This document shows positions 1 through 64,000 of a DNA stretch of 64,000 bases, piece after piece. The stretch covers positions 43,815 through 107,814 of IMG/VR virus record IMGVR_UViG_3300044646_001284. One strand, 5' to 3'. Below the pieces are notes generated by a model, which was not told the origin of the DNA, did not search any database, and was given only the letters and a program-made list of their open reading frames with translations. Made by a program: the position numbers and the translations under genes. The DNA is from a virus. The stretch's first letter is position 1. Each line of letters starts with the position of its first letter.

Positions 1-1
1 T

Positions 2-3000
2 TCTGGTTATTTCAATTCTTTCGATCTTGTTGTTAATGGTAATGGATTTGGTGCTAAACTTGTACCAACTATTATCCAAGGAACAATAATTGATGTTAAA
101 GTTGTTAATGGTGGAGTTGGGTATGCATCAACAAACACTACCATTAACATAATTCCTCTTGGAAGTGATGTCAAATTAAAAGCAAATATCAAGTCTTGGA
201 ATATAGATGATATTTCAAGATATGGAATTAATAATATTCAAGATGGATTATTGTTTGGAAAAAATTATTCTTTAATTGGCAATACTTATGGTACATTTTT
301 CTTAAATCAAAATTTAAGACAGTTTTTCAACATTCCAAGTTCACCTTCAACACACTCTCCAATCATTGGTTGGGCATATGATGGGTGTCCAATTTATGGA
401 CCATATGCTTATACAAATATAGATGGCAGTGGTGGAATAATTAGAATGAGAAGTGGATATTCTTATTCTAATCCTATTGGTAGTTTTTGTAGATTAGTTG
501 AAGAATATGTGTTTACTAATTCTGGTACTTTAGATGAGTACAATGGAAGATTTTGCGTTACTCCAGAGTATCCAAATGGAGTTTATGCATATTTTTGCAC
601 TTTAGATGAAAATAATACTCCAGAATTTCCATATGTAGTGGGTCCAAAATACAACTATTCTCCTATTGAAGAAAATTTTGATTTGAATAAAAATCAAACA
701 CTCAATTTCAACAATTTAAACATTATCAAATGGACAAGTCCATATAGAATTTCTGATCAAGACTACAAGTATGAGTATTTTGAATTATTCAAAAATAGTA
801 ACGGTAAAGATGTTATTATTGAAAAATCATCTGTTGGAGTCATTGATTCTATTAATGTTATAGATTCTGGTATTGACTATCAAGTAGGAGATTCTGTAAT
901 ATTTGATAATAGTAATGCTTCTGGATTTGGCGCAATAGCAAAAGTATCTGAAGTTTCTGGAGTTTCTGTAACATCAATATCTTCAGAAACTAAATCTTTC
1001 TCCAATGTAACATTTATTTCTGATGGCACATCTGTAACTGGAATAGCATCAACATACCATTCACTAAAAACTAATTCCTTTATAAACATATCAGGAATTT
1101 CAACAAGTTCTTATGAATCTTTAGAGGGATTTGAAAAGATTATTGTGCCATCTATTGTTACAACTTTAGCATCAAATCTTGGACCATCATCAATTACTGG
1201 AATAGTCACATCAATTCAAGTTAATGAATCCATTAGAACTTTTGATGTTGATTCATACTTGACTATTAGTAATGAAATAGTCAAAGTTGTAGGAGCAGAT
1301 TATCAAAATAACTTATTGAACATTTTGAGACCCCCAAGTGCTCCAGCACATGCAGCATTAGAAACTATTACATTACTCCAAAATAAGTTCCAATATGTAT
1401 CATCAGAGTTTACTCCAGTAATTTCAGAAGTAGATCAAAATTATTATTTTGATTCATCAAACGCAGTTTCTACTGGGACAAATACTTCACCTGGAATTGG
1501 AAATACTTTAACCATCTACCCTCTTGGAGTTGGAATTCCTTATGTAAAATATGTTCAAACTGGTGGAATATATCTTCCCAATAATAAGTTCAGCACTGGA
1601 GATAAGTTAAATTATACAGAAGATACAGCAACTATTGTAACCAATTATGGTGACTTAAATGCATTTTCTGAATTGTATGTTTTAAAATTAGAAAATGATG
1701 TTGTTGGACTTGTAACTAGCAAAACAGATATTTCAAATCCAAGTAGAATTCTAACATATACCTCAGTTGGTTCAGGAAATCTTCACAAATTTAAAACAGA
1801 AAAAAATATTGTTACTGGGACAATTACTCAAAATGATTGTGTAGTTTCAACAGCATCTACTCATGGGTTATCTGTTGGGAGTTTAATTAAATTTAATGTT
1901 AAATCTGGAATAACTACAACTTTTGATGTAACTTACTCAAATAATAGAGTCTTGATTGACTCTGACACTAATCCAAAAATTGATGTCTATACCAATGACA
2001 CAGTAGTATTTGATTTATCAGATGTTTCATTGTCTGGTAAAACATTTAATTTATATACTGATGAGGACTTTTTAAACCTATATGTAGGAAATATTGATAA
2101 TGGAATTGAAGTTGAAAGAACTACCACCCAGTTAACATTAAATGTTAGTGACTATACTCCAAAAACTTTATTTTACAATTTGTCAGATTCAATTACTGAC
2201 ATTACAGTAGAAAACTTTAATCAATTATCCATCAATGCTAGCGAATATAACATAGAGTCAATTATCACAGAATCTACTAGTAATCAGTTTAAGTTTAATC
2301 TAAGTTCTACCCCAGAAAGGTCTTCTTATACTAATCCCTCAACTTTATCATATTCAGTATTATCTGAGGGAATTTTAGGTCCAATATCAAATATTGAAAT
2401 AATTTCTAAAGGATCCCAATACAAAAAGTTACCAATTATTTCATCTGTTGATAGTGAATTTGGAAGTGGGTGTAATTTATTTGCTAAGAGCAATTCTATA
2501 GGTAAGATTGAAAGGTCTAGAGTAAACAACTCACAATTAATTTGTCCTTTTGATAAAACATTAACGCCACAATCAAATATTTTCTCAATCTTAAAATTAA
2601 CTGATAATTATACTGTAGATTCTTTAATTGTAAATTCTACAGGACAAAATTATTTGTTCTCGCCAAAAATAAAACTGTACAGTGAAAGTGATAATTCTAT
2701 CATATCACAATTTTCTGCTTCTGCAACTTTAAAAAATAATTCTATAGATGACATTAAAATTTTAAATCCTGGATTTGGATTAAAATCTAATGATAATAAA
2801 ATTATTGTTATTGATAATAGCAATGGGTTCAATATTATTAATGCATCAGTAACTGGATCTGGACCTTACACAATTACCCTGACCTTAAAAACTCCCACAT
2901 CAGGATTTACCACTTCAAATCCATTACCTATTTCAATTGGTGATGAAATATTTGTAGAAAAAATTGTTTCCACTGGAGGTGATGGATTCAACTCAAGTGA

Positions 3001-4882
3001 TTATAACTATAATCCATTCACTGTGACCTTCGTAGACCCTGCATTTGGGTCTCAGGATGCTGCGATAGTTAGATATCAAACAACACAAAATCCAGGTTCT
3101 TACAGCAGCACCTTGACCTATGATGCAAATGTAATTCCATATTCTTATTTACCTCAAATAGAACCTGTTTTGAAACAAAATGTTTTTTATAATGAAGAGT
3201 TTGTAAATGATTTGAGAATTATAAAAAATCAAAAAAATAATCCAATAACCAATTTATTAAAAGTCAAACAATCTGAAAATATTCAAATAAATGATATTGT
3301 TACTGGAAAATCATCAAATTCTAAAGGTAAAGTTGTAGAAATTAATAATTTCAAATCTTCATTTATTTCTGACTACAGTGTTTCTGAAATATTAGGAGGA
3401 CAAGAAAATAGGGGATATCTTTCATCAAATATACAAAAACTTTCTGATAATGATTATTATCAGAAGTTTTCATATTCTTTGAAGAGTAATAAATCTTTCT
3501 CTGATTGGGAGTCTCCAGTATCTGACATAACTCATACATCTGGATATAAAAAGTTCAGTGACTTATCTGTAGAATCTGTTGGTATTGGAACTACTCAATC
3601 AATTAAAACAGATTCAACATCAACTTTAAATGTTATTTTAGATTCTTATGTTGATGTAAATTCAATTAGCGATTATGACTTGGTAAATGAAATTGATATT
3701 GAGGACACTGACTATGAATATTCTCAATATTTGAAGTTTAGTAGATTAAAATTAGGACAAAGTTTAAAATCAGTAGACAATAGAGTTTTATCAATAGATG
3801 ACATATCAAACTTGTTTAATGTTGAGCCCACTGTTCCTGAAGTTGCAATAGATTCTACATTTAGCACTGACTCAATAGCATTGAAGTATACATTTTATCT
3901 GACTGCTTCTGAAGGATTTTTAGGTGACTTCGTTTACCCTGAAGTTTTTGAATTGTTGGTAGTCAGAAATGCAAATGACGTAGATTTAACATCATATGCT
4001 TCTTATTTTGATGCAGAAAATTTGGGAGCAAATGCTGTTTTGGGAAGATTCACTGCTGAAATAAATCCATCAAATGATAATGAATTAGTTTTATCATTTA
4101 GACCAACAAATCCATTTATATCAATAGATATAAAATCAATTAAAGAAACTACTCCCAGCACGGTTGGAGTTGCAACAACTGCTTTTGGATATGTAAAAAA
4201 TGTAGAATTGACTCAACAATATAATACATCTGGAGTTTCTACATTTTATTCTATTCCATTGTCAGATTGCAAGTCTGGAACTTTGATTGTGGGAATATCT
4301 TCTACAAAAAATAGTATCAACAAATCTTTAGAACTTTCATTTACCAATACTTCAAATGATTTGTTTATTAGTAAATATGCAGAAAATGATTTGGTTAATT
4401 ATGGCAACATAAACATAATTGCAAATGGTTCAAATCTTGAATTTAATTTTGACAATACAACTGGAATTGGAGTTACTTTATATGCAAACCTAAAACTTCT
4501 GACAAATACTTATGCTGGATATGATAGTATTAACAAAACTTTTTCAAAAATTTCAAGTTCAGAAATAACAACAAATTCATTATCTACTGGAATTTCAACT
4601 GTATCTGGAATATATGGGTTTACCAAATATATTATGGAGATATCTCAAGATACTGGAATTACAACTTACAGGTCAATAGTACAATTAAATTCAGTTCATT
4701 CTGGTGACTACTTAAATAATATTGTATATGATATTAATGGTGATATTGAGTTGACTGACATAGTTTTTGAAACCAATTATAGTTTAGCACAAAATGAATA
4801 CACTTTGTCTTTCAACCCTGTAACCTCTGCAAATTATACCATTAAAATTTATGAAGCAAACATTCTATCTCCAAATCAATAA
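2..4882 (+). CDS. Very large virion structural protein with YHYH domain (5' end outside window)
   Basis: The reading frame is open from base 2, so the gene starts upstream of the window; the TTG at 251 is an internal codon, not a start. About 1626 residues are visible. Visible residues about 120-165 hold GWAYDGCPIYGPYAY, the signature of the YHYH domain found in large marine T4-like phage virion proteins. Further along are several short repeats of the type NGGVGY, DSGIDYQVGD, SKGSQY and NPGFG, shared with neighbours. The position just before gp8 is that of T4 gp7, a baseplate wedge protein, but I see no direct gp7 similarity. A role as a baseplate-peripheral or host-contact protein is inference. 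It is followed after 15 bases by another structural gene. Confidence 0.8.
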   Translation, partial: SGYFNSFDLVVNGNGFGAKLVPTIIQGTIIDVKVVNGGVGYASTNTTINIIPLGSDVKLKANIKSWNIDDISRYGINNIQDGLLFGKNYSLIGNTYGTFFLNQNLRQFFNIPSSPSTHSPIIGWAYDGCPIYGPYAYTNIDGSGGIIRMRSGYSYSNPIGSFCRLVEEYVFTNSGTLDEYNGRFCVTPEYPNGVYAYFCTLDENNTPEFPYVVGPKYNYSPIEENFDLNKNQTLNFNNLNIIKWTSPYRISDQDYKYEYFELFKNSNGKDVIIEKSSVGVIDSINVIDSGIDYQVGDSVIFDNSNASGFGAIAKVSEVSGVSVTSISSETKSFSNVTFISDGTSVTGIASTYHSLKTNSFINISGISTSSYESLEGFEKIIVPSIVTTLASNLGPSSITGIVTSIQVNESIRTFDVDSYLTISNEIVKVVGADYQNNLLNILRPPSAPAHAALETITLLQNKFQYVSSEFTPVISEVDQNYYFDSSNAVSTGTNTSPGIGNTLTIYPLGVGIPYVKYVQTGGIYLPNNKFSTGDKLNYTEDTATIVTNYGDLNAFSELYVLKLENDVVGLVTSKTDISNPSRILTYTSVGSGNLHKFKTEKNIVTGTITQNDCVVSTASTHGLSVGSLIKFNVKSGITTTFDVTYSNNRVLIDSDTNPKIDVYTNDTVVFDLSDVSLSGKTFNLYTDEDFLNLYVGNIDNGIEVERTTTQLTLNVSDYTPKTLFYNLSDSITDITVENFNQLSINASEYNIESIITESTSNQFKFNLSSTPERSSYTNPSTLSYSVLSEGILGPISNIEIISKGSQYKKLPIISSVDSEFGSGCNLFAKSNSIGKIERSRVNNSQLICPFDKTLTPQSNIFSILKLTDNYTVDSLIVNSTGQNYLFSPKIKLYSESDNSIISQFSASATLKNNSIDDIKILNPGFGLKSNDNKIIVIDNSNGFNIINASVTGSGPYTITLTLKTPTSGFTTSNPLPISIGDEIFVEKIVSTGGDGFNSSDYNYNPFTVTFVDPAFGSQDAAIVRYQTTQNPGSYSSTLTYDANVIPYSYLPQIEPVLKQNVFYNEEFVNDLRIIKNQKNNPITNLLKVKQSENIQINDIVTGKSSNSKGKVVEINNFKSSFISDYSVSEILGGQENRGYLSSNIQKLSDNDYYQKFSYSLKSNKSFSDWESPVSDITHTSGYKKFSDLSVESVGIGTTQSIKTDSTSTLNVILDSYVDVNSISDYDLVNEIDIEDTDYEYSQYLKFSRLKLGQSLKSVDNRVLSIDDISNLFNVEPTVPEVAIDSTFSTDSIALKYTFYLTASEGFLGDFVYPEVFELLVVRNANDVDLTSYASYFDAENLGANAVLGRFTAEINPSNDNELVLSFRPTNPFISIDIKSIKETTPSTVGVATTAFGYVKNVELTQQYNTSGVSTFYSIPLSDCKSGTLIVGISSTKNSINKSLELSFTNTSNDLFISKYAENDLVNYGNINIIANGSNLEFNFDNTTGIGVTLYANLKLLTNTYAGYDSINKTFSKISSSEITTNSLSTGISTVSGIYGFTKYIMEISQDTGITTYRSIVQLNSVHSGDYLNNIVYDINGDIELTDIVFETNYSLAQNEYTLSFNPVTSANYTIKIYEANILSPNQ

Positions 4883-4888
4883 TAAATA
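4881..4888 (+). promoter_or_regulatory. Possible weak late promoter element AATAAATA
   Basis: AATAAATA overlaps the stop of the YHYH gene and lies ten bases before the next ATG. It differs by one base from the T4 late consensus TATAAATA. The same TAATAAATA string follows the stop codon of the next gene too. Chance is possible in such AT-rich DNA. Confidence 0.25.
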
Positions 4889-4897
4889 TTCATAAAA

Positions 4898-7333
4898 ATG
4901 CCCATTAACGAAGTAGGAACAATATACACACCATCAATATATGGGAGAACTTCTTTTCCATTAAAGCATAAAACGTCTGCTATTTTTTATAAAATTTTTA
5001 ATTCAGAAGATTCTAGTACTGTAAACATAGTTCAAGATACAATCAATATTCCAAATCATTTTTTCAAAACAGGAGAACCATTAGCATACAATGTTAATGA
5101 TTCAAATACTGATACACCAATAGGAATTTCAACTTTAAGTCCTGGAGCTGGTGGAACAATTTCACAGTTTCCAAATATTGTTTATCCCATAGTTATAGAT
5201 AAAAATAATATTAGAGTGGCATTGGGAAGCACTTATGCATTAGCAAATGAGTATGTTAATATATCTTCTCTAGGAATAGGAACTGAACATTCACTTGAAG
5301 CATTTAAACAAAACTCAAAATGTCTAGTCTCAATTAATAATATCATCCAATCTCCAATATCAGTTGGTTCTACAGTTCAAGTATTGTCATATACCCCCTC
5401 AAGTTTAGTATTAGAAAGTTTACGAAATATAAAATTAGGCACTTGTTTAAAAATTAATGATGAAATTGTTAGAATTTCTTCTGTAAATTATGACACAAAA
5501 GAAGTATCTTTATCTAGAGGTCCTCAAGTTCTAGGAACAAATACTAATTTGTTCACAAATTCACTTGTTGGAAGTTATATTGACGTTTTGTCTGGCAATT
5601 ATAATATTATAAAAGACATCATTTATTTTGATGAACCTCCTTTAGAAGGTAGAAAAATAAATTACAGAATCCCATCTTCAGACATTGTTTATAGTAATTA
5701 CAGTTTCAATTTACTTACTGATATTTTACAGACTGGGAGTCAAGTTTTAGTAATTTGGTCAAATCCTCCACAAGAAATTCCTACACAAAAGTTTTATTAT
5801 TTAATTAAGAATAGTGAAAATAACTTTAGTTTTGCAGAAAATTTTGCCAATGCTATTAATGATGTAAAAGTTACATTTTCAAATATTTCTGATAATGAAT
5901 TTCCAGTAAGTAATTTTGAAGTTGTTTTCTTTTATCCAAGTGAAGAAAATAGTTTTAATGGAAGAGTTTTTCTAAGGTCAAATTACGATGCAAATAACGT
6001 ATTTGATGATGTTTCTGAACAATTTACAGGAATTTCCAGCTCTTTTGAATTGAAAATTTCTGGAATTAGTACAGTTGGCATATCAAGTGATAATGGTATT
6101 TTATTAGTAAATAATATTTTCCAATATCCAGGTTCTAATGAAGCATTTTCTTTTTCTGAAACTGCATCAGAAACATTTGTAAATTTTGTTGGGTTTGGAA
6201 CAACAGGATTCACTGGAAAAGATTATGATGTAAATGTTAAAGGATATCCAAGAGGTGGAATTATTGTTTCTTATGGGACAACCTCAGGAGGCAGTTATCA
6301 ACTTTCTACTTCTTACTATAATGTTCCAGTAACTGGTTCAATTTCTGGAATAGGTGCATCAGTATCATTTAACACTGACGAATATGGAAATGTAAAAGAA
6401 TTTAAGTTTACCAATCGAGGATACAATTACAAAGTTGGTGAAATTTTAATTCCCACAAATGCTACTGGACTTGGAACTCAAACTTCAAATGATAAAATTC
6501 ACATTACAATCAATGAAGTTACCAAAGATACATTTAATGCTTGGAATATTGGAATATTAGAAAAATTAGATGATTTGAGTGATAAGGTAAATGGTGTCAG
6601 AAGAACTTTTGACATTACAAAAAATAGTCAAAGAATTAGCTTAGATACTGAATCTGAATCTGAAGTAGAACTTCAATATAATCTATTAATCTTTGTCAAT
6701 GATGTTCTTCAAATTCCAAATTCTTCATACATTTTCAATAGTGGTTCAATTATTACATTTACAGAACCTATCCCTACAGGAAGTAATGTAAAGGTTTATT
6801 TTTATAGAGGGTATACAAATGACTCTTTCAATTCTGATGATGCATCTAAATTAAAAGAAGGCGATTCACTTGTTCTTCTTCAGGACATTTACAATCCACC
6901 ACCACTTGAACAAAATGATAGAATTATTAAACAATTTGTTAGTGCTGATGTTTTAAGAACTAATATTTACTCTGATCTTGGATTGTCTGAAAATTCTTCC
7001 CAACTTAGGTCTATAACATGGACACCACAAAAGAAAGATTTAATTATTGACGGAACTTTTGTAAGTAAGTCTAGAGATGAACAAAATTCTGGAATAACAT
7101 CTTTTACTAAAATTGCAACATATGTGGGCACATTTTCTGGAGTTAGCACTAATACAATTGGCGTTACTACAACCAGCATTTTAATTGGAGACTATGTAGA
7201 GGGTACTTATGTTGGAACAGGGGTTTCAATTGTATCAATTGGATCATCTATTATTGGGATAGGTTCTACAAGTTATTCATCTTCTCCAGTTGGAGTTAAT
7301 ACATCATTACTCTCATTCTACAGAAAATCATAA
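4898..7333 (+). CDS. Large virion structural protein of unknown function
   Basis: An 811-residue protein beginning MPINEVGTIYTP, sitting between the YHYH protein and gp8, so a baseplate or tail-surface role is inferred from place. The sequence is rich in Ser, Asn, Thr, Ile and Gly with alternating hydrophobic residues, as in beta-rich tail proteins, and has no transmembrane segment. Around residues 490-530 it has TNRGYNYKVGEILIPT, one copy of the G-Y repeat shared with gp8, gp14 and the upstream giant protein. The C terminus is a Gly, Ser, Thr and Val repeat-like stretch. I do not recognise a named family. Stop and next start are 25 bases apart with AATAAATA between. Confidence 0.7.
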   Translation: MPINEVGTIYTPSIYGRTSFPLKHKTSAIFYKIFNSEDSSTVNIVQDTINIPNHFFKTGEPLAYNVNDSNTDTPIGISTLSPGAGGTISQFPNIVYPIVIDKNNIRVALGSTYALANEYVNISSLGIGTEHSLEAFKQNSKCLVSINNIIQSPISVGSTVQVLSYTPSSLVLESLRNIKLGTCLKINDEIVRISSVNYDTKEVSLSRGPQVLGTNTNLFTNSLVGSYIDVLSGNYNIIKDIIYFDEPPLEGRKINYRIPSSDIVYSNYSFNLLTDILQTGSQVLVIWSNPPQEIPTQKFYYLIKNSENNFSFAENFANAINDVKVTFSNISDNEFPVSNFEVVFFYPSEENSFNGRVFLRSNYDANNVFDDVSEQFTGISSSFELKISGISTVGISSDNGILLVNNIFQYPGSNEAFSFSETASETFVNFVGFGTTGFTGKDYDVNVKGYPRGGIIVSYGTTSGGSYQLSTSYYNVPVTGSISGIGASVSFNTDEYGNVKEFKFTNRGYNYKVGEILIPTNATGLGTQTSNDKIHITINEVTKDTFNAWNIGILEKLDDLSDKVNGVRRTFDITKNSQRISLDTESESEVELQYNLLIFVNDVLQIPNSSYIFNSGSIITFTEPIPTGSNVKVYFYRGYTNDSFNSDDASKLKEGDSLVLLQDIYNPPPLEQNDRIIKQFVSADVLRTNIYSDLGLSENSSQLRSITWTPQKKDLIIDGTFVSKSRDEQNSGITSFTKIATYVGTFSGVSTNTIGVTTTSILIGDYVEGTYVGTGVSIVSIGSSIIGIGSTSYSSSPVGVNTSLLSFYRKS

Positions 7334-7339
7334 TAAATA
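7332..7339 (+). promoter_or_regulatory. Possible weak late promoter element AATAAATA
   Basis: AATAAATA overlaps the stop of the upstream gene, 19 bases before the gp8 start. It is one base away from TATAAATA and identical in setting to the element at 4881. Confidence 0.25.
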
Positions 7340-7358
7340 ACATAAAATACAGATTCAA

Positions 7359-8900
7359 ATGGCAGTAATAACTGACAAATTAAGGATAATAAATTGCTCT
7401 AATTTTGTAAGTGATATTGGGAATGGTAACTACTATACATTCATTGGATTTCCAAACGCAGATTCTCTTTATCCAAGTTGGGATTCTTCTAGACCAAATC
7501 CAACTGACAATTACTTATATTTAAATTCTTATAGAGATAATATTTTAGGTGTCAAAAAAATAACCTCATCTGATGTTATTAGAGTAATTCCAAAAATTGT
7601 TTGGTCAAGTGGTAAAAAATATGAGATGTATAGGCATGATTATAGTGTTTATAATACATCACCAGTAACGTCTTCTACAAGACTGTATGATTCTTCTTAT
7701 TATGTAATGAATAGAGATTATAGAGTTTACATCTGTATCAACAATAATTCTTTACCATCTAACAATAACACTGGTGCTATCTCTACTCAAGAACCATTAC
7801 ATACTGATTTGACACCAAGATTAGAGTCTGATGGGTACATGTGGAAATATTTGTATACATTGTCTCCAGCAGATGTTTTGAAATTTGACTCTACCAATTA
7901 TATAAGTGTTCCAAATAATTGGGAAACTGAAGGTCTCAATGCTGAAATTGATAGAATTAGAGATAACTCAGTAGATGGAAAAATTGAAACAGTTTTAGTA
8001 GAATATAATGCAGTAAATTATCCATTCTTTGGCACATTATCTAATGTTCCCATCAGGGGGGATGGAACTGGAGCAACAGCTTCTGTAGTTTTTGATGAAC
8101 AAGGAAAACCTATTAATGTAATTGTGACTAATGGTGGTAGTGGTTATACATTTGCAACCTTAGACTTAGATTCTATTTTAGCACCAATTGGAGCACAAAA
8201 AGCAATTTTTAATGTAATAATTTCCCCACCAGGAGGTCATGGTGCAAACATTTATAATGAACTTGGTGCTTTTAGGGCATTGGTTTATAGTAGAATTGAA
8301 AATGATACAATAAATCCAGATTTTATTATTGGAAATCAATTTTCAAGAGTTGGAATTATAAAGGATGTAAAATTAAATGGGAGTAATGAGGTGTTTACCC
8401 CAAACACAGGTTCTGGTGTTTATGCCTTTAGAATAAATGAAGATGCTTCTGCAGAAACATATGATTCTATAATTACTCAAACAAACACAGGAGCTATTGG
8501 AAATTTAGTTAGTTTTGATAACACAACTAAAGTATTGAGATATATTCAACCCAGAAATAATAATATTGACACTTACTCTGTCCCTCCAAATATTCAAATT
8601 GATTATCATTTTGCAGATAGTGTATCTGGAATTCAAACTGCAACACAATATGCATTAAATGATTTTGATAATAGTACATTAACTATTGGAGGAAATTCAT
8701 ATACAATAAACACAGGGTACACTGGAAATGAAGTTGATATTGGAGGAACAATATATTATCTTGGACAATCATTCAATGGAGGTCTATCAAATCCAGACAT
8801 AAATATAAAGAGTGGTGATGTTGTTTATGTTGATAATAGGGCTTCAGTAACTCGATCATCACAACAACGAGAAGATATTAAAATCATTTTAGAATTCTAA
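7359..8900 (+). CDS. 8: Baseplate wedge subunit gp8
   Basis: This is the T4 gp8 homologue, part of the baseplate wedge. The N terminus reads MAVITDKLRIINCSNFV, followed by a stretch with FPNADSLYPSWD and NPTDNYLY that parallels T4 gp8. Residues about 155-185 hold DGYMWKYLYTLSPADV and YISVPNNW, matching the gp8 core (DGYVWEYLFEIPPDV in T4, recalled from memory). The C terminus EDIKIILEF matches the gp8 end. At 513 residues it is much longer than T4 gp8 (334). The extra length lies in the second half, which includes one TNGGSGY repeat near residue 257, so an inserted surface domain is likely. It lies upstream of the DUF4815 gene by four bases. Confidence 0.88.
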   Translation: MAVITDKLRIINCSNFVSDIGNGNYYTFIGFPNADSLYPSWDSSRPNPTDNYLYLNSYRDNILGVKKITSSDVIRVIPKIVWSSGKKYEMYRHDYSVYNTSPVTSSTRLYDSSYYVMNRDYRVYICINNNSLPSNNNTGAISTQEPLHTDLTPRLESDGYMWKYLYTLSPADVLKFDSTNYISVPNNWETEGLNAEIDRIRDNSVDGKIETVLVEYNAVNYPFFGTLSNVPIRGDGTGATASVVFDEQGKPINVIVTNGGSGYTFATLDLDSILAPIGAQKAIFNVIISPPGGHGANIYNELGAFRALVYSRIENDTINPDFIIGNQFSRVGIIKDVKLNGSNEVFTPNTGSGVYAFRINEDASAETYDSIITQTNTGAIGNLVSFDNTTKVLRYIQPRNNNIDTYSVPPNIQIDYHFADSVSGIQTATQYALNDFDNSTLTIGGNSYTINTGYTGNEVDIGGTIYYLGQSFNGGLSNPDINIKSGDVVYVDNRASVTRSSQQREDIKIILEF

Positions 8901-8904
8901 AAAA

Positions 8905-11900
8905 ATGCCCCAAAGTACTAATTTAAATAAAAATCCTTATTATGATGATTTTAGCGACTCTAAGAACTTTTATAAAGTTCTTTTTAAGCCTGGAGTCACT
9001 GTACAAACAAGAGAATTAACTACTCTCCAATCTATTTTACAAAATCAAGTTGAAAAACTTGGAAGTGCATTTTTTAAGAAAAACACTGTAGTTGTTCCTG
9101 GTGGATTTGCATATGACTCTACATTTTATTCTGTAGAAATTGAAGGTTCTTACAAAGGAATTGATGTAGAAAATTATTTTAGCAAACTTGTAGGAACAAC
9201 TCTTACTGGAAGAACTTCAAACGTAACTGCTAAAGTAGAAAAAGTTCTTTCTAGACAAGATTCTATTAGAAACAACACAACACTGTATATAAAATATCAA
9301 TCTTCATCATCTGAAAATTTTACTTCTAATATTTTTTCAGATGGAGAAGAATTAACAATAAATCAAAATATTACTTTTGATAGTGGTTCTATTTTAAGTG
9401 GGTCTTCAGTAGCCAAAACTATTGCACCAACAAACAGAAAATCTACTTCAATAGCATCAGCAGCAAAAATAGACTCTGGAGTTTATTTCGTAAGAGGATA
9501 TTTTGTTAATGTTTCTACGGATACTCTTGTTTTAGACCAATATTCAAATACCCCCTCTTATAGAGTAGGATTAAATATTAGCGAAGAAATTATAAATGCT
9601 AATCAGGATTCTTCTTTATATGATAATGCTCAAGGTTTTTCAAACTTTGCTGCTCCTGGTGCAGATAGGTTAAAAATATCTTTAAGTTTATCTAAAAAAT
9701 CATTAACTGATTTTAATGACGAAAATTTCATAGAACTCTTTAGAGTTGTAAATGGAAATTTACGTAAAATAAAAAATGAAACAGATAGTTCATATATTAC
9801 TGACATTTTAGCAAGAAGAACTTTTGATGAATCTGGAAATTATTATGTCAACCCATTTAATGTAGAATCTATAGATTCTTTAAATGATAATTTAGGTAAT
9901 GGTGGATTGTATTCTGAAGGAGAATCAACAGAAAATGGAATAATTCCAGCAGAAGAAACTGGGATCATCAAAGTTTCTGCTGGTAAAGCTTATGTTCAAG
10001 GATATGAAATTCCAACCACTACTGAAGTTTTATCTTTCCCCAAACCAAGAACAACTGCTCATGTAGAATCATCATCAGCAGTATTTTCTACTGGAAATCT
10101 TTTGAGGGTCAATAATGTAAAAAATATTCCAAACATTGGATTAACAACAGATTTTACTATTTCATTATATGATCAAAGACTTTCTGCTAATGTTGCTTCT
10201 GGGACAACAATTGGAGTAGCAAGAGTTTATGATTTCTCATCTTATATAACTTCATACGAAAATCAAGCAAGTCAATTTAATTTACATGCATTTGATATTC
10301 AAGTTTACAGCAAAATTGACACAGACTCACCCCTAACATCAATTGTTGTAGGCGATTATATCAAGGGAAATAATAGTGGTTCAACAGGATTTGTTAAGAC
10401 TAATTCTGGACAAACACTAACACTATATCAAGTTTCTGGACAATTCATTCAAAATGAATCTTTAATAGTCAATGGTATTGGTTCTACAGTTGCAGTTGGA
10501 ACATTTACTAATTATTCTGTAGATGACATTAAAGCAGTATCAAATGGAACTTTTGTTGCTGATTCTTTACTTTCCAAAGAAGTAGTTTTAACTGGACCAT
10601 TTTCTCTTTCTGTTGATGCTGGTGTTGGTACAATTAGATCAAACAACGGTTCATCATTTGCATCAAATTTAAAAGTAGCAGATATAGTCAAATATCCTCA
10701 AGTTGGTGTTGGTTCTGATATTTTTGCAAAAATTACATCAATTAATGCAACAAAAAATCAAATTGTTTTAGCAACTACATCAACTGTTCCTAATGTTTGT
10801 TCTGGCGATCTTGGAATCAGCACTTCTCTTCAAACAGTTTCTGTAATCAAATCCCAACTAATACAAACAGACGACCCTTCATTAACAACTAATTTAAACA
10901 ACAACAATATTGCTAATGTAGATTTCTTAAATTCAAATATTTACACCAAAGTTTCATATAACTCAGTAACAAAATCATCTACTACATTAACATTACCAAG
11001 TCTTTCTGGAACTGATTATGTGTATTCTACATTTAATCCAGAAAGATATATTGTAGTTAATGTAGATGGTTCAATAGAAAATTTAACCACTGCAACTTTT
11101 ACAATAACTGGTGGTGGCAAAAATGCAGAGTTTACAAATCTTTCTGCAACTGCAGGTCCATGCAAAGTCATTACGACACAAATTAAATCTAATGTAAGTC
11201 AAAAGTCTAAAAAACTTACAAGATGTGCTTCATTAACTATTAATAAAACAAAATACACTACACCCCCAAATGCTGGTCTTGCTCAAACTAGTGTTTATGG
11301 AACAAGAGTTGAAGATGATCAAATAAGTTTGAATACTTCTGATATTATCCAAGTTCATGGTGTCTTTGAATCTTCTTCCACTTCCAATCCAACTCTTTCT
11401 TGGCTTGAACTTTCAGGATTGAATAGCACAAACAGTAGTGTTGATGATTTGATTGTAGGAGAACTAGTTATTGGTGCCACATCTGGAGCAGTAGCATTAT
11501 ATGCTCAAAAGAAATCTGCAGCTAGAATTGATATCATTTACAAAAATGATTCTGTCTTTGCTTTAGGCGAAACTGTTACTTTTTCAGAAAGTGGTTATAC
11601 TGCAACCACTGCATCAATTAATGCTGGGGATAAAAATATTGTCAATGAATTTATATTAGATAATGGACAAAGAACTCACTTTTATGATTTTGGTAGATTA
11701 ATTAGAAAAGAATCATCAAAAGAACCATCTGGAAGATTGACAATTTTCTTTGATCAATTTACTTACAATACTAATGACTATGGGGATTTAGTAGCAGTTA
11801 ATAGCTATCCAACAACTCTTACTAAAAAATTAATCCCAGAGTTTGATGGATTAAGAAATACTGATGTTTTAGATGTTAGACCAAGAGTTACAAATTACTC

Positions 11901-14900
11901 TTCGTCTACTATAAGTCCTTTTGATTTTGCTTCAAGAACTTTTACAACTTCATCAAATAACCCAACACAAATTTTATCACCAAATGAAAGTTTTGTATTC
12001 GATTATGATTTTTACTTACCAAGAATTGATAAACTAACTCTTTCCAAAAATGGTGATTTTAATTTAGTTCTTGGAGATCCAAGCGAAGTCCCAATTCAAC
12101 CACCAATATCATCTGATGTTTTAGATTTAGCAACAATAGTTAGTGATGCATATGTTTATAACATTAGTGAAGATGTAGACATAATTCTTTCTGATCACAG
12201 AAGATTTACTATGTCTGATATCAGAGACATTGAAAATAGAGTATCTAATTTAGAATTTTATACTACTCTCTCTTTGTTAGAATCTTCCACACAAAACTTA
12301 CTTGTTGTTGATGGGAATGGATTAAATAGATTTAAATCTGGATTTTTTGTAGATGAGTTTAATAATTATGATACTTCAGATGCTGATGACTTAAACTTTG
12401 ATGCATTGATTGAAAATAAAACTTTAAGTGCTACTACAAACGAAGAAAGAATTGATTTATCTTTGTTTAGCACAGATGATTATACTGCAATTTCAAATAT
12501 AAATCTCAACAATACTAACTGTAGTAATTTAAGATTGACAGGAACAAAATTATCCTTAAATTATTCTGAAGTAGAATCATCAAAGCAACCATTTGCAAGT
12601 AAAGTTGTAAATGTAAACCCATTTAATATTGTTACTTGGTCTGGAATTTTAGAATTAAGTCCAAATACTGACACTTGGTCAATTGTTGTAAACAGAACCA
12701 GAAGGGTAAGAGGACGTTTTGGTGGAATATCTATTAGAATTATTAACACCTTTCCATTCATAAGAATAGAAAGAAACAGAGGGGGAGTTGAAACTACTGT
12801 CACTTCAATCCCATTCATAAGAACCAGAAATATTAATTTCACTGCTGCGAAATTAAAACCAAACACAAGATTTAAACTCCTTTTTGATAAGAGAGATTTA
12901 ACTACAAATACTTCAAAATCTGCAGTATTTCCAAAATTCATTGAAATAACTAATATTTCTGGAACTTTCCAAATTGGAGAAACTGTAAAATGTATTAATT
13001 CTAAAGGAACCACAGATTGTTCTTTTAGAATTTGTACACCAAATCACAAGTCAGGTCCTATAGATTCTCCATCAACAACATTTACATCTAACCCATATAA
13101 CCCATCAGTTGGCATTTCAACTCAATATGGAGTTCAATCAACATTCTTGAATGTAGATACATCAACTTTATCAAGACAAGAAGTAAGTGAATTTTGGGGC
13201 AAAATCAATAAAGGAAATAAACTTGTAGGTTCTACAAGTAAAGCAAATGCTACTGTATCTGATGTTAGATTAATTACTGACAATGAAGGTGTTTTACTTG
13301 GAAGTATTTGGATTGATGAAAGTGATGAATTTAAAACTGGCCAAAGTTTAGTTGAAGTTGTTCCAAATACAACAACACAAAACCTTCCAGGAGAGTCTGT
13401 AGTTAATTCTGCATCTACATTATTTACATCTCAGGGTCAAAAAATAGACAACCTAACAGTGACATATTATGACCCATTGGCACAAACATTCTTGGTAGAA
13501 GAAGAAAATGGGATTATCCCAACATCAGTTGATGTTTACTTTGCATCTAAAGATGATAATCTCCCAATTACATTAGAAATTAGAGAAGTGTCATTTGGAA
13601 CTCCTGGAGGAACAGATAAGGTTGTTCCTGGATTGAGGAAAGTTTTATCTGCTTCACAAGTAAACATAAGCACTAATGCAAGTGTTGCAACTACATTTAC
13701 ATTTGATACTTTAACAAATCTTTCAGCAGGAGAATATTCAATAGTTCTTCTTTCAGATTCTTTAGAATATAATGTTTGGGTGTCTGAACTTGGCGCAGAA
13801 GATATTTCTACTGTAAATCTCCCAACAGTAAATAAAATCTTTATCAGCAAACAACCATCTTTAGGAACCTTATTCAAATCTCAAAATGGAACTACTTGGG
13901 TTCCAAGTCCATTAGAAGATTTGAAATTCACTCTCAAAAAAGCAGAGTTTATAACCAGCGGAGGAACTGCAAGATTATATAATTCTACAGTTTCATTGAC
14001 AAGTCCAGAAAATAAACTTGCTGATAATCCAATAGTTGCAATTTCAACTGCTGGTCAAGTTGTGGGTGATGGTAGACATATTTTAGTATTCCATCCAAAT
14101 CATGGAATGCATTCTTCTTCAAATAAAGTTCAAATCACTGGCGTTCAGTCTGATGTTCTTCCAGAAAAACTAACAGTTTCCTATGCAACCACAGACAGTG
14201 GTGCCATTTCAGTTGCAAGCACTGCTATCTTTACAACTTTTGAAGGAACTGCAGTCAGTGTAGCAAATCCAGGTTATGTTCAAATTTCAAATGAAATTAT
14301 CAAATATGAAGATGTGGGAATTGACCAATTATTGAATGTTACAAGAGGTTTTTATGGAACAACTTTACAAAACCACAATATCAATGATTTAGTTTATAAG
14401 TATGAATTCAATAATGTTTCCTTGAATAGAATCAATACAGAACACACCTTAATATCCAATCCAAATCCAACATTAAACAATTATTATATTCAAGTTAGTG
14501 CAGGGTCTTCATTCACCCAAACAAAACTTGGTGGTGGAGAAAATGTCTATGCAACTAAGAATAAGCAATTTAGCGAACTTACTTTCAATGATAGATTTAT
14601 TGAAAGATTTAACAATACACAAGTATCAGCATCTGTAAGAACTATCACATCTACAAGTGTTGATGGTAGTGAAGTGTCATTTATTGATAGTGGTTCTCAA
14701 ACTGTAGGAATTAGTAGTATCAATAATTTAGAAACTCCAAGAATGGTTGCATCTAGAGTAAATGAAACCACTTACCTAAATGCCACAAACTTTGCTGGTA
14801 GTAGATCATTTACTTTAGAGTTGAATCTTAGCACAAATGACCAAAATGTTTCTCCACTGATAGATTTAACACAAAACTTTGCAATTGGTAAAATTTATAA

Positions 14901-15363
14901 TATTAATCAACCAGTTGGTCTGTCATCTTATGCATCTGACAATAGAGCAAACTCAAATACAGATGATTCTCATGATTTTGCATATGTGTCAAACAGGGTG
15001 AACTTAGAGCAAAGTGCAGATTCTCTCAAAGTTCTGTTCTCTGCTTATAGACACTCATCATCTGATGTAAGAGTTCTTTATAAGATTTTTACAAATGATA
15101 CTCCAGATAATGAACAAATTTGGAATTTGTTCCCAGGCTATGATAATTTGGATGTTAATGGAAATGTAATTAATTCTGATAATAATGATGGAAGGTCTGA
15201 TTTAAATGTTAGAAGTAGTTTGAATGGTGAATATTTAGATTATACTTTTACAATTGACAACTTACCATCATTTACTGGATTCCAAATTAAAATTCTTGGA
15301 ACTGGAACAAATCAAGCATACTCACCATTAATTAGAGAATTGAGAGCAATTGCATTGAGATGA
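8905..15363 (+). CDS. Giant DUF4815-type virion structural protein
   Basis: A 2152-residue protein starting MPQSTNLNKNPYYDDF. The first 120 residues, with VQTRELTTLQSILQNQVEKLG and KKNTVVVPGGFAY, match the N-terminal DUF4815 region of giant virion proteins in marine T4-like phages. The middle holds repeated modules of the form G-S-x-G-x-V followed by L-x-V-x-G-x-F-x-x-GE (for example near residues 490-530, 850-900 and 1440-1480), which look like repeated small beta domains. The position between gp8 and gp13 is that of T4 genes 9 to 12 and wac, so it may replace baseplate and fibre-attachment proteins. That function is inference. The stop overlaps the next start as ATGA. Confidence 0.8.
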   Translation: MPQSTNLNKNPYYDDFSDSKNFYKVLFKPGVTVQTRELTTLQSILQNQVEKLGSAFFKKNTVVVPGGFAYDSTFYSVEIEGSYKGIDVENYFSKLVGTTLTGRTSNVTAKVEKVLSRQDSIRNNTTLYIKYQSSSSENFTSNIFSDGEELTINQNITFDSGSILSGSSVAKTIAPTNRKSTSIASAAKIDSGVYFVRGYFVNVSTDTLVLDQYSNTPSYRVGLNISEEIINANQDSSLYDNAQGFSNFAAPGADRLKISLSLSKKSLTDFNDENFIELFRVVNGNLRKIKNETDSSYITDILARRTFDESGNYYVNPFNVESIDSLNDNLGNGGLYSEGESTENGIIPAEETGIIKVSAGKAYVQGYEIPTTTEVLSFPKPRTTAHVESSSAVFSTGNLLRVNNVKNIPNIGLTTDFTISLYDQRLSANVASGTTIGVARVYDFSSYITSYENQASQFNLHAFDIQVYSKIDTDSPLTSIVVGDYIKGNNSGSTGFVKTNSGQTLTLYQVSGQFIQNESLIVNGIGSTVAVGTFTNYSVDDIKAVSNGTFVADSLLSKEVVLTGPFSLSVDAGVGTIRSNNGSSFASNLKVADIVKYPQVGVGSDIFAKITSINATKNQIVLATTSTVPNVCSGDLGISTSLQTVSVIKSQLIQTDDPSLTTNLNNNNIANVDFLNSNIYTKVSYNSVTKSSTTLTLPSLSGTDYVYSTFNPERYIVVNVDGSIENLTTATFTITGGGKNAEFTNLSATAGPCKVITTQIKSNVSQKSKKLTRCASLTINKTKYTTPPNAGLAQTSVYGTRVEDDQISLNTSDIIQVHGVFESSSTSNPTLSWLELSGLNSTNSSVDDLIVGELVIGATSGAVALYAQKKSAARIDIIYKNDSVFALGETVTFSESGYTATTASINAGDKNIVNEFILDNGQRTHFYDFGRLIRKESSKEPSGRLTIFFDQFTYNTNDYGDLVAVNSYPTTLTKKLIPEFDGLRNTDVLDVRPRVTNYSSSTISPFDFASRTFTTSSNNPTQILSPNESFVFDYDFYLPRIDKLTLSKNGDFNLVLGDPSEVPIQPPISSDVLDLATIVSDAYVYNISEDVDIILSDHRRFTMSDIRDIENRVSNLEFYTTLSLLESSTQNLLVVDGNGLNRFKSGFFVDEFNNYDTSDADDLNFDALIENKTLSATTNEERIDLSLFSTDDYTAISNINLNNTNCSNLRLTGTKLSLNYSEVESSKQPFASKVVNVNPFNIVTWSGILELSPNTDTWSIVVNRTRRVRGRFGGISIRIINTFPFIRIERNRGGVETTVTSIPFIRTRNINFTAAKLKPNTRFKLLFDKRDLTTNTSKSAVFPKFIEITNISGTFQIGETVKCINSKGTTDCSFRICTPNHKSGPIDSPSTTFTSNPYNPSVGISTQYGVQSTFLNVDTSTLSRQEVSEFWGKINKGNKLVGSTSKANATVSDVRLITDNEGVLLGSIWIDESDEFKTGQSLVEVVPNTTTQNLPGESVVNSASTLFTSQGQKIDNLTVTYYDPLAQTFLVEEENGIIPTSVDVYFASKDDNLPITLEIREVSFGTPGGTDKVVPGLRKVLSASQVNISTNASVATTFTFDTLTNLSAGEYSIVLLSDSLEYNVWVSELGAEDISTVNLPTVNKIFISKQPSLGTLFKSQNGTTWVPSPLEDLKFTLKKAEFITSGGTARLYNSTVSLTSPENKLADNPIVAISTAGQVVGDGRHILVFHPNHGMHSSSNKVQITGVQSDVLPEKLTVSYATTDSGAISVASTAIFTTFEGTAVSVANPGYVQISNEIIKYEDVGIDQLLNVTRGFYGTTLQNHNINDLVYKYEFNNVSLNRINTEHTLISNPNPTLNNYYIQVSAGSSFTQTKLGGGENVYATKNKQFSELTFNDRFIERFNNTQVSASVRTITSTSVDGSEVSFIDSGSQTVGISSINNLETPRMVASRVNETTYLNATNFAGSRSFTLELNLSTNDQNVSPLIDLTQNFAIGKIYNINQPVGLSSYASDNRANSNTDDSHDFAYVSNRVNLEQSADSLKVLFSAYRHSSSDVRVLYKIFTNDTPDNEQIWNLFPGYDNLDVNGNVINSDNNDGRSDLNVRSSLNGEYLDYTFTIDNLPSFTGFQIKILGTGTNQAYSPLIRELRAIALR

Positions 15364-15593
15364 TAAAAAAATACGCTAAGGTTGAAGGACATCCCAATCT
15401 TTTGAGGGATTTGTCTACAAATGCAATAGTTAATACAGATAAAATTGGATTTGATAATTATACTTTAGCAAAAAGAAAAAGACAAGATGAGCAAAAAAGA
15501 ATTGATAATATTGAAGAATCTATATCTGAACTTAAATCTTCACTTGAAGATATTAAACAATTATTGAGGAAAGTTGCAAATGAATCCCAATGA
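15360..15593 (+). CDS. Small coiled-coil protein conserved in marine T4-like phages
   Basis: A 77-residue basic protein starting MIKKYAKVEGHPNLLRD. The first 35 residues are a compact conserved block, and residues 38-75 form a likely coiled coil with a regular spacing of I and L (IDNIEESISELKSSLEDI). The start overlaps the stop of the giant upstream gene as ATGA, so translation is probably coupled. I recognise the pattern as a small protein commonly found before gp13 in marine T4-like phages, but no function is known to me. A minor tail or neck role is a guess from its place. Confidence 0.65.
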   Translation: MIKKYAKVEGHPNLLRDLSTNAIVNTDKIGFDNYTLAKRKRQDEQKRIDNIEESISELKSSLEDIKQLLRKVANESQ

Positions 15594-15765
15594 ACTTAAT
15601 CTAGAAACTGTTTCAAAACTTTTTGAATTTGAAAAAATTTCCAGAGAAATAGATTCTTGCACTAATATTGATTTGCTCAAAAATCTTTGCAAATGTTATG
15701 TAAAACTTTATATGAAACAAGAAGAAGTTGTATCTTCTTTAGGATTACCAAATCTAAATAACTAA
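15580..15765 (+). CDS. Small hypothetical protein before gp13
   Basis: A protein of about 61 residues starting MNPNELNLETVSKL. The ATG at 15580 is chosen over the TTG at 15574 because GAGGAAAG stands about ten bases upstream. It overlaps the end of the preceding gene by 14 bases. Predicted mostly helical (SREIDSCTNIDLLKNLCKC) with two cysteines close together. It has no recognised domain. It lies in the late operon just upstream of gp13, so it is probably a virion or assembly protein. Confidence 0.55.
   Translation: MNPNELNLETVSKLFEFEKISREIDSCTNIDLLKNLCKCYVKLYMKQEEVVSSLGLPNLNN
15754..15760 (+). promoter_or_regulatory. Possible late promoter element CTAAATA
   Basis: CTAAATA overlaps the last codons of the upstream small gene and stands 18 bases before the gp13 start. 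It is a shortened variant of TATAAATA. Weak on its own. Confidence 0.25.
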
Positions 15766-15778
15766 AAAGAGCACAATA

Positions 15779-16609
15779 ATGGCTAAACCAGCATCAAGAC
15801 AAGAACTTATTGATTATGCCTTAAGGCAACTTGGTGCCCCTGTATTGGAAATCAATGTTTCTGAAGAGCAAATTGATGACAGATTAGATGATGCTTTGCA
15901 GTATTTTAATGAGAGGCATTTTGATGGTGTTGAAAAAATGTTTCTTAAGTATAAAATTACTCAAGATGATATTGATAGGGGAAGGTCTAGAGGTGGTAGT
16001 AAAAATGTAGGTATAGTTACAACTACAGTTACAACTGGACTGGGGTCATTTAATTGGGAAGAAAACTCAAATTATATTCCAGTTCCTGATACAATTGTTG
16101 GTATAGAAAGAATCTTTAAGTTAGATAACAGAACAATCACATCTAATTTATTCAATGTAAACTATCAGTTATTTTTAAATGATATTTACTGGTTTAGCTC
16201 TACTGAACTTTTGAATTATTATGTAACAAAAAGATATCTTGAAGATATTGATTGGATTGTAAATCCACAAAGACAAATTAGATTTAATAAGAGACAGAAC
16301 AGATTATACTTGGATATGAGTTGGGATGCTGTTACTGTAAATAATTATCTTATAATGGAATGTTATAGAATATTGGACCCCAATAATTATATAAAAGTTT
16401 ATAATGATTCTTTCTTGAAACTTTATTTTACTGCATTACTCAAAAGGCAATGGGGTCAAAATTTAATTAAATTCAATGGCGTAAAACTTCCTGGTGGAAT
16501 TGAACTGAATGGAAGACAAATCTATGATGATGCAGTGAAGGAACTGGAAGACATTAGAATGAGAATGCTTAGTGAGTTTGAGACTGCACCCTTTGACCTT
16601 ATTGGTTAA
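15779..16609 (+). CDS. 13: Neck protein gp13
   Basis: This is the T4 gp13 homologue, which with gp14 closes the head after packaging and joins it to the tail. The 276-residue protein opens MAKPASRQELIDYALRQLG and continues APVLEINVSEEQIDDRLDDA, the well-conserved N terminus of marine T4-like gp13. The family length is close to this. The stop is followed after four bases by a homing endonuclease gene rather than directly by gene 14, which is unusual because 13 and 14 are normally adjacent. No promoter is obvious other than the CTAAATA upstream. Confidence 0.9.
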   Translation: MAKPASRQELIDYALRQLGAPVLEINVSEEQIDDRLDDALQYFNERHFDGVEKMFLKYKITQDDIDRGRSRGGSKNVGIVTTTVTTGLGSFNWEENSNYIPVPDTIVGIERIFKLDNRTITSNLFNVNYQLFLNDIYWFSSTELLNYYVTKRYLEDIDWIVNPQRQIRFNKRQNRLYLDMSWDAVTVNNYLIMECYRILDPNNYIKVYNDSFLKLYFTALLKRQWGQNLIKFNGVKLPGGIELNGRQIYDDAVKELEDIRMRMLSEFETAPFDLIG

Positions 16610-16613
16610 TATT

Positions 16614-17165
16614 ATGCAATACTACACATATGCTTATTTAAGAGAAAATAAAACTCCTTACTATATTGGTAAAGGAAAAGGAGATAGAGCATATCATAAA
16701 AATGGACATAAATCTCATGGAATTAATTTGCCCCCAATTGAAAGAATTATTATTTTAAAAAATAATCTAACAGAAATTGAAGCATTGCAACATGAAAAAT
16801 ATATGATTTCAATTTTTGGAAGAAAAGATTTGGGTTCTGGGATTTTATATAATAAAACTGATGGTGGAGACAATCCACCAAAAGCAAAACCAAATCAAAT
16901 TAATAGAATAAAAGCAATACAAAATTTTTGGGACAATTTATCCCAAACTGAAAGAAAAACAAGAGGGAATAAAATTTCAAAAACTAAAAAAGGAAATGGA
17001 AATCATTTACCAACATGCAAAGTTGTTATAAATGAATTAAATATTGAATTTAATTCAATAAAAGAATGTGCTCAATATATTAATGGGGATCCTTCTACAA
17101 TTGTAAAATGTTTGAACGGAAGAAGGCAGAATAGTCATAAAGGATATACTTTTAGTAGGTCATAG
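16614..17165 (+). CDS. Free-standing GIY-YIG homing endonuclease
   Basis: A 183-residue protein. The ATG at 16614 gives MQYYTYAYLR directly in the GIY-YIG fold; the GTG at 16572 would overlap gp13 and add an unlikely leader. Motifs: TYAYLR at 5-10, YYIGKGKG at 16-23 with R25 and H28, the catalytic-type Glu at about 61 in QHEKYM, and ILYNKTDGG near 77-85. The C-terminal part (about 130-180) contains SIKECAQYINGDPSTIVKC and GYTF, a NUMOD-type helix-turn-helix DNA-binding module seen in homing endonucleases. It sits between neck genes 13 and 14 with almost no spacing, a typical free-standing homing endonuclease insertion. It would cut phage genomes lacking it and spread by repair. Confidence 0.85.
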   Translation: MQYYTYAYLRENKTPYYIGKGKGDRAYHKNGHKSHGINLPPIERIIILKNNLTEIEALQHEKYMISIFGRKDLGSGILYNKTDGGDNPPKAKPNQINRIKAIQNFWDNLSQTERKTRGNKISKTKKGNGNHLPTCKVVINELNIEFNSIKECAQYINGDPSTIVKCLNGRRQNSHKGYTFSRS

Positions 17166-17167
17166 AT

Positions 17168-18544
17168 ATGTTAAATCCATTTTTCATACAGGGAACATCA
17201 GGGGAACAAGGTCTTGTACAAGACCTGATAAATGAACAATTAAAAATGTATGGCATAGAAATTTACTATATGCCAAGAGAATTCGTGTCTGAAGGAAAAG
17301 TTATAAAAGAAGTTTTATATTCAAAATTTACTAAAGCATTTCCAATAGAAGCATACTTGGTAAATTATGAAGGTTTTGACCCAAATAGTATTTTGATGAG
17401 TAAATTTGGAGTAAGAGTTACTGATGAAATGACTCTTATCATTTCATCAGAAAGATTTGAGACATATATTGGCGAATTGATGAAAGATATTACCTTAGTA
17501 AAAAATGCTACAAGACCTAATGAAGGTGATTTACTTTATATTCCATTGAGCGATAGCTTTATGGAAATTAAGTATGTTGAAAATAGAAAACCATTCTATC
17601 AACTTCAAAAGAACTATGTTTATGAATTGAGATGTGAAGTATATGAAATAGAAGATGATGAAATAAAAACAACAATTGATTCTATTGATAAGTCATTGAA
17701 AGATGTAGGATATGAATCCACATTGAATATGTCAGGAATTGGAGTAACTGCAACTGCAACTACAACACTTGTTACTGGTGGGGTTCAAACTACAGAAATA
17801 ATTAGTGGTGGATACAGATATACTTCTATTCCAACATTTAATGTTTCTTCTCCCATTTCTGGCACTAAAGCAACGCTTGTTGGTGTAGTAACCAGTAAAA
17901 TGGGATTACTATCATCAAAGAGTTTAAGTGATGTATACATTCAGAATCCAGGATCTGGATACAATCCAAGCAAACCCCCAATAGTGGATGTTTCTGGGGG
18001 TGGTGGTTATGGTGCTCAAGTTAGAGTTGGAATTGCAACCTCTGGTAGCATAGGACCCATTCAGATAAACAATTCTGGACAGGGTTATGTGCTTGAACCA
18101 GTAGTAACAATATCAAGTCCAGTTGGAGGAGGAGTAACTGCTGTTGCTAAAGCTTTCTTGAATAATGTTGGAGGTATTTCATCTATTAGAATTGTCAATG
18201 CAGGATATGGTTACACACAAACTCCAACAATCACTGTTTCTGCTGGAACCACTGTTTCTACTGGCAACTTTGTCTTTAATGAAACAGTAACTGGTTCAAT
18301 ATCCAATGCAGTTGGAACTGTTAAAAATTGGGATTCAGAAACCAGAGAATTGAAGGTGACAGGATTTGGAACTAACTTTATAGTTGGTGATATTGTAGTT
18401 GGTGCAGCATCAAGTGCAATTTACATAGTTTCAAATAGAGAAGAATTTGAAACAACATCTGCATATGATAATTCTGACATTATTGAAGAAGAAGCAGATA
18501 ATATTTTAGATTTTAGTGAAATTAATCCTTTTGGAGAAGTTTGA
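17168..18544 (+). CDS. 14: Neck protein gp14 with inserted G-Y repeats
   Basis: Homologue of T4 gp14, partner of gp13 in the neck. The first 180 residues (MLNPFFIQGTSGEQGLVQ, then EQLKMYGIEIYYMPR) are the conserved gp14 core. The protein has 458 residues against 256 in T4. The extra part, about residues 195-420, holds four or five copies of a repeat like NPGSGYNPSKPPIVDV, NSGQGYVLEPVVTI and NAGYGYTQTPTITV. The conserved C terminus EEEADNILDFSEINPFGEV comes after the repeats, so they are an internal insertion. The same repeat type occurs in gp8 and the upstream giant proteins, which suggests a shared surface module. Confidence 0.88.
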   Translation: MLNPFFIQGTSGEQGLVQDLINEQLKMYGIEIYYMPREFVSEGKVIKEVLYSKFTKAFPIEAYLVNYEGFDPNSILMSKFGVRVTDEMTLIISSERFETYIGELMKDITLVKNATRPNEGDLLYIPLSDSFMEIKYVENRKPFYQLQKNYVYELRCEVYEIEDDEIKTTIDSIDKSLKDVGYESTLNMSGIGVTATATTTLVTGGVQTTEIISGGYRYTSIPTFNVSSPISGTKATLVGVVTSKMGLLSSKSLSDVYIQNPGSGYNPSKPPIVDVSGGGGYGAQVRVGIATSGSIGPIQINNSGQGYVLEPVVTISSPVGGGVTAVAKAFLNNVGGISSIRIVNAGYGYTQTPTITVSAGTTVSTGNFVFNETVTGSISNAVGTVKNWDSETRELKVTGFGTNFIVGDIVVGAASSAIYIVSNREEFETTSAYDNSDIIEEEADNILDFSEINPFGEV

Positions 18545-18558
18545 CTAAATACTAAATA
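18545..18558 (+). promoter_or_regulatory. Tandem CTAAATA, possible late promoter for gp15
   Basis: CTAAATACTAAATA directly follows the gp14 stop codon and lies 17 bases before the gp15 start. Each half is close to the T4 late element TATAAATA. The tandem arrangement makes chance somewhat less likely. Confidence 0.4.
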
Positions 18559-18575
18559 ATGTGAAAAAATAAAAA

Positions 18576-19427
18576 ATGTTTGGTAGGTATTTTTATCATA
18601 AGTCAATACAAAAGACAGTAACTGCTTTTGGAACTTTATTTAATAATATACAGATCAGAAGATTTGATGAGAATGGAAATGCTTTATCTGTATTAAAAGT
18701 TCCTTTTGCTTATGGTCCAACTCAAAAGTTTTTAGCAAGAATAGAGCAACAACCACAAGGAGATAGAAAAGTTGCTCTAACTCTTCCAAGAATGTCTTTT
18801 GAGATGACTACTATTGATTATGATGCCCAGAGGAAATCGTCAGTTATTCAAACATTCTCTGCTCCAAGATCTGACACTGGAAAGGCTGCAAAAGTATATT
18901 CCCCAACTCCATATAATATTGGATTTGAATTAAATATTATGAGCAAAATACAAGATGATGCTCTGCAAATTATAGAACAAATTTTACCATTCTTTCAACC
19001 ATCATTTAACATATCTGTTAGAATGATCCCAGAAATTAATGAAGTTAGGGATATTCCTGTAATTTTAAATAGAGTTGGGTTTAGAGATGATTATGAGGGA
19101 GACTATACCACAAGAAGGATTATCATTTATACCTTAAACTTTACTGCAAAAACTTATCTGTTTAGTGAAATTCCTTCAGATGATCAAGGACTTATCAAAA
19201 AAGTTCAAGTTGATTATGCTACAGATGCTATCTTAAATGCAAGAAGGGAAGTTAGATATACATCTACTCCTAAAGCACTTGAAGACTACAATGGAGATAA
19301 TGTTATCAATACTGCTGATGACCCACTTATTCCATATGGGGATGATTTTGGATTTAACGAACAAATCATAGATTTCCAAGATTTCAAAGATTACAGTAGC
19401 AGTCAAGGAATTGATGTTGATATATAG
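18576..19427 (+). CDS. 15: Tail sheath stabiliser / tail terminator gp15
   Basis: Homologue of T4 gp15, the ring at the top of the tail that stabilises the sheath and joins tail to neck. The 283-residue protein begins MFGRYFYHKSIQKTV, close to T4 MFGYFYNSSFRRYA, and shares NIQIRR near residue 25. It also contains YNIGFELNIMSKIQDDALQI and QILPFFQPSFN at about 108-148, a hallmark region of gp15. Length matches T4 (272). It is followed by the terminase small subunit gene after three bases. Confidence 0.9.
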   Translation: MFGRYFYHKSIQKTVTAFGTLFNNIQIRRFDENGNALSVLKVPFAYGPTQKFLARIEQQPQGDRKVALTLPRMSFEMTTIDYDAQRKSSVIQTFSAPRSDTGKAAKVYSPTPYNIGFELNIMSKIQDDALQIIEQILPFFQPSFNISVRMIPEINEVRDIPVILNRVGFRDDYEGDYTTRRIIIYTLNFTAKTYLFSEIPSDDQGLIKKVQVDYATDAILNARREVRYTSTPKALEDYNGDNVINTADDPLIPYGDDFGFNEQIIDFQDFKDYSSSQGIDVDI

Positions 19428-19430
19428 TGT

Positions 19431-19847
19431 ATGGATAAAAAATTTTCAAAGTTAGAAAAATCTTTAGATATAGAAACTACTTTAGTTCCTATATCTAAAG
19501 AAGTTATTGATATCAAATCTACTGATGTTCCTAATGATCCACAAAAAGATTATGAATATAGTAGAGGTCAACTCTATAGTTTAATCTCAAAAGGACAAGA
19601 AGCAGTTGATGGTATATTGGAGATAGCTCAAGAATCTGGTCATCCAAGAGCATTTGAAGTTGCTGGTCAATTAATTAAATCTGTTGCAGATACTACAGAT
19701 AAATTAATTGACCTTCAAAAGAAAATGAGAGACTTGGATGCACCTCAAAAAGGACCTACAACAGTCAACAATTCACTTTTTGTAGGTTCTACTGCAGAAC
19801 TATCTAAACTTATAAAACAAGGTCTTCTAAATAATGAAGAAGAATAA
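19431..19847 (+). CDS. 16: Terminase small subunit gp16
   Basis: A 138-residue, mostly helical protein at the gp16 position. DYEYSRGQLYSLISKGQEA and GHPRAFEVAGQLIKSVAD in the central part are the conserved helices of T4-like gp16, which forms rings that regulate the gp17 packaging motor. A C-terminal segment NNSLFVGSTAELSKLIKQ is also typical. The family length is about 130-165. In T4 gene 17 follows directly, but here three genes intervene before 17. Confidence 0.87.
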   Translation: MDKKFSKLEKSLDIETTLVPISKEVIDIKSTDVPNDPQKDYEYSRGQLYSLISKGQEAVDGILEIAQESGHPRAFEVAGQLIKSVADTTDKLIDLQKKMRDLDAPQKGPTTVNNSLFVGSTAELSKLIKQGLLNNEEE

Positions 19848-19857
19848 TATTCTATAA

Positions 19858-21243
19858 ATGAAAGACCCAAAAGGACCTGTAAAATCATATAAGACTCCAG
19901 AAGAAATTGCCCAAAAGCATAAAGTTTCTTTGGATAAAATTATTCAACAGGTAAAAATGGGAACCAAAGTTGAGGGTGAGCACACCACAAGCAAAAGTGG
20001 AGCTAAGATCACTGCCCTTCAGCATGTGGATGAATTACCTGATTATTATTCTAAACTAAAAAAAATTGAAAAAGTCAAAGAAGGAAGTTTACATCAGTGG
20101 TTTAGTGGTTCTAAAGATAAGAGTGGAAAACCTGGATGGGTTAATGTTGTAACTGGAGATAGTTGTGCCAGTGACAAACCTGGAGAAGGTGTTCCAAAGT
20201 GCGTTTCTTCTTCTAAAAGAGCAAGTATGTCTCCAGAAGAAAGACGTTCTGCAGCAGCAAGGAAAAGAAGAGCAGATCCTGGACAACAGGAAAAGTCTGG
20301 TGCTTCAAAACCAACTTATGTTTCTACAGATAGTCCAAAAAAAATGAAAGAAGAGGTTATTTCGGAAAAAGACAACAAAGGCAAAGGAAGTGGTAAAAAG
20401 GATGCTTGCTATCATAAAGTAAAAGCAAGATTCAAAGTTTGGCCAAGTGCATATGCTTCTGGAGCACTTGTAAAATGTCGCCAAGCAGGTGCTAAAAATT
20501 GGGGCAATAAATCAGAGAATGTAGAACAGCAGTATGAAGAGGACACAAAGTATTGTCTGCTTTGTAGAAAGAATGAAAAAAGAGAAGAATGTTCATATGG
20601 TCCTATGATGTGGGACAGATATACAATTGCTAAGATTCATCCAGCAAATGAATCTAAAGTTTATGAAAGTCATAAAGAAATTGCTTCTGGTAAGATGAAA
20701 GATGAAGAAGGATATATGGCAAATATTGAGATGGACAAAATTGAAAGGTCTGTTCAAATTTTAAGAAAAATTGTTAAAAGTCCAAATATGCAACTTCCTG
20801 CTTGGGTTCAATCAAAAATTACCAGAGCAGCAGATTTTATTGATACTGCAGCAGAATACTTATCAAGTGATGAAGAAGTTTCTGAAGCATGTTGGACAGG
20901 ATACAAGCAAGTTGGAATGAAGAAAAAAGGAAAGAAGATGGTTCCTAACTGTGTTCCTGCAAATGAAGATGCTTGTCGTTCTTTCTCACAATTTATGCAA
21001 CTTACAGAAGTTGCTGCATGGCAAAGAAAAGAAGGAAAGAATCCTAAGGGAGGATTGAATGAGAAGGGAAGAAAATCTTATGAAGCAGAAAATCCTGGCA
21101 GCAATCTACAAGCACCTCAACCAGAGGGTGGACCTCGTAAAAGATCATTCTGTGCTCGTATGGGAGGAATGCCTGGTCCTATGAAAGATGAAAAAGGAAG
21201 ACCTACAAGAAAAGCATTAGCACTCAGAAAGTGGGCATGTTGA
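19858..21243 (+). CDS. Multi-domain Cys-rich basic protein between gp16 and gp17
   Basis: A 461-residue basic protein made of small modules. Residues about 12-75 (KVSLDKIIQQVKMGTKVEGE, then HVDELPDYYSKL) resemble DUF5661. Residues 80-165 hold GSLHQWFSGSKDKSGKPGW followed by a Lys/Arg and Ser-rich stretch. Residues 182-210 (ACYHKVKARFKVWPSAYASG, then KCRQ) and the last 70 residues (AWQRKEGKNPKGGLNEKG, SFCARMGGMPGP, ALALRKWAC) are short Cys-containing modules like DUF6321. Such modules are appended in varied order to many marine phage proteins. A nucleic-acid-binding or head-associated role is inference. A TTG or GTG elsewhere is not needed, since the ATG is 10 bases after gp16. Confidence 0.6.
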   Translation: MKDPKGPVKSYKTPEEIAQKHKVSLDKIIQQVKMGTKVEGEHTTSKSGAKITALQHVDELPDYYSKLKKIEKVKEGSLHQWFSGSKDKSGKPGWVNVVTGDSCASDKPGEGVPKCVSSSKRASMSPEERRSAAARKRRADPGQQEKSGASKPTYVSTDSPKKMKEEVISEKDNKGKGSGKKDACYHKVKARFKVWPSAYASGALVKCRQAGAKNWGNKSENVEQQYEEDTKYCLLCRKNEKREECSYGPMMWDRYTIAKIHPANESKVYESHKEIASGKMKDEEGYMANIEMDKIERSVQILRKIVKSPNMQLPAWVQSKITRAADFIDTAAEYLSSDEEVSEACWTGYKQVGMKKKGKKMVPNCVPANEDACRSFSQFMQLTEVAAWQRKEGKNPKGGLNEKGRKSYEAENPGSNLQAPQPEGGPRKRSFCARMGGMPGPMKDEKGRPTRKALALRKWAC

Positions 21244-21244
21244 T

Positions 21245-21559
21245 ATGAAATCATACAAACAGTTTCTTTCAGAGAGTATTACTATTCAAGGTGACTTTAA
21301 TGGAACTTTGAACATTGGATCTCAACCAACTCCACAAAAAGTTGGAGAAGAATTTGCTGTAGATTTTGTTTGGCAAGGCAGCATCTACAGAGTGGAGATG
21401 GTAACTAATGATGGAATCCCATCAAAGAATAAATTAACAGAGCATCTTCAGAATGAATATCCTGGAGCAATCATTCATAACATTTATCCATCAACTCCCA
21501 GGTCTTCAAACATTACAAAGGTAAATAGGTATCATCCAGCAAAATTGGAATGGATTTGA
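21245..21559 (+). CDS. Small late protein with capsid-targeting-like N terminus
   Basis: A 104-residue protein beginning MKSYKQFLSES. This opening resembles the short N-terminal targeting peptides that send T4 internal proteins into the prohead, and L-S-E followed by S at residues 8-11 fits the gp21 protease consensus (Leu or Ile, any residue, Glu). The rest (residues 14-100) has no recognised domain and looks like a small alpha/beta protein. It starts two bases after the upstream stop and lies in the packaging gene cluster, so it is late-expressed by context. Packaging into the head is inference based on the tag. Confidence 0.55.
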   Translation: MKSYKQFLSESITIQGDFNGTLNIGSQPTPQKVGEEFAVDFVWQGSIYRVEMVTNDGIPSKNKLTEHLQNEYPGAIIHNIYPSTPRSSNITKVNRYHPAKLEWI

Positions 21560-21562
21560 TTT

Positions 21563-22888
21563 ATGGCTATTTGGAATATAACAACACAAGATTATTTAAA
21601 TCAAGAAAGATCTCTATTTGAAGTTTATAATGTAGCAACAAGAGATGGTGAGCAAGTTACAATTGATAATCCATTTCCAGTTACTTTTCCTCCCATAGCA
21701 ACTGATGCATTTGGCAGATTGAGAACTTCTATTCCACTTACATTATTTGATTCATCTCACAGATATAGAGATAATAATCTTTGGAGTAGTTTAGTTGTTG
21801 GTACTGGTTCTACAGTAGGATTTGTAACAACACAAGGTTTAGTCAATATTGGAATAGGAACTACTGCTGGATGTTCTGTGATTAGGGAAACCACAAAAGT
21901 ATTCTCTTATCAACCAGGAAAATCATTACAGGTATTGAATACATTTATAATGAACCCAGCAAAAGCAAATCTTCTTCAAAGAGTAGGGTACTTTGGTGCA
22001 GATAATGGAATGTATTTAGAACTTGATGGAGATACTTTATATTTTGCGGAAAGAAGTTTATCTACTGGAACAACAACAAAAATTTCGCAACATAACTGGA
22101 ATATTGACACAATGCTTGGTGCAGGACACTTAAATCCATCAGGTGTCACATTAGATATTTCCAAAGCACAAATCTTATGGATGGATATTGAATGGTTAGG
22201 ACTTGGAACAGTAAGAATGGGTTTTGTAATTGATGGAAAATTTATTCATTGTCATTCATTTCATCATGCAAACATAATTGAATCAACTTATATTACAACA
22301 GCATCACTTCCAGTAAGATATGAGATTGCCAATACTGGAATAACTACGAGTGTAAGTAATCTTAAACAGGTTTGTTCTACAGTTATTTCAGAAGGTGGTT
22401 ATGAACTTAGTGGAATACAGCAGGCAGTGGGAATTGCAGTCACAACACCAAAAACTCTTACAACTCAGGGAACTTTTTATCCTATCATTAGTTTACGTCT
22501 TAAAACATCACCAAATTTTTTGGATGCAATTGTAATTCTCACGGCACTTTCAGTAATGCCAGTTGCTACAGGTTATTACAATTGGCAGATTAGAGCATCT
22601 GGCACTACTAGTGGAGGAAATTGGGTAAGTGCTGGTGTTGATAGTGCTGTGGATTATAACATTACTGGAACTTCTTACACTGGTGGAAGAATACTTGGAA
22701 GTGGATTTTTTAGTGCTTCAAATCAAGGAACAACTCAAATTGATATTCTCAAAGAAGCACTCTTTAAGTTTCAGTTGGAAAGAAATGGACTAACATCAAC
22801 ACCTTTTGAAATTTCTCTTGTTGTTGCTTCTAATGCTAATAATAATACAGTACTTGCTTCAATGGACTGGGAAGAGATTAGTAGGTAA
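21563..22888 (+). CDS. Virion structural protein, possible tail or receptor-contact protein
   Basis: A 441-residue protein of a type I recognise from marine phages: after about 40 residues comes PIATDAFGRLRTSIPLTLFD, then FSYQPGKSLQV, VGYFGADNGMYLELDGD, and the highly conserved WMDIEWLGLGTVRMGF with HCHSFHHAN near residues 211-243. The C-terminal third is Gly and Ser rich and ends DWEEISR. The conserved pattern is shared by structural proteins of unrelated marine phages, so a modular tail-tip or capsid-surface protein is likely, but its exact place is unknown. It sits between gp16 and gp17, not with the other tail genes. Confidence 0.65.
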   Translation: MAIWNITTQDYLNQERSLFEVYNVATRDGEQVTIDNPFPVTFPPIATDAFGRLRTSIPLTLFDSSHRYRDNNLWSSLVVGTGSTVGFVTTQGLVNIGIGTTAGCSVIRETTKVFSYQPGKSLQVLNTFIMNPAKANLLQRVGYFGADNGMYLELDGDTLYFAERSLSTGTTTKISQHNWNIDTMLGAGHLNPSGVTLDISKAQILWMDIEWLGLGTVRMGFVIDGKFIHCHSFHHANIIESTYITTASLPVRYEIANTGITTSVSNLKQVCSTVISEGGYELSGIQQAVGIAVTTPKTLTTQGTFYPIISLRLKTSPNFLDAIVILTALSVMPVATGYYNWQIRASGTTSGGNWVSAGVDSAVDYNITGTSYTGGRILGSGFFSASNQGTTQIDILKEALFKFQLERNGLTSTPFEISLVVASNANNNTVLASMDWEEISR

Positions 22889-22893
22889 TAATT

Positions 22894-24552
22894 ATGGCTG
22901 ATAATATTTACTTAGGTAATCCCCTTTTAAAAAAGGCAAATACTGCAATTGAATTTACACAAGATCAGATTCTTGAATTTATCAAGTGCAAAAGTGATCC
23001 TGTATATTTTGCAAAAAATTATGTACAGATTGTAACCTTGGATCATGGTCTTCAACCATTTAAACCATATGACTTCCAAGAAAAATTAATTACAAATTTT
23101 CATAACAATAGATTTAACATTTGTAAGATGCCTCGCCAAACAGGCAAATCTACAACTGTTGTATCTTATTTGCTTCATTATGCCATCTTTAATGATAATG
23201 TAAATATTGCTATTCTTGCAAACAAAGCATCAACTGCAAGAGATTTGTTATCAAGATTACAAACTGCATATGAAAACCTTCCCAAATGGTTGCAACAAGG
23301 CATCCTAGCTTGGAACAAAGGTTCTATGGAACTTGAGAATGGTTCAAAGATTCTTGCTGCTTCTACCTCAGCATCTGCAGTTAGAGGTGGTTCTTATAAC
23401 ATCATCTTCCTTGATGAATTTGCATTCGTTCAAAACCATCTTGCAGATGACTTCTTTGCATCTGTATATCCTACCATTTCTTCTGGACAATCTACAAAAG
23501 TTATTATAGTTTCTACCCCACACGGTATGAATCATTTCTACCGTTTGTGGCATGATGCAGAAAGGGGAAAAAATGAATACATTCCAACAGATGTTCACTG
23601 GTCAGAAGTTCCAGGAAGAGATGCAAAGTGGAAAGAACAAACCATTGCCAACACTTCTGAACAGCAGTTTAAAATTGAGTTTGAGTGTGAATTTTTAGGA
23701 TCTGTTGATACTCTAATTGCACCAAGTAAACTGAAGAGTTTGGTATATGATGCTCCAGTCAAAAGAAATAAAGGATTGGATGTTTATGAAAATTCAACTC
23801 CAGACAAAGATTATGTAATTACTGTTGATGTGGCAAGAGGTGTTGGTAGTGACTATTCTGCTTTTGTAGTTTTTGATATAACTACATTCCCACATAAAAT
23901 TGTAGCAAAGTATAGGAATAATGAAATAAAACCTATGCTTTTTCCCAACATCATTTATGATGTGGCAAAAAATTATAACAGTGCATTTATTTTATGTGAA
24001 GTAAATGATGTTGGCGATCAGGTGGCAGCAATTATTCAATATGATTTGGAGTATCAAAATCTTCTTATGTGCTCTATGCGAGGTAGAGCAGGTCAAATTG
24101 TGGGTCAAGGATTTTCTGGAAAGAAAACACAACTTGGATTAAAAATGTCCAAGACAGTCAAGAAGGTTGGATGTCTTAATCTCAAAACAATGATTGAGGA
24201 AGATAAACTAATCTTTAATGACTATGAAATTATCAGTGAGTTAACCACATTCATTCAGAAACACAATTCCTTTGAGGCAGAGGAGGGATGTAATGATGAT
24301 TTGGCAATGTGCCTTGTAATCTATGCTTGGTTGGTTGCACAGGACTATTTCAAAGAACTTACAGAGCAAGATGTTAGGAAACGTTTATATGAAGAACAAA
24401 AAAATCAAATAGAACAAGACATGGCACCATTTGGATTTGTCCTTACTGGTGTGGATGATGAACCTATAGTAGATACTGATGGTGATGTTTGGCACACTGA
24501 TGAATATGGAGATAGGTCACATGAATTCTCTTATATGTGGGAATACAGGTAA
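22894..24552 (+). CDS. 17: Terminase large subunit gp17
   Basis: The ATP-driven packaging motor and headful nuclease. The 552-residue protein has Walker A PRQTGKST at residues 80-87, Walker B with NIIFLDEFAF at about 169-178, and coupling motif STPHGM near 207-212. The nuclease domain starts at VITVDVARGVGSDYSAF (308-324) with Asp312 as the first metal ligand, and later has CNDDLAM near the end. This is the T4 gp17 layout (T4 has 610 residues). It opens five bases after the preceding gene. The C terminus ends close before the late promoter for gene 18. Confidence 0.96.
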   Translation: MADNIYLGNPLLKKANTAIEFTQDQILEFIKCKSDPVYFAKNYVQIVTLDHGLQPFKPYDFQEKLITNFHNNRFNICKMPRQTGKSTTVVSYLLHYAIFNDNVNIAILANKASTARDLLSRLQTAYENLPKWLQQGILAWNKGSMELENGSKILAASTSASAVRGGSYNIIFLDEFAFVQNHLADDFFASVYPTISSGQSTKVIIVSTPHGMNHFYRLWHDAERGKNEYIPTDVHWSEVPGRDAKWKEQTIANTSEQQFKIEFECEFLGSVDTLIAPSKLKSLVYDAPVKRNKGLDVYENSTPDKDYVITVDVARGVGSDYSAFVVFDITTFPHKIVAKYRNNEIKPMLFPNIIYDVAKNYNSAFILCEVNDVGDQVAAIIQYDLEYQNLLMCSMRGRAGQIVGQGFSGKKTQLGLKMSKTVKKVGCLNLKTMIEEDKLIFNDYEIISELTTFIQKHNSFEAEEGCNDDLAMCLVIYAWLVAQDYFKELTEQDVRKRLYEEQKNQIEQDMAPFGFVLTGVDDEPIVDTDGDVWHTDEYGDRSHEFSYMWEYR

Positions 24553-24563
24553 AAGGAGAAATT

Positions 24564-24571
24564 TATAAATA
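24564..24571 (+). promoter_or_regulatory. Late promoter TATAAATA for gene 18
   Basis: A perfect T4-type late promoter element TATAAATA lies 12 bases after the gp17 stop and 36 bases before the gene 18 start. A strong ribosome binding site (TAGAGGAG, about 24594-24601) follows before the ATG. Confidence 0.75.
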
Positions 24572-24607
24572 CTTGTAGAGCAAAATGAAGCATTTAGAGG
24601 AGTCAAA

Positions 24608-26764
24608 ATGGCGTTAGGCTTAGCATCTCCAGGTATTAAAGTAAAAGAACTTGATTTGACAAGAGGTGGGATTACAAATACTACTTCAATCTCAGCAGGA
24701 ATTGCAGCACCTTTTGCAAAAGGTCCTGTCAACCAAGTAGTTACTATTGCAAATGAAAACGATCTTGTAAATGTCTTTGGAAAACCATCTTCCAATAACT
24801 ATCATTATGAGTATTGGTATTCAGCATCTAATTTCCTGTCATATGGCGGAAGTTTGAAGGTAGTTAGATGTGGTGGAACTGAGTTAAAAAATGCTAATGC
24901 TGGCGTTGGTGTAGCATCAACTGCAACAGTAAGTATTGATAATTACGAGGATTATCAAGGAACTTCTTTAACTTCAGCATACTGGGCAGCAAAGAATCAA
25001 GGTTCTTGGGCAGAAGGAATTAAAGTTTGTGTAATTGACAACTTTGCAGACCAAACTCTTACAGGAATTAACACCACAGGAATTTCTGTTGGATTTGGTG
25101 TTACTCAACCTTTAAGTGGTATTGTTCCTGGAGTTGGAACTACTTCAACAGCATCTGGACACCTCAAGGGAATCATTACTGGCATTGGCGCATCTTTAGT
25201 TCATGTAAAAGTCCTCTCAACAGTATCTGGTGCTACTGAAACTAATCAAGAATATACTGAAAATGGAATTTATGCCTTTGCAGCATCTTCTTTAGTTGTA
25301 GTAAACAACTCAGGAGCAAATATTTCTACAGCAACTCCTTCTGCAACACAAGATTGGTATAACAATCAAAACCTTTTAGATACTGCAAATGGTGATTACA
25401 CCACAATTTCTTGGAGAAGTGTTGCACCAAAACCAAGAACAAATGCATATGTAACAGAAAGAAATGGTGGTAATGATTCTTTCCATATAGTAGTTGTTGA
25501 TAGTAAAAAAGTAGGAAACATTACAGGAAACCCACAAGCACTACTTGAAAAATTCCTCAATCTTTCCAAAGCAACTGACACTAAAGTTTCTCCATCTGAA
25601 AATGTTTACTACAAAGATTATCTTGCATTAAATTCACAATTCATTTATGCAGGAAAATCAATAGGAAATGATGATGATGCATATTGGAATGTAACTCCAG
25701 TATCAGTTAAATTTACTTCTGCATTCACACCACAGTCAGTTAATTCTGGTGATTGGGAAGTAGCAGCAGAAAATGTAACTTTTAGTTCAGTTGGAAATGT
25801 TTCTTACACTTTAACTGGAGGTAAAGATTATAGTGGATCTGGTAATGTTGGGGGATTTGCTGCAACCCTGTCAGATTTTACAACTGCTTATGACAAACTT
25901 GCTAATGCAGATGAAGTTCCTCTTAACTTCTTGCTTCAAGGTGGAACTTCATTAGGAAAGGAACAAGAGCAAGCAAAAGCAAACAAACTGATTAGTATTG
26001 CAGAATCAAGAAAAGATTGTATGGCATTCATCTCACCATACAGAGATGGAGTTGTTAATGTCTCTTCTGCTGCTACTCAACTTCAAAATGTCTTATCATT
26101 CTTTAGTCCACTGACTTCTTCATCTTATGCAGTGTTTGATAGTGGATATCAATATGTGTATGATAGATTTAATCAGCAGTTTGTTTATATGCCATGTTCA
26201 GCAGATGTTGCTGGGCTTTGTGCAAGGACTGATATTGACCAATTCCCCTGGTATTCACCTGCAGGAAAGTCTAGAGGTTCTCTGAAGTTTACTATCAAAC
26301 TTGCATACAACCCAGACCAAAACGCAAGAGACCAACTGTATTCACAAAGAGTAAATCCAGTTATCTCTTCTCCTGGATCAGGAATCATTCTCTTTGGTGA
26401 TAAAACTGCACTCTCATATCAATCTGCATTTGATAGAATCAATGTTAGAAGATTGTTCATCACTATTGAACAAGCAATTAAAGGGGCAGCAGATGCTCAA
26501 CTCTTTGAGTTTAATGATGCAAGCACAAGAGCAAACTTCATTAATATTGTTGAACCATACTTAAGAGATGTACAAGTTAAGAGAGGAATCACTGACTTCC
26601 TCTTAGTTTGTGATGAAACAAACAACACCCCTGATGTAATTGATAGAAATGAGTTTATTGCTGACATCTATGTGAAACCTGCAAGATCAATTAACTTTAT
26701 TGGTCTTACATTTATTGCTACCAGGACTGGGGTTTCATTTGAATCCATTGTAGGCACAGTTTAA
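24608..26764 (+). CDS. 18: Tail sheath protein gp18
   Basis: The contractile sheath subunit, 718 residues (T4 gp18 has 659). The N terminus MALGLASPGIKVKELDLT is the typical sheath start, and APFAKGPVNQVVTI at about 36-49 is a conserved segment. The C-terminal sheath domain includes YNPDQNARDQLYSQRVNPV, GIILFGDKTAL, INVRRLFITIEQAIKGAA and FIADIYVKPARSINFI, the strongly conserved end that interlinks subunits and touches the tube. The gene has its own late promoter and a strong Shine-Dalgarno sequence, in line with high expression. Confidence 0.96.
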   Translation: MALGLASPGIKVKELDLTRGGITNTTSISAGIAAPFAKGPVNQVVTIANENDLVNVFGKPSSNNYHYEYWYSASNFLSYGGSLKVVRCGGTELKNANAGVGVASTATVSIDNYEDYQGTSLTSAYWAAKNQGSWAEGIKVCVIDNFADQTLTGINTTGISVGFGVTQPLSGIVPGVGTTSTASGHLKGIITGIGASLVHVKVLSTVSGATETNQEYTENGIYAFAASSLVVVNNSGANISTATPSATQDWYNNQNLLDTANGDYTTISWRSVAPKPRTNAYVTERNGGNDSFHIVVVDSKKVGNITGNPQALLEKFLNLSKATDTKVSPSENVYYKDYLALNSQFIYAGKSIGNDDDAYWNVTPVSVKFTSAFTPQSVNSGDWEVAAENVTFSSVGNVSYTLTGGKDYSGSGNVGGFAATLSDFTTAYDKLANADEVPLNFLLQGGTSLGKEQEQAKANKLISIAESRKDCMAFISPYRDGVVNVSSAATQLQNVLSFFSPLTSSSYAVFDSGYQYVYDRFNQQFVYMPCSADVAGLCARTDIDQFPWYSPAGKSRGSLKFTIKLAYNPDQNARDQLYSQRVNPVISSPGSGIILFGDKTALSYQSAFDRINVRRLFITIEQAIKGAADAQLFEFNDASTRANFINIVEPYLRDVQVKRGITDFLLVCDETNNTPDVIDRNEFIADIYVKPARSINFIGLTFIATRTGVSFESIVGTV

Positions 26765-26784
26765 TTTAATCAGGAGAAACTAAA

Positions 26785-27420
26785 ATGGCTTTAACTTTTA
26801 ACGATAGAAGTATTGATGCTTTTAAATCAAGACTAAGAGGTGGTGGTGCTCGTAGCAACTTATTTGAAGTAAGTTTTGGTCAAGAGCAAACTGGATCACC
26901 AGCAGCAACTACATTAGATTCCTCAATTACACAAGGACTTGATTTTAATGATACTGATTTAATGATGATCAAGGCAGCAGGTCTTCCAGCTTCAAATATC
27001 ACAGAAATTCCAGTTCCATTTAGAGGGAGAACCCTTAAAATTGCTGGTGATAGAACCTTTGACATTTGGACCATCACTGTTATCAATGACACAGACTTCA
27101 AGTGGAGAAGTTTCTTTGAAAGATGGGTAAATTATATTGTCAAAGTTAATGATGGATCTGGTTCAATTAATCCAGCAGAGTATATGTGTGATATGAATGT
27201 TGTTCAACTTTCAAGAGGTCCTGCAACTCCACCAAATCAAAGAAACACTAATAGCATTGAAGTTTTAAGAAAGTATATTGTTAAGCACGTATTTCCAACT
27301 GCAGTTTCTACTATTGACCTTTCTTATAATAATGAAAATGAAATTGAAGAGTTTACAGTAGACCTTCAGGTTCAATACTGGGAAGCTTTGACTGGATCAG
27401 GAGCTCCAGATATCGTCTAA
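26785..27420 (+). CDS. 19: Tail tube protein gp19
   Basis: The inner tail tube subunit, 211 residues (T4 gp19 has 163). It starts MALTFNDRSIDAFKSRLRGG, and has the conserved LPASNITEIPVPFRGRTLKI at about 66-85 and DRTFDIWTITVINDTDF just after. The C-terminal TAVSTIDLSYNNENEIEEF and FTVDLQVQYWE are characteristic of the tube fold. It is preceded by CAGGAG, 20 bases after gp18, and is probably cotranscribed with it. Confidence 0.95.
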   Translation: MALTFNDRSIDAFKSRLRGGGARSNLFEVSFGQEQTGSPAATTLDSSITQGLDFNDTDLMMIKAAGLPASNITEIPVPFRGRTLKIAGDRTFDIWTITVINDTDFKWRSFFERWVNYIVKVNDGSGSINPAEYMCDMNVVQLSRGPATPPNQRNTNSIEVLRKYIVKHVFPTAVSTIDLSYNNENEIEEFTVDLQVQYWEALTGSGAPDIV

Positions 27421-27423
27421 ATA
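27417..27423 (+). promoter_or_regulatory. Possible late promoter element CTAAATA for gene 20
   Basis: CTAAATA overlaps the gp19 stop codon and lies 23 bases before the portal gene start. It is a variant of TATAAATA. Confidence 0.35.
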
Positions 27424-27446
27424 CTTTTACAGTTTAAAATTATACT

Positions 27447-29135
27447 ATGCCAAAGCTTTTTGGATTTTCTATTGAAGATAAGCCAGAATTACCTAAAGGT
27501 GCCATATCCCCTGTCCCCGAAAATAACGAGGATGGGGTTGATTACTATATTACATCTGGTTTTTATGGACAATATGTAGATATTGAAGGTGTATTCAGGA
27601 ATGAATATGACTTGATTAAAAGATATCGTGAAATGTCACTGCACCCAGAGTGTGATAGTGCGATTGAAAATGTTGTTAATGAAGCAATTATAAGTGACTT
27701 AAATGATTCTCCAGTAGAAATTGAATTAAGTAACTTAAATGCAAGTGATGGACTAAAAAAAATTATTAGAGAAGAATTTAAATACGTAAAAGATTTGATG
27801 GACTTTGATAAAAAGTCTCATGAAATTTTTAGAAATTGGTATGTTGATGGTCGCTTAATTTATCATAAAGTAATTGATTTAAAGAAACCAGAAGAAGGTA
27901 TTAAAGATATCAGAAGTATAGACCCCCTCAAAATAAAATTTATGAGGGTGGAAAGAAGAACTGGTAAGGAAGCTGGTATGTCTTTTGTTCCAGATACAAA
28001 AAATAAAGATGCTTTTATAGAACCAGAAATTGATGAGTATTTCATTTATTTTCCAGATGCCACAGTTCAAAAATATGCTTCATCTGGAAAAGGAATTCAA
28101 ATTGCAAGAGATGCAATAACTTTTGTAACATCAGGTCTTGTAGATAGAAATAGAAAACTTACACTTTCATATCTACATAAAGCAATCAAAGCTCTCAATC
28201 AACTTAGAATGATTGAAGATGCTTTGGTCATTTACAGACTTTCAAGAGCACCAGAAAGAAGAATTTTTTACATTGATGTTGGCAACCTCCCTAAGGTAAA
28301 GGCAGAGCAATACCTTAGAGATGTCATGAACAGGTATAGAAACAAACTCGTTTATGATGCCAACACTGGCGAAATGCGTGATGATAAAAAGTTCATGAGT
28401 ATGATGGAAGACTTTTGGCTTCCAAGAAGAGAGGGGGGAAGAGGAACTGAAATCACCACGCTTCCTGGTGGACAAAATCTTGGTGAACTTGCTGATATTC
28501 ATTATTTCCAAAAGAAACTGTTTAGAGCACTCAATGTTCCTGAGTCAAGAACTGCCTCTGATGGGGGATTTAATTTAGGACGTTCATCTGAAATTCTTCG
28601 TGATGAATTGATGTTTAGTAAGTTTATTGGAAGATTGAGAAAGAGATTCTGTCATTTATTTCATGATATGCTCAAGACTCAATTGATTCTCAAAAATATC
28701 GTTACCCCACAAGATTGGGAAAAAATGAGCGATCATATTCAGTATGATTATCTTTATGATAGTCATTTTACTGAATTAAAAGATAGTGAATTGATGAATG
28801 AAAGATTGAATCTTGCTGCAGCAATTCAACCTTATATTGGAACTTATTATTCTAAGGATTATGTAAGAAGGAAAATTCTGAGACAAACTGACCAAGAAAT
28901 TGTAGACCAGAATAGATTAATTGATAAGGAAATTAAAAATGGTGATTATGCCAATCCCAAAGAAAATCCTCCTGTGGGACCAAATGGTTCACCAATTTTA
29001 CCAATAACACAAGACCAACAAATGCAAATGTTAGGTCAAGTTCCAATGGAACCTGGACTTGAAGGACAAAGTTCTTCTGTTGATGCTGAAGCACAATCCG
29101 CAACCAATATTAACACCAAAGCAGCAAAAATATAA
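27447..29135 (+). CDS. 20: Portal vertex protein gp20
   Basis: The dodecameric portal on which the prohead assembles and through which DNA enters. The 562-residue protein contains RYREMSLHPECDSAIENVVNE (residues about 58-78), the most familiar conserved block of T4-like gp20, which is used for diversity surveys. Further on it has YRLSRAPERRIFYIDVGNLP, NRYRNKLVYDANTGE and LPRREGGRGTEITTLPGGQ, all conserved. Length is near T4 gp20 (524). It is followed by the prohead core and protease genes, the T4 order. Confidence 0.97.
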   Translation: MPKLFGFSIEDKPELPKGAISPVPENNEDGVDYYITSGFYGQYVDIEGVFRNEYDLIKRYREMSLHPECDSAIENVVNEAIISDLNDSPVEIELSNLNASDGLKKIIREEFKYVKDLMDFDKKSHEIFRNWYVDGRLIYHKVIDLKKPEEGIKDIRSIDPLKIKFMRVERRTGKEAGMSFVPDTKNKDAFIEPEIDEYFIYFPDATVQKYASSGKGIQIARDAITFVTSGLVDRNRKLTLSYLHKAIKALNQLRMIEDALVIYRLSRAPERRIFYIDVGNLPKVKAEQYLRDVMNRYRNKLVYDANTGEMRDDKKFMSMMEDFWLPRREGGRGTEITTLPGGQNLGELADIHYFQKKLFRALNVPESRTASDGGFNLGRSSEILRDELMFSKFIGRLRKRFCHLFHDMLKTQLILKNIVTPQDWEKMSDHIQYDYLYDSHFTELKDSELMNERLNLAAAIQPYIGTYYSKDYVRRKILRQTDQEIVDQNRLIDKEIKNGDYANPKENPPVGPNGSPILPITQDQQMQMLGQVPMEPGLEGQSSSVDAEAQSATNINTKAAKI

Positions 29136-29138
29136 ATA
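29131..29138 (+). promoter_or_regulatory. Late promoter TATAAATA for the prohead genes
   Basis: Perfect TATAAATA overlapping the gene 20 stop codon, 25 bases before the small prohead core gene; GAGG (29153-29156) gives that gene a ribosome binding site. Confidence 0.7.
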
Positions 29139-29163
29139 CTTCTATAAACTTTGAGGATTTTTT

Positions 29164-29343
29164 ATGGATTCTGATAATGATTTGTTGAGTATCTTAATGA
29201 CTGATAATTCTGCAGAAAAAGTTTCTGATAAAATTAAGGAACTTCTTTATGCAAAATCTGCAGAAAAAATTAATTCATTGAGACCAGTTGTGGCACAATC
29301 TATGTTTGGTGATGCCCAATATCAAGAAACAGAGGGAGATTGA
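29164..29343 (+). CDS. 67: Small prohead core protein (gp67-like)
   Basis: A 59-residue gene not evident at usual length cutoffs. It starts MDSDNDLLSILMTDNSAEK and has SDKIKELLYAKSAEKI followed by VVAQSMFGD, a helical pattern like the prohead core proteins encoded between genes 20 and 21 in T4 and marine relatives. It has its own late promoter and a GAGG ribosome binding site, and its stop overlaps the next start (TGATG). Place, size and the K-A-E-K-I plus V-A-x-S-x-F-G pattern support gp67, a scaffold-core component removed by gp21. Sequence identity to T4 gp67 is weak. Confidence 0.72.
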   Translation: MDSDNDLLSILMTDNSAEKVSDKIKELLYAKSAEKINSLRPVVAQSMFGDAQYQETEGD

Positions 29344-29864
29344 TGGCTTTAAAAATTGCACAAGTAGTACCTACATTAGCAGTTGTTTCTGGAGTAACAA
29401 CCAGCACAGCATTTGAATTAACTTCTGGATACTTGAGATTAACCTCAAGTGTTGGATGTAATGTTGTTGTTGGTTCAAATCCATCAGCATCAACTAATGA
29501 TTTTTATCTGGCACCAAATGAATCAGAAATTATAAAAGAAAAAGTTGCCAGACAAAAAATTGTAGGTATTACTACTGGGTCTTCTACCATTATAAATTTG
29601 GGTCATAATAATGGAAATCCATTTGTTGTTGGTGATTATGTAACTATTGCAGGTTCTGTTGGTATCAACACCTCCCACAATGAAGTGACAGCAATTGCTG
29701 AAAATATTGCCAATACAACTATTACAATTAATTACAATAGTTCTGCTGTTGGTGTTCCAACAATTACAAGTGCATATGTTTCAAAAAGTGTAAAAGTGTC
29801 TGCAGCAGCAACTACTTCAGGTTCTTTATACATTACAGAAGTTCAAATAGCATCACAGGCATAA
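29343..29864 (+). CDS. Hypothetical structural protein between core and protease genes
   Basis: A 173-residue protein from the ATG at 29343, which overlaps the preceding stop as TGATG; the TTG one codon earlier is less likely. The sequence MALKIAQVVPTLAVVSGVTT and following is rich in Thr, Ser, Val and Ala with alternating hydrophobic residues, so probably all-beta. A segment NPFVVGDYVTIAGSVGIN resembles the short beta modules of the large tail proteins. No named domain is seen. Lying inside the prohead gene cluster, it may be a capsid-associated or decoration protein, but this is inference. Confidence 0.6.
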   Translation: MALKIAQVVPTLAVVSGVTTSTAFELTSGYLRLTSSVGCNVVVGSNPSASTNDFYLAPNESEIIKEKVARQKIVGITTGSSTIINLGHNNGNPFVVGDYVTIAGSVGINTSHNEVTAIAENIANTTITINYNSSAVGVPTITSAYVSKSVKVSAAATTSGSLYITEVQIASQA

Positions 29865-29868
29865 TCAA

Positions 29869-30519
29869 ATGAAACTCATCACGGAAGAAATAGAATCAGT
29901 AGAAATCATCAAAGAAGAAAAGGATGGTAAACAATCCCTGTATATTACAGGACCTTTTCTTCAAGCTGAAATCACTAATAGAAATGGCAGATGTTATCCA
30001 TTTCCAATTCTTGAACGTGAAGTAAAAAGGTACACTGATAACTTCATCAAAAATGGTCGTGCTCTTGGAGAACTTGGCCATCCAGATGGTCCTACAGTAA
30101 ATCTTGATAGAGTTTCTCATATGATTACTGCCCTCACGGCAGAAGGAAATAATTTTGTAGGAAAGGCAAAAATTCTTGATACTCCTATGGGCAACATTGC
30201 CAAATCTCTTTTGGATGAGGGTGTTAAGCTTGGGGTTTCTTCCAGAGGACTTGGTTCTATGGTAGAAAAAAATGGAGTAAAATATGTTGGTGAAGATTTT
30301 ATGTTAGCAACTGCTGCTGATATTGTTGCAGATCCTTCTGCTCCTGATGCTTTTGTTCAGGGAATTATGGAAGGTAAAGAGTGGGTTTGGGAAGGTGGTA
30401 TTCTTAAAGAAAAAGCAGCAGAAAATACAAGAAGAAGAATTGAATTATATTCAAAACAGAGAAAATTGAGTGAGCAGAAAAAACTTAAACTTCTGAATGA
30501 TTATCTCACAAATCTGTAA
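29869..30519 (+). CDS. 21: Prohead maturation protease gp21
   Basis: The serine protease that degrades the scaffold and trims capsid proteins during head maturation. The 216-residue protein has RALGELGHPDGPTVNLDRVSH with the catalytic-type His71 and GVSSRGLGSM with the catalytic Ser at 124 or 125, the two motifs of the T4 gp21 (S77) family. YITGPFLQAEITNRNGRCYP near residues 25-44 is also typical. Length matches T4 (212). In this family the enzyme cuts after Glu in the pattern Leu/Ile-x-Glu, which is relevant to the tagged proteins elsewhere in the window. Confidence 0.95.
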   Translation: MKLITEEIESVEIIKEEKDGKQSLYITGPFLQAEITNRNGRCYPFPILEREVKRYTDNFIKNGRALGELGHPDGPTVNLDRVSHMITALTAEGNNFVGKAKILDTPMGNIAKSLLDEGVKLGVSSRGLGSMVEKNGVKYVGEDFMLATAADIVADPSAPDAFVQGIMEGKEWVWEGGILKEKAAENTRRRIELYSKQRKLSEQKKLKLLNDYLTNL

Positions 30520-30521
30520 TT

Positions 30522-30529
30522 TATAAATA
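30522..30529 (+). promoter_or_regulatory. Late promoter TATAAATA for gene 22
   Basis: Perfect TATAAATA three bases after the gene 21 stop and 41 bases before the gene 22 start. CGGAG (about 30559-30563) is the ribosome binding site. Confidence 0.75.
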
Positions 30530-30570
30530 AATATAGAATAAATCAAAGATTTTTTATTCGGAGTATACAA

Positions 30571-31743
30571 ATGAGTGCCGGTAACAACTTACAAGAAATG
30601 GAAGTATCTACTAAAAAATCAGTCACCTCTGTAAACAAAGGTGCAAGACCTGCTGAATCAATGCCAAGTTTTGATGCAAAAGTACAAGGTCAATCAGGTT
30701 CATGGGAAGATCTTGGTGGTCCTACCCCAACTGAGAATCATCCTTTAGGAGATTCAAACAAGTTGAAAACTCCTAGTGCTACTCTTAAGCAAGTTAAGAA
30801 TGTAGTCAACAAAGGAGCTAAGTCTGCTGACTCAATGCCTGCTAAAATTGTTGGCAAGGAAGCAAGTTATGAAGAAGTTGAGACTGATGAAGAACTTGTA
30901 GAAGACTCTGAAGAAGATACTAATGCAGTAGTTTCAGAAGCTGAGCATAAGGGTGAGAAGGGTAAGGGGGAGAAAGAAGAGAAGAAAGATGAGGATGAAG
31001 AAGAAGAAGAAGAAGATATGGAAGAAGAGTTTGAACTCAACTTCACAGAAGATGTTAATGCAATGATTGGTGGTGAAGACCTTTCCGAAGAGTTCAAAGA
31101 GAAAGCAACTCTCATTTTTGAAACTGCAGTTAAAACTAAAATTGCAGAAATTAAAGAATCACTTGAGAATAAGTTCAACAAAGCACTTGTTGAAGAAGTT
31201 GTTGCAATCAAAGAAGAATTAACAGGAAGAGTAGATGCTTATCTTGAGTATGTTGCTGAAGAGTGGATTGATGAAAATGCTCTTCAGATTGAGAATGGAC
31301 TGAAAGGAGAACTTTCAGAATCATTCATGAGTGGTCTGAAGTCACTCTTTGAAGAACATTATGTAGAAATCCCTGAAGATAGATATGATGTATTAGAGAA
31401 TATGGTTATGAGATTAGATGAAATGGAAGAAAAACTCAACGAACAAATCGAAAGAAATGTTCAATTAAATCAAAGATTAAGTGAGGCTGTAAGCGATACC
31501 ATTTTCAATGATGTCGCTGAAGGGTTAGCTTTAACTCAGAAGGAGAAGCTTGCTGGTCTTGCTGAAAGTGTTGAGTTTGATAGTGAAGATACATATCGTG
31601 AAAAACTTGAATCTCTTAAGGAATCATATTTCCATAGAGCAACAGGTTCTTCGAAAAATGAGGTATTGACTGAACAAGCAGGTGAGGACTTTGGTCCCCA
31701 TATGAATGCTTATCTCAGAGCAATTTCCAAATATTCTAAGTGA
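30571..31743 (+). CDS. 22: Prohead scaffold protein gp22
   Basis: The main internal scaffold, 390 residues (T4 gp22 has 269). It is highly helical and acidic. Residues about 105-160 are almost only Glu, Asp and Lys (for example KDEDEEEEEEDMEEEFEL), followed by the gp22 core with long amphipathic helices (EELTGRVDAYLEYVAEEWID, then KGELSESFMSGLKSLFEEHY) and the conserved RYDVLENMVMRLDEMEEKLN. The N-terminal 100 residues carry two KGA(R/K)xA(E/D)SMP repeats. The order 21-22-23 is that of T4. It is expected to be cut to small peptides by gp21. Confidence 0.93.
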   Translation: MSAGNNLQEMEVSTKKSVTSVNKGARPAESMPSFDAKVQGQSGSWEDLGGPTPTENHPLGDSNKLKTPSATLKQVKNVVNKGAKSADSMPAKIVGKEASYEEVETDEELVEDSEEDTNAVVSEAEHKGEKGKGEKEEKKDEDEEEEEEDMEEEFELNFTEDVNAMIGGEDLSEEFKEKATLIFETAVKTKIAEIKESLENKFNKALVEEVVAIKEELTGRVDAYLEYVAEEWIDENALQIENGLKGELSESFMSGLKSLFEEHYVEIPEDRYDVLENMVMRLDEMEEKLNEQIERNVQLNQRLSEAVSDTIFNDVAEGLALTQKEKLAGLAESVEFDSEDTYREKLESLKESYFHRATGSSKNEVLTEQAGEDFGPHMNAYLRAISKYSK

Positions 31744-31756
31744 AATTAATCTTAAT

Positions 31757-31764
31757 TATAAATA
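31757..31764 (+). promoter_or_regulatory. Late promoter TATAAATA for gene 23
   Basis: Perfect TATAAATA 13 bases after the gene 22 stop and 48 bases before the gene 23 start. AAGGAG at about 31799-31804 is the ribosome binding site. Confidence 0.78.
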
Positions 31765-31812
31765 ATTTCAGTTAAAACAACACTTTTACAAGAAAAACAA
31801 GGAGAAAAAGCA

Positions 31813-33264
31813 ATGTTCCTTTCAGAACAATTGCAGAAAAAGTGGGAACCCCTTTTAGAGGCAGAAGGTCTTGATAAGATCTCTGACCCATATAGAAAGG
31901 CTGTTACTGCTGTTCTGCTCGAAAACCAAGAAAGATTTTTACAAGAAGAAAGAGGTTTCCTTTCTGAAACCCCTGCAGGGATGTATGCCAGCACTGCTGG
32001 TGCTGGTGGTGCTGCTGGTTTCAGTCATGGTGCTGCTCCAGGTGGTCCAGTTGCAGGTTTTGACCCTGTTCTGATCTCATTGATCAGACGTTCAATGCCT
32101 AACCTTGTTGCATATGATCTCGCTGGTGTTCAACCAATGAGTGGTCCTACTGGACTTATCTTTGCAATGAGAAGCAGATATGTTGACCAGAATGGTAATG
32201 AGACCTTCTTTGATGAAGTTGACTCAGCATACTCTGGTCAAGATGATGGTTACAATACCACAACTGGCGACTACACTGGTGGTTCAGATGATGGTTCTTC
32301 AGTTGGTTTTGGTACTACTGGTTTCCAAGGTAGTGGTGCTACTGCTGCTCAAAAGACTGCTTATGGTTTCAACCCCGCAGACCTGAATGCTTCTGGTGCA
32401 ACTGGAAGAGAGTACAGAGTTGGACAAGGTATGTCCACCTATGATGCAGAAAATCTGGGTGCTGGTTCAGGTGACCAGTTCAACCAGATGGCATTCAGCA
32501 TTGAGAGAATCTCTGTGACTGCAAAGTCAAGAGCACTCAAAGCTGAGTACACTCTGGAACTGGCACAGGACCTCAAGGCTATTCATGGTCTTGATGCTGA
32601 AGCAGAATTGGCAAACATTCTGTCTTCAGAAATCCTTGCTGAAATCAACAGAGAAGTCATCAGAACTATCTACAAGGCTGCTGAGCCTGGTGCACAAGTC
32701 AATGTTGCTAATGCTGGCACCTTTGACCTTGATGTTGACTCAAATGGTAGATGGTCTGTTGAGAAGTTCAAAGGACTTCTGTTCCAGATCGAAAGAGATG
32801 CTAATGCTATTGCATATAGAACTCGTAGAGGGAAGGGTAACACCATTCTTTGCTCATCTGATGTTGCTTCTGCACTCACAATGGCAGGAATCCTGGATTA
32901 CACCCCTGCACTCAATGCTAACCTGAGTGTTGATGATACTGGCAATACTTTTGCTGGTGTTATTAATGGTAAGTTCAAGGTATACATTGACCCATATTCT
33001 GCTAACCTTTCTGCTAACCAATACTATGTTGTTGGTTACAAGGGAACCAATCCTTATGATGCTGGTCTGTTCTACTGCCCATACGTTCCTCTCCAGATGG
33101 TTCGTGCTGTTGGTCAGGACACCTTCCAGCCCAAGATTGGATTCAAGACCAGATATGGTATGGTTGCTAACCCATTTGCAAATGGTCTTGATAAGGATCT
33201 GGGTGCCATCAAGGCTGGTGCTAACAGATACTACAGAAGAGTTGCTGTTAAGAACCTCATGTGA
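31813..33264 (+). CDS. 23: Major capsid protein gp23
   Basis: The main head subunit, 483 residues. RRSMPNLVAYDLAGVQPMSG and TGLIFAMRSRY at about 92-125 are the classic gp23 block, and ERISVTAKSRALKAEYTLEL with AQDLKAIHGLDAE at about 231-264 is another. The C-terminal FQPKIGFKTRYGMVANPF is also diagnostic. The N-terminal propeptide ends at L-S-E (residues 50-52), a fitting gp21 cleavage site. The gene is visibly richer in G and C than its neighbours, with different synonymous codons, as in a very highly expressed gene. It ends at a strong terminator. Confidence 0.97.
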   Translation: MFLSEQLQKKWEPLLEAEGLDKISDPYRKAVTAVLLENQERFLQEERGFLSETPAGMYASTAGAGGAAGFSHGAAPGGPVAGFDPVLISLIRRSMPNLVAYDLAGVQPMSGPTGLIFAMRSRYVDQNGNETFFDEVDSAYSGQDDGYNTTTGDYTGGSDDGSSVGFGTTGFQGSGATAAQKTAYGFNPADLNASGATGREYRVGQGMSTYDAENLGAGSGDQFNQMAFSIERISVTAKSRALKAEYTLELAQDLKAIHGLDAEAELANILSSEILAEINREVIRTIYKAAEPGAQVNVANAGTFDLDVDSNGRWSVEKFKGLLFQIERDANAIAYRTRRGKGNTILCSSDVASALTMAGILDYTPALNANLSVDDTGNTFAGVINGKFKVYIDPYSANLSANQYYVVGYKGTNPYDAGLFYCPYVPLQMVRAVGQDTFQPKIGFKTRYGMVANPFANGLDKDLGAIKAGANRYYRRVAVKNLM

Positions 33265-33283
33265 GTTTATCTCACATATTTTC

Positions 33284-33311
33284 AAGGACCTCCAAAAGAG
33301 GTCCTTTTTTT
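33284..33311 (+). terminator. Rho-independent terminator after gene 23
   Basis: Perfect inverted repeat AAGGACCTC (33284-33292) and GAGGTCCTT with a five-base loop CAAAA, followed by seven T. It lies 20 bases after the capsid gene stop and closes the head-gene transcripts. Confidence 0.9.
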
Positions 33312-33316
33312 ATGTC

Positions 33317-33323
33317 CTAAATA
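33317..33323 (+). promoter_or_regulatory. Possible late promoter element CTAAATA
   Basis: CTAAATA six bases after the terminator T run and only nine bases before the next start codon. If used, the message would have almost no leader. A variant of TATAAATA. Confidence 0.4.
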
Positions 33324-33332
33324 ATTAAAAAA

Positions 33333-33884
33333 ATGTCTTCTAGTTATTTAAATCGTACTCCAACAAATAAAAACCTATTGTCGCCAATAGGGTTTAAGTT
33401 CGTTTTAGATAAGGCACCCAAAGTAGACTTTTTTTCCAACTATGCAGGAATTCCTGCCATTACATTGGGTTCCGCAATTCAAACTCGCTATGGGAAGAAT
33501 ATTGATATTCCTGGCGATAAAATGAACTTTGAAGATTTTCGTCTACGTTTTCTTGTAGATGAAGATATGGAAAACTACATGGAAATATGGAACTGGATGA
33601 CTGGTTTGGGGTTCCCATACAGTTTAGAGCAGTATGCAGACCTAAGAGAAAATTCTGACAAATACAATTCTGAAGCATTGAAGAATGATTTCTATGAAAG
33701 GTCTGATGCAACCCTAAACATTTTGAACAGCAGTTTCAATGTTCAATCTCAAGTTATTTTTGATGGATTATATCCGGTCTACTTATCAGGTCTAGACTTT
33801 GATGCTACACAAGAAGACATTAGATATTTTACTGCAGAGGTAACTTTCAAGTATACTTACTATAGAATTATTACAGGTTTATGA
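33333..33884 (+). CDS. Tube-fold tail protein at the gp3 position (gp54/gp19-like)
   Basis: A 183-residue protein. MNFEDFRLRFLVDEDMENYM and EIWNWMTGLGFP (residues about 64-95), then FDGLYPVYLSGLDFDATQ and FTAEVTFKYTYYRI near the C terminus, have the pattern of tail tube-fold proteins such as T4 gp54 and gp19 (a beta strand, a W-containing helix, and a closing beta hairpin). In related marine phages the gene at this place, after gene 23, is often annotated as gp3, the tail completion protein. I cannot tell gp3 from a gp54-like tube initiator by eye. A tail tube or baseplate-hub role is likely. Its last bases overlap the uvsY start (ATGA). Confidence 0.65.
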   Translation: MSSSYLNRTPTNKNLLSPIGFKFVLDKAPKVDFFSNYAGIPAITLGSAIQTRYGKNIDIPGDKMNFEDFRLRFLVDEDMENYMEIWNWMTGLGFPYSLEQYADLRENSDKYNSEALKNDFYERSDATLNILNSSFNVQSQVIFDGLYPVYLSGLDFDATQEDIRYFTAEVTFKYTYYRIITGL

Positions 33885-34312
33885 TTTCTCTTGAAAATAT
33901 TCAATCTATGTGGAGTGAAGACTCCAAAATCAACATAGATGACTTACACAATGAATCTTTAAAAGTTGCAAGTTTACACTCAAAATATTATGAAATATAC
34001 AATAACATTTCACTATTGAGAAAAAGAGCAGAGGTTCAATATAACCATAAAAGATTAGAAAGATATAATTTTTATGCAGGGAAAGCATCACCTGATGTTT
34101 ATAAGGAAGAACCATTTCCATATAAAGTCAGGGATAAAGAAGGAATGCAAAGACACATTGAAGCTGATGAAAAACTATCAGAAATGTTTATGAAAATAGA
34201 ATATTATGATATAATATTAAAATACTTAGAAGAAATTATTAAAATGATTTCCAACAGAACTTATCAAATTAAAAACTCCATTGACTTTTTAAGATTCCAG
34301 TCTGGTATGTAA
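33881..34312 (+). CDS. uvsY: Recombination mediator UvsY
   Basis: UvsY loads the UvsX recombinase onto ssDNA coated with gp32. The 143-residue, helical protein reads MISLENIQSMWSEDSKI and contains LHSKYYEIYNNISLLRKRAE at about 32-51, then RLERYNFYAGKASPD, which match T4 UvsY (YSKWL, RLDYYSGRGD). The C-terminal RTYQIKNSIDFLRFQSGM parallels T4 GFAIKHIQDMRAFEAG. Length is the same as T4 (137). It overlaps the preceding gene by four bases and is followed by uvsW after one base. Confidence 0.9.
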   Translation: MISLENIQSMWSEDSKINIDDLHNESLKVASLHSKYYEIYNNISLLRKRAEVQYNHKRLERYNFYAGKASPDVYKEEPFPYKVRDKEGMQRHIEADEKLSEMFMKIEYYDIILKYLEEIIKMISNRTYQIKNSIDFLRFQSGM

Positions 34313-34313
34313 T

Positions 34314-35777
34314 ATGTCTGATTTAGTGATTTCAAAAAAGAACGAAATATTTTTAAAAATAGAATGCGAACCACATATCAAATATGAATTGAGTGATCAG
34401 TTTACCTTTGATGTTCCTGGTGCCAAGTTCATGCCTCAGTATAGAAGTAAGTACTGGGATGGTAAAATTCGTTTATTCAACTTACAAACAGGAGAAATCT
34501 ATTCTGGTTTATTGGATAAACTTATTTCCTTCTGCGAAAATCACAACTATACTTTTGAATTATTAGATAACAAATATTATGGTCTTCCTGGAGAAATGGA
34601 TGAGTCTATTTCTATGGAAGGTGTTAAAGATTACATGACTAGTATTTGTTCTCACAGTCCAAGAGATTATCAAATACAAGGAGTTTATGATGCATTAAAA
34701 TATAAAAGAAAATTAATATTATCTCCTACTGCATCAGGAAAATCATTGATGATTTATTCTGTAGTTAGATACTTTGTAGAGCAGAATCAGAATGTTCTCC
34801 TTATAGTCCCCACCACATCCCTTGTAGAGCAGATGTATAAGGACTTTGAGGATTATGGATGGAACTCAGAGGAATACTGCCACAGAGTCTATGGAGGCAG
34901 TGATAGAGTATCAGATAAGCAAGTAATCATATCTACTTGGCAATCAATATACAAGTTAGATAAATCATATTTTCAAAAATTTGATGTAGTAATTGGAGAT
35001 GAAGCTCATCAATTCAAATCCAAATCACTTGTATCTATTATGTCTAATCTTCATGATGCAAAATATAGATTTGGATTCACAGGAACACTTGATGGAACAC
35101 AGACTCATAAACTTGTTCTTGAAGGTTTATTTGGCCCAACATATAAATTAATTAAAACTGATGAATTGATTAAGAAAGGATATCTTTCTAAATTGAATAT
35201 TAAAGTTCTTCTTCTCAAACACAATCCACAATCATTTGAAACTTATGAAGATGAAGTTCAATATTTAATTACACATCAACGAAGAAATAACTTTATCAAA
35301 AACTTATCAATAAGTTTAGAAGGAAATACTTTGATTTTGTTTAGTAGGGTTTCTACTCATGGGGAACCTTTATATGATCTCATAAATAAGAACATAGGTG
35401 ATAATAGAAAAATATTTTTCATCCACGGTGGTGTTGATACTGAAGAAAGAGAATTAGTCAGAAAAATTGCAGAAGAAGAATCTAATGCAATCATAGTTGC
35501 TTCTTATGGGACATTCAGTACAGGAATAAACATTAAAAATCTTCACAATATAATATTTTCATCTCCAAGTAAATCAAGAATCAGAAACCTACAATCAATA
35601 GGAAGAGTTCTTAGAAAAAGTAAAGAAAAAGTATCAGCAACACTTTATGATATTGCTGATGATATTACTAACAAAAGTAAAAGAAATTATACTCTTAATC
35701 ATTTAGTAGAAAGAATTAAAATCTACAATGAAGAAAACTTTAATTATGAAATTGTAACAATAGACTTTAAAAAATAA
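34314..35777 (+). CDS. uvsW: DNA helicase UvsW
   Basis: Superfamily 2 helicase that reverses stalled forks, unwinds branched DNA and R-loops, and shifts replication from origin use to recombination. The 487-residue protein has an N-terminal domain with SKYWDGKIRLFNLQTGEIY (45-63), Walker A SPTASGKS (137-144), DEAH at 229-232, a FGFTGTLDG motif III-like segment, and motif VI QSIGRVLRKSKEK. Length equals T4 UvsW including the C-terminal UvsW.1 part (about 500). It runs directly into the next gene with no spacing. Confidence 0.94.
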   Translation: MSDLVISKKNEIFLKIECEPHIKYELSDQFTFDVPGAKFMPQYRSKYWDGKIRLFNLQTGEIYSGLLDKLISFCENHNYTFELLDNKYYGLPGEMDESISMEGVKDYMTSICSHSPRDYQIQGVYDALKYKRKLILSPTASGKSLMIYSVVRYFVEQNQNVLLIVPTTSLVEQMYKDFEDYGWNSEEYCHRVYGGSDRVSDKQVIISTWQSIYKLDKSYFQKFDVVIGDEAHQFKSKSLVSIMSNLHDAKYRFGFTGTLDGTQTHKLVLEGLFGPTYKLIKTDELIKKGYLSKLNIKVLLLKHNPQSFETYEDEVQYLITHQRRNNFIKNLSISLEGNTLILFSRVSTHGEPLYDLINKNIGDNRKIFFIHGGVDTEERELVRKIAEEESNAIIVASYGTFSTGINIKNLHNIIFSSPSKSRIRNLQSIGRVLRKSKEKVSATLYDIADDITNKSKRNYTLNHLVERIKIYNEENFNYEIVTIDFKK

Positions 35778-36155
35778 ATGGATAACGAATTTTATGCATC
35801 AATTAAATTAGTATCAGGTGAAGAAATCTTTGCATTGGTCTCTCCATCAGAAGAAGAAGATAGAACTCTTTTAATTCTTGACACTCCTGTTATCATTGAA
35901 CCAATGGTATCTAAAAGTCAAGGAATAGTTGGATATAAAGTTAAGCCTTGGATGTGTATTCCTGATGATGATATTTACATTATTGATATGAATAAAGTCA
36001 TTACCATGACTGAAATTTATAATGATCAAATCATTAGAGTTTATGAAAAGTACACCAAAAATTCTTCTCAAGTATCTTTAGAGAAGACTGTAGGATTCAT
36101 TTCTAAAGTGGATGAAGCTCGTAAAGTACTTGAAAAACTCTATAACAGTAATTAA
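35778..36155 (+). CDS. Small Sm-like fold protein (paralogue 1)
   Basis: A 125-residue protein. FYASIKLVSGEEIFALVSPS at 5-24 and TLLILDTPVIIEPM at 30-43, then IPDDDIYIID and KVITMTEIYNDQIIRVYEKY, follow the strand pattern of the small Sm-like proteins of cyanophages (gene-regulating beta-barrel, first strand V-K-L-x-x-G-E). The structure of an Sm-like protein of putative cyanophage origin has been reported, as I recall. Two shorter relatives are near gp43 in this window. RNA binding is the expected activity but is unproven. It is placed directly after uvsW with no spacing. Confidence 0.6.
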   Translation: MDNEFYASIKLVSGEEIFALVSPSEEEDRTLLILDTPVIIEPMVSKSQGIVGYKVKPWMCIPDDDIYIIDMNKVITMTEIYNDQIIRVYEKYTKNSSQVSLEKTVGFISKVDEARKVLEKLYNSN

Positions 36156-36208
36156 GCCGTACCTATCCTTCAAACCTAACAGAGTGATTCTAACCATATT
36201 CGAGGAAG

Positions 36209-36237
36209 TTGTCAACTCCTTGATTTAATGGTATACT
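36209..36237 (+). promoter_or_regulatory. Sigma70-type promoter with extended -10 for gene 55
   Basis: TTGTCA (36209-36214), a 17-base spacer ending in TGG, and TATACT (36232-36237). Both boxes and an extended -10 (TGgTATACT) fit a host-polymerase promoter. It is in the only non-coding gap (36156-36270) between uvsW's follower and gene 55, where nothing else is seen. Confidence 0.75.
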
Positions 36238-36270
36238 AACATTACTAAATTATATTATGAAACAAAGTTA

Positions 36271-36759
36271 ATGAGTATATTAATGGTCAGAGGTAAAAAG
36301 AAATCAGAGCATTATGTAAACAATAAAGAGTTTTATCAAGCTCTTGTTGAATACAATAAGAAAGTAGATGAAGCAAAGTCATTAGGTCTCCCTAAACCAA
36401 GAATCACAAATTATCTTGGTGACTGCTTCTTACGCATTGCCAATCATCTTGCATACAAACCAAACTTCGTGAACTACATGTTCAAGGATGATATGATTTG
36501 TGATGGAATTGAAAATTGCGTTCAATATATTCATAACTTTGATATAAACAGAACCAATCCTTTTGCATACTTTACCCAAATTGTTTATTATGCATTCTTA
36601 AGAAGAATTGCCAAAGAGAAGAAACAGTTAGAAATCAAATCTACAATCATAGAAAGATCTGGTTATGATGAAGTATTCTCTATAGATGATCCAGATTTTA
36701 GTGGAGGATATTCTGATATGAATAGTATCAAAGATAATATTAATTATAGATTTCAATGA
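36271..36759 (+). CDS. 55: Late-transcription sigma factor gp55
   Basis: A small phage sigma factor that directs host RNA polymerase to TATAAATA late promoters. The 162-residue protein contains GDCFLRIANHLAYKPNFVNY at about 50-69 and DMICDGIENCVQYIHNFDIN followed by RTNPFAYFTQIVYYAFLRRI at about 73-112. This is the sigma region-2 pattern of T4 gp55. A basic tail AKEKKQLEIK follows. Length is near T4 (185). It is preceded by its own sigma70-type promoter. Seven perfect TATAAATA elements in the window fit with its presence. It overlaps gene 47 by four bases. Confidence 0.92.
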   Translation: MSILMVRGKKKSEHYVNNKEFYQALVEYNKKVDEAKSLGLPKPRITNYLGDCFLRIANHLAYKPNFVNYMFKDDMICDGIENCVQYIHNFDINRTNPFAYFTQIVYYAFLRRIAKEKKQLEIKSTIIERSGYDEVFSIDDPDFSGGYSDMNSIKDNINYRFQ

Positions 36760-37790
36760 AAATTGGCATAATTACTGATACTCACTTCAACTTCAAAAAA
36801 GGTAGTAAAGTTTTTCATGATTATTTTGAAAAATTTTATAAGGATATTTTTTTCCCCTCTTTGAAAAAATATAAAGTTGATACAGTCATTCACATGGGTG
36901 ACATGTTTGATAATCGTAAATCAACTGATTATTGGAGTATTGATTGGACAAGAAGGGTTATTCTTGAACCACTAAAAAAATATAAGGTTCATGCAATCTT
37001 GGGTAATCATGATATTTTTTATAAGAATACAACAAAACTAAACAGTCCAATGCTTTTGTTGAATGAGTATAAGAACATCAACGTGTATCATAAACCATCT
37101 ACTGTCCAAGTTGGTGAACAAGAGATACTGTTTGTTCCTTGGATAACACCAGATAGTGAGCAGGAGACCCTACAAGCAATTCAAAGCACCTCTGCAAAGG
37201 TTTGTATGGGTCATTTAGAATTGAGTGGGTTTGAGCATCACAGAGGTCACCTGAATGAAAATGGTCAAGATAAATCAATCTTCAAAAAGTTTGATAGAGT
37301 ATTTTCTGGACATTACCACACAAGAAGCGATGATGGTAATATTTTTTACTTAGGAAATCCATATCAAATGTATTGGAATGATTATAATGATAAAAGGGGA
37401 TTTACAATTTTTGATACAGAAACTTATGAAATAATTTCCATAGACAATCCATATGAAATGTTCAAGATGTGTAAGTATGATGAAGATTGTCTTGAAGAAG
37501 ATTTTGATTCTTATCAAGGTTGTATTGTAAAATTAATCATAGAAAATAAAACAAATCAAAAGAAATATGAAAATTTCCTAGATAAACTGATAAAAGTTCA
37601 ACCAGTAGAACTCAAGATTATTGAACATATAAAACTCAATTCTGATTTTGATTCTGATGAAATTGTTCAAAATGAGGATACATTGACTCTATTAAAAAAG
37701 TATGTTGATGAATCTGAAATTAAGTTAAATAAGAATAAGATTAAAGATTTAATACAATCAATTTATCAGGAGTCGTTTCAGTTGCAATAA
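36756..37790 (+). CDS. 47: Recombination nuclease subunit gp47 (Mre11-like)
   Basis: The phosphodiesterase half of the gp46/gp47 complex, which resects DNA ends for recombination-dependent replication and host DNA breakdown. The 344-residue protein has the full metallophosphatase set: DTH at 8-10, GDMFDNR at 48-54, GNHD at 83-86, CMGHLELSG near 149, and SGHYHTR near 190. T4 gp47 has 339 residues. The start overlaps gene 55 as ATGA, and the last base is shared with the next start. Confidence 0.95.
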   Translation: MKIGIITDTHFNFKKGSKVFHDYFEKFYKDIFFPSLKKYKVDTVIHMGDMFDNRKSTDYWSIDWTRRVILEPLKKYKVHAILGNHDIFYKNTTKLNSPMLLLNEYKNINVYHKPSTVQVGEQEILFVPWITPDSEQETLQAIQSTSAKVCMGHLELSGFEHHRGHLNENGQDKSIFKKFDRVFSGHYHTRSDDGNIFYLGNPYQMYWNDYNDKRGFTIFDTETYEIISIDNPYEMFKMCKYDEDCLEEDFDSYQGCIVKLIIENKTNQKKYENFLDKLIKVQPVELKIIEHIKLNSDFDSDEIVQNEDTLTLLKKYVDESEIKLNKNKIKDLIQSIYQESFQLQ

Positions 37791-38071
37791 TGTATATTCT
37801 AACACTCAAGGATGAAGATACTGAAGGTGCATATGCAGTAGAAGACAAGTATGGAGAAAAGGTTCTCTATTTGTTTGAAGAGGAAGATGATGCTATCAGA
37901 TATTGTAATATGCTAGAAGAACTTGATTATCCTGAACTTGAGGTTACTGAAGTCAATCCACATGTAGCTTTTATGGCTTGTGATAAAATGGACTATCAGT
38001 ATGCTATAATTACTTCCAATGACATTGTGATTCCCCCTGATTATGTTGACATTCAAAACTCTACGATATAA
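37790..38071 (+). CDS. DUF3110 protein of cyanobacterial type
   Basis: A 93-residue acidic protein: MYILTLKDEDTEGAYAVED, then KVLYLFEEEDDAIRYCNMLE, LDYPELEVTEVNPHVA and YAIITSNDIVIPPD. This is the DUF3110 pattern, common in cyanobacterial genomes and in T4-like cyanophages, where it sits between genes 47 and 46 as here. It is good circumstantial evidence for a cyanobacterial host. The function is unknown. It shares one base with gene 47 and overlaps the gene 46 start by 29 bases. Confidence 0.8.
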   Translation: MYILTLKDEDTEGAYAVEDKYGEKVLYLFEEEDDAIRYCNMLEELDYPELEVTEVNPHVAFMACDKMDYQYAIITSNDIVIPPDYVDIQNSTI

Positions 38072-39761
38072 AAACTTTTTATCATCAGGGAATCAATTTA
38101 CAGAAATCCTTTTAACTAATTTTAAGTCTACTTTAGTCATAGGAAGTAATGGAGCAGGAAAAAGTACAATGCTTGATGCATTGACTTTTGTTCTGTTTAA
38201 TAAACCTTTTAGAAAGATTAGTAAAACGCAACTTATTAATACATCTAACGAAAAAGAGTGTGTTGTTGAAATAGAATTCAGTATTGGAAAAACTAACTGG
38301 AAAATTATTAGGGGGATTAAACCAACAGTTTTTGAAATTTATAAAGGTAAAACATTATTAGACCAAGCATCATCTGCTAATGACCAACAAAAATGGTTAG
38401 AACAGAATGTATTGAAATTAAACTTCAAATCATTTACACAAATTATTGTTCTTGGTTCTTCAAGTTTTGTTCCATTTATGCAACTATCTTCTCAACATAG
38501 AAGAGAGGTTGTAGAGGATTTGCTTGATATCAAAGTATTTTCTTCAATGAATGATATTGCCAAAATTAAAATTAAGGAGATTAAGGATGATATCAAAGAA
38601 ATTGGATACAAAAAAGATAATATTGAAGATAAAATTGAATCCCAAAAAATGTTTATTGGTGAGATTGAAAAACTCAAAGATAAAGATATTCAAGACAAAC
38701 AAAACAAAATAGAATCCATAGATTCTAATGTGAATGCTATTAGCATTAATAATACTAATATACAAGAAAAAATCAATCAGTTTACTAAATCTTTAGAAGA
38801 ACTGTCTTACTCAGAAGACAAGATAAAGAAACTTGAAAGGTTGAATATTAAATTGGAACAAAAGATAGCATCAGTTATAGATGACCACAAGTTTTTTAAG
38901 AAGAATAGTGTTTGCCCTACCTGCACGCAAACTATTGAAGAAGATTTTAGATTAAATAAGATTGGGGAGATTGAAAATAAAGCAAAAGAAATCAAGGATG
39001 GACAACACCAACTGAAACAATCTATTGAACAAGAGACTCAAATACAGAGTCAATTTATAAAAATTACTAAAGAGGTATTAGAACTCAACAATGAAATCAG
39101 TCTTAACAATGTTAAAATTGTTCAATTCCGAAAACAAATTAAAGAACTTGAATCAGAAATTCAAGAACTTACCACACAATCAGAAGACAGAAATATTGAA
39201 ACTACAAAGTTAGAAACTTATCAAGAAACATTAGAAAATCTTTTAACTGAACTTTCAAACAAAAAAGAAGAATTATCTAACTATGAATTTATTCATTTGT
39301 TATTGAAGGATGATGGCGCAAAGACAAAAATTATTAAAAAATATTTACCATCAATCAATCAGACATTGAATAAGTATTTGGATATTATGGAGTTCTCTGT
39401 GAACTTTACATTAGATGAAGAGTTTAGCGAAAAAACTTTGAATCCAATTTATGAAGACTTTAGTTATGAATCCTTTAGTGAAGGTGAAAAAATGAGAATT
39501 GATTTGGCAATCCTGTTTACTTGGAGGGAAATTGCCAAACTAAAAAATTCAATCAATACAAATTTACTAATACTTGATGAAGTTTTTGATAGCTCATTGG
39601 ATGAGTATGGAACAGAATATTTTACAAAAATTATTAAGTATATGATAGACAAATCTAATGTATTTGTAATTTCACATAAGACTGATGAATTGTTGGATAA
39701 ATTTGATTCTGTAATTAAGTTTGAAAAACAAAAGGGATTCAGTGTCATGGTTGACTCTTGA
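38043..39761 (+). CDS. 46: Recombination nuclease subunit gp46 (Rad50-like)
   Basis: The SMC-like ATPase partner of gp47. The 572-residue protein (T4 has 560) opens MLTFKTLRYKNFLSSGN, with Walker A GSNGAGKST at 34-42, a long coiled coil (about 165-430) broken by a zinc hook CPTC at 291-294, the ABC signature FSEGEKMRIDLA near 478, and Walker B LLILDEVFDSS near 505-515. The start codon lies inside the upstream DUF3110 gene, but the conserved beginning MLTFK supports it. The end overlaps the promoter of the next cluster. Confidence 0.95.
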   Translation: MLTFKTLRYKNFLSSGNQFTEILLTNFKSTLVIGSNGAGKSTMLDALTFVLFNKPFRKISKTQLINTSNEKECVVEIEFSIGKTNWKIIRGIKPTVFEIYKGKTLLDQASSANDQQKWLEQNVLKLNFKSFTQIIVLGSSSFVPFMQLSSQHRREVVEDLLDIKVFSSMNDIAKIKIKEIKDDIKEIGYKKDNIEDKIESQKMFIGEIEKLKDKDIQDKQNKIESIDSNVNAISINNTNIQEKINQFTKSLEELSYSEDKIKKLERLNIKLEQKIASVIDDHKFFKKNSVCPTCTQTIEEDFRLNKIGEIENKAKEIKDGQHQLKQSIEQETQIQSQFIKITKEVLELNNEISLNNVKIVQFRKQIKELESEIQELTTQSEDRNIETTKLETYQETLENLLTELSNKKEELSNYEFIHLLLKDDGAKTKIIKKYLPSINQTLNKYLDIMEFSVNFTLDEEFSEKTLNPIYEDFSYESFSEGEKMRIDLAILFTWREIAKLKNSINTNLLILDEVFDSSLDEYGTEYFTKIIKYMIDKSNVFVISHKTDELLDKFDSVIKFEKQKGFSVMVDS

Positions 39762-39779
39762 CTCTTTTGATGGTATTAT
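39751..39779 (+). promoter_or_regulatory. Sigma70-type promoter with extended -10 before the DUF3310 and clamp genes
   Basis: TTGACT (39751-39756), a 17-base spacer ending TGG, and TATTAT (39774-39779). A TATAAT at 39777 overlaps. The -35 lies in the last codons of gene 46. The arrangement mirrors that before gene 55 (TGg before the -10). Confidence 0.65.
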
Positions 39780-39807
39780 AATCTTTGATTAGTTTATTAT
39801 TTTTATT

Positions 39808-40158
39808 ATGTTTGGACCTGAAGATGAACTTAATTATGTAAATGAGGTTTCTATTAAAACACCCTATATGCCTGAATCAAATCATTTTTGGAAATATAAC
39901 GAACATAAAATTCTAAAACAATTGGAACAGTATATCGCAAGTACCTATAATCAGCATTATGTAGATAGGACTGGTGGTAGCACTGAACAAACACTGGACA
40001 AAATCAAGCACAATCGTAGAGAAGGATTTTGTGCTGGTAATGTGACTAAGTACATTGATAGGTATGATAGTAAAGGAACTCCTCGTGCTGACCTCTTCAA
40101 GGTTTTGCATTATACGATTCTTTTAATTAATCATCTTAATCTAGTTGAAAACAAGTGA
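39808..40158 (+). CDS. DUF3310 protein (nucleotide kinase-like domain)
   Basis: A 116-residue protein whose second half, GGSTEQTLDKIKHN, then EGFCAGNVTKYIDRYDSKGT and ADLFKVLHYTILLINHL, fits the DUF3310 pattern seen in many phages (a His or Asn-x-x-K-Y helix, K-G-x-x-x-D-L-x-K-A). DUF3310 proteins are often labelled nucleotide kinase-like, but activity is unproven. It is first in a probable transcript from the promoter at 39751, leading into gp45 and gp44. The stop overlaps a possible GTG start (40155) of gp45. Confidence 0.62.
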   Translation: MFGPEDELNYVNEVSIKTPYMPESNHFWKYNEHKILKQLEQYIASTYNQHYVDRTGGSTEQTLDKIKHNRREGFCAGNVTKYIDRYDSKGTPRADLFKVLHYTILLINHLNLVENK

Positions 40159-40175
40159 AACTGAAACCTCAAATG

Positions 40176-40841
40176 ATGAAACTTTCCCCTGATACAGTAA
40201 CCATTCTTAAGAACTTTTCTAATATCAATCAATCTATTTTGATTAGGAAAGGTTCTAAGATTAGCACCATGAGCATTCTTAAAAACATTTATGCAGAAGC
40301 AAATGTTGGTGAAGACTTTCCCAAAGAAGTTGCTATCTATGACTTAAATGAGTTTTTGAATGGTTTGGGTTTGCATCAAGACCCAGATTTAGATTTTGCC
40401 AATGATTCTTATATTTCCATTAAAGAGGGTAACAGAAGGGTTAAATATTTTTGTGCTGACCCTGAAGTGATTGTTGCTCCTCCAGATAAGGAGGTAAATC
40501 TTCCTTCTAAGGATGTGTGCTTCCAACTTGAACATTCTCAACTTGATAAACTCCTCAAGGCAGCAGCAGTTTATAAACTCCAAGACCTTGCTGTAGTTGG
40601 TGCAGCAGGAGTTATTAGTCTTGTTGTTAGAGACAAAAACAATGATACTTCTAATGAATATTCAATCATTGTTGGAGAAACTGATAAAGAGTTTACTTTC
40701 AACTTTAAGGTAGAAAATATCAAGATTATTCCAGGATCTTATGATGTTGTGATTTCTAAAGTTCTGCACGCAGAATTTACTAATACCAAATACAACATGA
40801 GATATTTTATTGCACTGGAACCAGATTCAACTTTTGAATAA
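40176..40841 (+). CDS. 45: Sliding clamp gp45
   Basis: The processivity clamp of the phage replisome, also a co-activator of late transcription with gp33 and gp55. The chosen ATG at 40176 gives MKLSPDTVTILKNFSNINQ, aligned with T4 gp45 MKLSKDTTALLKNFATIN; a GTG at 40155, overlapping the upstream stop, would add seven residues and cannot be excluded. Conserved points are KEVAIYDLNEFLNGLGL, KYFCADPEVIVAPPDKEVNL, and the C-terminal NMRYFIALEPDSTFE. The length of 221 residues is close to T4 (228). Confidence 0.93.
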   Translation: MKLSPDTVTILKNFSNINQSILIRKGSKISTMSILKNIYAEANVGEDFPKEVAIYDLNEFLNGLGLHQDPDLDFANDSYISIKEGNRRVKYFCADPEVIVAPPDKEVNLPSKDVCFQLEHSQLDKLLKAAAVYKLQDLAVVGAAGVISLVVRDKNNDTSNEYSIIVGETDKEFTFNFKVENIKIIPGSYDVVISKVLHAEFTNTKYNMRYFIALEPDSTFE

Positions 40842-40856
40842 TTTTTTTAATATATT

Positions 40857-41801
40857 ATGAGTAAAGATTTTTTGTGGGTGGAGAAATACCGTCCAAAGAA
40901 AATTGAAGATTGCGTATTGCCTGATGAAACTAAAAAGACATTTAAGGAGTTTGTAGAAAAAGGAGAGATTCCTAATCTTCTCCTTGCAGGACCTCCAGGC
41001 ATTGGTAAAACTACAATTGCAAAAGCATTATGTAATGAACTGGGAGTAGATTTTTATGTCATCAATGGGTCAGATGAAGGGAGATTTTTGGACACTGTAC
41101 GGAACCAAGCAAAAAACTTTGCGTCGACCGTATCACTTCAAGCAACTGGTAAACACAAAGTCATCATCATTGATGAAGCAGATAACACAGGGAACGACGT
41201 ACAACTCCTACTACGGGCTAATATTGAGACATTTTATAACAACTGTAGATTCATCTTTACCTGCAACTACAAAAACAAAATCATTGAACCACTTCACTCC
41301 AGATGTGCAGTCATTGATTTTACAATCAAAGGAAAAGAAAAAACCAAGTTGGCAGGATCCTTCTTCAAGCGTCTACAAAACATCTTGGATGAAGAGAGCA
41401 TCCAATATGATCAAAAAGTCCTTGCAGAACTAGTCAAAAAATATTTCCCAGATTTCAGAAGAGTCCTCAATGAATGTCAAAGACACTCAGTAGGGGGAAA
41501 AATTGACACAGGAATTCTTGCAACCTTCTCAGACATAGCAGTAAATGAACTCATTAAAAACCTTAAGGAAAAGAACTTTGCAGAAGTCAGAAAGTGGGTG
41601 GTCTCCAACTTGGACAACGATAGTTCTGTCCTTCTTCGCAGGGTTTATGACGCCTGTTATAGTTGTCTTTCACCCCAATCTATCCCTGCTGCCGTTCTTG
41701 TTATTGCTAAGTATCAATACCAAAGTGCGTTCGTGGCTGACCAAGAAATTAACATCTTAGCAGCACTTACAGAGTTAATGGTGGAGTGTAGTTTCAAATG
41801 A
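40857..41801 (+). CDS. 44: Clamp loader large subunit gp44
   Basis: AAA+ ATPase that opens and loads gp45. The 314-residue protein begins with LWVEKYRPKKIEDCVLP, followed by Walker A GPPGIGKT at 45-52, Walker B IIIDEAD at 103-109, sensor 1 FIFTCNYKNKI near 132-142, and the SRC arginine finger (HSRC, 147-150). T4 gp44 has 319 residues. From about 41100 on, the DNA is visibly more GC-rich than the surroundings. In T4, gene 62 follows directly; here a DNA methylase lies between. Confidence 0.95.
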   Translation: MSKDFLWVEKYRPKKIEDCVLPDETKKTFKEFVEKGEIPNLLLAGPPGIGKTTIAKALCNELGVDFYVINGSDEGRFLDTVRNQAKNFASTVSLQATGKHKVIIIDEADNTGNDVQLLLRANIETFYNNCRFIFTCNYKNKIIEPLHSRCAVIDFTIKGKEKTKLAGSFFKRLQNILDEESIQYDQKVLAELVKKYFPDFRRVLNECQRHSVGGKIDTGILATFSDIAVNELIKNLKEKNFAEVRKWVVSNLDNDSSVLLRRVYDACYSCLSPQSIPAAVLVIAKYQYQSAFVADQEINILAALTELMVECSFK

Positions 41802-42625
41802 CACAACTCAAAACTTGCCTTCGTTACCCTGGTGGGAAATCTAGAGCAGTCCCAAAACTGGCACAATATTTTCCAGACCTCAAAAACTATGATGAGTTTA
41901 GAGAACCTCTTGTAGGTGGAGGAAGTGTTGCACTATACATTACAAAACAATATCCTTTTCTGGATATTTGGGTGAATGACCTTTATGAACCTCTGGTAAA
42001 CTTCTGGCAGCAACTCCAGATGTTTGGAACAGATCTGAAAGATAATCTTAAAGGAATAAAATTAGCAAACGATAAACCAGAATTAGCAAGGGATCTATTT
42101 CTTTATTGTAAGGATAAATTACACGAAGAAGGACGTTCAAATCTTGATCGTGCTGTTGATTTTTATATTATTAATAAGTGTTCTTTTTCTGGTCTTACAG
42201 AGAGTTCATCCTTTTCTGCACAAGCATCAGAAAACAATTTTAGTTTAAGGGGAATTGAAAAACTCCCAGAATACTCAAAATTAATTGAGCATTGGCGCAT
42301 AACTAATTATTCTTATGACTACCTTATGGATGGAAACAAAGGTGTTTTTATGTATCTTGATCCTCCTTATGACATTAAGGATAATCTCTATGGGAACAGA
42401 GGTTCAATGCATAAAGGATTTGATCACGATAAGTTTGCTGCTGATTGTGATGTTAACAATGTGGATATGATGGTCAGTTATAATTCAAGTCAACTTATCA
42501 AAGAAAGATTTAAAAACTGGAAGGCAATTGAGTTTTCTCACACATATACAATGAGGTCTGTTGGAGATTATATGAAAGACCAACATGAACGAAAAGAATT
42601 AGTATTGATTAATTATGAGTTATGA
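41798..42625 (+). CDS. dam: DNA adenine methylase, Dam/D12 class
   Basis: Methylates adenine N6, likely at GATC as in related Dam enzymes. The 275-residue protein has LRYPGGKSRAVPKLAQYFP at 8-26 (SAM-binding motif I), GGGSVALYITK near 45 (F-x-G-G type), and YLDPPYDIK with catalytic D-P-P-Y at 188-191, the order of the alpha class. T4 Dam has 259 residues. It overlaps gene 44 by four bases and gene 62 by 11 bases, so it is coupled into the clamp-loader operon. This is an unusual place. It may protect phage DNA from host restriction or mark replicated DNA. Confidence 0.92.
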   Translation: MTQLKTCLRYPGGKSRAVPKLAQYFPDLKNYDEFREPLVGGGSVALYITKQYPFLDIWVNDLYEPLVNFWQQLQMFGTDLKDNLKGIKLANDKPELARDLFLYCKDKLHEEGRSNLDRAVDFYIINKCSFSGLTESSSFSAQASENNFSLRGIEKLPEYSKLIEHWRITNYSYDYLMDGNKGVFMYLDPPYDIKDNLYGNRGSMHKGFDHDKFAADCDVNNVDMMVSYNSSQLIKERFKNWKAIEFSHTYTMRSVGDYMKDQHERKELVLINYEL

Positions 42626-43001
42626 ATTGAAAGATTGGTTAAATTCAATTAACCAATCCAAAACCAATATTATGGACGAAGACCCCTCTTCTACAAAGGA
42701 ATATCCTCCATATATTATTAATAGATGCTTGTCTGGACATATTGATTGTTTGATGTATGCTAATGAAATGAATAAGTATCACTCATTAGATAAAAAACTC
42801 CAATATGACTTTTTTATAAATACTTTGAGACCAAAGAAAAGATTTTCTCCTTGGATTAAAAAAGAAGAAATCAAAGACCTTGAAGTAGTCAAATCTTACT
42901 ATAAGTATAGTAATGAAAAAGCAAAACAAGCTTTGAAAATCCTTTCTAAAGAACAAATTAAATTTATTAAATCAAAACTTGAAACTGGAGGAAGAAAATG
43001 A
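42615..43001 (+). CDS. 62: Clamp loader small subunit gp62
   Basis: A 128-residue protein. KEYPPYIINRCLSGHIDCLM, YANEMNKYHSLDKKLQYDFF and LRPKKRFSPWIKKEE at about 28-85 follow the gp62 pattern of T4-like phages, in which K-E-Y-P-P-F and D-K-K-x-Q-Y-D-F are conserved. It acts with four gp44 subunits as the clamp loader. T4 gp62 has 187 residues, and marine homologues are shorter, as here. The start is inside the end of the dam gene, and the stop overlaps the regA start as ATGA. Confidence 0.88.
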   Translation: MSYELKDWLNSINQSKTNIMDEDPSSTKEYPPYIINRCLSGHIDCLMYANEMNKYHSLDKKLQYDFFINTLRPKKRFSPWIKKEEIKDLEVVKSYYKYSNEKAKQALKILSKEQIKFIKSKLETGGRK

Positions 43002-43438
43002 GCGTTGTAAATGAACCTGAAGTGAAATGGTCCCCAGACCAAATGGTAGAAGTATTTCTAAATGAACCTGATGATTTCTTGAAGGTTCGTGAAACACTTA
43101 CAAGAATTGGAGTTGCTTCTCGCAAAGAGAGAAAAATTTACCAATCTTGTCACATTCTTCATAAACAGGGTAAATACTATCTTGTTCATTTTAAAGAACT
43201 GTTTGCCCTTGATGGTAAGCACGCTAATTTGACTGTAAATGATGTGCAGAGAAGGAATAGAATTGCTCAACTTCTTGCAGATTGGGGTTTAATTACTGTC
43301 AAAGATGTTACTAAAATTCAAGACATTGCTCCATTGAATCAAATCAAAGTCTTATCTTACAAAGATAAAGATGAATGGATTCTTGAAACCAAGTATAATA
43401 TTGGTTCTAAAAAGAAAAGAGTAGAGGAAACTGAATAA
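42998..43438 (+). CDS. regA: Translational repressor RegA
   Basis: RNA-binding protein that shuts down translation of early messages. The 146-residue protein has an extra 15-residue leader before MVEVFLNEPDDFLKVRETLTR, which aligns with T4 RegA from its start. QSCHILHKQGKYYLVHFKEL and NRIAQLLADWGLI are conserved through the body. The place after gene 62 is also that of T4. An internal ATG at 43043 would give exactly the T4-type start; the ATG at 42998, overlapping gene 62 as ATGA, is preferred because of coupling. Confidence 0.92.
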   Translation: MSVVNEPEVKWSPDQMVEVFLNEPDDFLKVRETLTRIGVASRKERKIYQSCHILHKQGKYYLVHFKELFALDGKHANLTVNDVQRRNRIAQLLADWGLITVKDVTKIQDIAPLNQIKVLSYKDKDEWILETKYNIGSKKKRVEETE

Positions 43439-43444
43439 TTTTGT

Positions 43445-43468
43445 GGGGAATTCAACACTCCCTTTTTT
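43445..43468 (+). terminator. Weak possible terminator after regA
   Basis: A short stem GGGGA with TCCC and a loop of about ten bases, followed by six T. It is too short to be sure of, but its place, directly before the hsp20 promoter, fits. Confidence 0.3.
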
Positions 43469-43476
43469 ATTGTATG

Positions 43477-43485
43477 TGATATAAT
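43477..43485 (+). promoter_or_regulatory. Extended -10 promoter for hsp20
   Basis: TGATATAAT (43477-43485) is a perfect extended -10 with consensus TATAAT. No good -35 is seen 17 bases upstream. A long leader (about 60 bases) with AGGAG precedes the hsp20 ATG. Confidence 0.65.
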
Positions 43486-43547
43486 TAGTATTGGATGCCT
43501 TAGGGATCCACAAATCACAAACTCGCTTAAAAAAAGGAGCTACCATA

Positions 43548-43988
43548 ATGACTAACCTTGCAACCTCACGGTTTACATCTGCGGATCTTCCTGCTCTAAT
43601 GGATAGGATTACTCGCAATAGTATTGGAATGGATGAGTATTTTGATAGATTGTTTAATCTTCATGAAACAACATCAAATTATCCACCCTATAATCTAATT
43701 CAGGTAAATAATGTAGAATCTCATTTAGAGATTGCACTTGCGGGATTCAAAAGGGAGGAAGTAAATGTCTTCACAGAGTATGGAAAACTTTTTGTCGAAG
43801 GACAAAAATCAGATACTGAATCGGATAGGACGTTTGTCCACAAGGGTTTGGCTCAACGAAGTTTCAAAAGAGCATGGACACTCTCAGATGACACAGAGGT
43901 CAGAGAAGTCATCTTTGAAGATGGATTACTTGTCATTCGATTAGGAAAGATTGTTCCAGAGCATCATACACGTAAAAATTATCTCTAA
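43548..43988 (+). CDS. hsp20: Small heat shock protein Hsp20
   Basis: A 146-residue alpha-crystallin-type chaperone, common in T4-like cyanophages. The ATG at 43548 with AAAAAGGAG upstream is chosen over a TTG at 43491. The crystallin domain spans about 45-140: LIQVNNVESHLEIALAGFKR, EEVNVFTEYGKLFVEG, GLAQRSFKRAWTLSDDTEV and DGLLVIRLGKIVPE. It has its own promoter and is closed by a strong terminator, so it is an independent transcription unit between regA and the late nucleotidyltransferase gene. A role in folding of phage proteins is inferred from the family. Confidence 0.93.
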   Translation: MTNLATSRFTSADLPALMDRITRNSIGMDEYFDRLFNLHETTSNYPPYNLIQVNNVESHLEIALAGFKREEVNVFTEYGKLFVEGQKSDTESDRTFVHKGLAQRSFKRAWTLSDDTEVREVIFEDGLLVIRLGKIVPEHHTRKNYL

Positions 43989-44012
43989 ATATAATTGAAT
44001 ATCGTTGCCGCT

Positions 44013-44052
44013 GGGGGAAGGATGACTAAGACCATCCACTTCCCCCTTTTTT
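44013..44052 (+). terminator. Rho-independent terminator after hsp20
   Basis: GGGGGAA (44013-44019) pairs with TTCCCCC (44040-44046), with an inner GGATG / CATCC pair, followed by six T. The T run flows directly into a late promoter. Confidence 0.85.
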
Positions 44053-44059
44053 ATAAATA
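44052..44059 (+). promoter_or_regulatory. Late promoter TATAAATA for the tagged nucleotidyltransferase
   Basis: Perfect TATAAATA starting in the T run of the hsp20 terminator, 16 bases before the next ATG, with AAAGG as ribosome binding site. It places a late gene inside the replication module. Confidence 0.75.
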
Positions 44060-44075
44060 TCAATAAAAGGATTTG

Positions 44076-44804
44076 ATGAAGACATATACTGGGTTTTTTA
44101 AAGAATCTATATCTTTCCAAATACATAATCAATTAAATCCTACTTTTTGGGATGGTGAAGTTTTGCGTCCTAAAGTTAGATCGCAACTCAAAAAAATTGC
44201 CATGGCTTGGATTGATTATGTTGGTTTAAATAAAAATTCTGTAGAAGATATTTTACTTCTTGGTGGTAATGCAGGATATAACTACACAAAGTATTCTGAT
44301 TTGGATTTGCATGTAGTCATTGATATGGATAAAGCACCAGATTGTCCAGATTTGCTTTCTGATTACTTTAAAGATAAAAAACAACTTTGGACATTAACAC
44401 ATGATATAAAAATCTATGGACATTCTGTAGAACCTTATATTGAAGAAGTTGGAAAGAAAAGAAGAAAAAATCAAGGGGTGTATTCAGTTAAGAATAACAA
44501 ATGGATTGTTTTTCCTGGCAAGTTTGATGGTACTGTAGATAGGGACTTGCTAAAAACAAAGGTTTCTGATATGATGAGAAAGATTGACAGCGTTATTAAA
44601 ACCGGAAACAATGTTTCTGTGTTGGAAAATCTTCTGAAAAAAATCAGAGATATGAGAAATGCTGGGTTAGATAAATCTGGCGAGTTTGCTTTTGAAAATC
44701 TTGTATTCAAAGAATTGAGAAATAAAGGATACATAGACAAACTTGCTGATTATATTATAAAATTACAAGATAAATCATTAACTTTAGAAAATTATGTCTG
44801 TTAA
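44076..44804 (+). CDS. Nucleotidyltransferase-fold protein with capsid-targeting-like N terminus
   Basis: A 242-residue protein from the ATG at 44076 (the TTG one codon earlier is not needed). It starts MKTYTGFFKES, much like the prohead-targeting tags of T4 internal proteins and like the proteins at 21245 and 53699. Residues 60-83 hold LLLGGNAGYNY and SDLDLHVVID, the G-G-x(many)-D-x-D pattern of polymerase-beta-type nucleotidyltransferases, with D75 and D77 as likely metal ligands. A later H-x-V-E-P-Y-I-E motif may give the third. A late promoter drives it. Transfer of a nucleotide to RNA or protein after injection is speculation; the substrate is unknown. Confidence 0.72.
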   Translation: MKTYTGFFKESISFQIHNQLNPTFWDGEVLRPKVRSQLKKIAMAWIDYVGLNKNSVEDILLLGGNAGYNYTKYSDLDLHVVIDMDKAPDCPDLLSDYFKDKKQLWTLTHDIKIYGHSVEPYIEEVGKKRRKNQGVYSVKNNKWIVFPGKFDGTVDRDLLKTKVSDMMRKIDSVIKTGNNVSVLENLLKKIRDMRNAGLDKSGEFAFENLVFKELRNKGYIDKLADYIIKLQDKSLTLENYVC

Positions 44805-45099
44805 ACTTTTGATTCTAAAATCATATGAAGATGTGATTGCTGATGTAAAAGAAATGCTCTCTGGTGATAAGGTTGTAGGATATGTTTTAAATAATCCATA
44901 TCTGATTAGACTTGAAGATAACACTGAAGATTTGCCAGCAAGAGTTTCTTTTTATCCTTATGTTCCACTTTCAAAGGATAAAAATATTCCAATTCCTTGT
45001 GATTGGGTAGTGTCTATTGTGGAACCCCTTGATGAAGTAAAAGATTCTTATTTGGAGCGATTGAATGCAAAACCTGAAAATTCTGATTCTGAAGAATGA
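44794..45099 (+). CDS. Small Sm-like fold protein (paralogue 2)
   Basis: A 101-residue protein. VKLLILKSYEDVIADVKEML at 3-22, VVGYVLNNPYLIRLED at 27-42, then ARVSFYPYVPLSKDKNIPIP and WVVSIVEPLDEVKDSYLER, is a pattern conserved in cyanophages and resembling the Sm fold (strand 1 with G or E-D-V-I-A-x-V, strands 2-3 with N-P-x-x-I). The start overlaps the upstream gene by 11 bases. It is probably followed in coupled translation by paralogue 3 and DNA polymerase. RNA binding is likely but unproven. Confidence 0.6.
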   Translation: MSVKLLILKSYEDVIADVKEMLSGDKVVGYVLNNPYLIRLEDNTEDLPARVSFYPYVPLSKDKNIPIPCDWVVSIVEPLDEVKDSYLERLNAKPENSDSEE

Positions 45100-45328
45100 T
45101 ACAATTCTAATTACTGAAGTTCATGAAATAGAAACTGAACTTGGTGGACCAGATTGTAAATTAGTAAATCCTTGTCAGATGATTGTTTCTGATGAAGCAG
45201 TATATGATATGAGGAAGTGGCCAGTCTTTACTGACCAAAAAGAACTAATGATTCATTCTGATTCTATCTTTACTATTGTAGACCCTAAACCTGACCAAAT
45301 TGAACTTTATTTGAAGACTATTAAATGA
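45065..45328 (+). CDS. Small Sm-like fold protein (paralogue 3)
   Basis: An 87-residue protein. LKILILKNDTILITEVHEIE at 4-23, CKLVNPCQMIVSD, WPVFTDQKELMIHSDSIFTI and VDPKPDQIELY match the layout of the preceding gene product, so the two are probably tandem duplicates. The gene overlaps the preceding one by 35 bases and the DNA polymerase start by four (ATGA). Such Sm-like proteins of cyanophages probably form rings that bind RNA; here, next to the polymerase gene, they could act in message control, which is inference. Confidence 0.58.
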   Translation: MQNLKILILKNDTILITEVHEIETELGGPDCKLVNPCQMIVSDEAVYDMRKWPVFTDQKELMIHSDSIFTIVDPKPDQIELYLKTIK

Positions 45329-47817
45329 ACTTTTACACGAATGTAGTTCTTGTTGGAAATGAAATACTTTCCAGAGGGTATTCTAACGGAAAACATTATA
45401 AAAACAGAGAGGATTTTTATCCAACTCTTTATGTTCAGACGAATAAAAAGACTAAGTTTAAAACCCTTGAAGGTAATTATGTAGAAGAAGTTAAACCAGG
45501 AACTATTCGTGAAACAAGAGATTTTATTAAAAGATATGAAAATGTAGAAAATTTTCAACTATCTGGAAATACCAGATACATCAATCAATATATTACAGAA
45601 AACTATCCTGATGAAATCAAGTTTGATATTTCTAAAATTAGATTGATTACTATTGACATTGAGGTTGCTTCTGAAAATGGGTTTCCTGATGTTAAGAGTT
45701 GTGCAGAAGAACTTCTGACAATTACTATTCAAGATTATAATACAAAAGAGATTACTACTTGGGGAGTAAAACCATTCAATAACAAACAAAAAAATGTAAC
45801 TTATCATTTGTGTTCTGGAGAAGCAGACCTGTTAGACCAGTTTATTTTCTGGTGGGAAAACTATTCTCCAGAAGTTATTACTGGTTGGAACTGTGATTTG
45901 TATGATATTCCATACATCTATGGAAGGATGTGTAGAATTATTGGTGAGAAAGTTGCTAAACAACTTTCTCCTTGGGGAATTGTCACAGAAAATGAAGTCT
46001 TCATAAAAGGTAGGACTCATAGTAGATATGATATTGCTGGGGTAACTATTCTTGACTATCTTGAACTTTATAAGAAATTTACATATAAAGCACAAGAATC
46101 ATATCGTCTGGACCACATTGCTGATGTAGAGCTTGGTCAGAAAAAACTTGACCACTCTGAGTTTGATACTTTTAAAGAGTTTTATACCAAAGGTTGGCAG
46201 AAGTTTGTTGAATACAACATCGTTGACGTGGAACTTGTTGACCGTTTGGAAGACAAGATGAAACTGATTGAGTTGGCAATTACTATGGCTTATGATGCTA
46301 AAGTAAATTATAATGATGTATTCTTTCAGGTAAGGACTTGGGATTCTATTATCTACAATTATTTGAAGGAACGAAATATTGTTATTCCTTTCAAAAAAGA
46401 AACTAAAAAAGATGCTAAGTTTGCTGGTGCTTATGTAAAAGAACCTATTCCTGGAAAGTATGATTGGGTTGTGTCTTTTGACCTCAACTCCCTATATCCA
46501 CACCTTCTGATGATGTATAACATTAGTCCAGAAACTTATGTTGGTATGAAACATCCAACAGCAACTGTTGATAGGATTTTGCAACAATCTATAGATTTTT
46601 CTGATTACAAAGACTATGCAGTTTGTGCTAATGGTGCAATGTATAGAAAGGATATTAAAGGATTTCTTCCAGAGTTGATGGAAAAGATGTATAGTGATCG
46701 TGTCATCTATAAAAAGAAGATGCTTGTTGCTAAACAACAGTATGAAAAAACTCCCACTAAAGAGTTGGAAAAAGAAATTGCCAGATGTAATAACATTCAG
46801 ATGGCAAAGAAGATTTCTCTAAACTCTGCTTATGGTGCTGTTGGCAATGAATACTTCAGATACTTCAAGTTGGAAAATGCAGAAGCAGTTACACTTTCTG
46901 GTCAAGTTTCAATTAGATGGATTGAAAATAAACTTAATGAATATCTGAACAAACTTCTCAAAACTGATGAGGTAGATTATGTTATTGCTGTGGATACTGA
47001 TTCCGTGTATCTTAATATGGGTCCTTTGGTTGAAATTATATTCAAGGGACGAGAGAAAACTACTGAAAGCATTGTCACGTTCCTTGATAAGATCTGTCAG
47101 GTGGAACTTGAAAAGTATATTGAAGGTTGCTACCAAGAACTGGCGAACTATGTAAATGCCTATGAACAGAAGATGCAGATGAAGCGTGAGAACATTGCTG
47201 ATCGTGGAATCTGGACTGCCAAGAAAAGATACATTCTCAATGTCTGGGATAGTGAAGGTGTTAGATATGAAACTCCTAAACTGAAGATGATGGGTATTGA
47301 GGCAGTTAAATCTTCAACTCCTGCTCCTTGTAGGGTGAAAATTAAAGAAGCACTCAATATCATTATGACTAAGACTGAAGATGAGTTGATTGATTTTGTG
47401 AGTAATTTTAAGAAAGAGTTTTCTAATCTTAACCCAGAAGACATTGCTTTTCCCAGATCAGTTAATGAACTTCTTAAGTATAAGTCAAATCAAACAATTT
47501 ATAGTAAAGGAACCCCTATTCACACCAGAGGAGCTTTGTTGTATAATCACTATATCAAAGATAAAAGTTTGGACTCAAAATATCCATTGATTAACAATGG
47601 TGAAAAAATCAAGTTCATTTTTCTAAAGAAGGCAAACCCAATTAGAGAAAATGTAATCTCATTCATTCAACAGTTTCCCAAGGAACTTGGATTAGTCAAA
47701 TATGTAGATTATGATTTACAATTTGAAAAGAGTTTTATTGAACCACTCAAAAGCATTCTAAACTGTATTGGTTGGAATGTAGAAAAAACAACAACATTAG
47801 ATTCACTTTTTGCATAA
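45325..47817 (+). CDS. 43: DNA polymerase gp43
   Basis: Family B replicative polymerase with proofreading exonuclease. The 830-residue protein has exonuclease motif [10 protein letters not shown] (109-117), exonuclease motif [17 protein letters not shown] near 190, motif [15 protein letters not shown] near 384, motif [16 protein letters not shown] near 493, and motif [10 protein letters not shown] with D557 and D559. T4 gp43 has 898 residues. No intein or split is visible, although polymerase genes of some T4-like phages carry such insertions. It is followed by uvsX after two bases. Confidence 0.97.
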
Positions 47818-47819
47818 CT

Positions 47820-48824
47820 ATGGACTTTCTTAAAGATATCGTAAAGGAAATTGGTGGAGAATACACACAACTGGCAGCAGACATTGATGAAACTGAAACA
47901 TATGTGGACACAGGTAGTTACATATTCAATGCTCTTGTGTCTGGGAGTATCAATGGTGGTGTATCTGGTAACAAAATCACTGCAATTGCAGGTGAAAGTT
48001 CTACTGGAAAAACATTCTTCTCTCTTGCAGTTGTCAAGCATTTTCTTGATAATAATACTAATGGATATTGTCTGTATTTTGATACTGAAGCTGCAATAAC
48101 AAAATCCATGCTTGAAAGTAGAGGATTGGATACCAGTAGAGTTGTAGTTGTTAATGTTGTTACTATTGAAGAGTTTAGGTCAAAGGCACTTAAAGCAGTT
48201 GATTTGTATCTCAAAAGAAAAGAAGGAGAACGTAAACCTTGTATGTTTGTTCTTGATTCTCTTGGTATGCTTTCTACAGAAAAGGAAATTCAAGATGCTT
48301 TAGATGATAAGCAAGTTCGTGACATGACTAAATCGCAACTTATCAAAGGTGCATTTAGAATGTTGACTCTTAAATTGGGACAAGCAAAGATTCCTATGAT
48401 TGTAACTAATCACACTTATGATGTTGTTGGTTCATATGTACCAACTAAAGAAATGAGTGGTGGTTCTGGTCTTAAGTATGCAGCATCTACAATCATCTAT
48501 CTTTCTAAAAAGAAAGAAAAGGATGGCACTGAAGTAGTTGGTAATATCATCAAGGCAACAACCCACAAATCAAGGTTGAGTAAAGAAAATAAAACAGTAG
48601 AGATTCGTCTTTATTATGATGAGAGGGGATTGGATAAGTATTATGGTCTTTTAGAGTTGGCGGAAAAATATGAAATCTTCAAGAAGGTGGGAACTCGTTA
48701 TGATGTGGGAAATGGTATTACTCAGTTTGGAAAAACTATTATGGAAGCTCCACAGAAATACTTTACGCCAGAAATCCTCCAAGCACTTGATGAAGTAGCA
48801 AAAAAAGAATTTTCTTATGGTTGA
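47820..48824 (+). CDS. uvsX: Recombinase UvsX
   Basis: RecA-like recombinase for strand exchange and recombination-dependent replication. The ATG at 47820, two bases after the polymerase stop, gives [17 protein letters not shown]; an upstream TTG at 47772 inside gene 43 is rejected. The 334-residue protein has Walker A GESSTGKT at 59-66, [10 protein letters not shown] near 88, [11 protein letters not shown] (Walker B) near 147, and the loop region [14 protein letters not shown] near 213-226. T4 UvsX has 391 residues. Its partner uvsY lies 14 kb upstream. Confidence 0.95.
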
Positions 48825-48829
48825 TTTGA

Positions 48830-50209
48830 ATGGATAGTATTGAAGTTACAATTTTAAGAAATTTACTTTTTAATAATGAATATTGCAGAAAGGTTTTACC
48901 TTTTATTAAATTAGATTATTTTGAGAACTTTCATGAGAAAGTTCTCTTTGATGAAATGAGTAAGTTTATCACTACATATGACAGTCTTGCTACCAAAGAA
49001 GTTCTCTTGATTGAGGCAGAAAAAAGAACTGATATTAGTGAAGATACTTATAAAACAATCTGTGAATATGTTTCTAATCTTGATGATTCCCCAGCAGAAC
49101 TCAACTGGTTGATTGACACTACAGAAAAGTGGTGTAGAGATCGTGCCATTTATCTGGCACTCATGGAATCAATTAAAATTGCTGATGGTCAGGAAGAAAC
49201 AAAATCAAGAGATGCCATTCCATCTATTTTGCAAGAAGCACTTGCTATTGGATTTGACCACAATATTGGACATGATTACTTAAATGACTATGAACAAAGA
49301 TATGAATCATATCACAGGAAGGAAGACAAAATTCCATTTGACCTTGATTACTTCAACAAAATTACAAAAGGTGGCATACCTAATAAGACTCTCAATATCG
49401 CTTTGGCTGGCACAGGTGTCGGGAAAAGTTTATTCATGTGCCATATGGCTAGCTCCGTCCTCCTGCAAGGGCGCAATGTTCTCTACATTACACTTGAAAT
49501 GGCAGAAGAAAGGATTGCTGAAAGAATTGATGCAAATCTTTTGAATGTTAATATCAAAGATATTGAAGAACTTCCCAAGAAAGTTTTTGAAACTAAAGTA
49601 AATAGCATTAGTAAAAAGACTCAAGGGACTTTAATTATTAAAGAATACCCTACTGCTTCTGCTCATACAGGGCACTTTAAGGCACTTCTCAATGAACTTT
49701 CTCTCAAGAAATCATTTAGACCTGATATTATTTTCATTGACTACCTTAATATTTGTGGTTCCTCTAGGTATAAGGCAAACTTTTCAGTCAATTCTTATAG
49801 TTATGTCAAAGCAATTGCTGAAGAACTTAGAGGTTTGGCAGTGGAATTCAATGTTCCCATTGTCTCTGCTACCCAGACTACCCGCAGTGGTTATGGCAAC
49901 TCTGATGTTGAACTTACTGATACTAGTGAGTCCTTTGGTCTCCCTGCTACTGCTGATCTTATGTTTGCCCTTATTAGCACTGAAGAGTTGGAGCAACTTG
50001 GGCAGATTATGGTAAAGCAATTGAAAAATAGATATAATGACCCTACCATCAATAAAAGATTTGTTGTTGGTATTGATAGAGCAAAAATGAGACTCTATGA
50101 TTGTGAACAGAAGGCACAAGATAATATTCTTGACTCTGGAAAGGAAGAGGAGTATACTTATGAAGAAGAACCTAAAAAAGACAAATTCGCTGGATTTAAA
50201 TTCTCATGA
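48830..50209 (+). CDS. 41: Replicative helicase gp41
   Basis: DnaB-type hexameric helicase of the primosome, 459 residues (T4 475). It begins MDSIEVTILRNLLFNNEYC, and has Walker A AGTGVGKS at 193-200, Walker B DIIFIDYLNICGS near 299-311, and VPIVSATQTTRSGYGN near 342-357 (H4-type loop motif). A short stretch around 49390-49480 near the Walker A is more GC-rich than the surroundings. The C terminus KDKFAGFKFS resembles the C terminus of NrdB in this window (KDTFAGFKL). It overlaps mazG by four bases. Confidence 0.95.
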   Translation: MDSIEVTILRNLLFNNEYCRKVLPFIKLDYFENFHEKVLFDEMSKFITTYDSLATKEVLLIEAEKRTDISEDTYKTICEYVSNLDDSPAELNWLIDTTEKWCRDRAIYLALMESIKIADGQEETKSRDAIPSILQEALAIGFDHNIGHDYLNDYEQRYESYHRKEDKIPFDLDYFNKITKGGIPNKTLNIALAGTGVGKSLFMCHMASSVLLQGRNVLYITLEMAEERIAERIDANLLNVNIKDIEELPKKVFETKVNSISKKTQGTLIIKEYPTASAHTGHFKALLNELSLKKSFRPDIIFIDYLNICGSSRYKANFSVNSYSYVKAIAEELRGLAVEFNVPIVSATQTTRSGYGNSDVELTDTSESFGLPATADLMFALISTEELEQLGQIMVKQLKNRYNDPTINKRFVVGIDRAKMRLYDCEQKAQDNILDSGKEEEYTYEEEPKKDKFAGFKFS

Positions 50210-50616
50210 TTGATAAAGTTGATTTTAACAAGTATAAAAACTTTGTAGATGCAGTTACATCAGATGCATCAAAAGATTTTGTAGCATTTTCAGATCGTAT
50301 TGTAGAACTGGATCGCAAAGGTGCTAATATTGAACGCCTTCTCACTGCTGGTGTTGGCATCAATGCTGAAGGTGGTGAGTTTCTTGAGATTGTTAAGAAG
50401 ATGATTTTTCAAGGTAAGCCATGGAATGAAGATAACAAAGACCACCTGATTACTGAACTTGGTGATATGATGTGGTATGTTATGCAGGCATGTATTGCTC
50501 TTGAAGTTCCTTTGGATTATGTGGTTTCGAGGAATGTTGACAAACTGATGAAGCGTTATCCTGAAGGTGCATTTGATGTATTCTATTCGGAACATCGTTC
50601 TGAAGACGATAGATAA
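50206..50616 (+). CDS. mazG: MazG-type nucleotide pyrophosphohydrolase
   Basis: A 136-residue MazG-fold enzyme typical of cyanophages. The metal-binding set is visible: E55, E58 and E61 in AEGGEFLEIVKK, and E84 and D87 in ITELGDMMWYVMQ. KPWNEDNKDHL between them is a conserved cyanophage loop. It hydrolyses nucleoside triphosphates. Suggested roles are nucleotide recycling for phage DNA or manipulation of host ppGpp, but the substrate cannot be read from sequence. It overlaps gene 41 by four bases and so belongs to the replication operon. Confidence 0.9.
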   Translation: MIDKVDFNKYKNFVDAVTSDASKDFVAFSDRIVELDRKGANIERLLTAGVGINAEGGEFLEIVKKMIFQGKPWNEDNKDHLITELGDMMWYVMQACIALEVPLDYVVSRNVDKLMKRYPEGAFDVFYSEHRSEDDR

Positions 50617-50628
50617 TAATAAAAACCT

Positions 50629-51399
50629 ATGACTGCAAAATTTGATAGGTATGAAATACTAATTGCAGAAGAGATTAATAAAATAAAAGGTCTTACTGCG
50701 ATAAGACCTGCATCAAATGTTCATTATTCTGATGTAAAAATTACAAAAAATGGAAAAACCTCTTTTGTAGAAGTAAAGATGGAAGATAGTAAGGGACAAT
50801 ATCCACAAATTGTAAATACAAGATTTAATTATAATATTACATTACCTGGAAAATGGGGATCTACTAATCCTGGTGCAGCAGCTGAATTTATGGTAGATAA
50901 ACTAAATTCCTCAACGATAACAAAAAATATTGTAAAAGAATTATCTCAATTTATTAAAATACCTTTAGATAAATTAAAGATTCCAACAACTTTTGGAAAT
51001 TTAAAAAAATATGCTGATGTATCTCCATCTAAAGAACAAATTAAAAAATTTTTTTCTGATGGTGGAGGAATAAGAGGTAGGCAATATATTTTTGAAATTA
51101 AAAATATAGATATGAGTGAACTAGCTAAATTACATTATATGACTGGAAAAACATTTCCTGCAGACTACATACAACTGGGAGACAATTTTTTTAGAATGAA
51201 TGAACATGATACTTTTAATCTTAAACATGTTCCTATGTTAAATGGAAAAGGAAATTTGTTAGTTAGATTTTCTATACTAAATTCAAAAAATTATTATGAA
51301 ATTCAACCTGAAGCAAAGTTTAATAAAAATAGTATTGTAAAAAGTCAATATTCATTTCACCCAGGAACTAAAAAGTTAAACCCATTTTTTTCTTTATAA
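50629..51399 (+). CDS. Hypothetical protein with PD-(D/E)XK-like nuclease residues
   Basis: A 256-residue basic protein that I do not recognise as a named family. Residues 5-50 hold FDRYEILIAEEINKIKG, then NVHYSDVKI and TSFVEVKMED: a helix with Glu14, Asp35 at a strand start, and E48-x-K50. This is the spacing of the PD-(D/E)XK nuclease core. The rest has RGRQYIFEIKNID and a C-terminal FHPGTKKLNPFFSL. It is three bases upstream of another candidate nuclease and then a DNA methyltransferase, so a restriction-like or DNA-processing role is possible. A structural or resolvase function is an alternative. Confidence 0.5.
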   Translation: MTAKFDRYEILIAEEINKIKGLTAIRPASNVHYSDVKITKNGKTSFVEVKMEDSKGQYPQIVNTRFNYNITLPGKWGSTNPGAAAEFMVDKLNSSTITKNIVKELSQFIKIPLDKLKIPTTFGNLKKYADVSPSKEQIKKFFSDGGGIRGRQYIFEIKNIDMSELAKLHYMTGKTFPADYIQLGDNFFRMNEHDTFNLKHVPMLNGKGNLLVRFSILNSKNYYEIQPEAKFNKNSIVKSQYSFHPGTKKLNPFFSL

Positions 51400-51401
51400 C
51401 T

Positions 51402-52679
51402 ATGGCAACAGAAACAGATTTATTTGAAGCAGCTTCTATAGTTACTTTTTATTATGCGATAGATAAAGGTGCCAACTTAATCCCCAATCAGGATTTAATT
51501 CTTTTTGAAGATTTGAAAAAAGAATTTCCTAATATGGATAAAGAATGGTATGAAGGTTTGCTCAAACAAGCAAGAGCACTTGTAAAATATCTTTCTCATT
51601 CTGAAGGTGCTGAAGATACTTCTTGGAAATATGCAAGATATGGTGGTAAAACAAAAACTCTACCTCCAAATAAAGATACTGATATCTATGATTATATTTG
51701 GAATAGTTTTAATAGACAGCAGCAACAATTATTTACAGGTAAAAAAGATAGTTGGAATACTACAGATGTCTATATGGTAAAATCATCTGAAGAATATAAA
51801 ATTAAACAAATGGTAGATTTGTTAAAAGATGAATTTTCAGATGGAACAACTGCACCAGAAGTATTTGTTGGAACTGTTAATGCTTACTTGAGCCAACTTT
51901 TAAGAGATAAAAAACTTGTAGGTATTTCTCTTAAAAAGCCAACAAAGGCAGAACCAGAATCTCATGTATATGAAACCAATCTTGATGTTGGTCCTGATGG
52001 AATTGAAGTTCATGAAGGTAATATTATAGGTGAAATGTTTACTTATATGGAAATAAGTAAAAGAGGTGGTGAAACTGATTTTGCAGGAAACTCCTTAACC
52101 TTTGAGGCACAATTTAAAGCAGGAAAATATATTAAAAGATATTTTTGGGAGAGTAAAGTTTCAAGTGCTGCTGCTCATGCAACAGAACCAAGAGATAGAG
52201 TTCCTAATAATAAAGGAAAATATGTAAATGCTACTGCAAGAAATGGTGCTATTCCTGCTCCAAAAATGGCAGACCTTGTTAAAAAGTATACTGGGGAAGA
52301 TATTAATTACAACATTCCTTTAAGTGGAAAATTTACAGATGCTCATTTGAAATATTGGCAAAAGTATTTTAAAGACATAGTTTCTGATAGAACCATTAAA
52401 AAAGATTTTGGTAAAGTTTCTGTTTTGGGAAGACAAGTTTCTCCAGAAGTTTTTATTGAATTAGCTTTTGAATTGGATAAGGTATCTCCAAATCCATCTG
52501 GTAAAAACTTTGCAGTTAAGTTGAGAAGTAAGTTAAGAATTTTGAGATACATTAAAATGTTTATTGGAGCAAAAAGACAAGGAAAATTAGCAGAACTTAT
52601 TACTCATGCGTACTTCTTGTCATCAAAAATGAACATTAGTCAAGCAGACTTGTCTGGACCCTTTATCAAGGTCCAGTGA
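51402..52679 (+). CDS. Hypothetical protein with possible PD-(D/E)XK-like domain
   Basis: A 425-residue protein. Residues 112-180 read TGKKDSWNTTDVYMVKS, then a helix, then KLVGISLKKPTK: W-N-x-x-D-(V/I) followed by G-I-S-L-K-K is a pattern I associate with PD-(D/E)XK-type nuclease domains in phage proteins, with Asp122 and Lys178 as possible catalytic residues. The first 100 residues are helical (KEWYEGLLKQARALVKYLSH), and the C-terminal half (about 220-425) is unknown. It starts two bases after the upstream candidate nuclease, which suggests they work together, and is followed by a methyltransferase gene. The function is unproven. Confidence 0.45.
   Translation: MATETDLFEAASIVTFYYAIDKGANLIPNQDLILFEDLKKEFPNMDKEWYEGLLKQARALVKYLSHSEGAEDTSWKYARYGGKTKTLPPNKDTDIYDYIWNSFNRQQQQLFTGKKDSWNTTDVYMVKSSEEYKIKQMVDLLKDEFSDGTTAPEVFVGTVNAYLSQLLRDKKLVGISLKKPTKAEPESHVYETNLDVGPDGIEVHEGNIIGEMFTYMEISKRGGETDFAGNSLTFEAQFKAGKYIKRYFWESKVSSAAAHATEPRDRVPNNKGKYVNATARNGAIPAPKMADLVKKYTGEDINYNIPLSGKFTDAHLKYWQKYFKDIVSDRTIKKDFGKVSVLGRQVSPEVFIELAFELDKVSPNPSGKNFAVKLRSKLRILRYIKMFIGAKRQGKLAELITHAYFLSSKMNISQADLSGPFIKVQ
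52654..52676. repeat. Inverted repeat before the methyltransferase gene
   Basis: CTGGACC (52654-52660) and GGTCCAG (52670-52676) form a perfect 7-bp arm pair around nine bases. No T run follows, so it is not a standard terminator. It covers the place of the -35 region of the downstream extended -10 promoter and could be an operator or a message hairpin. Confidence 0.5.
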
Positions 52680-52681
52680 TG

Positions 52682-52690
52682 TGCTATACT
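52682..52690 (+). promoter_or_regulatory. Extended -10 promoter for the methyltransferase
   Basis: TGCTATACT (52682-52690) matches an extended -10, with the same TATACT as the gene 55 promoter. No clear -35 is present. The next start codon is 20 bases downstream with TGGAGA as ribosome binding site. Confidence 0.5.
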
Positions 52691-52710
52691 GGTAAAATAC
52701 TGGAGACCTT

Positions 52711-53478
52711 ATGATTGACCTGAGAACTGGAGACTGTATTGAGTTGGCAAAACAACTTGATGACAACTCTATTGATTGCACTGTAACTTCACCACCATAC
52801 AACAAACAAAAGATTGGTGGTGGTTTGTTTCGTAAAATTGAATATGATAATTTTGATGATTCACTTCCAGAGGATGTTTATCAAGAGCAACAGATTGAAC
52901 TTCTGAATGTTCTTTTTGACAAAACCAAAGAGGGTGGTTCTTTATTTTACAATCATAAAGTCAGGTATCTTGAAGGTAATGCAACTTCTCCTTGGGCATG
53001 GTTGCCTAAAACTAAATGGCACATCAGAGAAGAGATTATCTGGAACAGAGGTAGTGGTCCAGAGATTTCTGGATACAGATTCACACAGATTGATGAAAGA
53101 ATCTACTGGTTGTGTAAAGGTGCTAAGCGTCCTAAACTTCCCAGAAGGTCTGTAAACTATGGAAGTGTTTGGAAGTTTGGACCTGAGATGAAGAATCCTC
53201 ATCCTGCACCATTTCCTATTGTTCTTCCACTTCGTTGCATCCAAGCAGTAATGGAATCTCCTGGTGTTATTCTTGATCCTTACAGTGGATCAGGAACTAC
53301 AGGTCTTGCTGCTACGCTTCTTGGTCATGATTACATTGGGTTTGATCTTTCTGATGATTATCATACTATGGCAAAAGAAAGAATCAATAATCCATCCAGA
53401 AGAGACCTTGAAAGGTTTACCGAAGAGTGTGGTGTTGAGGTAAATACAGAAAGAGATATCTTTACCTTACTTTCCTGA
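52711..53478 (+). CDS. Site-specific DNA methyltransferase (beta class)
   Basis: A 255-residue SAM-dependent methyltransferase. Catalytic motif IV TSPPY at 26-30 comes first, and the SAM-binding motif ILDPYSGSGTTGLAA near 187-201 comes last, the order of beta-class enzymes that methylate cytosine N4 or adenine N6. GHDYIGFDLSDDYHTMA after it is motif II. S-P-P-Y favours N4-cytosine, but this is not decisive. It has its own promoter and follows two candidate nucleases. A second methylase (dam) is in the clamp-loader operon. It may protect phage DNA against host or its own nuclease. Confidence 0.9.
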   Translation: MIDLRTGDCIELAKQLDDNSIDCTVTSPPYNKQKIGGGLFRKIEYDNFDDSLPEDVYQEQQIELLNVLFDKTKEGGSLFYNHKVRYLEGNATSPWAWLPKTKWHIREEIIWNRGSGPEISGYRFTQIDERIYWLCKGAKRPKLPRRSVNYGSVWKFGPEMKNPHPAPFPIVLPLRCIQAVMESPGVILDPYSGSGTTGLAATLLGHDYIGFDLSDDYHTMAKERINNPSRRDLERFTEECGVEVNTERDIFTLLS

Positions 53479-53702
53479 TGGAAGAATTTTTCGATGACTT
53501 AATTAGATTATACAAACAACACATAAGAATTACGCAACTAAAAAAGAAAACTATTGAAAATTTTTCCAGATTTTATGTAAGTTTTGTAGACCAAGACAAA
53601 AATCCAAAAGATAAGAAAGATAAATATTTACAAGTAAAACGACTTGGTTTGCAATATATTCAGCAAAACCAAGATTTGATATATAAAAAAATTAATAAAT
53701 GA
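53478..53702 (+). CDS. Small basic hypothetical protein
   Basis: A 74-residue, Lys-rich, helical protein starting MEEFFDDLIRLYKQHIRITQ, with no recognised domain. The start shares a base with the methyltransferase stop (TGATG), and the stop overlaps the next start (ATGA), so it is translated within this cluster. The many Lys residues suggest nucleic-acid contact, which is only a guess. Confidence 0.5.
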   Translation: MEEFFDDLIRLYKQHIRITQLKKKTIENFSRFYVSFVDQDKNPKDKKDKYLQVKRLGLQYIQQNQDLIYKKINK

Positions 53703-54988
53703 AGAAGTTTTCTGAGTTTATAGTAGAAGCAAGAAGTTCCCAAGCAGCTCAAAAGGCACACAAGCTTGGGTTACAGGGTGATGGGCACGGATATTGGATT
53801 GATAAACAACAGAAACGAGTAGCACAAACTGTCAAAGGACAACTGCAATTTATTTCTGGTAAGAAGAAAGGTAAGAGTGGTGAAGATGGTGATGGTGAAG
53901 AAGGTAAAGAACCATCAAGAGTATCAACAGGAAAGTTTAGAGGACAAAAACCTGGAAAGAAAAGACTAGGTGCTAAAGCACCACAACCAACTGCAAAAAG
54001 AGCACCAGCTCCAGCAGCAACACCAAGACCAAAGGCAACAGCACAGGAACCAACGCCAAAACCAAAAGAAACTATAAGAGATGAAGTAGTTACTGTTGTC
54101 TTTGGTAAGTTTAATCCTCCAACACAAGCACATAAAAGGGTATTGGAGTCTGCAAAGAAAACAGCATCTGGTGGAAATTTTTACGTTTTCCCAAGTAGAA
54201 CACAAGATGGTAAAAAGAATCCATTAGACCCAGACACAAAGATTTCGTATATGAAGGAAATGTTCCCTGAGTATGCTGATAGTATTATTGATAGTGATGA
54301 GTTTCAAACCATCTTTGATGTTCTTCAGTTCTTGAATCAAGAAGGATATACTGGAGTTAATATTGTTTGTGGGGCAGAAAGAGTTTCTGAGATTGATAAT
54401 CTTGCTAATAAAAGTAATGGACAGTTGTATGATTACCAATCAATCAATGTAGTATCTTCTGGTTCAAAAGATGCTGAATCAGAAAGTGGATCATCTGATG
54501 TTGCAAGAAAAGCAGCAGCAGAAAAAGATTTTGAAACATTCAAGAAAGCACTTCCTTCAGGATTTAGCGGTGCTAAACAAATGTTCACTGACCTTCAACA
54601 GTCTATGAATATCAAAGAAGGTTATAGACTTTGGGAAATTGCTCCTGAATATGATTGGAAAGGATTGAGAGAAAATTATGTCTTTGGGCATTTGTATCAA
54701 GTGGGCACAATAATTGAAAGTTGTAATACAGGGTTGATAGGAAAAGTTATAAGGTCTGGTGCTAATCATTTAATCTGTGTAACTGAAGATGGAATTATGT
54801 TCAAGTCTTGGATAAAGGACGTTTGTGAGTATACAGAAGTCAAGATGGATAAGATGACAAGAGAACCAGGAAAACCAAATACTCTTGTAGGAACTGTAGG
54901 ATATACAAAGTATGTTGCCTCTATGACTCCTGGAGCAACAGTGGATACTATAAATAAAAAAAGGAAAGAACTAACAAAAAGTAAATGA
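53699..54988 (+). CDS. Cytidylyltransferase-like protein with capsid-targeting-like N terminus
   Basis: A 429-residue protein of several parts. It starts MKKFSEFIVEARSSQ, like the prohead tags at 21245 and 44076; I-V-E before Ala at residues 8-11 fits the gp21 cut site. Residues 19-52 (AHKLGLQGDGHGYWIDKQ and on) are a small module seen in marine phages. A Pro/Ala/Lys linker follows at about 85-125. Residues 130-150 hold VVFGKFNPPTQAHKRV, the nucleotidyltransferase motif of the HxGH family, although the second His is replaced (Q-A-H). A C-terminal beta domain follows. The substrate is unknown. Confidence 0.65.
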   Translation: MKKFSEFIVEARSSQAAQKAHKLGLQGDGHGYWIDKQQKRVAQTVKGQLQFISGKKKGKSGEDGDGEEGKEPSRVSTGKFRGQKPGKKRLGAKAPQPTAKRAPAPAATPRPKATAQEPTPKPKETIRDEVVTVVFGKFNPPTQAHKRVLESAKKTASGGNFYVFPSRTQDGKKNPLDPDTKISYMKEMFPEYADSIIDSDEFQTIFDVLQFLNQEGYTGVNIVCGAERVSEIDNLANKSNGQLYDYQSINVVSSGSKDAESESGSSDVARKAAAEKDFETFKKALPSGFSGAKQMFTDLQQSMNIKEGYRLWEIAPEYDWKGLRENYVFGHLYQVGTIIESCNTGLIGKVIRSGANHLICVTEDGIMFKSWIKDVCEYTEVKMDKMTREPGKPNTLVGTVGYTKYVASMTPGATVDTINKKRKELTKSK

Positions 54989-56238
54989 CTAACATTTGGA
55001 CACAATCTTTTGAAGAAGTAAGGAAACCATTTTTTGAAATGGAAGACCCCTATACTTTGAGAGAAAAGAAAGAAAAAGAAGAGAAAGAAAATGGGCCAAA
55101 GCGTTGGTGGGATGATGATGGCGATGGTGTTGGATATGAGAAGGGGGAAGTAAAAGGTAAGTTTAAGAAGAAGAAAGTAAAGGAAGAAGTAGAAGAAGTT
55201 GGTGAAAATGTAAATTTACAAAGTCAATCATCAAAAAGAAAATCTTTAGGAAAATATAAGGGGAAATACGAAAGTCCAAAAGAATTTAGAAAAACTGAAA
55301 TTGAAGATGCTCCATATCAATATAAAGGAAATTATAATGCCCATTTAAAGAAAGAAGAAGTAGAAGAAGTTGGTGAGGAGATGAAACCCCTTCCCAAAAA
55401 CAAGATGTTTCGTAAGGCAGGAAATCTTGGTAGAGATATTGTTTCTCCCTCAACAGGAGATGAAGATCGCCAAAAGAAATATGGTCGTCAGAAGAAAATC
55501 ATAAAACAACTTAATAAAGAAGAATATATTGATGAAGTAAATGATTCAAAAGAAACAAGGCTTGATGTAAGAAAGGGAATCAAAAACAAAGTTGAAATTA
55601 ACCCCCAAATCAAAGAAGAACTTGAGACTTGGATTGGTGAACTTGTAGAAGAAGGTTATGACCTTTCTCAATTTACTTGGCAGGAAATGTTTGAAATTTA
55701 TGAATCTGCTGAGTTTATTGATGAGGGAACTGCTGGTATGCCAGCAGCAGGAGATGCTCAAACAGTAACAGTAGACCCTATTGCAGTAGCAAAAGTAAAG
55801 GCAGCAAAGGCAAAAGTGGCAAAGGAAAGAGCAGACCTTCAAGTTGCTCAGCAATCACAGAGACTGAAAGTTTCCACAAATGAGTCGTTTGACTCAATTG
55901 TTGAGTACCTTTCACAAAGACCTAATGCCTTTGAGAATCTTGAAGAGGGAGTATTTGACCCCAAAAAGTCTAAAATGAGACCTGCTTCAGAAAGATCAAA
56001 AAATGCAATGACTGATGCCCAAAGAAAGGCAGAAAAAAAAGAAGCACAAAGAACTGCAGAAATTCATAGTAAAGGTGAAACTGTTCTTGCTGGGTTAATG
56101 CCACAAGGTAAAAAAGGAAAAGTTAAAACTACTCCTACACCAAAAGCAGCAGCACCAGCATCAAATAGAAAAGTAAAAGGTCGCTATGATAAACTTGCTG
56201 CTGCAGCAAATAAAGTTCTGAAAGATATTAAAAAATAA
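54985..56238 (+). CDS. Highly charged late-type protein with DxDxDG motif
   Basis: A 417-residue protein rich in Lys and Glu. Residues 38-60 hold RWWDDDGDGVGYEKGEVKG, a D-x-D-x-D-G calcium-loop-like motif that recurs in marine phage proteins. Two copies of K-E-E-V-E-E-V-G-E (about 66-75 and 123-132) are encoded by a 23-base exact direct repeat. Residues 205-240 (IKEELETWIGELVEEGYDLS) are helical, followed by an Ala/Lys-rich helix and the C-terminal YDKLAAAANKVLKDIKK. It resembles scaffold-like or head-associated proteins. It overlaps the preceding gene as ATGA. The function is unknown. Confidence 0.58.
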   Translation: MTNIWTQSFEEVRKPFFEMEDPYTLREKKEKEEKENGPKRWWDDDGDGVGYEKGEVKGKFKKKKVKEEVEEVGENVNLQSQSSKRKSLGKYKGKYESPKEFRKTEIEDAPYQYKGNYNAHLKKEEVEEVGEEMKPLPKNKMFRKAGNLGRDIVSPSTGDEDRQKKYGRQKKIIKQLNKEEYIDEVNDSKETRLDVRKGIKNKVEINPQIKEELETWIGELVEEGYDLSQFTWQEMFEIYESAEFIDEGTAGMPAAGDAQTVTVDPIAVAKVKAAKAKVAKERADLQVAQQSQRLKVSTNESFDSIVEYLSQRPNAFENLEEGVFDPKKSKMRPASERSKNAMTDAQRKAEKKEAQRTAEIHSKGETVLAGLMPQGKKGKVKTTPTPKAAAPASNRKVKGRYDKLAAAANKVLKDIKK

Positions 56239-56241
56239 ATA
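56234..56241 (+). promoter_or_regulatory. Possible weak late promoter element AATAAATA
   Basis: AATAAATA overlaps the end of the charged-protein gene and lies 24 bases before the next start. It is one base away from TATAAATA. Confidence 0.28.
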
Positions 56242-56265
56242 GTTACATAATTGCCAGGAGGTATT

Positions 56266-56451
56266 ATGACTTTAGCAGCTATTGGTGCTTGGTTTGCAGC
56301 AAATGAAGCTTTGGTTGCAACAGTGCTTCTCTTAATTTCAGAAGCACTTGGAGCAAATCCAAAACTCAAATCAAATGGAATTCTTTCATTCATTCTTCTT
56401 CAATTGCAAAATCACTTGAAGAAAAAGGGTGCAACAGATTTAACTCCATAA
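56266..56451 (+). CDS. Small membrane protein conserved in marine T4-like phages
   Basis: A 61-residue protein from the ATG at 56266, preceded by a near-perfect Shine-Dalgarno sequence CAGGAGGT; the TTG at 56251 is rejected. MTLAAIGAWFAANEALVATVL and the following residues to about 29 form one hydrophobic segment, then ALGANPKLKSNGILSFILL and a basic end. I recognise the pattern as a small conserved protein of T4-like cyanophages with no assigned function. A holin-like or membrane-anchoring role is possible from the hydrophobic segment, but nothing proves it. It is followed by a terminator. Confidence 0.62.
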   Translation: MTLAAIGAWFAANEALVATVLLLISEALGANPKLKSNGILSFILLQLQNHLKKKGATDLTP

Positions 56452-56472
56452 TTTTTAATCAAATTTTAATAC

Positions 56473-56506
56473 AAAGGAGATCGATTACTGAGGTCTCCTT
56501 TTTTTA
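56473..56506 (+). terminator. Rho-independent terminator
   Basis: AAGGAGA (56474-56480) pairs with TCTCCTT (56494-56500), extended by T-G and C-G pairs, with a loop of about nine bases and a run of seven T that runs into TATAAATA. Confidence 0.85.
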
Positions 56507-56512
56507 TAAATA
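56505..56512 (+). promoter_or_regulatory. Late promoter TATAAATA
   Basis: Perfect TATAAATA starting on the last T of the terminator run, 33 bases before the next start codon. Confidence 0.75.
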
Positions 56513-56545
56513 CTCTTAGACAAAGAAATTTATTAGGTACAAAGA

Positions 56546-57307
56546 ATGGCACTCTGGGGAAATAACGACAACAAGGGTTCAGGTGGAACAGTATCTTTAG
56601 ATTATGCAGCCTTGGTTGTTACAGGTTCTGGAACTACTTTTGGACAAGTAGGTGCTGCTGCAACTGGAGACGTAATTAGATTTGGTTATAGAGGTTCTGG
56701 TGGAACCTATTTTGGAGATGCAGTTATTGTTGGCATTGCAAGTACTACCCAATGTTCGATTGCATCAACTGCTGGTCTTAGTGGGGCTTCAATTGCTTCT
56801 ACAAGTTTCTATATCAGTGAACTTCCAAAATACACTGTTCTTGATAGCACTTACAGTAACAAAATTGATGCTGCTGAATCTTTAGCAACTTTATCAATCA
56901 CAGGAACTGCAACTACAAATGCTGGTGTAGGAACTGCTATTATTCCAACCATTCCTCCAGTAGGATTGATTGTTGGGGACTTGCTGGTAAATGGTGGTAA
57001 CAATATTACAATTTCTACTATTGATGCTACCACAATTAGTTTAGGATCAACTATTTCTGTTGGTATTGCTACTGGTGCTACCTTAACCTTCAAGAGATAT
57101 GTTGATGGTTATGACAAGCAAGTTTATGGTATTTCAACAACCTCTTATGTTCCAGCAGCATATCAAGGATATACTCATGCTGGTTGGGTTGGTGTTACAA
57201 CCTATGTTGATTGTCATGGCAGTCTGAGAGTCAAGAGTGAAGTCCTTGTTGCAATGTCTGGTATCCAAACAGGAACTGATGGCATTCTTTATCCAACATC
57301 AAAATAA
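56546..57307 (+). CDS. Virion structural protein with beta-rich repeats
   Basis: A 253-residue protein beginning MALWGNNDNKGSGG. LVVTGSGTTFGQVGAAATGD and VIRFGYRGSGGTYFGDAVI, then FYISELPKYTVLD, are patterns I have seen in marine T4-like virion proteins. The body is Gly, Thr, Ser and Ile rich, so all-beta. A late promoter directly upstream, joined to a terminator, gives it separate expression. A decoration or tail-attached protein is likely; the exact location on the virion is unknown. Confidence 0.65.
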   Translation: MALWGNNDNKGSGGTVSLDYAALVVTGSGTTFGQVGAAATGDVIRFGYRGSGGTYFGDAVIVGIASTTQCSIASTAGLSGASIASTSFYISELPKYTVLDSTYSNKIDAAESLATLSITGTATTNAGVGTAIIPTIPPVGLIVGDLLVNGGNNITISTIDATTISLGSTISVGIATGATLTFKRYVDGYDKQVYGISTTSYVPAAYQGYTHAGWVGVTTYVDCHGSLRVKSEVLVAMSGIQTGTDGILYPTSK

Positions 57308-57314
57308 TTAATCT

Positions 57315-57686
57315 ATGAAGTTTGATGAATTGAATGAGGACAATTACCTCCTGTTTGCCATTAAGTATTATGATAATCCTCAATCTATAACTAAAGAGGA
57401 TTTCTTTGAGGACTTAAGTAGATTTAAATATATCAAAAAGTTATTGAGAAGATATGTAAAATCAGGAGAGCTAAAAACTACTCTCCTGATTAATCATTTT
57501 ATTATTGTCTTCAATGTTTTTAATGATGCAGCACTCCCTCTTTTGTTCTTCAAAATAGAAAGAGAGTTATGGTCTTCTATGAAGACTTTTTTATTATATC
57601 TCAATAGAATACCTGAGTATCCAAAGTCATTTTTAGATGATATTCCTATTGACCAAACCTGTTTAAAAATATTGGAATCACTATAA
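57315..57686 (+). CDS. Conserved hypothetical protein
   Basis: A 123-residue helical protein: MKFDELNEDNYLLFAIKYYD, then EDLSRFKYIKKLLRRYVKSG, LLINHFIIVFNVF and a C-terminal PEYPKSFLDDIPIDQTCLKI. The arrangement is familiar from T4-like cyanophage genomes, near the primase gene, but no function is known to me. The stop and the next start overlap as TAATG. It probably belongs to the small-protein cluster that leads to primase. Confidence 0.62.
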   Translation: MKFDELNEDNYLLFAIKYYDNPQSITKEDFFEDLSRFKYIKKLLRRYVKSGELKTTLLINHFIIVFNVFNDAALPLLFFKIERELWSSMKTFLLYLNRIPEYPKSFLDDIPIDQTCLKILESL

Positions 57687-57856
57687 TGAACAATTTTAAG
57701 TTGAATAAAATAATAAATATTATTAGAGAAGAAATGACTGCTACTGGAGGCAACCTTGCAGGATTGCCTCCTGATTTGCCTCCAGTTGACTTGAGAAAAA
57801 GAAAATATAAAAGAATTCCATTCTTCTTCAGAGACGTTTTAAAGAAGAAAAAGTAG
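57686..57856 (+). CDS. Short conserved-type protein (56 residues)
   Basis: A gene too short for most ORF cutoffs. MNNFKLNKIINIIREEMTAT is followed by a Gly/Pro-rich stretch (GGNLAGLPPDLPPVDL) and a basic end (KRKYKRIPFFFRDVLKKKK). The pattern of a short helix I-I-R-E-E-M, then a G-L-P-P-D-x-P-P-V motif, is one I associate with small proteins in marine T4-like phages. The start overlaps the upstream stop, and the next gene follows five bases later, so it is tightly embedded. No function is known. Confidence 0.6.
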   Translation: MNNFKLNKIINIIREEMTATGGNLAGLPPDLPPVDLRKRKYKRIPFFFRDVLKKKK

Positions 57857-57860
57857 ACAC

Positions 57861-58274
57861 ATGTTTAACAATAACACAGCTGCAGATACTAAAATTGCTG
57901 TTTTAGAAGAACGTCTTTCCGCATATGAACTTATGATGAGAAAAATAGACGAAGCAATTCAACTAATGGGCAAAACCAGTCAAAACATTAGCAAGATGCT
58001 TGCTGTTCATGAAGAAAGAATAGAACAGTGCAATAAAGCTGATGATATGATTACCAGAGTGTTAGATGAGATGAGGGACGAAAATAGAGAACAGCATGAA
58101 TCAGTGTCACATAGAATAGAAAAGTTGGAAACTAAATTGGAAGATTTTGTAAAGTTTCGCTGGATAATTGTAGGAGCAGCTTTGATTATGTCGTTTATGT
58201 TTTCTCAGTCAGAAATTGTTGTTGACTTCTTGACCCCAACCCACCAACCTGCTAAAATAGAAGGACAAAAATAA
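57861..58274 (+). CDS. Coiled-coil membrane protein
   Basis: A 137-residue protein. Residues 8-95 form a long helical coiled coil (KIAVLEERLSAYELMMRKID and on), and residues about 97-118 (FRWIIVGAALIMSFMFSQS) are one membrane segment close to the C terminus, leaving a short tail. This layout is seen in phage lysis-associated and in membrane-anchored proteins. I recognise similar genes next to primase in cyanophages but no known function. It has no signal peptide, so a cytoplasmic coil and a C-terminal anchor are likely. Confidence 0.6.
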   Translation: MFNNNTAADTKIAVLEERLSAYELMMRKIDEAIQLMGKTSQNISKMLAVHEERIEQCNKADDMITRVLDEMRDENREQHESVSHRIEKLETKLEDFVKFRWIIVGAALIMSFMFSQSEIVVDFLTPTHQPAKIEGQK

Positions 58275-58283
58275 TTTTTATGA

Positions 58284-59297
58284 ATGAGCTTTGTTGATTC
58301 CAAATACATTGGACTGATATCCCCAAGACTTCAAAAATTTAAACAAGTAAAAAATAATCTTTATAATTTTAGGTGTCCCTATTGTGGGGATTCCCAGAGG
58401 CATAAAAATAAAGCAAGAGGATATATTTACCAACTTAAAAATGACCACAATTATAAATGTCATAATTGTGGAATGTCTAAATCTTTTACTAATTTTCTAA
58501 AGGATTTGGACACATCACTATATGACCAGTATGTGATGGAACGATATAAGAATGGTATTACTGGGAAAAATTCCAATACTCCTGAACCTCAGTTCAATTT
58601 TCAGGAACCAAAGTTTTCTAAAAAAGTTAAAAATTGTAAGGTAGATTTGCCAACAATAGCAGAACTAAATACTGAGCACCCAGCAAAAGTATACTTACAT
58701 AAAAGAAAAATTCCAGAAAAATTTTTTGGAGAACTGTATTATTGTGAAAATTTTAAAGCATGGACAAATGAGCAAAAGTATACATTTGAAACTACAGACC
58801 ATGATGAACCAAGAATCATTATCCCATTAATCAACAAAGGGACACTATTTGGGTTTCAAGGTCGTAGTCTAAACAAAAATTCTAAAATTAAATATATTAC
58901 TATAATTTTAGATGAGCACCATCCAAAAATTTATGGTCTTGATAAAATCAATTGGGATAAAACTGTTTATATAACAGAAGGTCCATTTGATAGTATGTTT
59001 ATAGATAATGCCATTGCTATGGTTGGTGCTGATGTTGATAAAATGTTTTTTGTAACGAACTTTGAAACTAACTTTGTTATGATTTATGATAATGAAAAAA
59101 GAAATAAACAGATTGTAGATAGGATTGAAAAGGCAATTAATACACATTTCCCTGTGGTTATTTGGCCATCAGATGTAAAGGAAAAGGATATTAATGATAT
59201 GGTTTTATCTGGACTTGATGTGGATAGTATGCTAAAATCAAATACTTATTCAGGTTTAGAAGCAAAAGCAAAACTTATTAGTTGGAAAAGAGTATGA
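58284..59297 (+). CDS. 61: DNA primase gp61
   Basis: Primase subunit of the primosome with gp41. The 337-residue protein has a zinc ribbon CPYC (31-34) and CHNC (59-62), with GDSQRHKNKARGY between. The Toprim region starts at about 215 and contains KTVYITEGPFDSMF with Glu232, and FVMIYDNEKRNKQI near 265 with the Asp. T4 gp61 has 342 residues. It overlaps nrdA as ATGA. A second ATG at 58280, out of frame, is not relevant. Confidence 0.93.
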   Translation: MSFVDSKYIGLISPRLQKFKQVKNNLYNFRCPYCGDSQRHKNKARGYIYQLKNDHNYKCHNCGMSKSFTNFLKDLDTSLYDQYVMERYKNGITGKNSNTPEPQFNFQEPKFSKKVKNCKVDLPTIAELNTEHPAKVYLHKRKIPEKFFGELYYCENFKAWTNEQKYTFETTDHDEPRIIIPLINKGTLFGFQGRSLNKNSKIKYITIILDEHHPKIYGLDKINWDKTVYITEGPFDSMFIDNAIAMVGADVDKMFFVTNFETNFVMIYDNEKRNKQIVDRIEKAINTHFPVVIWPSDVKEKDINDMVLSGLDVDSMLKSNTYSGLEAKAKLISWKRV

Positions 59298-61588
59298 GCA
59301 ACGGGTTAAAGGTAACTAAAAGAAATGGTATTATTCAATCACTTGATTTGGATAAGATGCATTTGATGGTTGAAGAGTCATGTAAAGGTCTTGCAGGAGT
59401 ATCTGCAAGTCAAGTTGAGATGCAATCTGGAATTCAGTTCTATGATGGTATCACCACAGCAGAAATTCAAGAAATCTTGATTCGCTCTGCATCAGATTTG
59501 ATTGATTTGGACCATCCAAATTATCAGTTTGTTGCAGCACGTCTTCTTCTTTTTTCACTTAGAAAAAGTTTGTATGGTGGTATCAAAGACTTCCCTCACC
59601 TTGAGGAGCACATTAACAATTGTGTAGCAAAGGGAGTTTATGATAGTGAAATTTTTATCAAATACTCTAAAGAAGAAATAGATAGAGTAAATGGATTTAT
59701 TGACCATGATAGGGATATGCTTTTTACCTATGCAGGTCTTCGTCAGGTAGTAGATAAGTATCTGGTACAAGACAGAAGTCTTGGTAAGGTTTATGAGACT
59801 CCTCAGTTCATGTATATTATGATTGCTCTGACAATCTTTGCAGAGTATCCAAAAGAAACTCGTTTGGAATATGTTCGTAGGTACTACAATGCAATCTCAA
59901 AGCACAAAATCAACATTCCTACACCAATCATGGCAGGTGTTAGAACCCCACTTCGCCAATTTGCAAGTTGCGTTCTTGTTGATGTTGATGACACCCTTGA
60001 CAGTATCTTCAGCAGTGATATGGCAATTGGTCGCTATGTTGCTCAAAGAGCAGGAATTGGTATCAATGCAGGTAGAATCAGGGGCATCAATTCTAAAATC
60101 AGAGGGGGAGAAGTTGCTCATACAGGGGTTGTCCCATTCCTCAAAAAGTTTGAAGCAACTGTCAGATGTTGCACTCAAAATGGCATCAGAGGTGGAAGTG
60201 CTACTGTCCACTTTCCAATCTGGCACCAAGAAATAGAAGATATTATTGTTCTCAAAAACAATAAAGGAACAGAAGATAATAGAGTTAGAAAATTAGATTA
60301 TTCTATTCAGATTAGCAAACTGTTCTATGAAAGATTTATTCAAGATGCAGAAATTACATTATTCTCTCCACATGATGTTCCTGGACTGTATGATGCTTTT
60401 GGCACTGACAGATTTGATGAGTTATATGTAGGGTATGAACAAAATTCAAGCATTCCTAAAAAGACAGTAAAAGCACAAAGTTTGATTCTTGACCTCCTCA
60501 AGGAAAGGGCAGAAACTGGTCGTATTTACATTATGAATATTGACCATTGCAACTCTCACTCTTCCTTCAAGGATAAAATTGAGATGTCAAATCTTTGTCA
60601 AGAAATTACTCTTCCCACAGTTCCTCTTCATCACATTGATGACCCTGAAGGTGAAATTGCATTGTGTATTCTTTCTGCCATTAATGTGGGTAAAGTTAAA
60701 GATGATGAAGAGTTTGAGGAACTTTGTGATTTGTCAGTAAGAGGATTGGAAGAACTGATTGATTATCAGAACTATCCAGTAGAAGCAGCAGAGATTTCTA
60801 CAAAGGCACGCAGGTCTCTTGGAGTAGGTTTTATTGGACTGGCACATTATCTTGCTAAACTTGGGTTTAACTATGATTCACAAGAGGCATGGGACGCAGT
60901 TCATGGTCTTTCTGAATCATTCCAGTATTTCTTGTTAAAATCTTCCAACCAGATTGCTAAAGAGAAAGGTTCTTGTAAGTATTTTAGCAGGACCAAATAT
61001 GCTGATGGTATTCTTCCAATTGATACTTATAAAAAAGATGTAGACGAAATTTCCTCTATTACCTACCAACATGATTGGGAAACTTTACGTGCCGAGATTC
61101 AGGCACATGGACTTAGACATTCAACATTGTCAGCACAGATGCCTTCGGAGAGCAGTTCCGTTGTGTCAAATGCAACCAATGGAATCGAACCACCTCGTGG
61201 ATTCTTGTCTATTAAAAAGTCAAAGAAGGGACCTCTTAAGCAGATTGTCCCCCAGTATCAAACTCTTAAGAGCAATTACACTCTTCTGTGGGACATGTCT
61301 AGCAATAGTGGTTATATCAACATTGTTGCTCTTATGCAAAAATTCTTCGATCAAGCGATTAGTGGAAACTGGTCCTATAACCCAGAGAATTATCAAGACA
61401 ATGAAGTCCCTGTTAGCGTGATGGCTCAGGATTTCTTATCCACATATAAGTATGGATGGAAGACAAGTTATTATCAGAATACATATGATAATAAGACTGA
61501 TGAAATAAAGGATGAACCAGTTAATTTAGATACACTTATTCAAGAACTATTAGAAGGAGAGGAAGATTGTGAATCCTGTAAAATTTAG
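59294..61588 (+). CDS. nrdA: Ribonucleotide reductase class Ia large subunit NrdA
   Basis: Makes dNTPs from NDPs for phage replication. The ATG at 59294, overlapping gene 61 as ATGA, gives 764 residues (T4 754); the TTG at 59282 is rejected. An N-terminal ATP-cone-like stretch KVTKRNGIIQSLDLDKM opens the protein. Active-site pieces are FASCVLVDVDDTLDS (first redox Cys), NIDHCNSHSSF, and NLCQEITLPTVPL. The C-terminal tail ends CESCKI, the swinging redox Cys pair. No intein or intron is seen. It overlaps nrdB by about 20 bases. Confidence 0.96.
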   Translation: MSNGLKVTKRNGIIQSLDLDKMHLMVEESCKGLAGVSASQVEMQSGIQFYDGITTAEIQEILIRSASDLIDLDHPNYQFVAARLLLFSLRKSLYGGIKDFPHLEEHINNCVAKGVYDSEIFIKYSKEEIDRVNGFIDHDRDMLFTYAGLRQVVDKYLVQDRSLGKVYETPQFMYIMIALTIFAEYPKETRLEYVRRYYNAISKHKINIPTPIMAGVRTPLRQFASCVLVDVDDTLDSIFSSDMAIGRYVAQRAGIGINAGRIRGINSKIRGGEVAHTGVVPFLKKFEATVRCCTQNGIRGGSATVHFPIWHQEIEDIIVLKNNKGTEDNRVRKLDYSIQISKLFYERFIQDAEITLFSPHDVPGLYDAFGTDRFDELYVGYEQNSSIPKKTVKAQSLILDLLKERAETGRIYIMNIDHCNSHSSFKDKIEMSNLCQEITLPTVPLHHIDDPEGEIALCILSAINVGKVKDDEEFEELCDLSVRGLEELIDYQNYPVEAAEISTKARRSLGVGFIGLAHYLAKLGFNYDSQEAWDAVHGLSESFQYFLLKSSNQIAKEKGSCKYFSRTKYADGILPIDTYKKDVDEISSITYQHDWETLRAEIQAHGLRHSTLSAQMPSESSSVVSNATNGIEPPRGFLSIKKSKKGPLKQIVPQYQTLKSNYTLLWDMSSNSGYINIVALMQKFFDQAISGNWSYNPENYQDNEVPVSVMAQDFLSTYKYGWKTSYYQNTYDNKTDEIKDEPVNLDTLIQELLEGEEDCESCKI

Positions 61589-62753
61589 AGTTAATTCAGA
61601 AGAAAACAAAATGCCAGAAGGAATGACAGTATTTAATACAACACAAGTCAATACCAAAAAACAACCAATGTTTTTTGGAAACCCTTTGGGTGTTCAAAGA
61701 TATGATCAATACAAATATCCTGTATTTGATAAATTAACTCAACAACAACTTGGATACTTCTGGAGACCAGAAGAAATTTCTCTTCAAAAAGATAGGGCAG
61801 ATTATCATACTCTCAGACCAGAACAAAAACACATCTTCACATCAAATCTAAAGTATCAGATTCTTCTTGATTCAGTTCAAGGAAGAGGTCCTGGTATGGC
61901 ATTTATTCCATACTGCTCTCTTCCTGAATTGGAGGCATGTATGACTGTATGGGAATTCATGGAAATGATTCACTCTAGGTCTTATACTTACATTATCAAA
62001 AATGTATACTCAGATCCATCAGAAGTTTTTGATACTATTCTAACCAACGACAAGATTTTGGAGAGGGCATCTTCAGTAACACAAGCTTATGATGACTTTA
62101 TTAATTCAGCACAAAAGTATGGAACTTCTAATGATTGGATATTTGCACAAGAAGGTGCAGGGTATGCTAAAGAAGAAAGAATTGAATTAAAAAGAAAACT
62201 TTACAGAGCAATTGCTAATGTCAACATTCTCGAAGGTATCAGGTTTTATGTCTCTTTCGCTTGCTCGTTTGCGTTTGGTGAACTCAAACTTATGGAAGGA
62301 TCAGCTAAAATTATCTCTCTTATCGCCAGAGATGAAAATCAGCATCTTGTCATTACTCAAAACATCATCAACAAGTGGCGTGAAGGAGATGATTCAGAAA
62401 TGCAACAAATTGCTAAAGAAGAAGAGGACTGGGTAATCAATGCATTCAAGACTTGTGTAGACCAAGAAAAAGCATGGGCACAATATTTGTTCAAGGATGG
62501 TTCTATGATTGGTCTTAATGATAAACTTCTCAACAATTATGTTGAGTGGATTGCTAATAGAAGAATGAGATCTATTGGTCTTAAGACAATTTATGATATT
62601 GCTGCTAAAAATAATCCACTTCCCTGGACTGAGCACTGGATTTCCTCTAAAGGACTTCAAGTAGCACCACAAGAAACAGAAGTTGAAAGTTATGTGGTTG
62701 GAGGAATCAAACAAGACGTGAAGAAAGATACCTTTGCTGGATTCAAACTGTAG
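61569..62753 (+). CDS. nrdB: Ribonucleotide reductase class Ia small subunit NrdB
   Basis: The radical-generating diiron subunit, 394 residues (T4 388). Iron ligands are visible in PELEACMTVWEFMEMIHSRS (E-x-x-H near 130) and in ISLIARDENQHLVI (E-x-x-H near 257). The C-terminal TFAGFKL interacts with NrdA. The GTG at 61569 has AGGAG plus AGAGG upstream, inside the nrdA end. ATG codons at 61611 and 61623 give shorter forms starting MPEGMTVFNT, which is the conserved part in the family; the true start may be either. Paired with nrdA as in T4. Confidence 0.95.
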   Translation: MNPVKFRVNSEENKMPEGMTVFNTTQVNTKKQPMFFGNPLGVQRYDQYKYPVFDKLTQQQLGYFWRPEEISLQKDRADYHTLRPEQKHIFTSNLKYQILLDSVQGRGPGMAFIPYCSLPELEACMTVWEFMEMIHSRSYTYIIKNVYSDPSEVFDTILTNDKILERASSVTQAYDDFINSAQKYGTSNDWIFAQEGAGYAKEERIELKRKLYRAIANVNILEGIRFYVSFACSFAFGELKLMEGSAKIISLIARDENQHLVITQNIINKWREGDDSEMQQIAKEEEDWVINAFKTCVDQEKAWAQYLFKDGSMIGLNDKLLNNYVEWIANRRMRSIGLKTIYDIAAKNNPLPWTEHWISSKGLQVAPQETEVESYVVGGIKQDVKKDTFAGFKL

Positions 62754-62787
62754 CAGATTATACAAAATAAAATTATAAAATAATATA

Positions 62788-62840
62788 CGTTCATTTGCTA
62801 TTTGCAAATAGCAAACGGAAGTAGGGAAACTGAAGGAACG
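62788..62840 (+). ncRNA. Structured leader-like RNA element with 22-bp palindrome
   Basis: CGTTC (62788-62792) pairs with GAACG (62836-62840), enclosing a 9-bp hairpin from a perfect palindrome (62794-62815) and a small AGT/ACT hairpin (62820-62831) with GGG in its loop; CCC at 62849-62851 could make a pseudoknot with it. This is a three-way-junction layout in a non-coding gap. From memory it resembles leaders before hli genes in Prochlorococcus and cyanophages and the wcaG-type RNA motif, but I could not check it. A 26-residue ORF with a good ribosome binding site follows 32 bases downstream. Confidence 0.5.
62794..62815. repeat. Perfect 22-bp palindrome
   Basis: TTTGCTATTT followed by GC and AAATAGCAAA is identical on both strands over 22 bases. 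It is not followed by a T run, so it is not a terminator. It forms the main hairpin of the element above and could alternatively be a protein-binding site. Confidence 0.85.
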
Positions 62841-62872
62841 CACCAATACCCATAAAGTAAAGGAGCAAACCT

Positions 62873-62953
62873 ATGGCGCTTATTTTAATCAAACAAAAAA
62901 TTATGAAAGAAAGAAGACTGTATGAAGCACAACTTCATATGGCAACTCGTTGA
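62873..62953 (+). CDS. Very small possible peptide gene (26 residues)
   Basis: ATG at 62873 with AAAGGAG (about 62859-62865) eight bases upstream starts MALILIKQKIMKERRLYEAQ, ending ATR at a TGA just before a terminator. A hydrophobic start and a basic helix are all that can be seen. The good ribosome binding site, the structured leader and the terminator directly after it argue for a real transcript, but the peptide itself may be a leader peptide or not translated at all. Confidence 0.42.
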   Translation: MALILIKQKIMKERRLYEAQLHMATR

Positions 62954-62960
62954 AGATTTG

Positions 62961-62987
62961 AGAGGGTCCTTGTGACCCTCTTTTTTT
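62961..62987 (+). terminator. Rho-independent terminator
   Basis: AGAGGGTC (62961-62968) pairs with GACCCTCT (62974-62981) around the loop CTTGT, followed by T. It closes the nrdA-nrdB or small-peptide transcript. Confidence 0.9.
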
Positions 62988-62994
62988 ATAAATA
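62987..62994 (+). promoter_or_regulatory. Late promoter TATAAATA
   Basis: Perfect TATAAATA starting on the last T of the terminator run, 20 bases before the next start codon. Confidence 0.75.
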
Positions 62995-63014
62995 CTTAAA
63001 AACTTGTATTAGAT

Positions 63015-63626
63015 ATGGCTGGATTAAACAACATCAGAGAAGCATATGACCAAGTTTATGCTCAAGTGGTTGAGAGAATGGACCCAGAAGAAAGAGAACT
63101 GAGAAGAGCAGAGGTTGCTGATAGAAAGGCAAGTAGAATGGACTCTAAGGTTGCTGCTAAGTATGCAGGGTCAGAAGCACAATCAGCAGCAAGAGCAGAT
63201 AAGAAATCAAAAGGTAAGCACATTCATGGAATGGCAGATTCCTATGATGTTGAAGGAGACCTTGTAGATGAAGCTAGAAAACCATCTCAAATTGCAAAAA
63301 TAAAGAAATTGAATGCTCTGATGAATCAGAGACATCAAGAGAATGAAAAGGCAAGAAAGGAGATGATAGGAACTCAGGCACACAAAGATATGGTGAAAGC
63401 TGCCTCAAGACATTTTGAAGAAACTGAACTTTCAGAAAGAGAACTTGACCCAACAGAAACCAGAGAAAAAGAAAGACTTGTAAAAGGTCTCAAGAAGTCT
63501 GCTGGTGATTTTAAACAAAGATATGGGGCAAGAGCAAAATCAGTAATGTATGCTACTGCCACAAAGATGGCTAAAGACAGGATGGACACATCCAAGTCAG
63601 ACAGGAGATATGGTGTTGAGGGATGA
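63015..63626 (+). CDS. Charged late protein of marine-phage type
   Basis: A 203-residue, Lys, Glu and Ala-rich helical protein beginning MAGLNNIREAYDQVYAQV. The C-terminal third ELDPTETREKERLVKGL, then DFKQRYGARAKSVMYATATK, is a module recurrent in marine T4-like phage proteins, usually following charged linkers. Possible gp21 cleavage patterns (I-R-E before Ala at residues 7-10, L-S-E near 144) are present but weak evidence. It has its own late promoter and ATGA overlap with the next gene. A head-internal protein is possible; the function is unknown. Confidence 0.6.
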   Translation: MAGLNNIREAYDQVYAQVVERMDPEERELRRAEVADRKASRMDSKVAAKYAGSEAQSAARADKKSKGKHIHGMADSYDVEGDLVDEARKPSQIAKIKKLNALMNQRHQENEKARKEMIGTQAHKDMVKAASRHFEETELSERELDPTETREKERLVKGLKKSAGDFKQRYGARAKSVMYATATKMAKDRMDTSKSDRRYGVEG

Positions 63627-64000
63627 AGTTTAACTTCCAATTTGGAAAGAAACAAAAAACAATATGGGACTATGCTTTTTGGAGCATAGTCCTTTTTTCT
63701 TTAGTCGCACTTTTATCATCAGTATTCAAAGTCAATGAAAAAACTATATGGATGTGGATAGACCAAATACAACGAGAATTAATTAGAAGAAATATATTAC
63801 CTCAAGATAATCCAATACAAGATGAAATCCTTAACAATCCAGAACTTCTGAAAGAAAGAATCAAAGGTGATGTAGATGCTGCTCTAAGGGACTATGAGAG
63901 ATGGGAGTCCTCCATCCCTCCCAGAATGACTAACAAGACCATTCTGGATGGTCTGAGGTCCCCAAGATTCTCTGACACTCAGAGGTTGGTCGTGAAGGAT
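63623..64000 (+). CDS. Membrane protein, 3' end outside window
   Basis: An open frame from the ATG at 63623, overlapping the preceding stop as ATGA, to the window end (126 residues visible). MKFNFQFGKKQKTIWDYAFW is followed by a membrane segment (about 19-36, AFWSIVLFSLVALLSSVF), then a soluble region with IWMWIDQIQRELIRRN and many charged residues (NPELLKERIKGDVDAALRDY). One N-terminal transmembrane helix with the rest outside the bilayer is likely. I do not recognise the family. It is expressed with the upstream late gene. Confidence 0.65.
   Translation, partial: MKFNFQFGKKQKTIWDYAFWSIVLFSLVALLSSVFKVNEKTIWMWIDQIQRELIRRNILPQDNPIQDEILNNPELLKERIKGDVDAALRDYERWESSIPPRMTNKTILDGLRSPRFSDTQRLVVKD

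Follow-up and report, generated by a model that had tools for sequence, protein, structure and literature searches.

Two DNA-processing candidates that mostly alternate at a single position of a T4-like replication operon

Bacteriophage T4 needs Endonuclease VII (gp49), an enzyme of the PF02945 family that carries out branched-DNA cutting in this phage. Among the T4-like cyanophages, gp49 is missing from some, and denA, ndd, and denB are missing, according to passages of PMC2993671 and PMC2984593; the former passage also describes two T4 relatives in which other nucleases took the place of gp49. A passage of PMC3037559, in turn, lists Enase VII in five cyanophage genomes. Nucleases of other kinds with which the present locus can be compared include the restriction enzymes R.HhaI and HinP1I, the archaeal Hjc resolvases, and the CCGG-family restriction enzymes (Cfr10I, Bse634I, and others), for which part of PMC6344858 describes a permuted PD...K...D/E site.

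The present study concerns a 64,000-nucleotide stretch of viral DNA (the window, positions 43,815 to 107,814 of IMG/VR record IMGVR_UViG_3300044646_001284), whose virus probably has ocean cyanobacteria as hosts. The locus corresponds to part of a T4-like replication operon with the general order uvsX–gp41–mazG–(P1 or P2)–DUF6267–cytidylyltransferase, in which the position after mazG forms a slot; in the window this slot holds both P1 and P2, followed by a methyltransferase, MT (Table 1). An ORF check returned these three genes, their sizes, and the 2-base gap between P1 and P2 just as the first-pass annotation had given them. P1 and P2 are concrete candidates for branched-DNA clearing or host-DNA breakdown in T4-like cyanophages, and a nuclease activity of P2 would assign a role to a cyanophage protein that is widespread but listed as "hypothetical".

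Table 1. The slot of the window and the genes at its edges
Feature	Coordinates	Strand	Remarks
gp41-type helicase gene	48830..50209	+	Upstream edge of slot; ORF; isolates' homologue here annotated primase-helicase
mazG-type pyrophosphohydrolase	50206..50616	+	PF03819 E 4.4e-07; phrog_22758 E 6.2e-52
P1, 256 aa, predicted PD-(D/E)XK nuclease	50629..51399	+	E9, D35, E48, K50
P2, 425 aa, phrog_1462, putative nuclease	51402..52679	+	Invariant D122 / S176-L-K178 / N193, near-invariant E9
MT, 255 aa, beta-class N6/N4 DNA methyltransferase	52711..53478	+	PF01555 E 2.4e-31; phrog_67 E 2.7e-52
74-aa ORF, no assigned function	53478..53702	+	Retained in near relatives
Cytidylyltransferase-like (NMNAT-like) protein	53699..54988	+	Downstream edge of slot; phrog_395 E 2.7e-82; T4 capsid-targeting-like N-terminus

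Residues and folds of P1 and P2

The assignment of P1 to the PD-(D/E)XK nucleases is well supported by invariant residues, a structure model, and fold matches, with cleavage itself a prediction. D35 and E48-x-K50, which the first-pass annotation had assigned to a PD-(D/E)XK core, are shared by all 42 of 42 homologues without exception, and the confident model (pLDDT 93.1) sets them on adjacent strands (36–40 and 43–50) within the core fold, the arrangement D...(D/E)-x-K that defines these enzymes. E14, proposed along with them, did not hold up, being E in 6 of the 42; the third conserved acid is instead E9 (42/42), which sits in the first helix of the model. The top VIA-align match of the model is R.HhaI, itself 258 aa long (178 residues aligned, Z 10.4, 4.3 A), and HinP1I also aligned (151 residues, Z 6.3). 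However, P1 has 13% identity to R.HhaI over the aligned part, occurs mostly without a methyltransferase partner, and has PD-(D/E)XK enzymes as its leading Foldseek rows but at nonsignificant E values of 0.26 or more. Below R.HhaI come the archaeal Hjc resolvases (Z up to 8.2), with RecU lower down. The N-terminal core of P1 carries E-D-E-x-K in the same order as Hjc, and its residues 4–59 gave a weak profile match to the resolvase of Thermus phage 15-6 (E 0.92), but P1, a candidate junction-cutting enzyme, is about twice as long as Hjc, with a large C-terminal part. Pfam and PHROG rows for single members of the family (best PF24170, E 8.6e-05 in 1 of 42; best PHROG, 0.0086) were judged to be chance.

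IMG/VR holds 174 relatives of P1, and a search of 50,697 phage records returned none among isolates; this is a family missed so far in the isolate records searched. A weak search of genome contigs for cellular relatives, with one pattern set per family, gave 74 matches for P1 and 11 for P2, none of which was confirmed. Common descent of P1 and P2 was rejected, the profiles being dissimilar (hhalign probability 0.3).

P2 is a full-length member of phrog_1462 (E 7.9e-39, residues 2–424), an uncharacterised family found in many cyanophages and divided in record notes between clusters T4-GC 419 and 533. The motifs noticed earlier in this protein proved to be conserved: W118, D122, S176, L177, and K178 are present in 38 of 38 divergent homologues and N119 in 32, N193 is invariant as well, and E9 occurs in 36, the other two having E one position on. 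The motifs noticed earlier are thus where the family is most tightly constrained, and they are not due to chance. Members of the alignment (A6) are only 15–51% identical to the window's P2; S-SKS1 was excluded from it since its P2 is broken into three pieces. Two members of the alignment, S-SCSM1 and XG4, are rows of the A6 profile, so that their A6 matches are no independent control; the A5 profile misses both P2 proteins, which were placed by tblastn. In XG4, a record that carries neither annotation nor a cytidylyltransferase, the neighbourhood search gave no match.

Set against the PD-(D/E)XK signature, D122 and S176-x-K178 (38/38) place S where D or E is expected. The earlier view of P2 as a nuclease is plausible in light of the invariant E...D...SxK, and no firmer than that because no solved fold was matched: searches against PDB folds and profiles, a scope that leaves room for families unlisted there, found nothing, and BFVD yielded, at E values up to 1e-3, phage proteins with no named function. 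Identity as a Cfr10I-type enzyme was considered and rejected. As in the CCGG family, P2 has a D and, 54 residues on, SxK, an attractive spacing that we take to be like that of Cfr10I; however, the following acid, E191, is conserved in 36 of 46 only, and neither a fold nor a profile match supports the comparison.

Occupants of the slot and the methyltransferase

In most records the one slot is occupied by either P1 or P2. Among 14 records, 10 had P1 only, 3 had P2 only, and 1 had both; neither P2 nor this MT was found in the 10 long P1-only records, some of which are fragments. The window's clade and loci L043 and L107 carry the two proteins together. In 60 distinct proteins drawn from the best 80 of the 174 IMG/VR relatives, P1 is followed by DUF6267 in 24, by the cytidylyltransferase in 11, and by P2 (and MT where readable) in 7. 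In isolates, P2 is followed by DUF6267 in 19 of 24 cases and by MT in 1, whereas among near relatives of P2 in IMG/VR, it is directly followed by MT in 52 of the 56 cases that could be read. These last loci comprise the best 80 of at least 327 relatives and a further set from a separate search, and as only the best 80 were taken for P1 as well as P2, the IMG/VR neighbour tallies are skewed toward near relatives. MT also directly follows P2 in P-TIM68, where the 355-aa gene preceding P2 is not a P1 homologue. In S-PM2, no occupant of the slot was found within the stretch read.

The alleles in the slot appear to move independently of MT. Measured against the window's sequences only, MT is 85–97% and mazG 83–97% identical across loci, whereas P2 falls to 37–47% in 11 loci and P1 to 39–46% in others, their flanks staying similar. 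Alleles of P2 and P1 are exchanged rapidly while the genes on either side stay conserved, and MT does not vary with either allele.

MT is of the beta class, as first proposed: PF01555 (N6_N4_Mtase) covers residues 21–223, and SPPY precedes DPYSGSGTTG, the order that makes this class correct. The promoter ascribed to it found no support, as the region has 13 promoter-like sites, fewer than the average of 15.6 for shuffled sequence; the site just upstream of MT (52663–52690) matches at 9 of 12 positions. The first-pass annotation had further suggested that the two candidate nucleases and the methylase could form a unit used against rival phages or host DNA. In such a unit, P1 and/or P2 would cut unmethylated host or rival DNA while MT shields the phage genome. 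The fold match of P1 to R.HhaI and the adjacency of MT to P2 in near IMG/VR relatives and in P-TIM68 favour such a restriction-modification-like unit. However, in a type II system the genes for nuclease and methyltransferase would as a rule be neighbours, and here most P1 genes and the P2 genes of isolates occur without this MT, although the window's own clade keeps it. Moreover, PF01555, the one methyltransferase class covered by the search, was not found in 16 of the 24 isolates whose P2 is whole, an argument tempered by the listing of N6A-methylase for 14 genomes in part of PMC3037559. On the evidence of neighbourhoods and of MT constancy alongside diverging alleles, restriction-modification was ruled out as the main reading, and we consider it quite improbable. 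The alternative of a recombination nuclease, also raised at first pass, fares better, and P1 and P2 probably cut viral or host DNA as a routine function and do not form a restriction system with MT.

Proposed branched-DNA cutting and possible ejection with the genome

Endonuclease VII (PF02945) was detected in none of the 34 records that carry P1 or P2 whole. Specifically, PF02945 searches, for which T4 served as a positive control and was detected, found it in none of a first 15 records that carry P1 or P2 and in 1 of a further 20, S-SKS1, the phage whose P2 is in pieces. Conversely, of five records examined that do have an Endonuclease VII-type gene, none carries whole P1 or P2. Profile searches of four of these, T4, S-PM2, S-B05, and RB11-B, found neither P2 nor P1, the P1 search having no internal positive control in these records and its profile having matched in other searches. 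P1 or P2 is therefore present where Endonuclease VII is missing in the sampled records, a small, related, and chosen set that covers, of the 37 Synechococcus records having an Endonuclease VII-type gene, 4.

These patterns suggest that P1 and P2 could be two unrelated DNA-processing proteins that supply the branched-DNA cutting done in T4 by gp49, which these phages apparently lack. P1 would be an Hjc/HhaI-like endonuclease in which E9, D35, and E48 hold the metal and K50 is used, and P2 would act through a site made up of E9, D122, S176-x-K178, and N193. The window's clade has both, with MT lodged downstream. We give this reading, in which we infer catalysis, substrate, essentiality, and the nuclease nature of P2, somewhat less than an even chance. 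The invariant residues and confident model of P1, the presence of Hjc and RecU among its fold matches, the shared slot, the mostly exclusive occurrence of P1 and P2, their complementarity to Endonuclease VII, and the gp49 replacements in the cited part of PMC2993671 argue for it. The resemblance to Endonuclease VII is one of proposed role and of complementary occurrence in tested records only; PF02945 is another family, and no similarity to P1 or P2 is claimed. However, the window's clade and L043/L107 hold both proteins, fast allele swapping would be unexpected of a housekeeping enzyme, P1 has a restriction enzyme as its top match in fold, and P2 has no matching fold and one relative annotated as a virion protein. 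In addition, S-PM2, S-B05, and RB11-B carry their Endonuclease VII-type gene next to psbA, and in S-PM2 it is named homing endonuclease F-CphI, so it may not be gp49; Enase VII is listed in the five genomes of the PMC3037559 passage; and IMG/VR records may be fragments. More doubtful is the broader proposal that in T4-like viruses two unrelated, unrecognised nuclease families took the place of Endonuclease VII and of one another, were stacked with a methyltransferase in the window's clade, and in the case of P2 may also travel in the virion.

The chief competing explanation, possible although we lean against it, is that P2, and perhaps P1, is packaged in the capsid and ejected along with the genome, the cytidylyltransferase, and other internal proteins, acting early on host DNA or defence in place of the host-DNA-degrading enzymes that T4-like cyanophages lack. 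An arms race would fit the fast allele exchange, and the absence of denA, ndd, and denB from cyanomyoviruses (in the cited part of PMC2984593) fits as well. In S-SCSM1, a virion annotation is given to the P2 homologue and to the nearby gp089, NMNAT, gp280, and gp279; a passage of PMC9602691 reports 45 virion proteins by mass spectrometry, and passages of PMC3037559 and PMC10665884 place the cytidylyltransferase in S-SM1 and S-CREM2 virions. The cytidylyltransferase, and often the DUF6267 proteins, start with a sequence similar to the N-termini of T4 capsid-targeted internal proteins, and P2 of locus L093 bears, fused in front of it, the N-terminal region of the cytidylyltransferase (blastp E 5.5e-10) and with it such a start. 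However, the window's P1 and P2 lack it, the same passage of PMC9602691 itself warns of carry-over, and the virion evidence concerns P2 and its neighbours and not P1. It is unlikely, in our estimate, that P1 is a nuclease and P2 a noncatalytic virion- or scaffold-associated protein, the two being unrelated neighbours. The S-SCSM1 annotation, the failure of P2 to match a PDB fold or profile, and its BFVD matches to phage proteins without named function are consistent with such a role, but the residues that P2 retains despite its divergence are polar and enzyme-like (D122, S176, K178, and N193 in all 38 homologues, E9 in 36).

Two protein families beside a methyltransferase gene

P1, the shorter of the two candidate nucleases, has no credible Pfam or PHROG family match (just single weak rows across 42 members), and no relative was found in 50,697 phage records with either the window protein or a more typical family member as query; IMG/VR holds 174 relatives, of which the best 80 were retained. 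Among 42 non-redundant members the invariant residues include D6, E9, A13, D35, E48, V49 and K50. The first-pass annotation had built a PD-(D/E)XK core from E14, D35 and E48-x-K50; the last two elements stand, whereas position 14 is glutamate in only 6 of the 42 and drops out. In the confident predicted structure (pLDDT 93.1, pTM 0.87) E9 sits in the first helix, strand 36-40 follows D35, and strand 43-50 contains E48-x-K50. Foldseek's leading rows were I-Ssp6803I, Hjc, EcoRV and RecU (best E 0.26, not significant), and VIA-align returned R.HhaI at Z 10.4 (178 residues, 4.3 A), Hjc at 8.2 and HinP1I at 6.3. Collectively, the invariant residues, the model and the VIA-align rows identify P1 as a PD-(D/E)XK nuclease with an HhaI-like extension, cleavage itself, by sequence or by structure, being predicted. 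By the sequence databases searched here, it represents a new family in a known superfamily. In one relative (L139:869-1645), an N-terminal extension resembles a capsid targeting sequence, the choice of start codon being uncertain.

P2 is a phrog_1462 member over its full length, and tblastn with three members matched 101, 99 and 129 phage records, almost all from cyanophages, with one Pseudoalteromonas phage among them. Across 38 divergent sequences W49, W118, D122, S176, L177, K178 and N193 are unchanging, and E9 is retained in 36, the remaining two showing E shifted by one position. In the predicted structure (pLDDT 90.3, pTM 0.82) E9 lies in the first helix, D122 precedes strand 123-127 and S176-x-K178 ends strand 172-177. 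Neither fold nor profile search matched a solved structure; BFVD matches at E up to 1e-3 fell on phage proteins, those with names being uncharacterised, and no kinship between P1 and P2 was detectable. The P2 family was already on record but uncharacterised; here it is assigned a putative catalytic site, and a non-catalytic P2 we consider improbable. Record notes split the P2 homologues in L003, L187, L188 and L196 between clusters T4-GC 419 and 533, and a single widespread family may have been counted twice.

Features of the window, which lies in an IMG/VR virus record of 107,814 bases (window included)
Feature	Position	Length	Remark
P1	50629-51399	256 aa	operon uvsX-gp41-mazG
P2	51402-52679	425 aa	operon uvsX-gp41-mazG
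MT, methyltransferase	52711-53478		operon uvsX-gp41-mazG, downstream of P2
ORF		74 aa	operon uvsX-gp41-mazG, between MT and cytidylyltransferase-like gene
Cytidylyltransferase-like gene (operon uvsX-gp41-mazG)	53699-54988		T4 capsid-targeting-like start (MKxYxxF/L-type)
ORF	21245-21559		T4 capsid-targeting-like start (MKxYxxF/L-type)
ORF	44076-44804		T4 capsid-targeting-like start (MKxYxxF/L-type)

One slot and the exchange of its occupants

The nearest isolate by P2 (34%) and MT (79%), Prochlorococcus phage P-TIM68, shares the window's order of mazG, one other gene, P2, MT and cytidylyltransferase; P1 was not found in it. Among 60 distinct proteins from the best 80 P1 relatives, the following gene is DUF6267 (PF19782, assigned on three members) in 24, cytidylyltransferase in 11, P2 in 7 and others in 16, with 2 contig ends. 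After P2, 70 distinct IMG/VR proteins, a set favouring near relatives, gave MT in 52, contig end in 14 and others in 4, and in isolate records with whole P2 the next gene is DUF6267 in 19 of 24 and MT in P-TIM68 (1/24), with cytidylyltransferase among the next genes in 23 of 24. Fourteen long records carry P1 only (10), P2 and MT only (3) or all three (1). P1 and P2 are therefore mostly alternative occupants of one slot, except that both occur in the window's clade and in L043/L107 (one contig).

At 11 loci (L059, L060, L064, L065, L075-L078, L080-L082) mazG is 83-97% and MT 85-97% identical to the window, yet P2 only 37-47%. P1 and P2 are 46% and 95% identical to the window's in L012, and 39% and 88% in L017. 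MT is thus tied to neither the P2 nor the P1 allele. Within the window's clade P1 is present only alongside P2 87-100% identical to the window's; the more distant L043, which has P1, carries P2 at 55%. A 185-aa ORF separates uvsX from gp41 in L012 (1908-2465) and is absent from the window (48824-48830); in several isolates that position is occupied by a gene with the annotation 2OG-Fe(II) oxygenase. L014 has a 182-aa ORF (2723-3271) inserted between mazG and P1.

Possible roles of the pair

The first-pass annotation had also joined the two proteins and MT into a possible restriction-modification-like unit. PF01555 is present in 8 of 24 isolates with whole P2, and P-TIM68 alone has it adjoining P2; among the 10 P1-only records it occurs in 4, one of these below the family cut-off. 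Because our survey covered the PF01555 class alone and PMC3037559 lists an N6A-methylase for 14 of 16 cyanophages, protection by a distant methylase is conceivable; we regard restriction-modification as less probable still than a non-catalytic P2.

As a tentative preference, P1 and P2 could be alternative nucleases for branched DNA. The P1 fold and site, the slot, the exchange and the lack of detectable Endonuclease VII in the records covered are observed; that P2 is catalytic, what the two proteins cut and whether they are essential we infer. Endonuclease VII (PF02945) was undetected in all 15 records with P1 or P2 and detected in one of 20 further records, S-SKS1, and in the T4 positive control. 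In S-SKS1, the sole tested P2-bearing isolate with Endonuclease VII, P2 is split into three fragments (L185, HQ633071.1 about 73497-74732), and an in-frame stop interrupts one of them; this state could also be a sequencing fault. An Endonuclease VII-type gene adjoins psbA in S-PM2, S-B05 and RB11-B, and neither P1 nor P2 was found in these or in T4; the complementarity argument is weakened because the S-PM2 gene is named F-CphI homing endonuclease. The analysis covered 4 of the 37 Synechococcus records that carry such a gene. PMC3037559 credits 5 cyanophage genomes with Enase VII, and PMC2993671 reports other nucleases in place of gp49 in two T4 relatives.

A nuclease ejected from the virion is somewhat less likely than the branched-DNA reading and more likely than a non-catalytic P2 or restriction-modification, and it accounts better than branched-DNA cleavage for fast exchange and for virion annotation. 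In S-SCSM1 the P2 homologue, the preceding TIM355-like gene, and an NMNAT-like protein and two more that follow are all annotated 'virion protein'; detection of the P2 homologue there rests on the record annotation. MKxFxxFLxEA-like N-termini occur in the cytidylyltransferase and many DUF6267 proteins, and T4 internal proteins start with such sequences. The role of this capsid targeting sequence is described in PMC9026906. S-CREM1 has P2, and PMC9964418 counts 14 virion proteins for this phage, nine of unknown function, P2 being no more than a candidate for one of them; cytidylyltransferase was detected in virions of S-SM1 and S-CREM2, according to PMC3037559 and PMC10665884. In the window, targeting-like starts head 3 of 100 ATG ORFs versus 0 of 382 internal methionines, and by sequence these three are candidates for internal, ejected proteins. 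In L093 (3101-5314, 738 aa) a cytidylyltransferase N-terminal region, including the targeting-like sequence and a DGHGG motif, is fused in front of P2.
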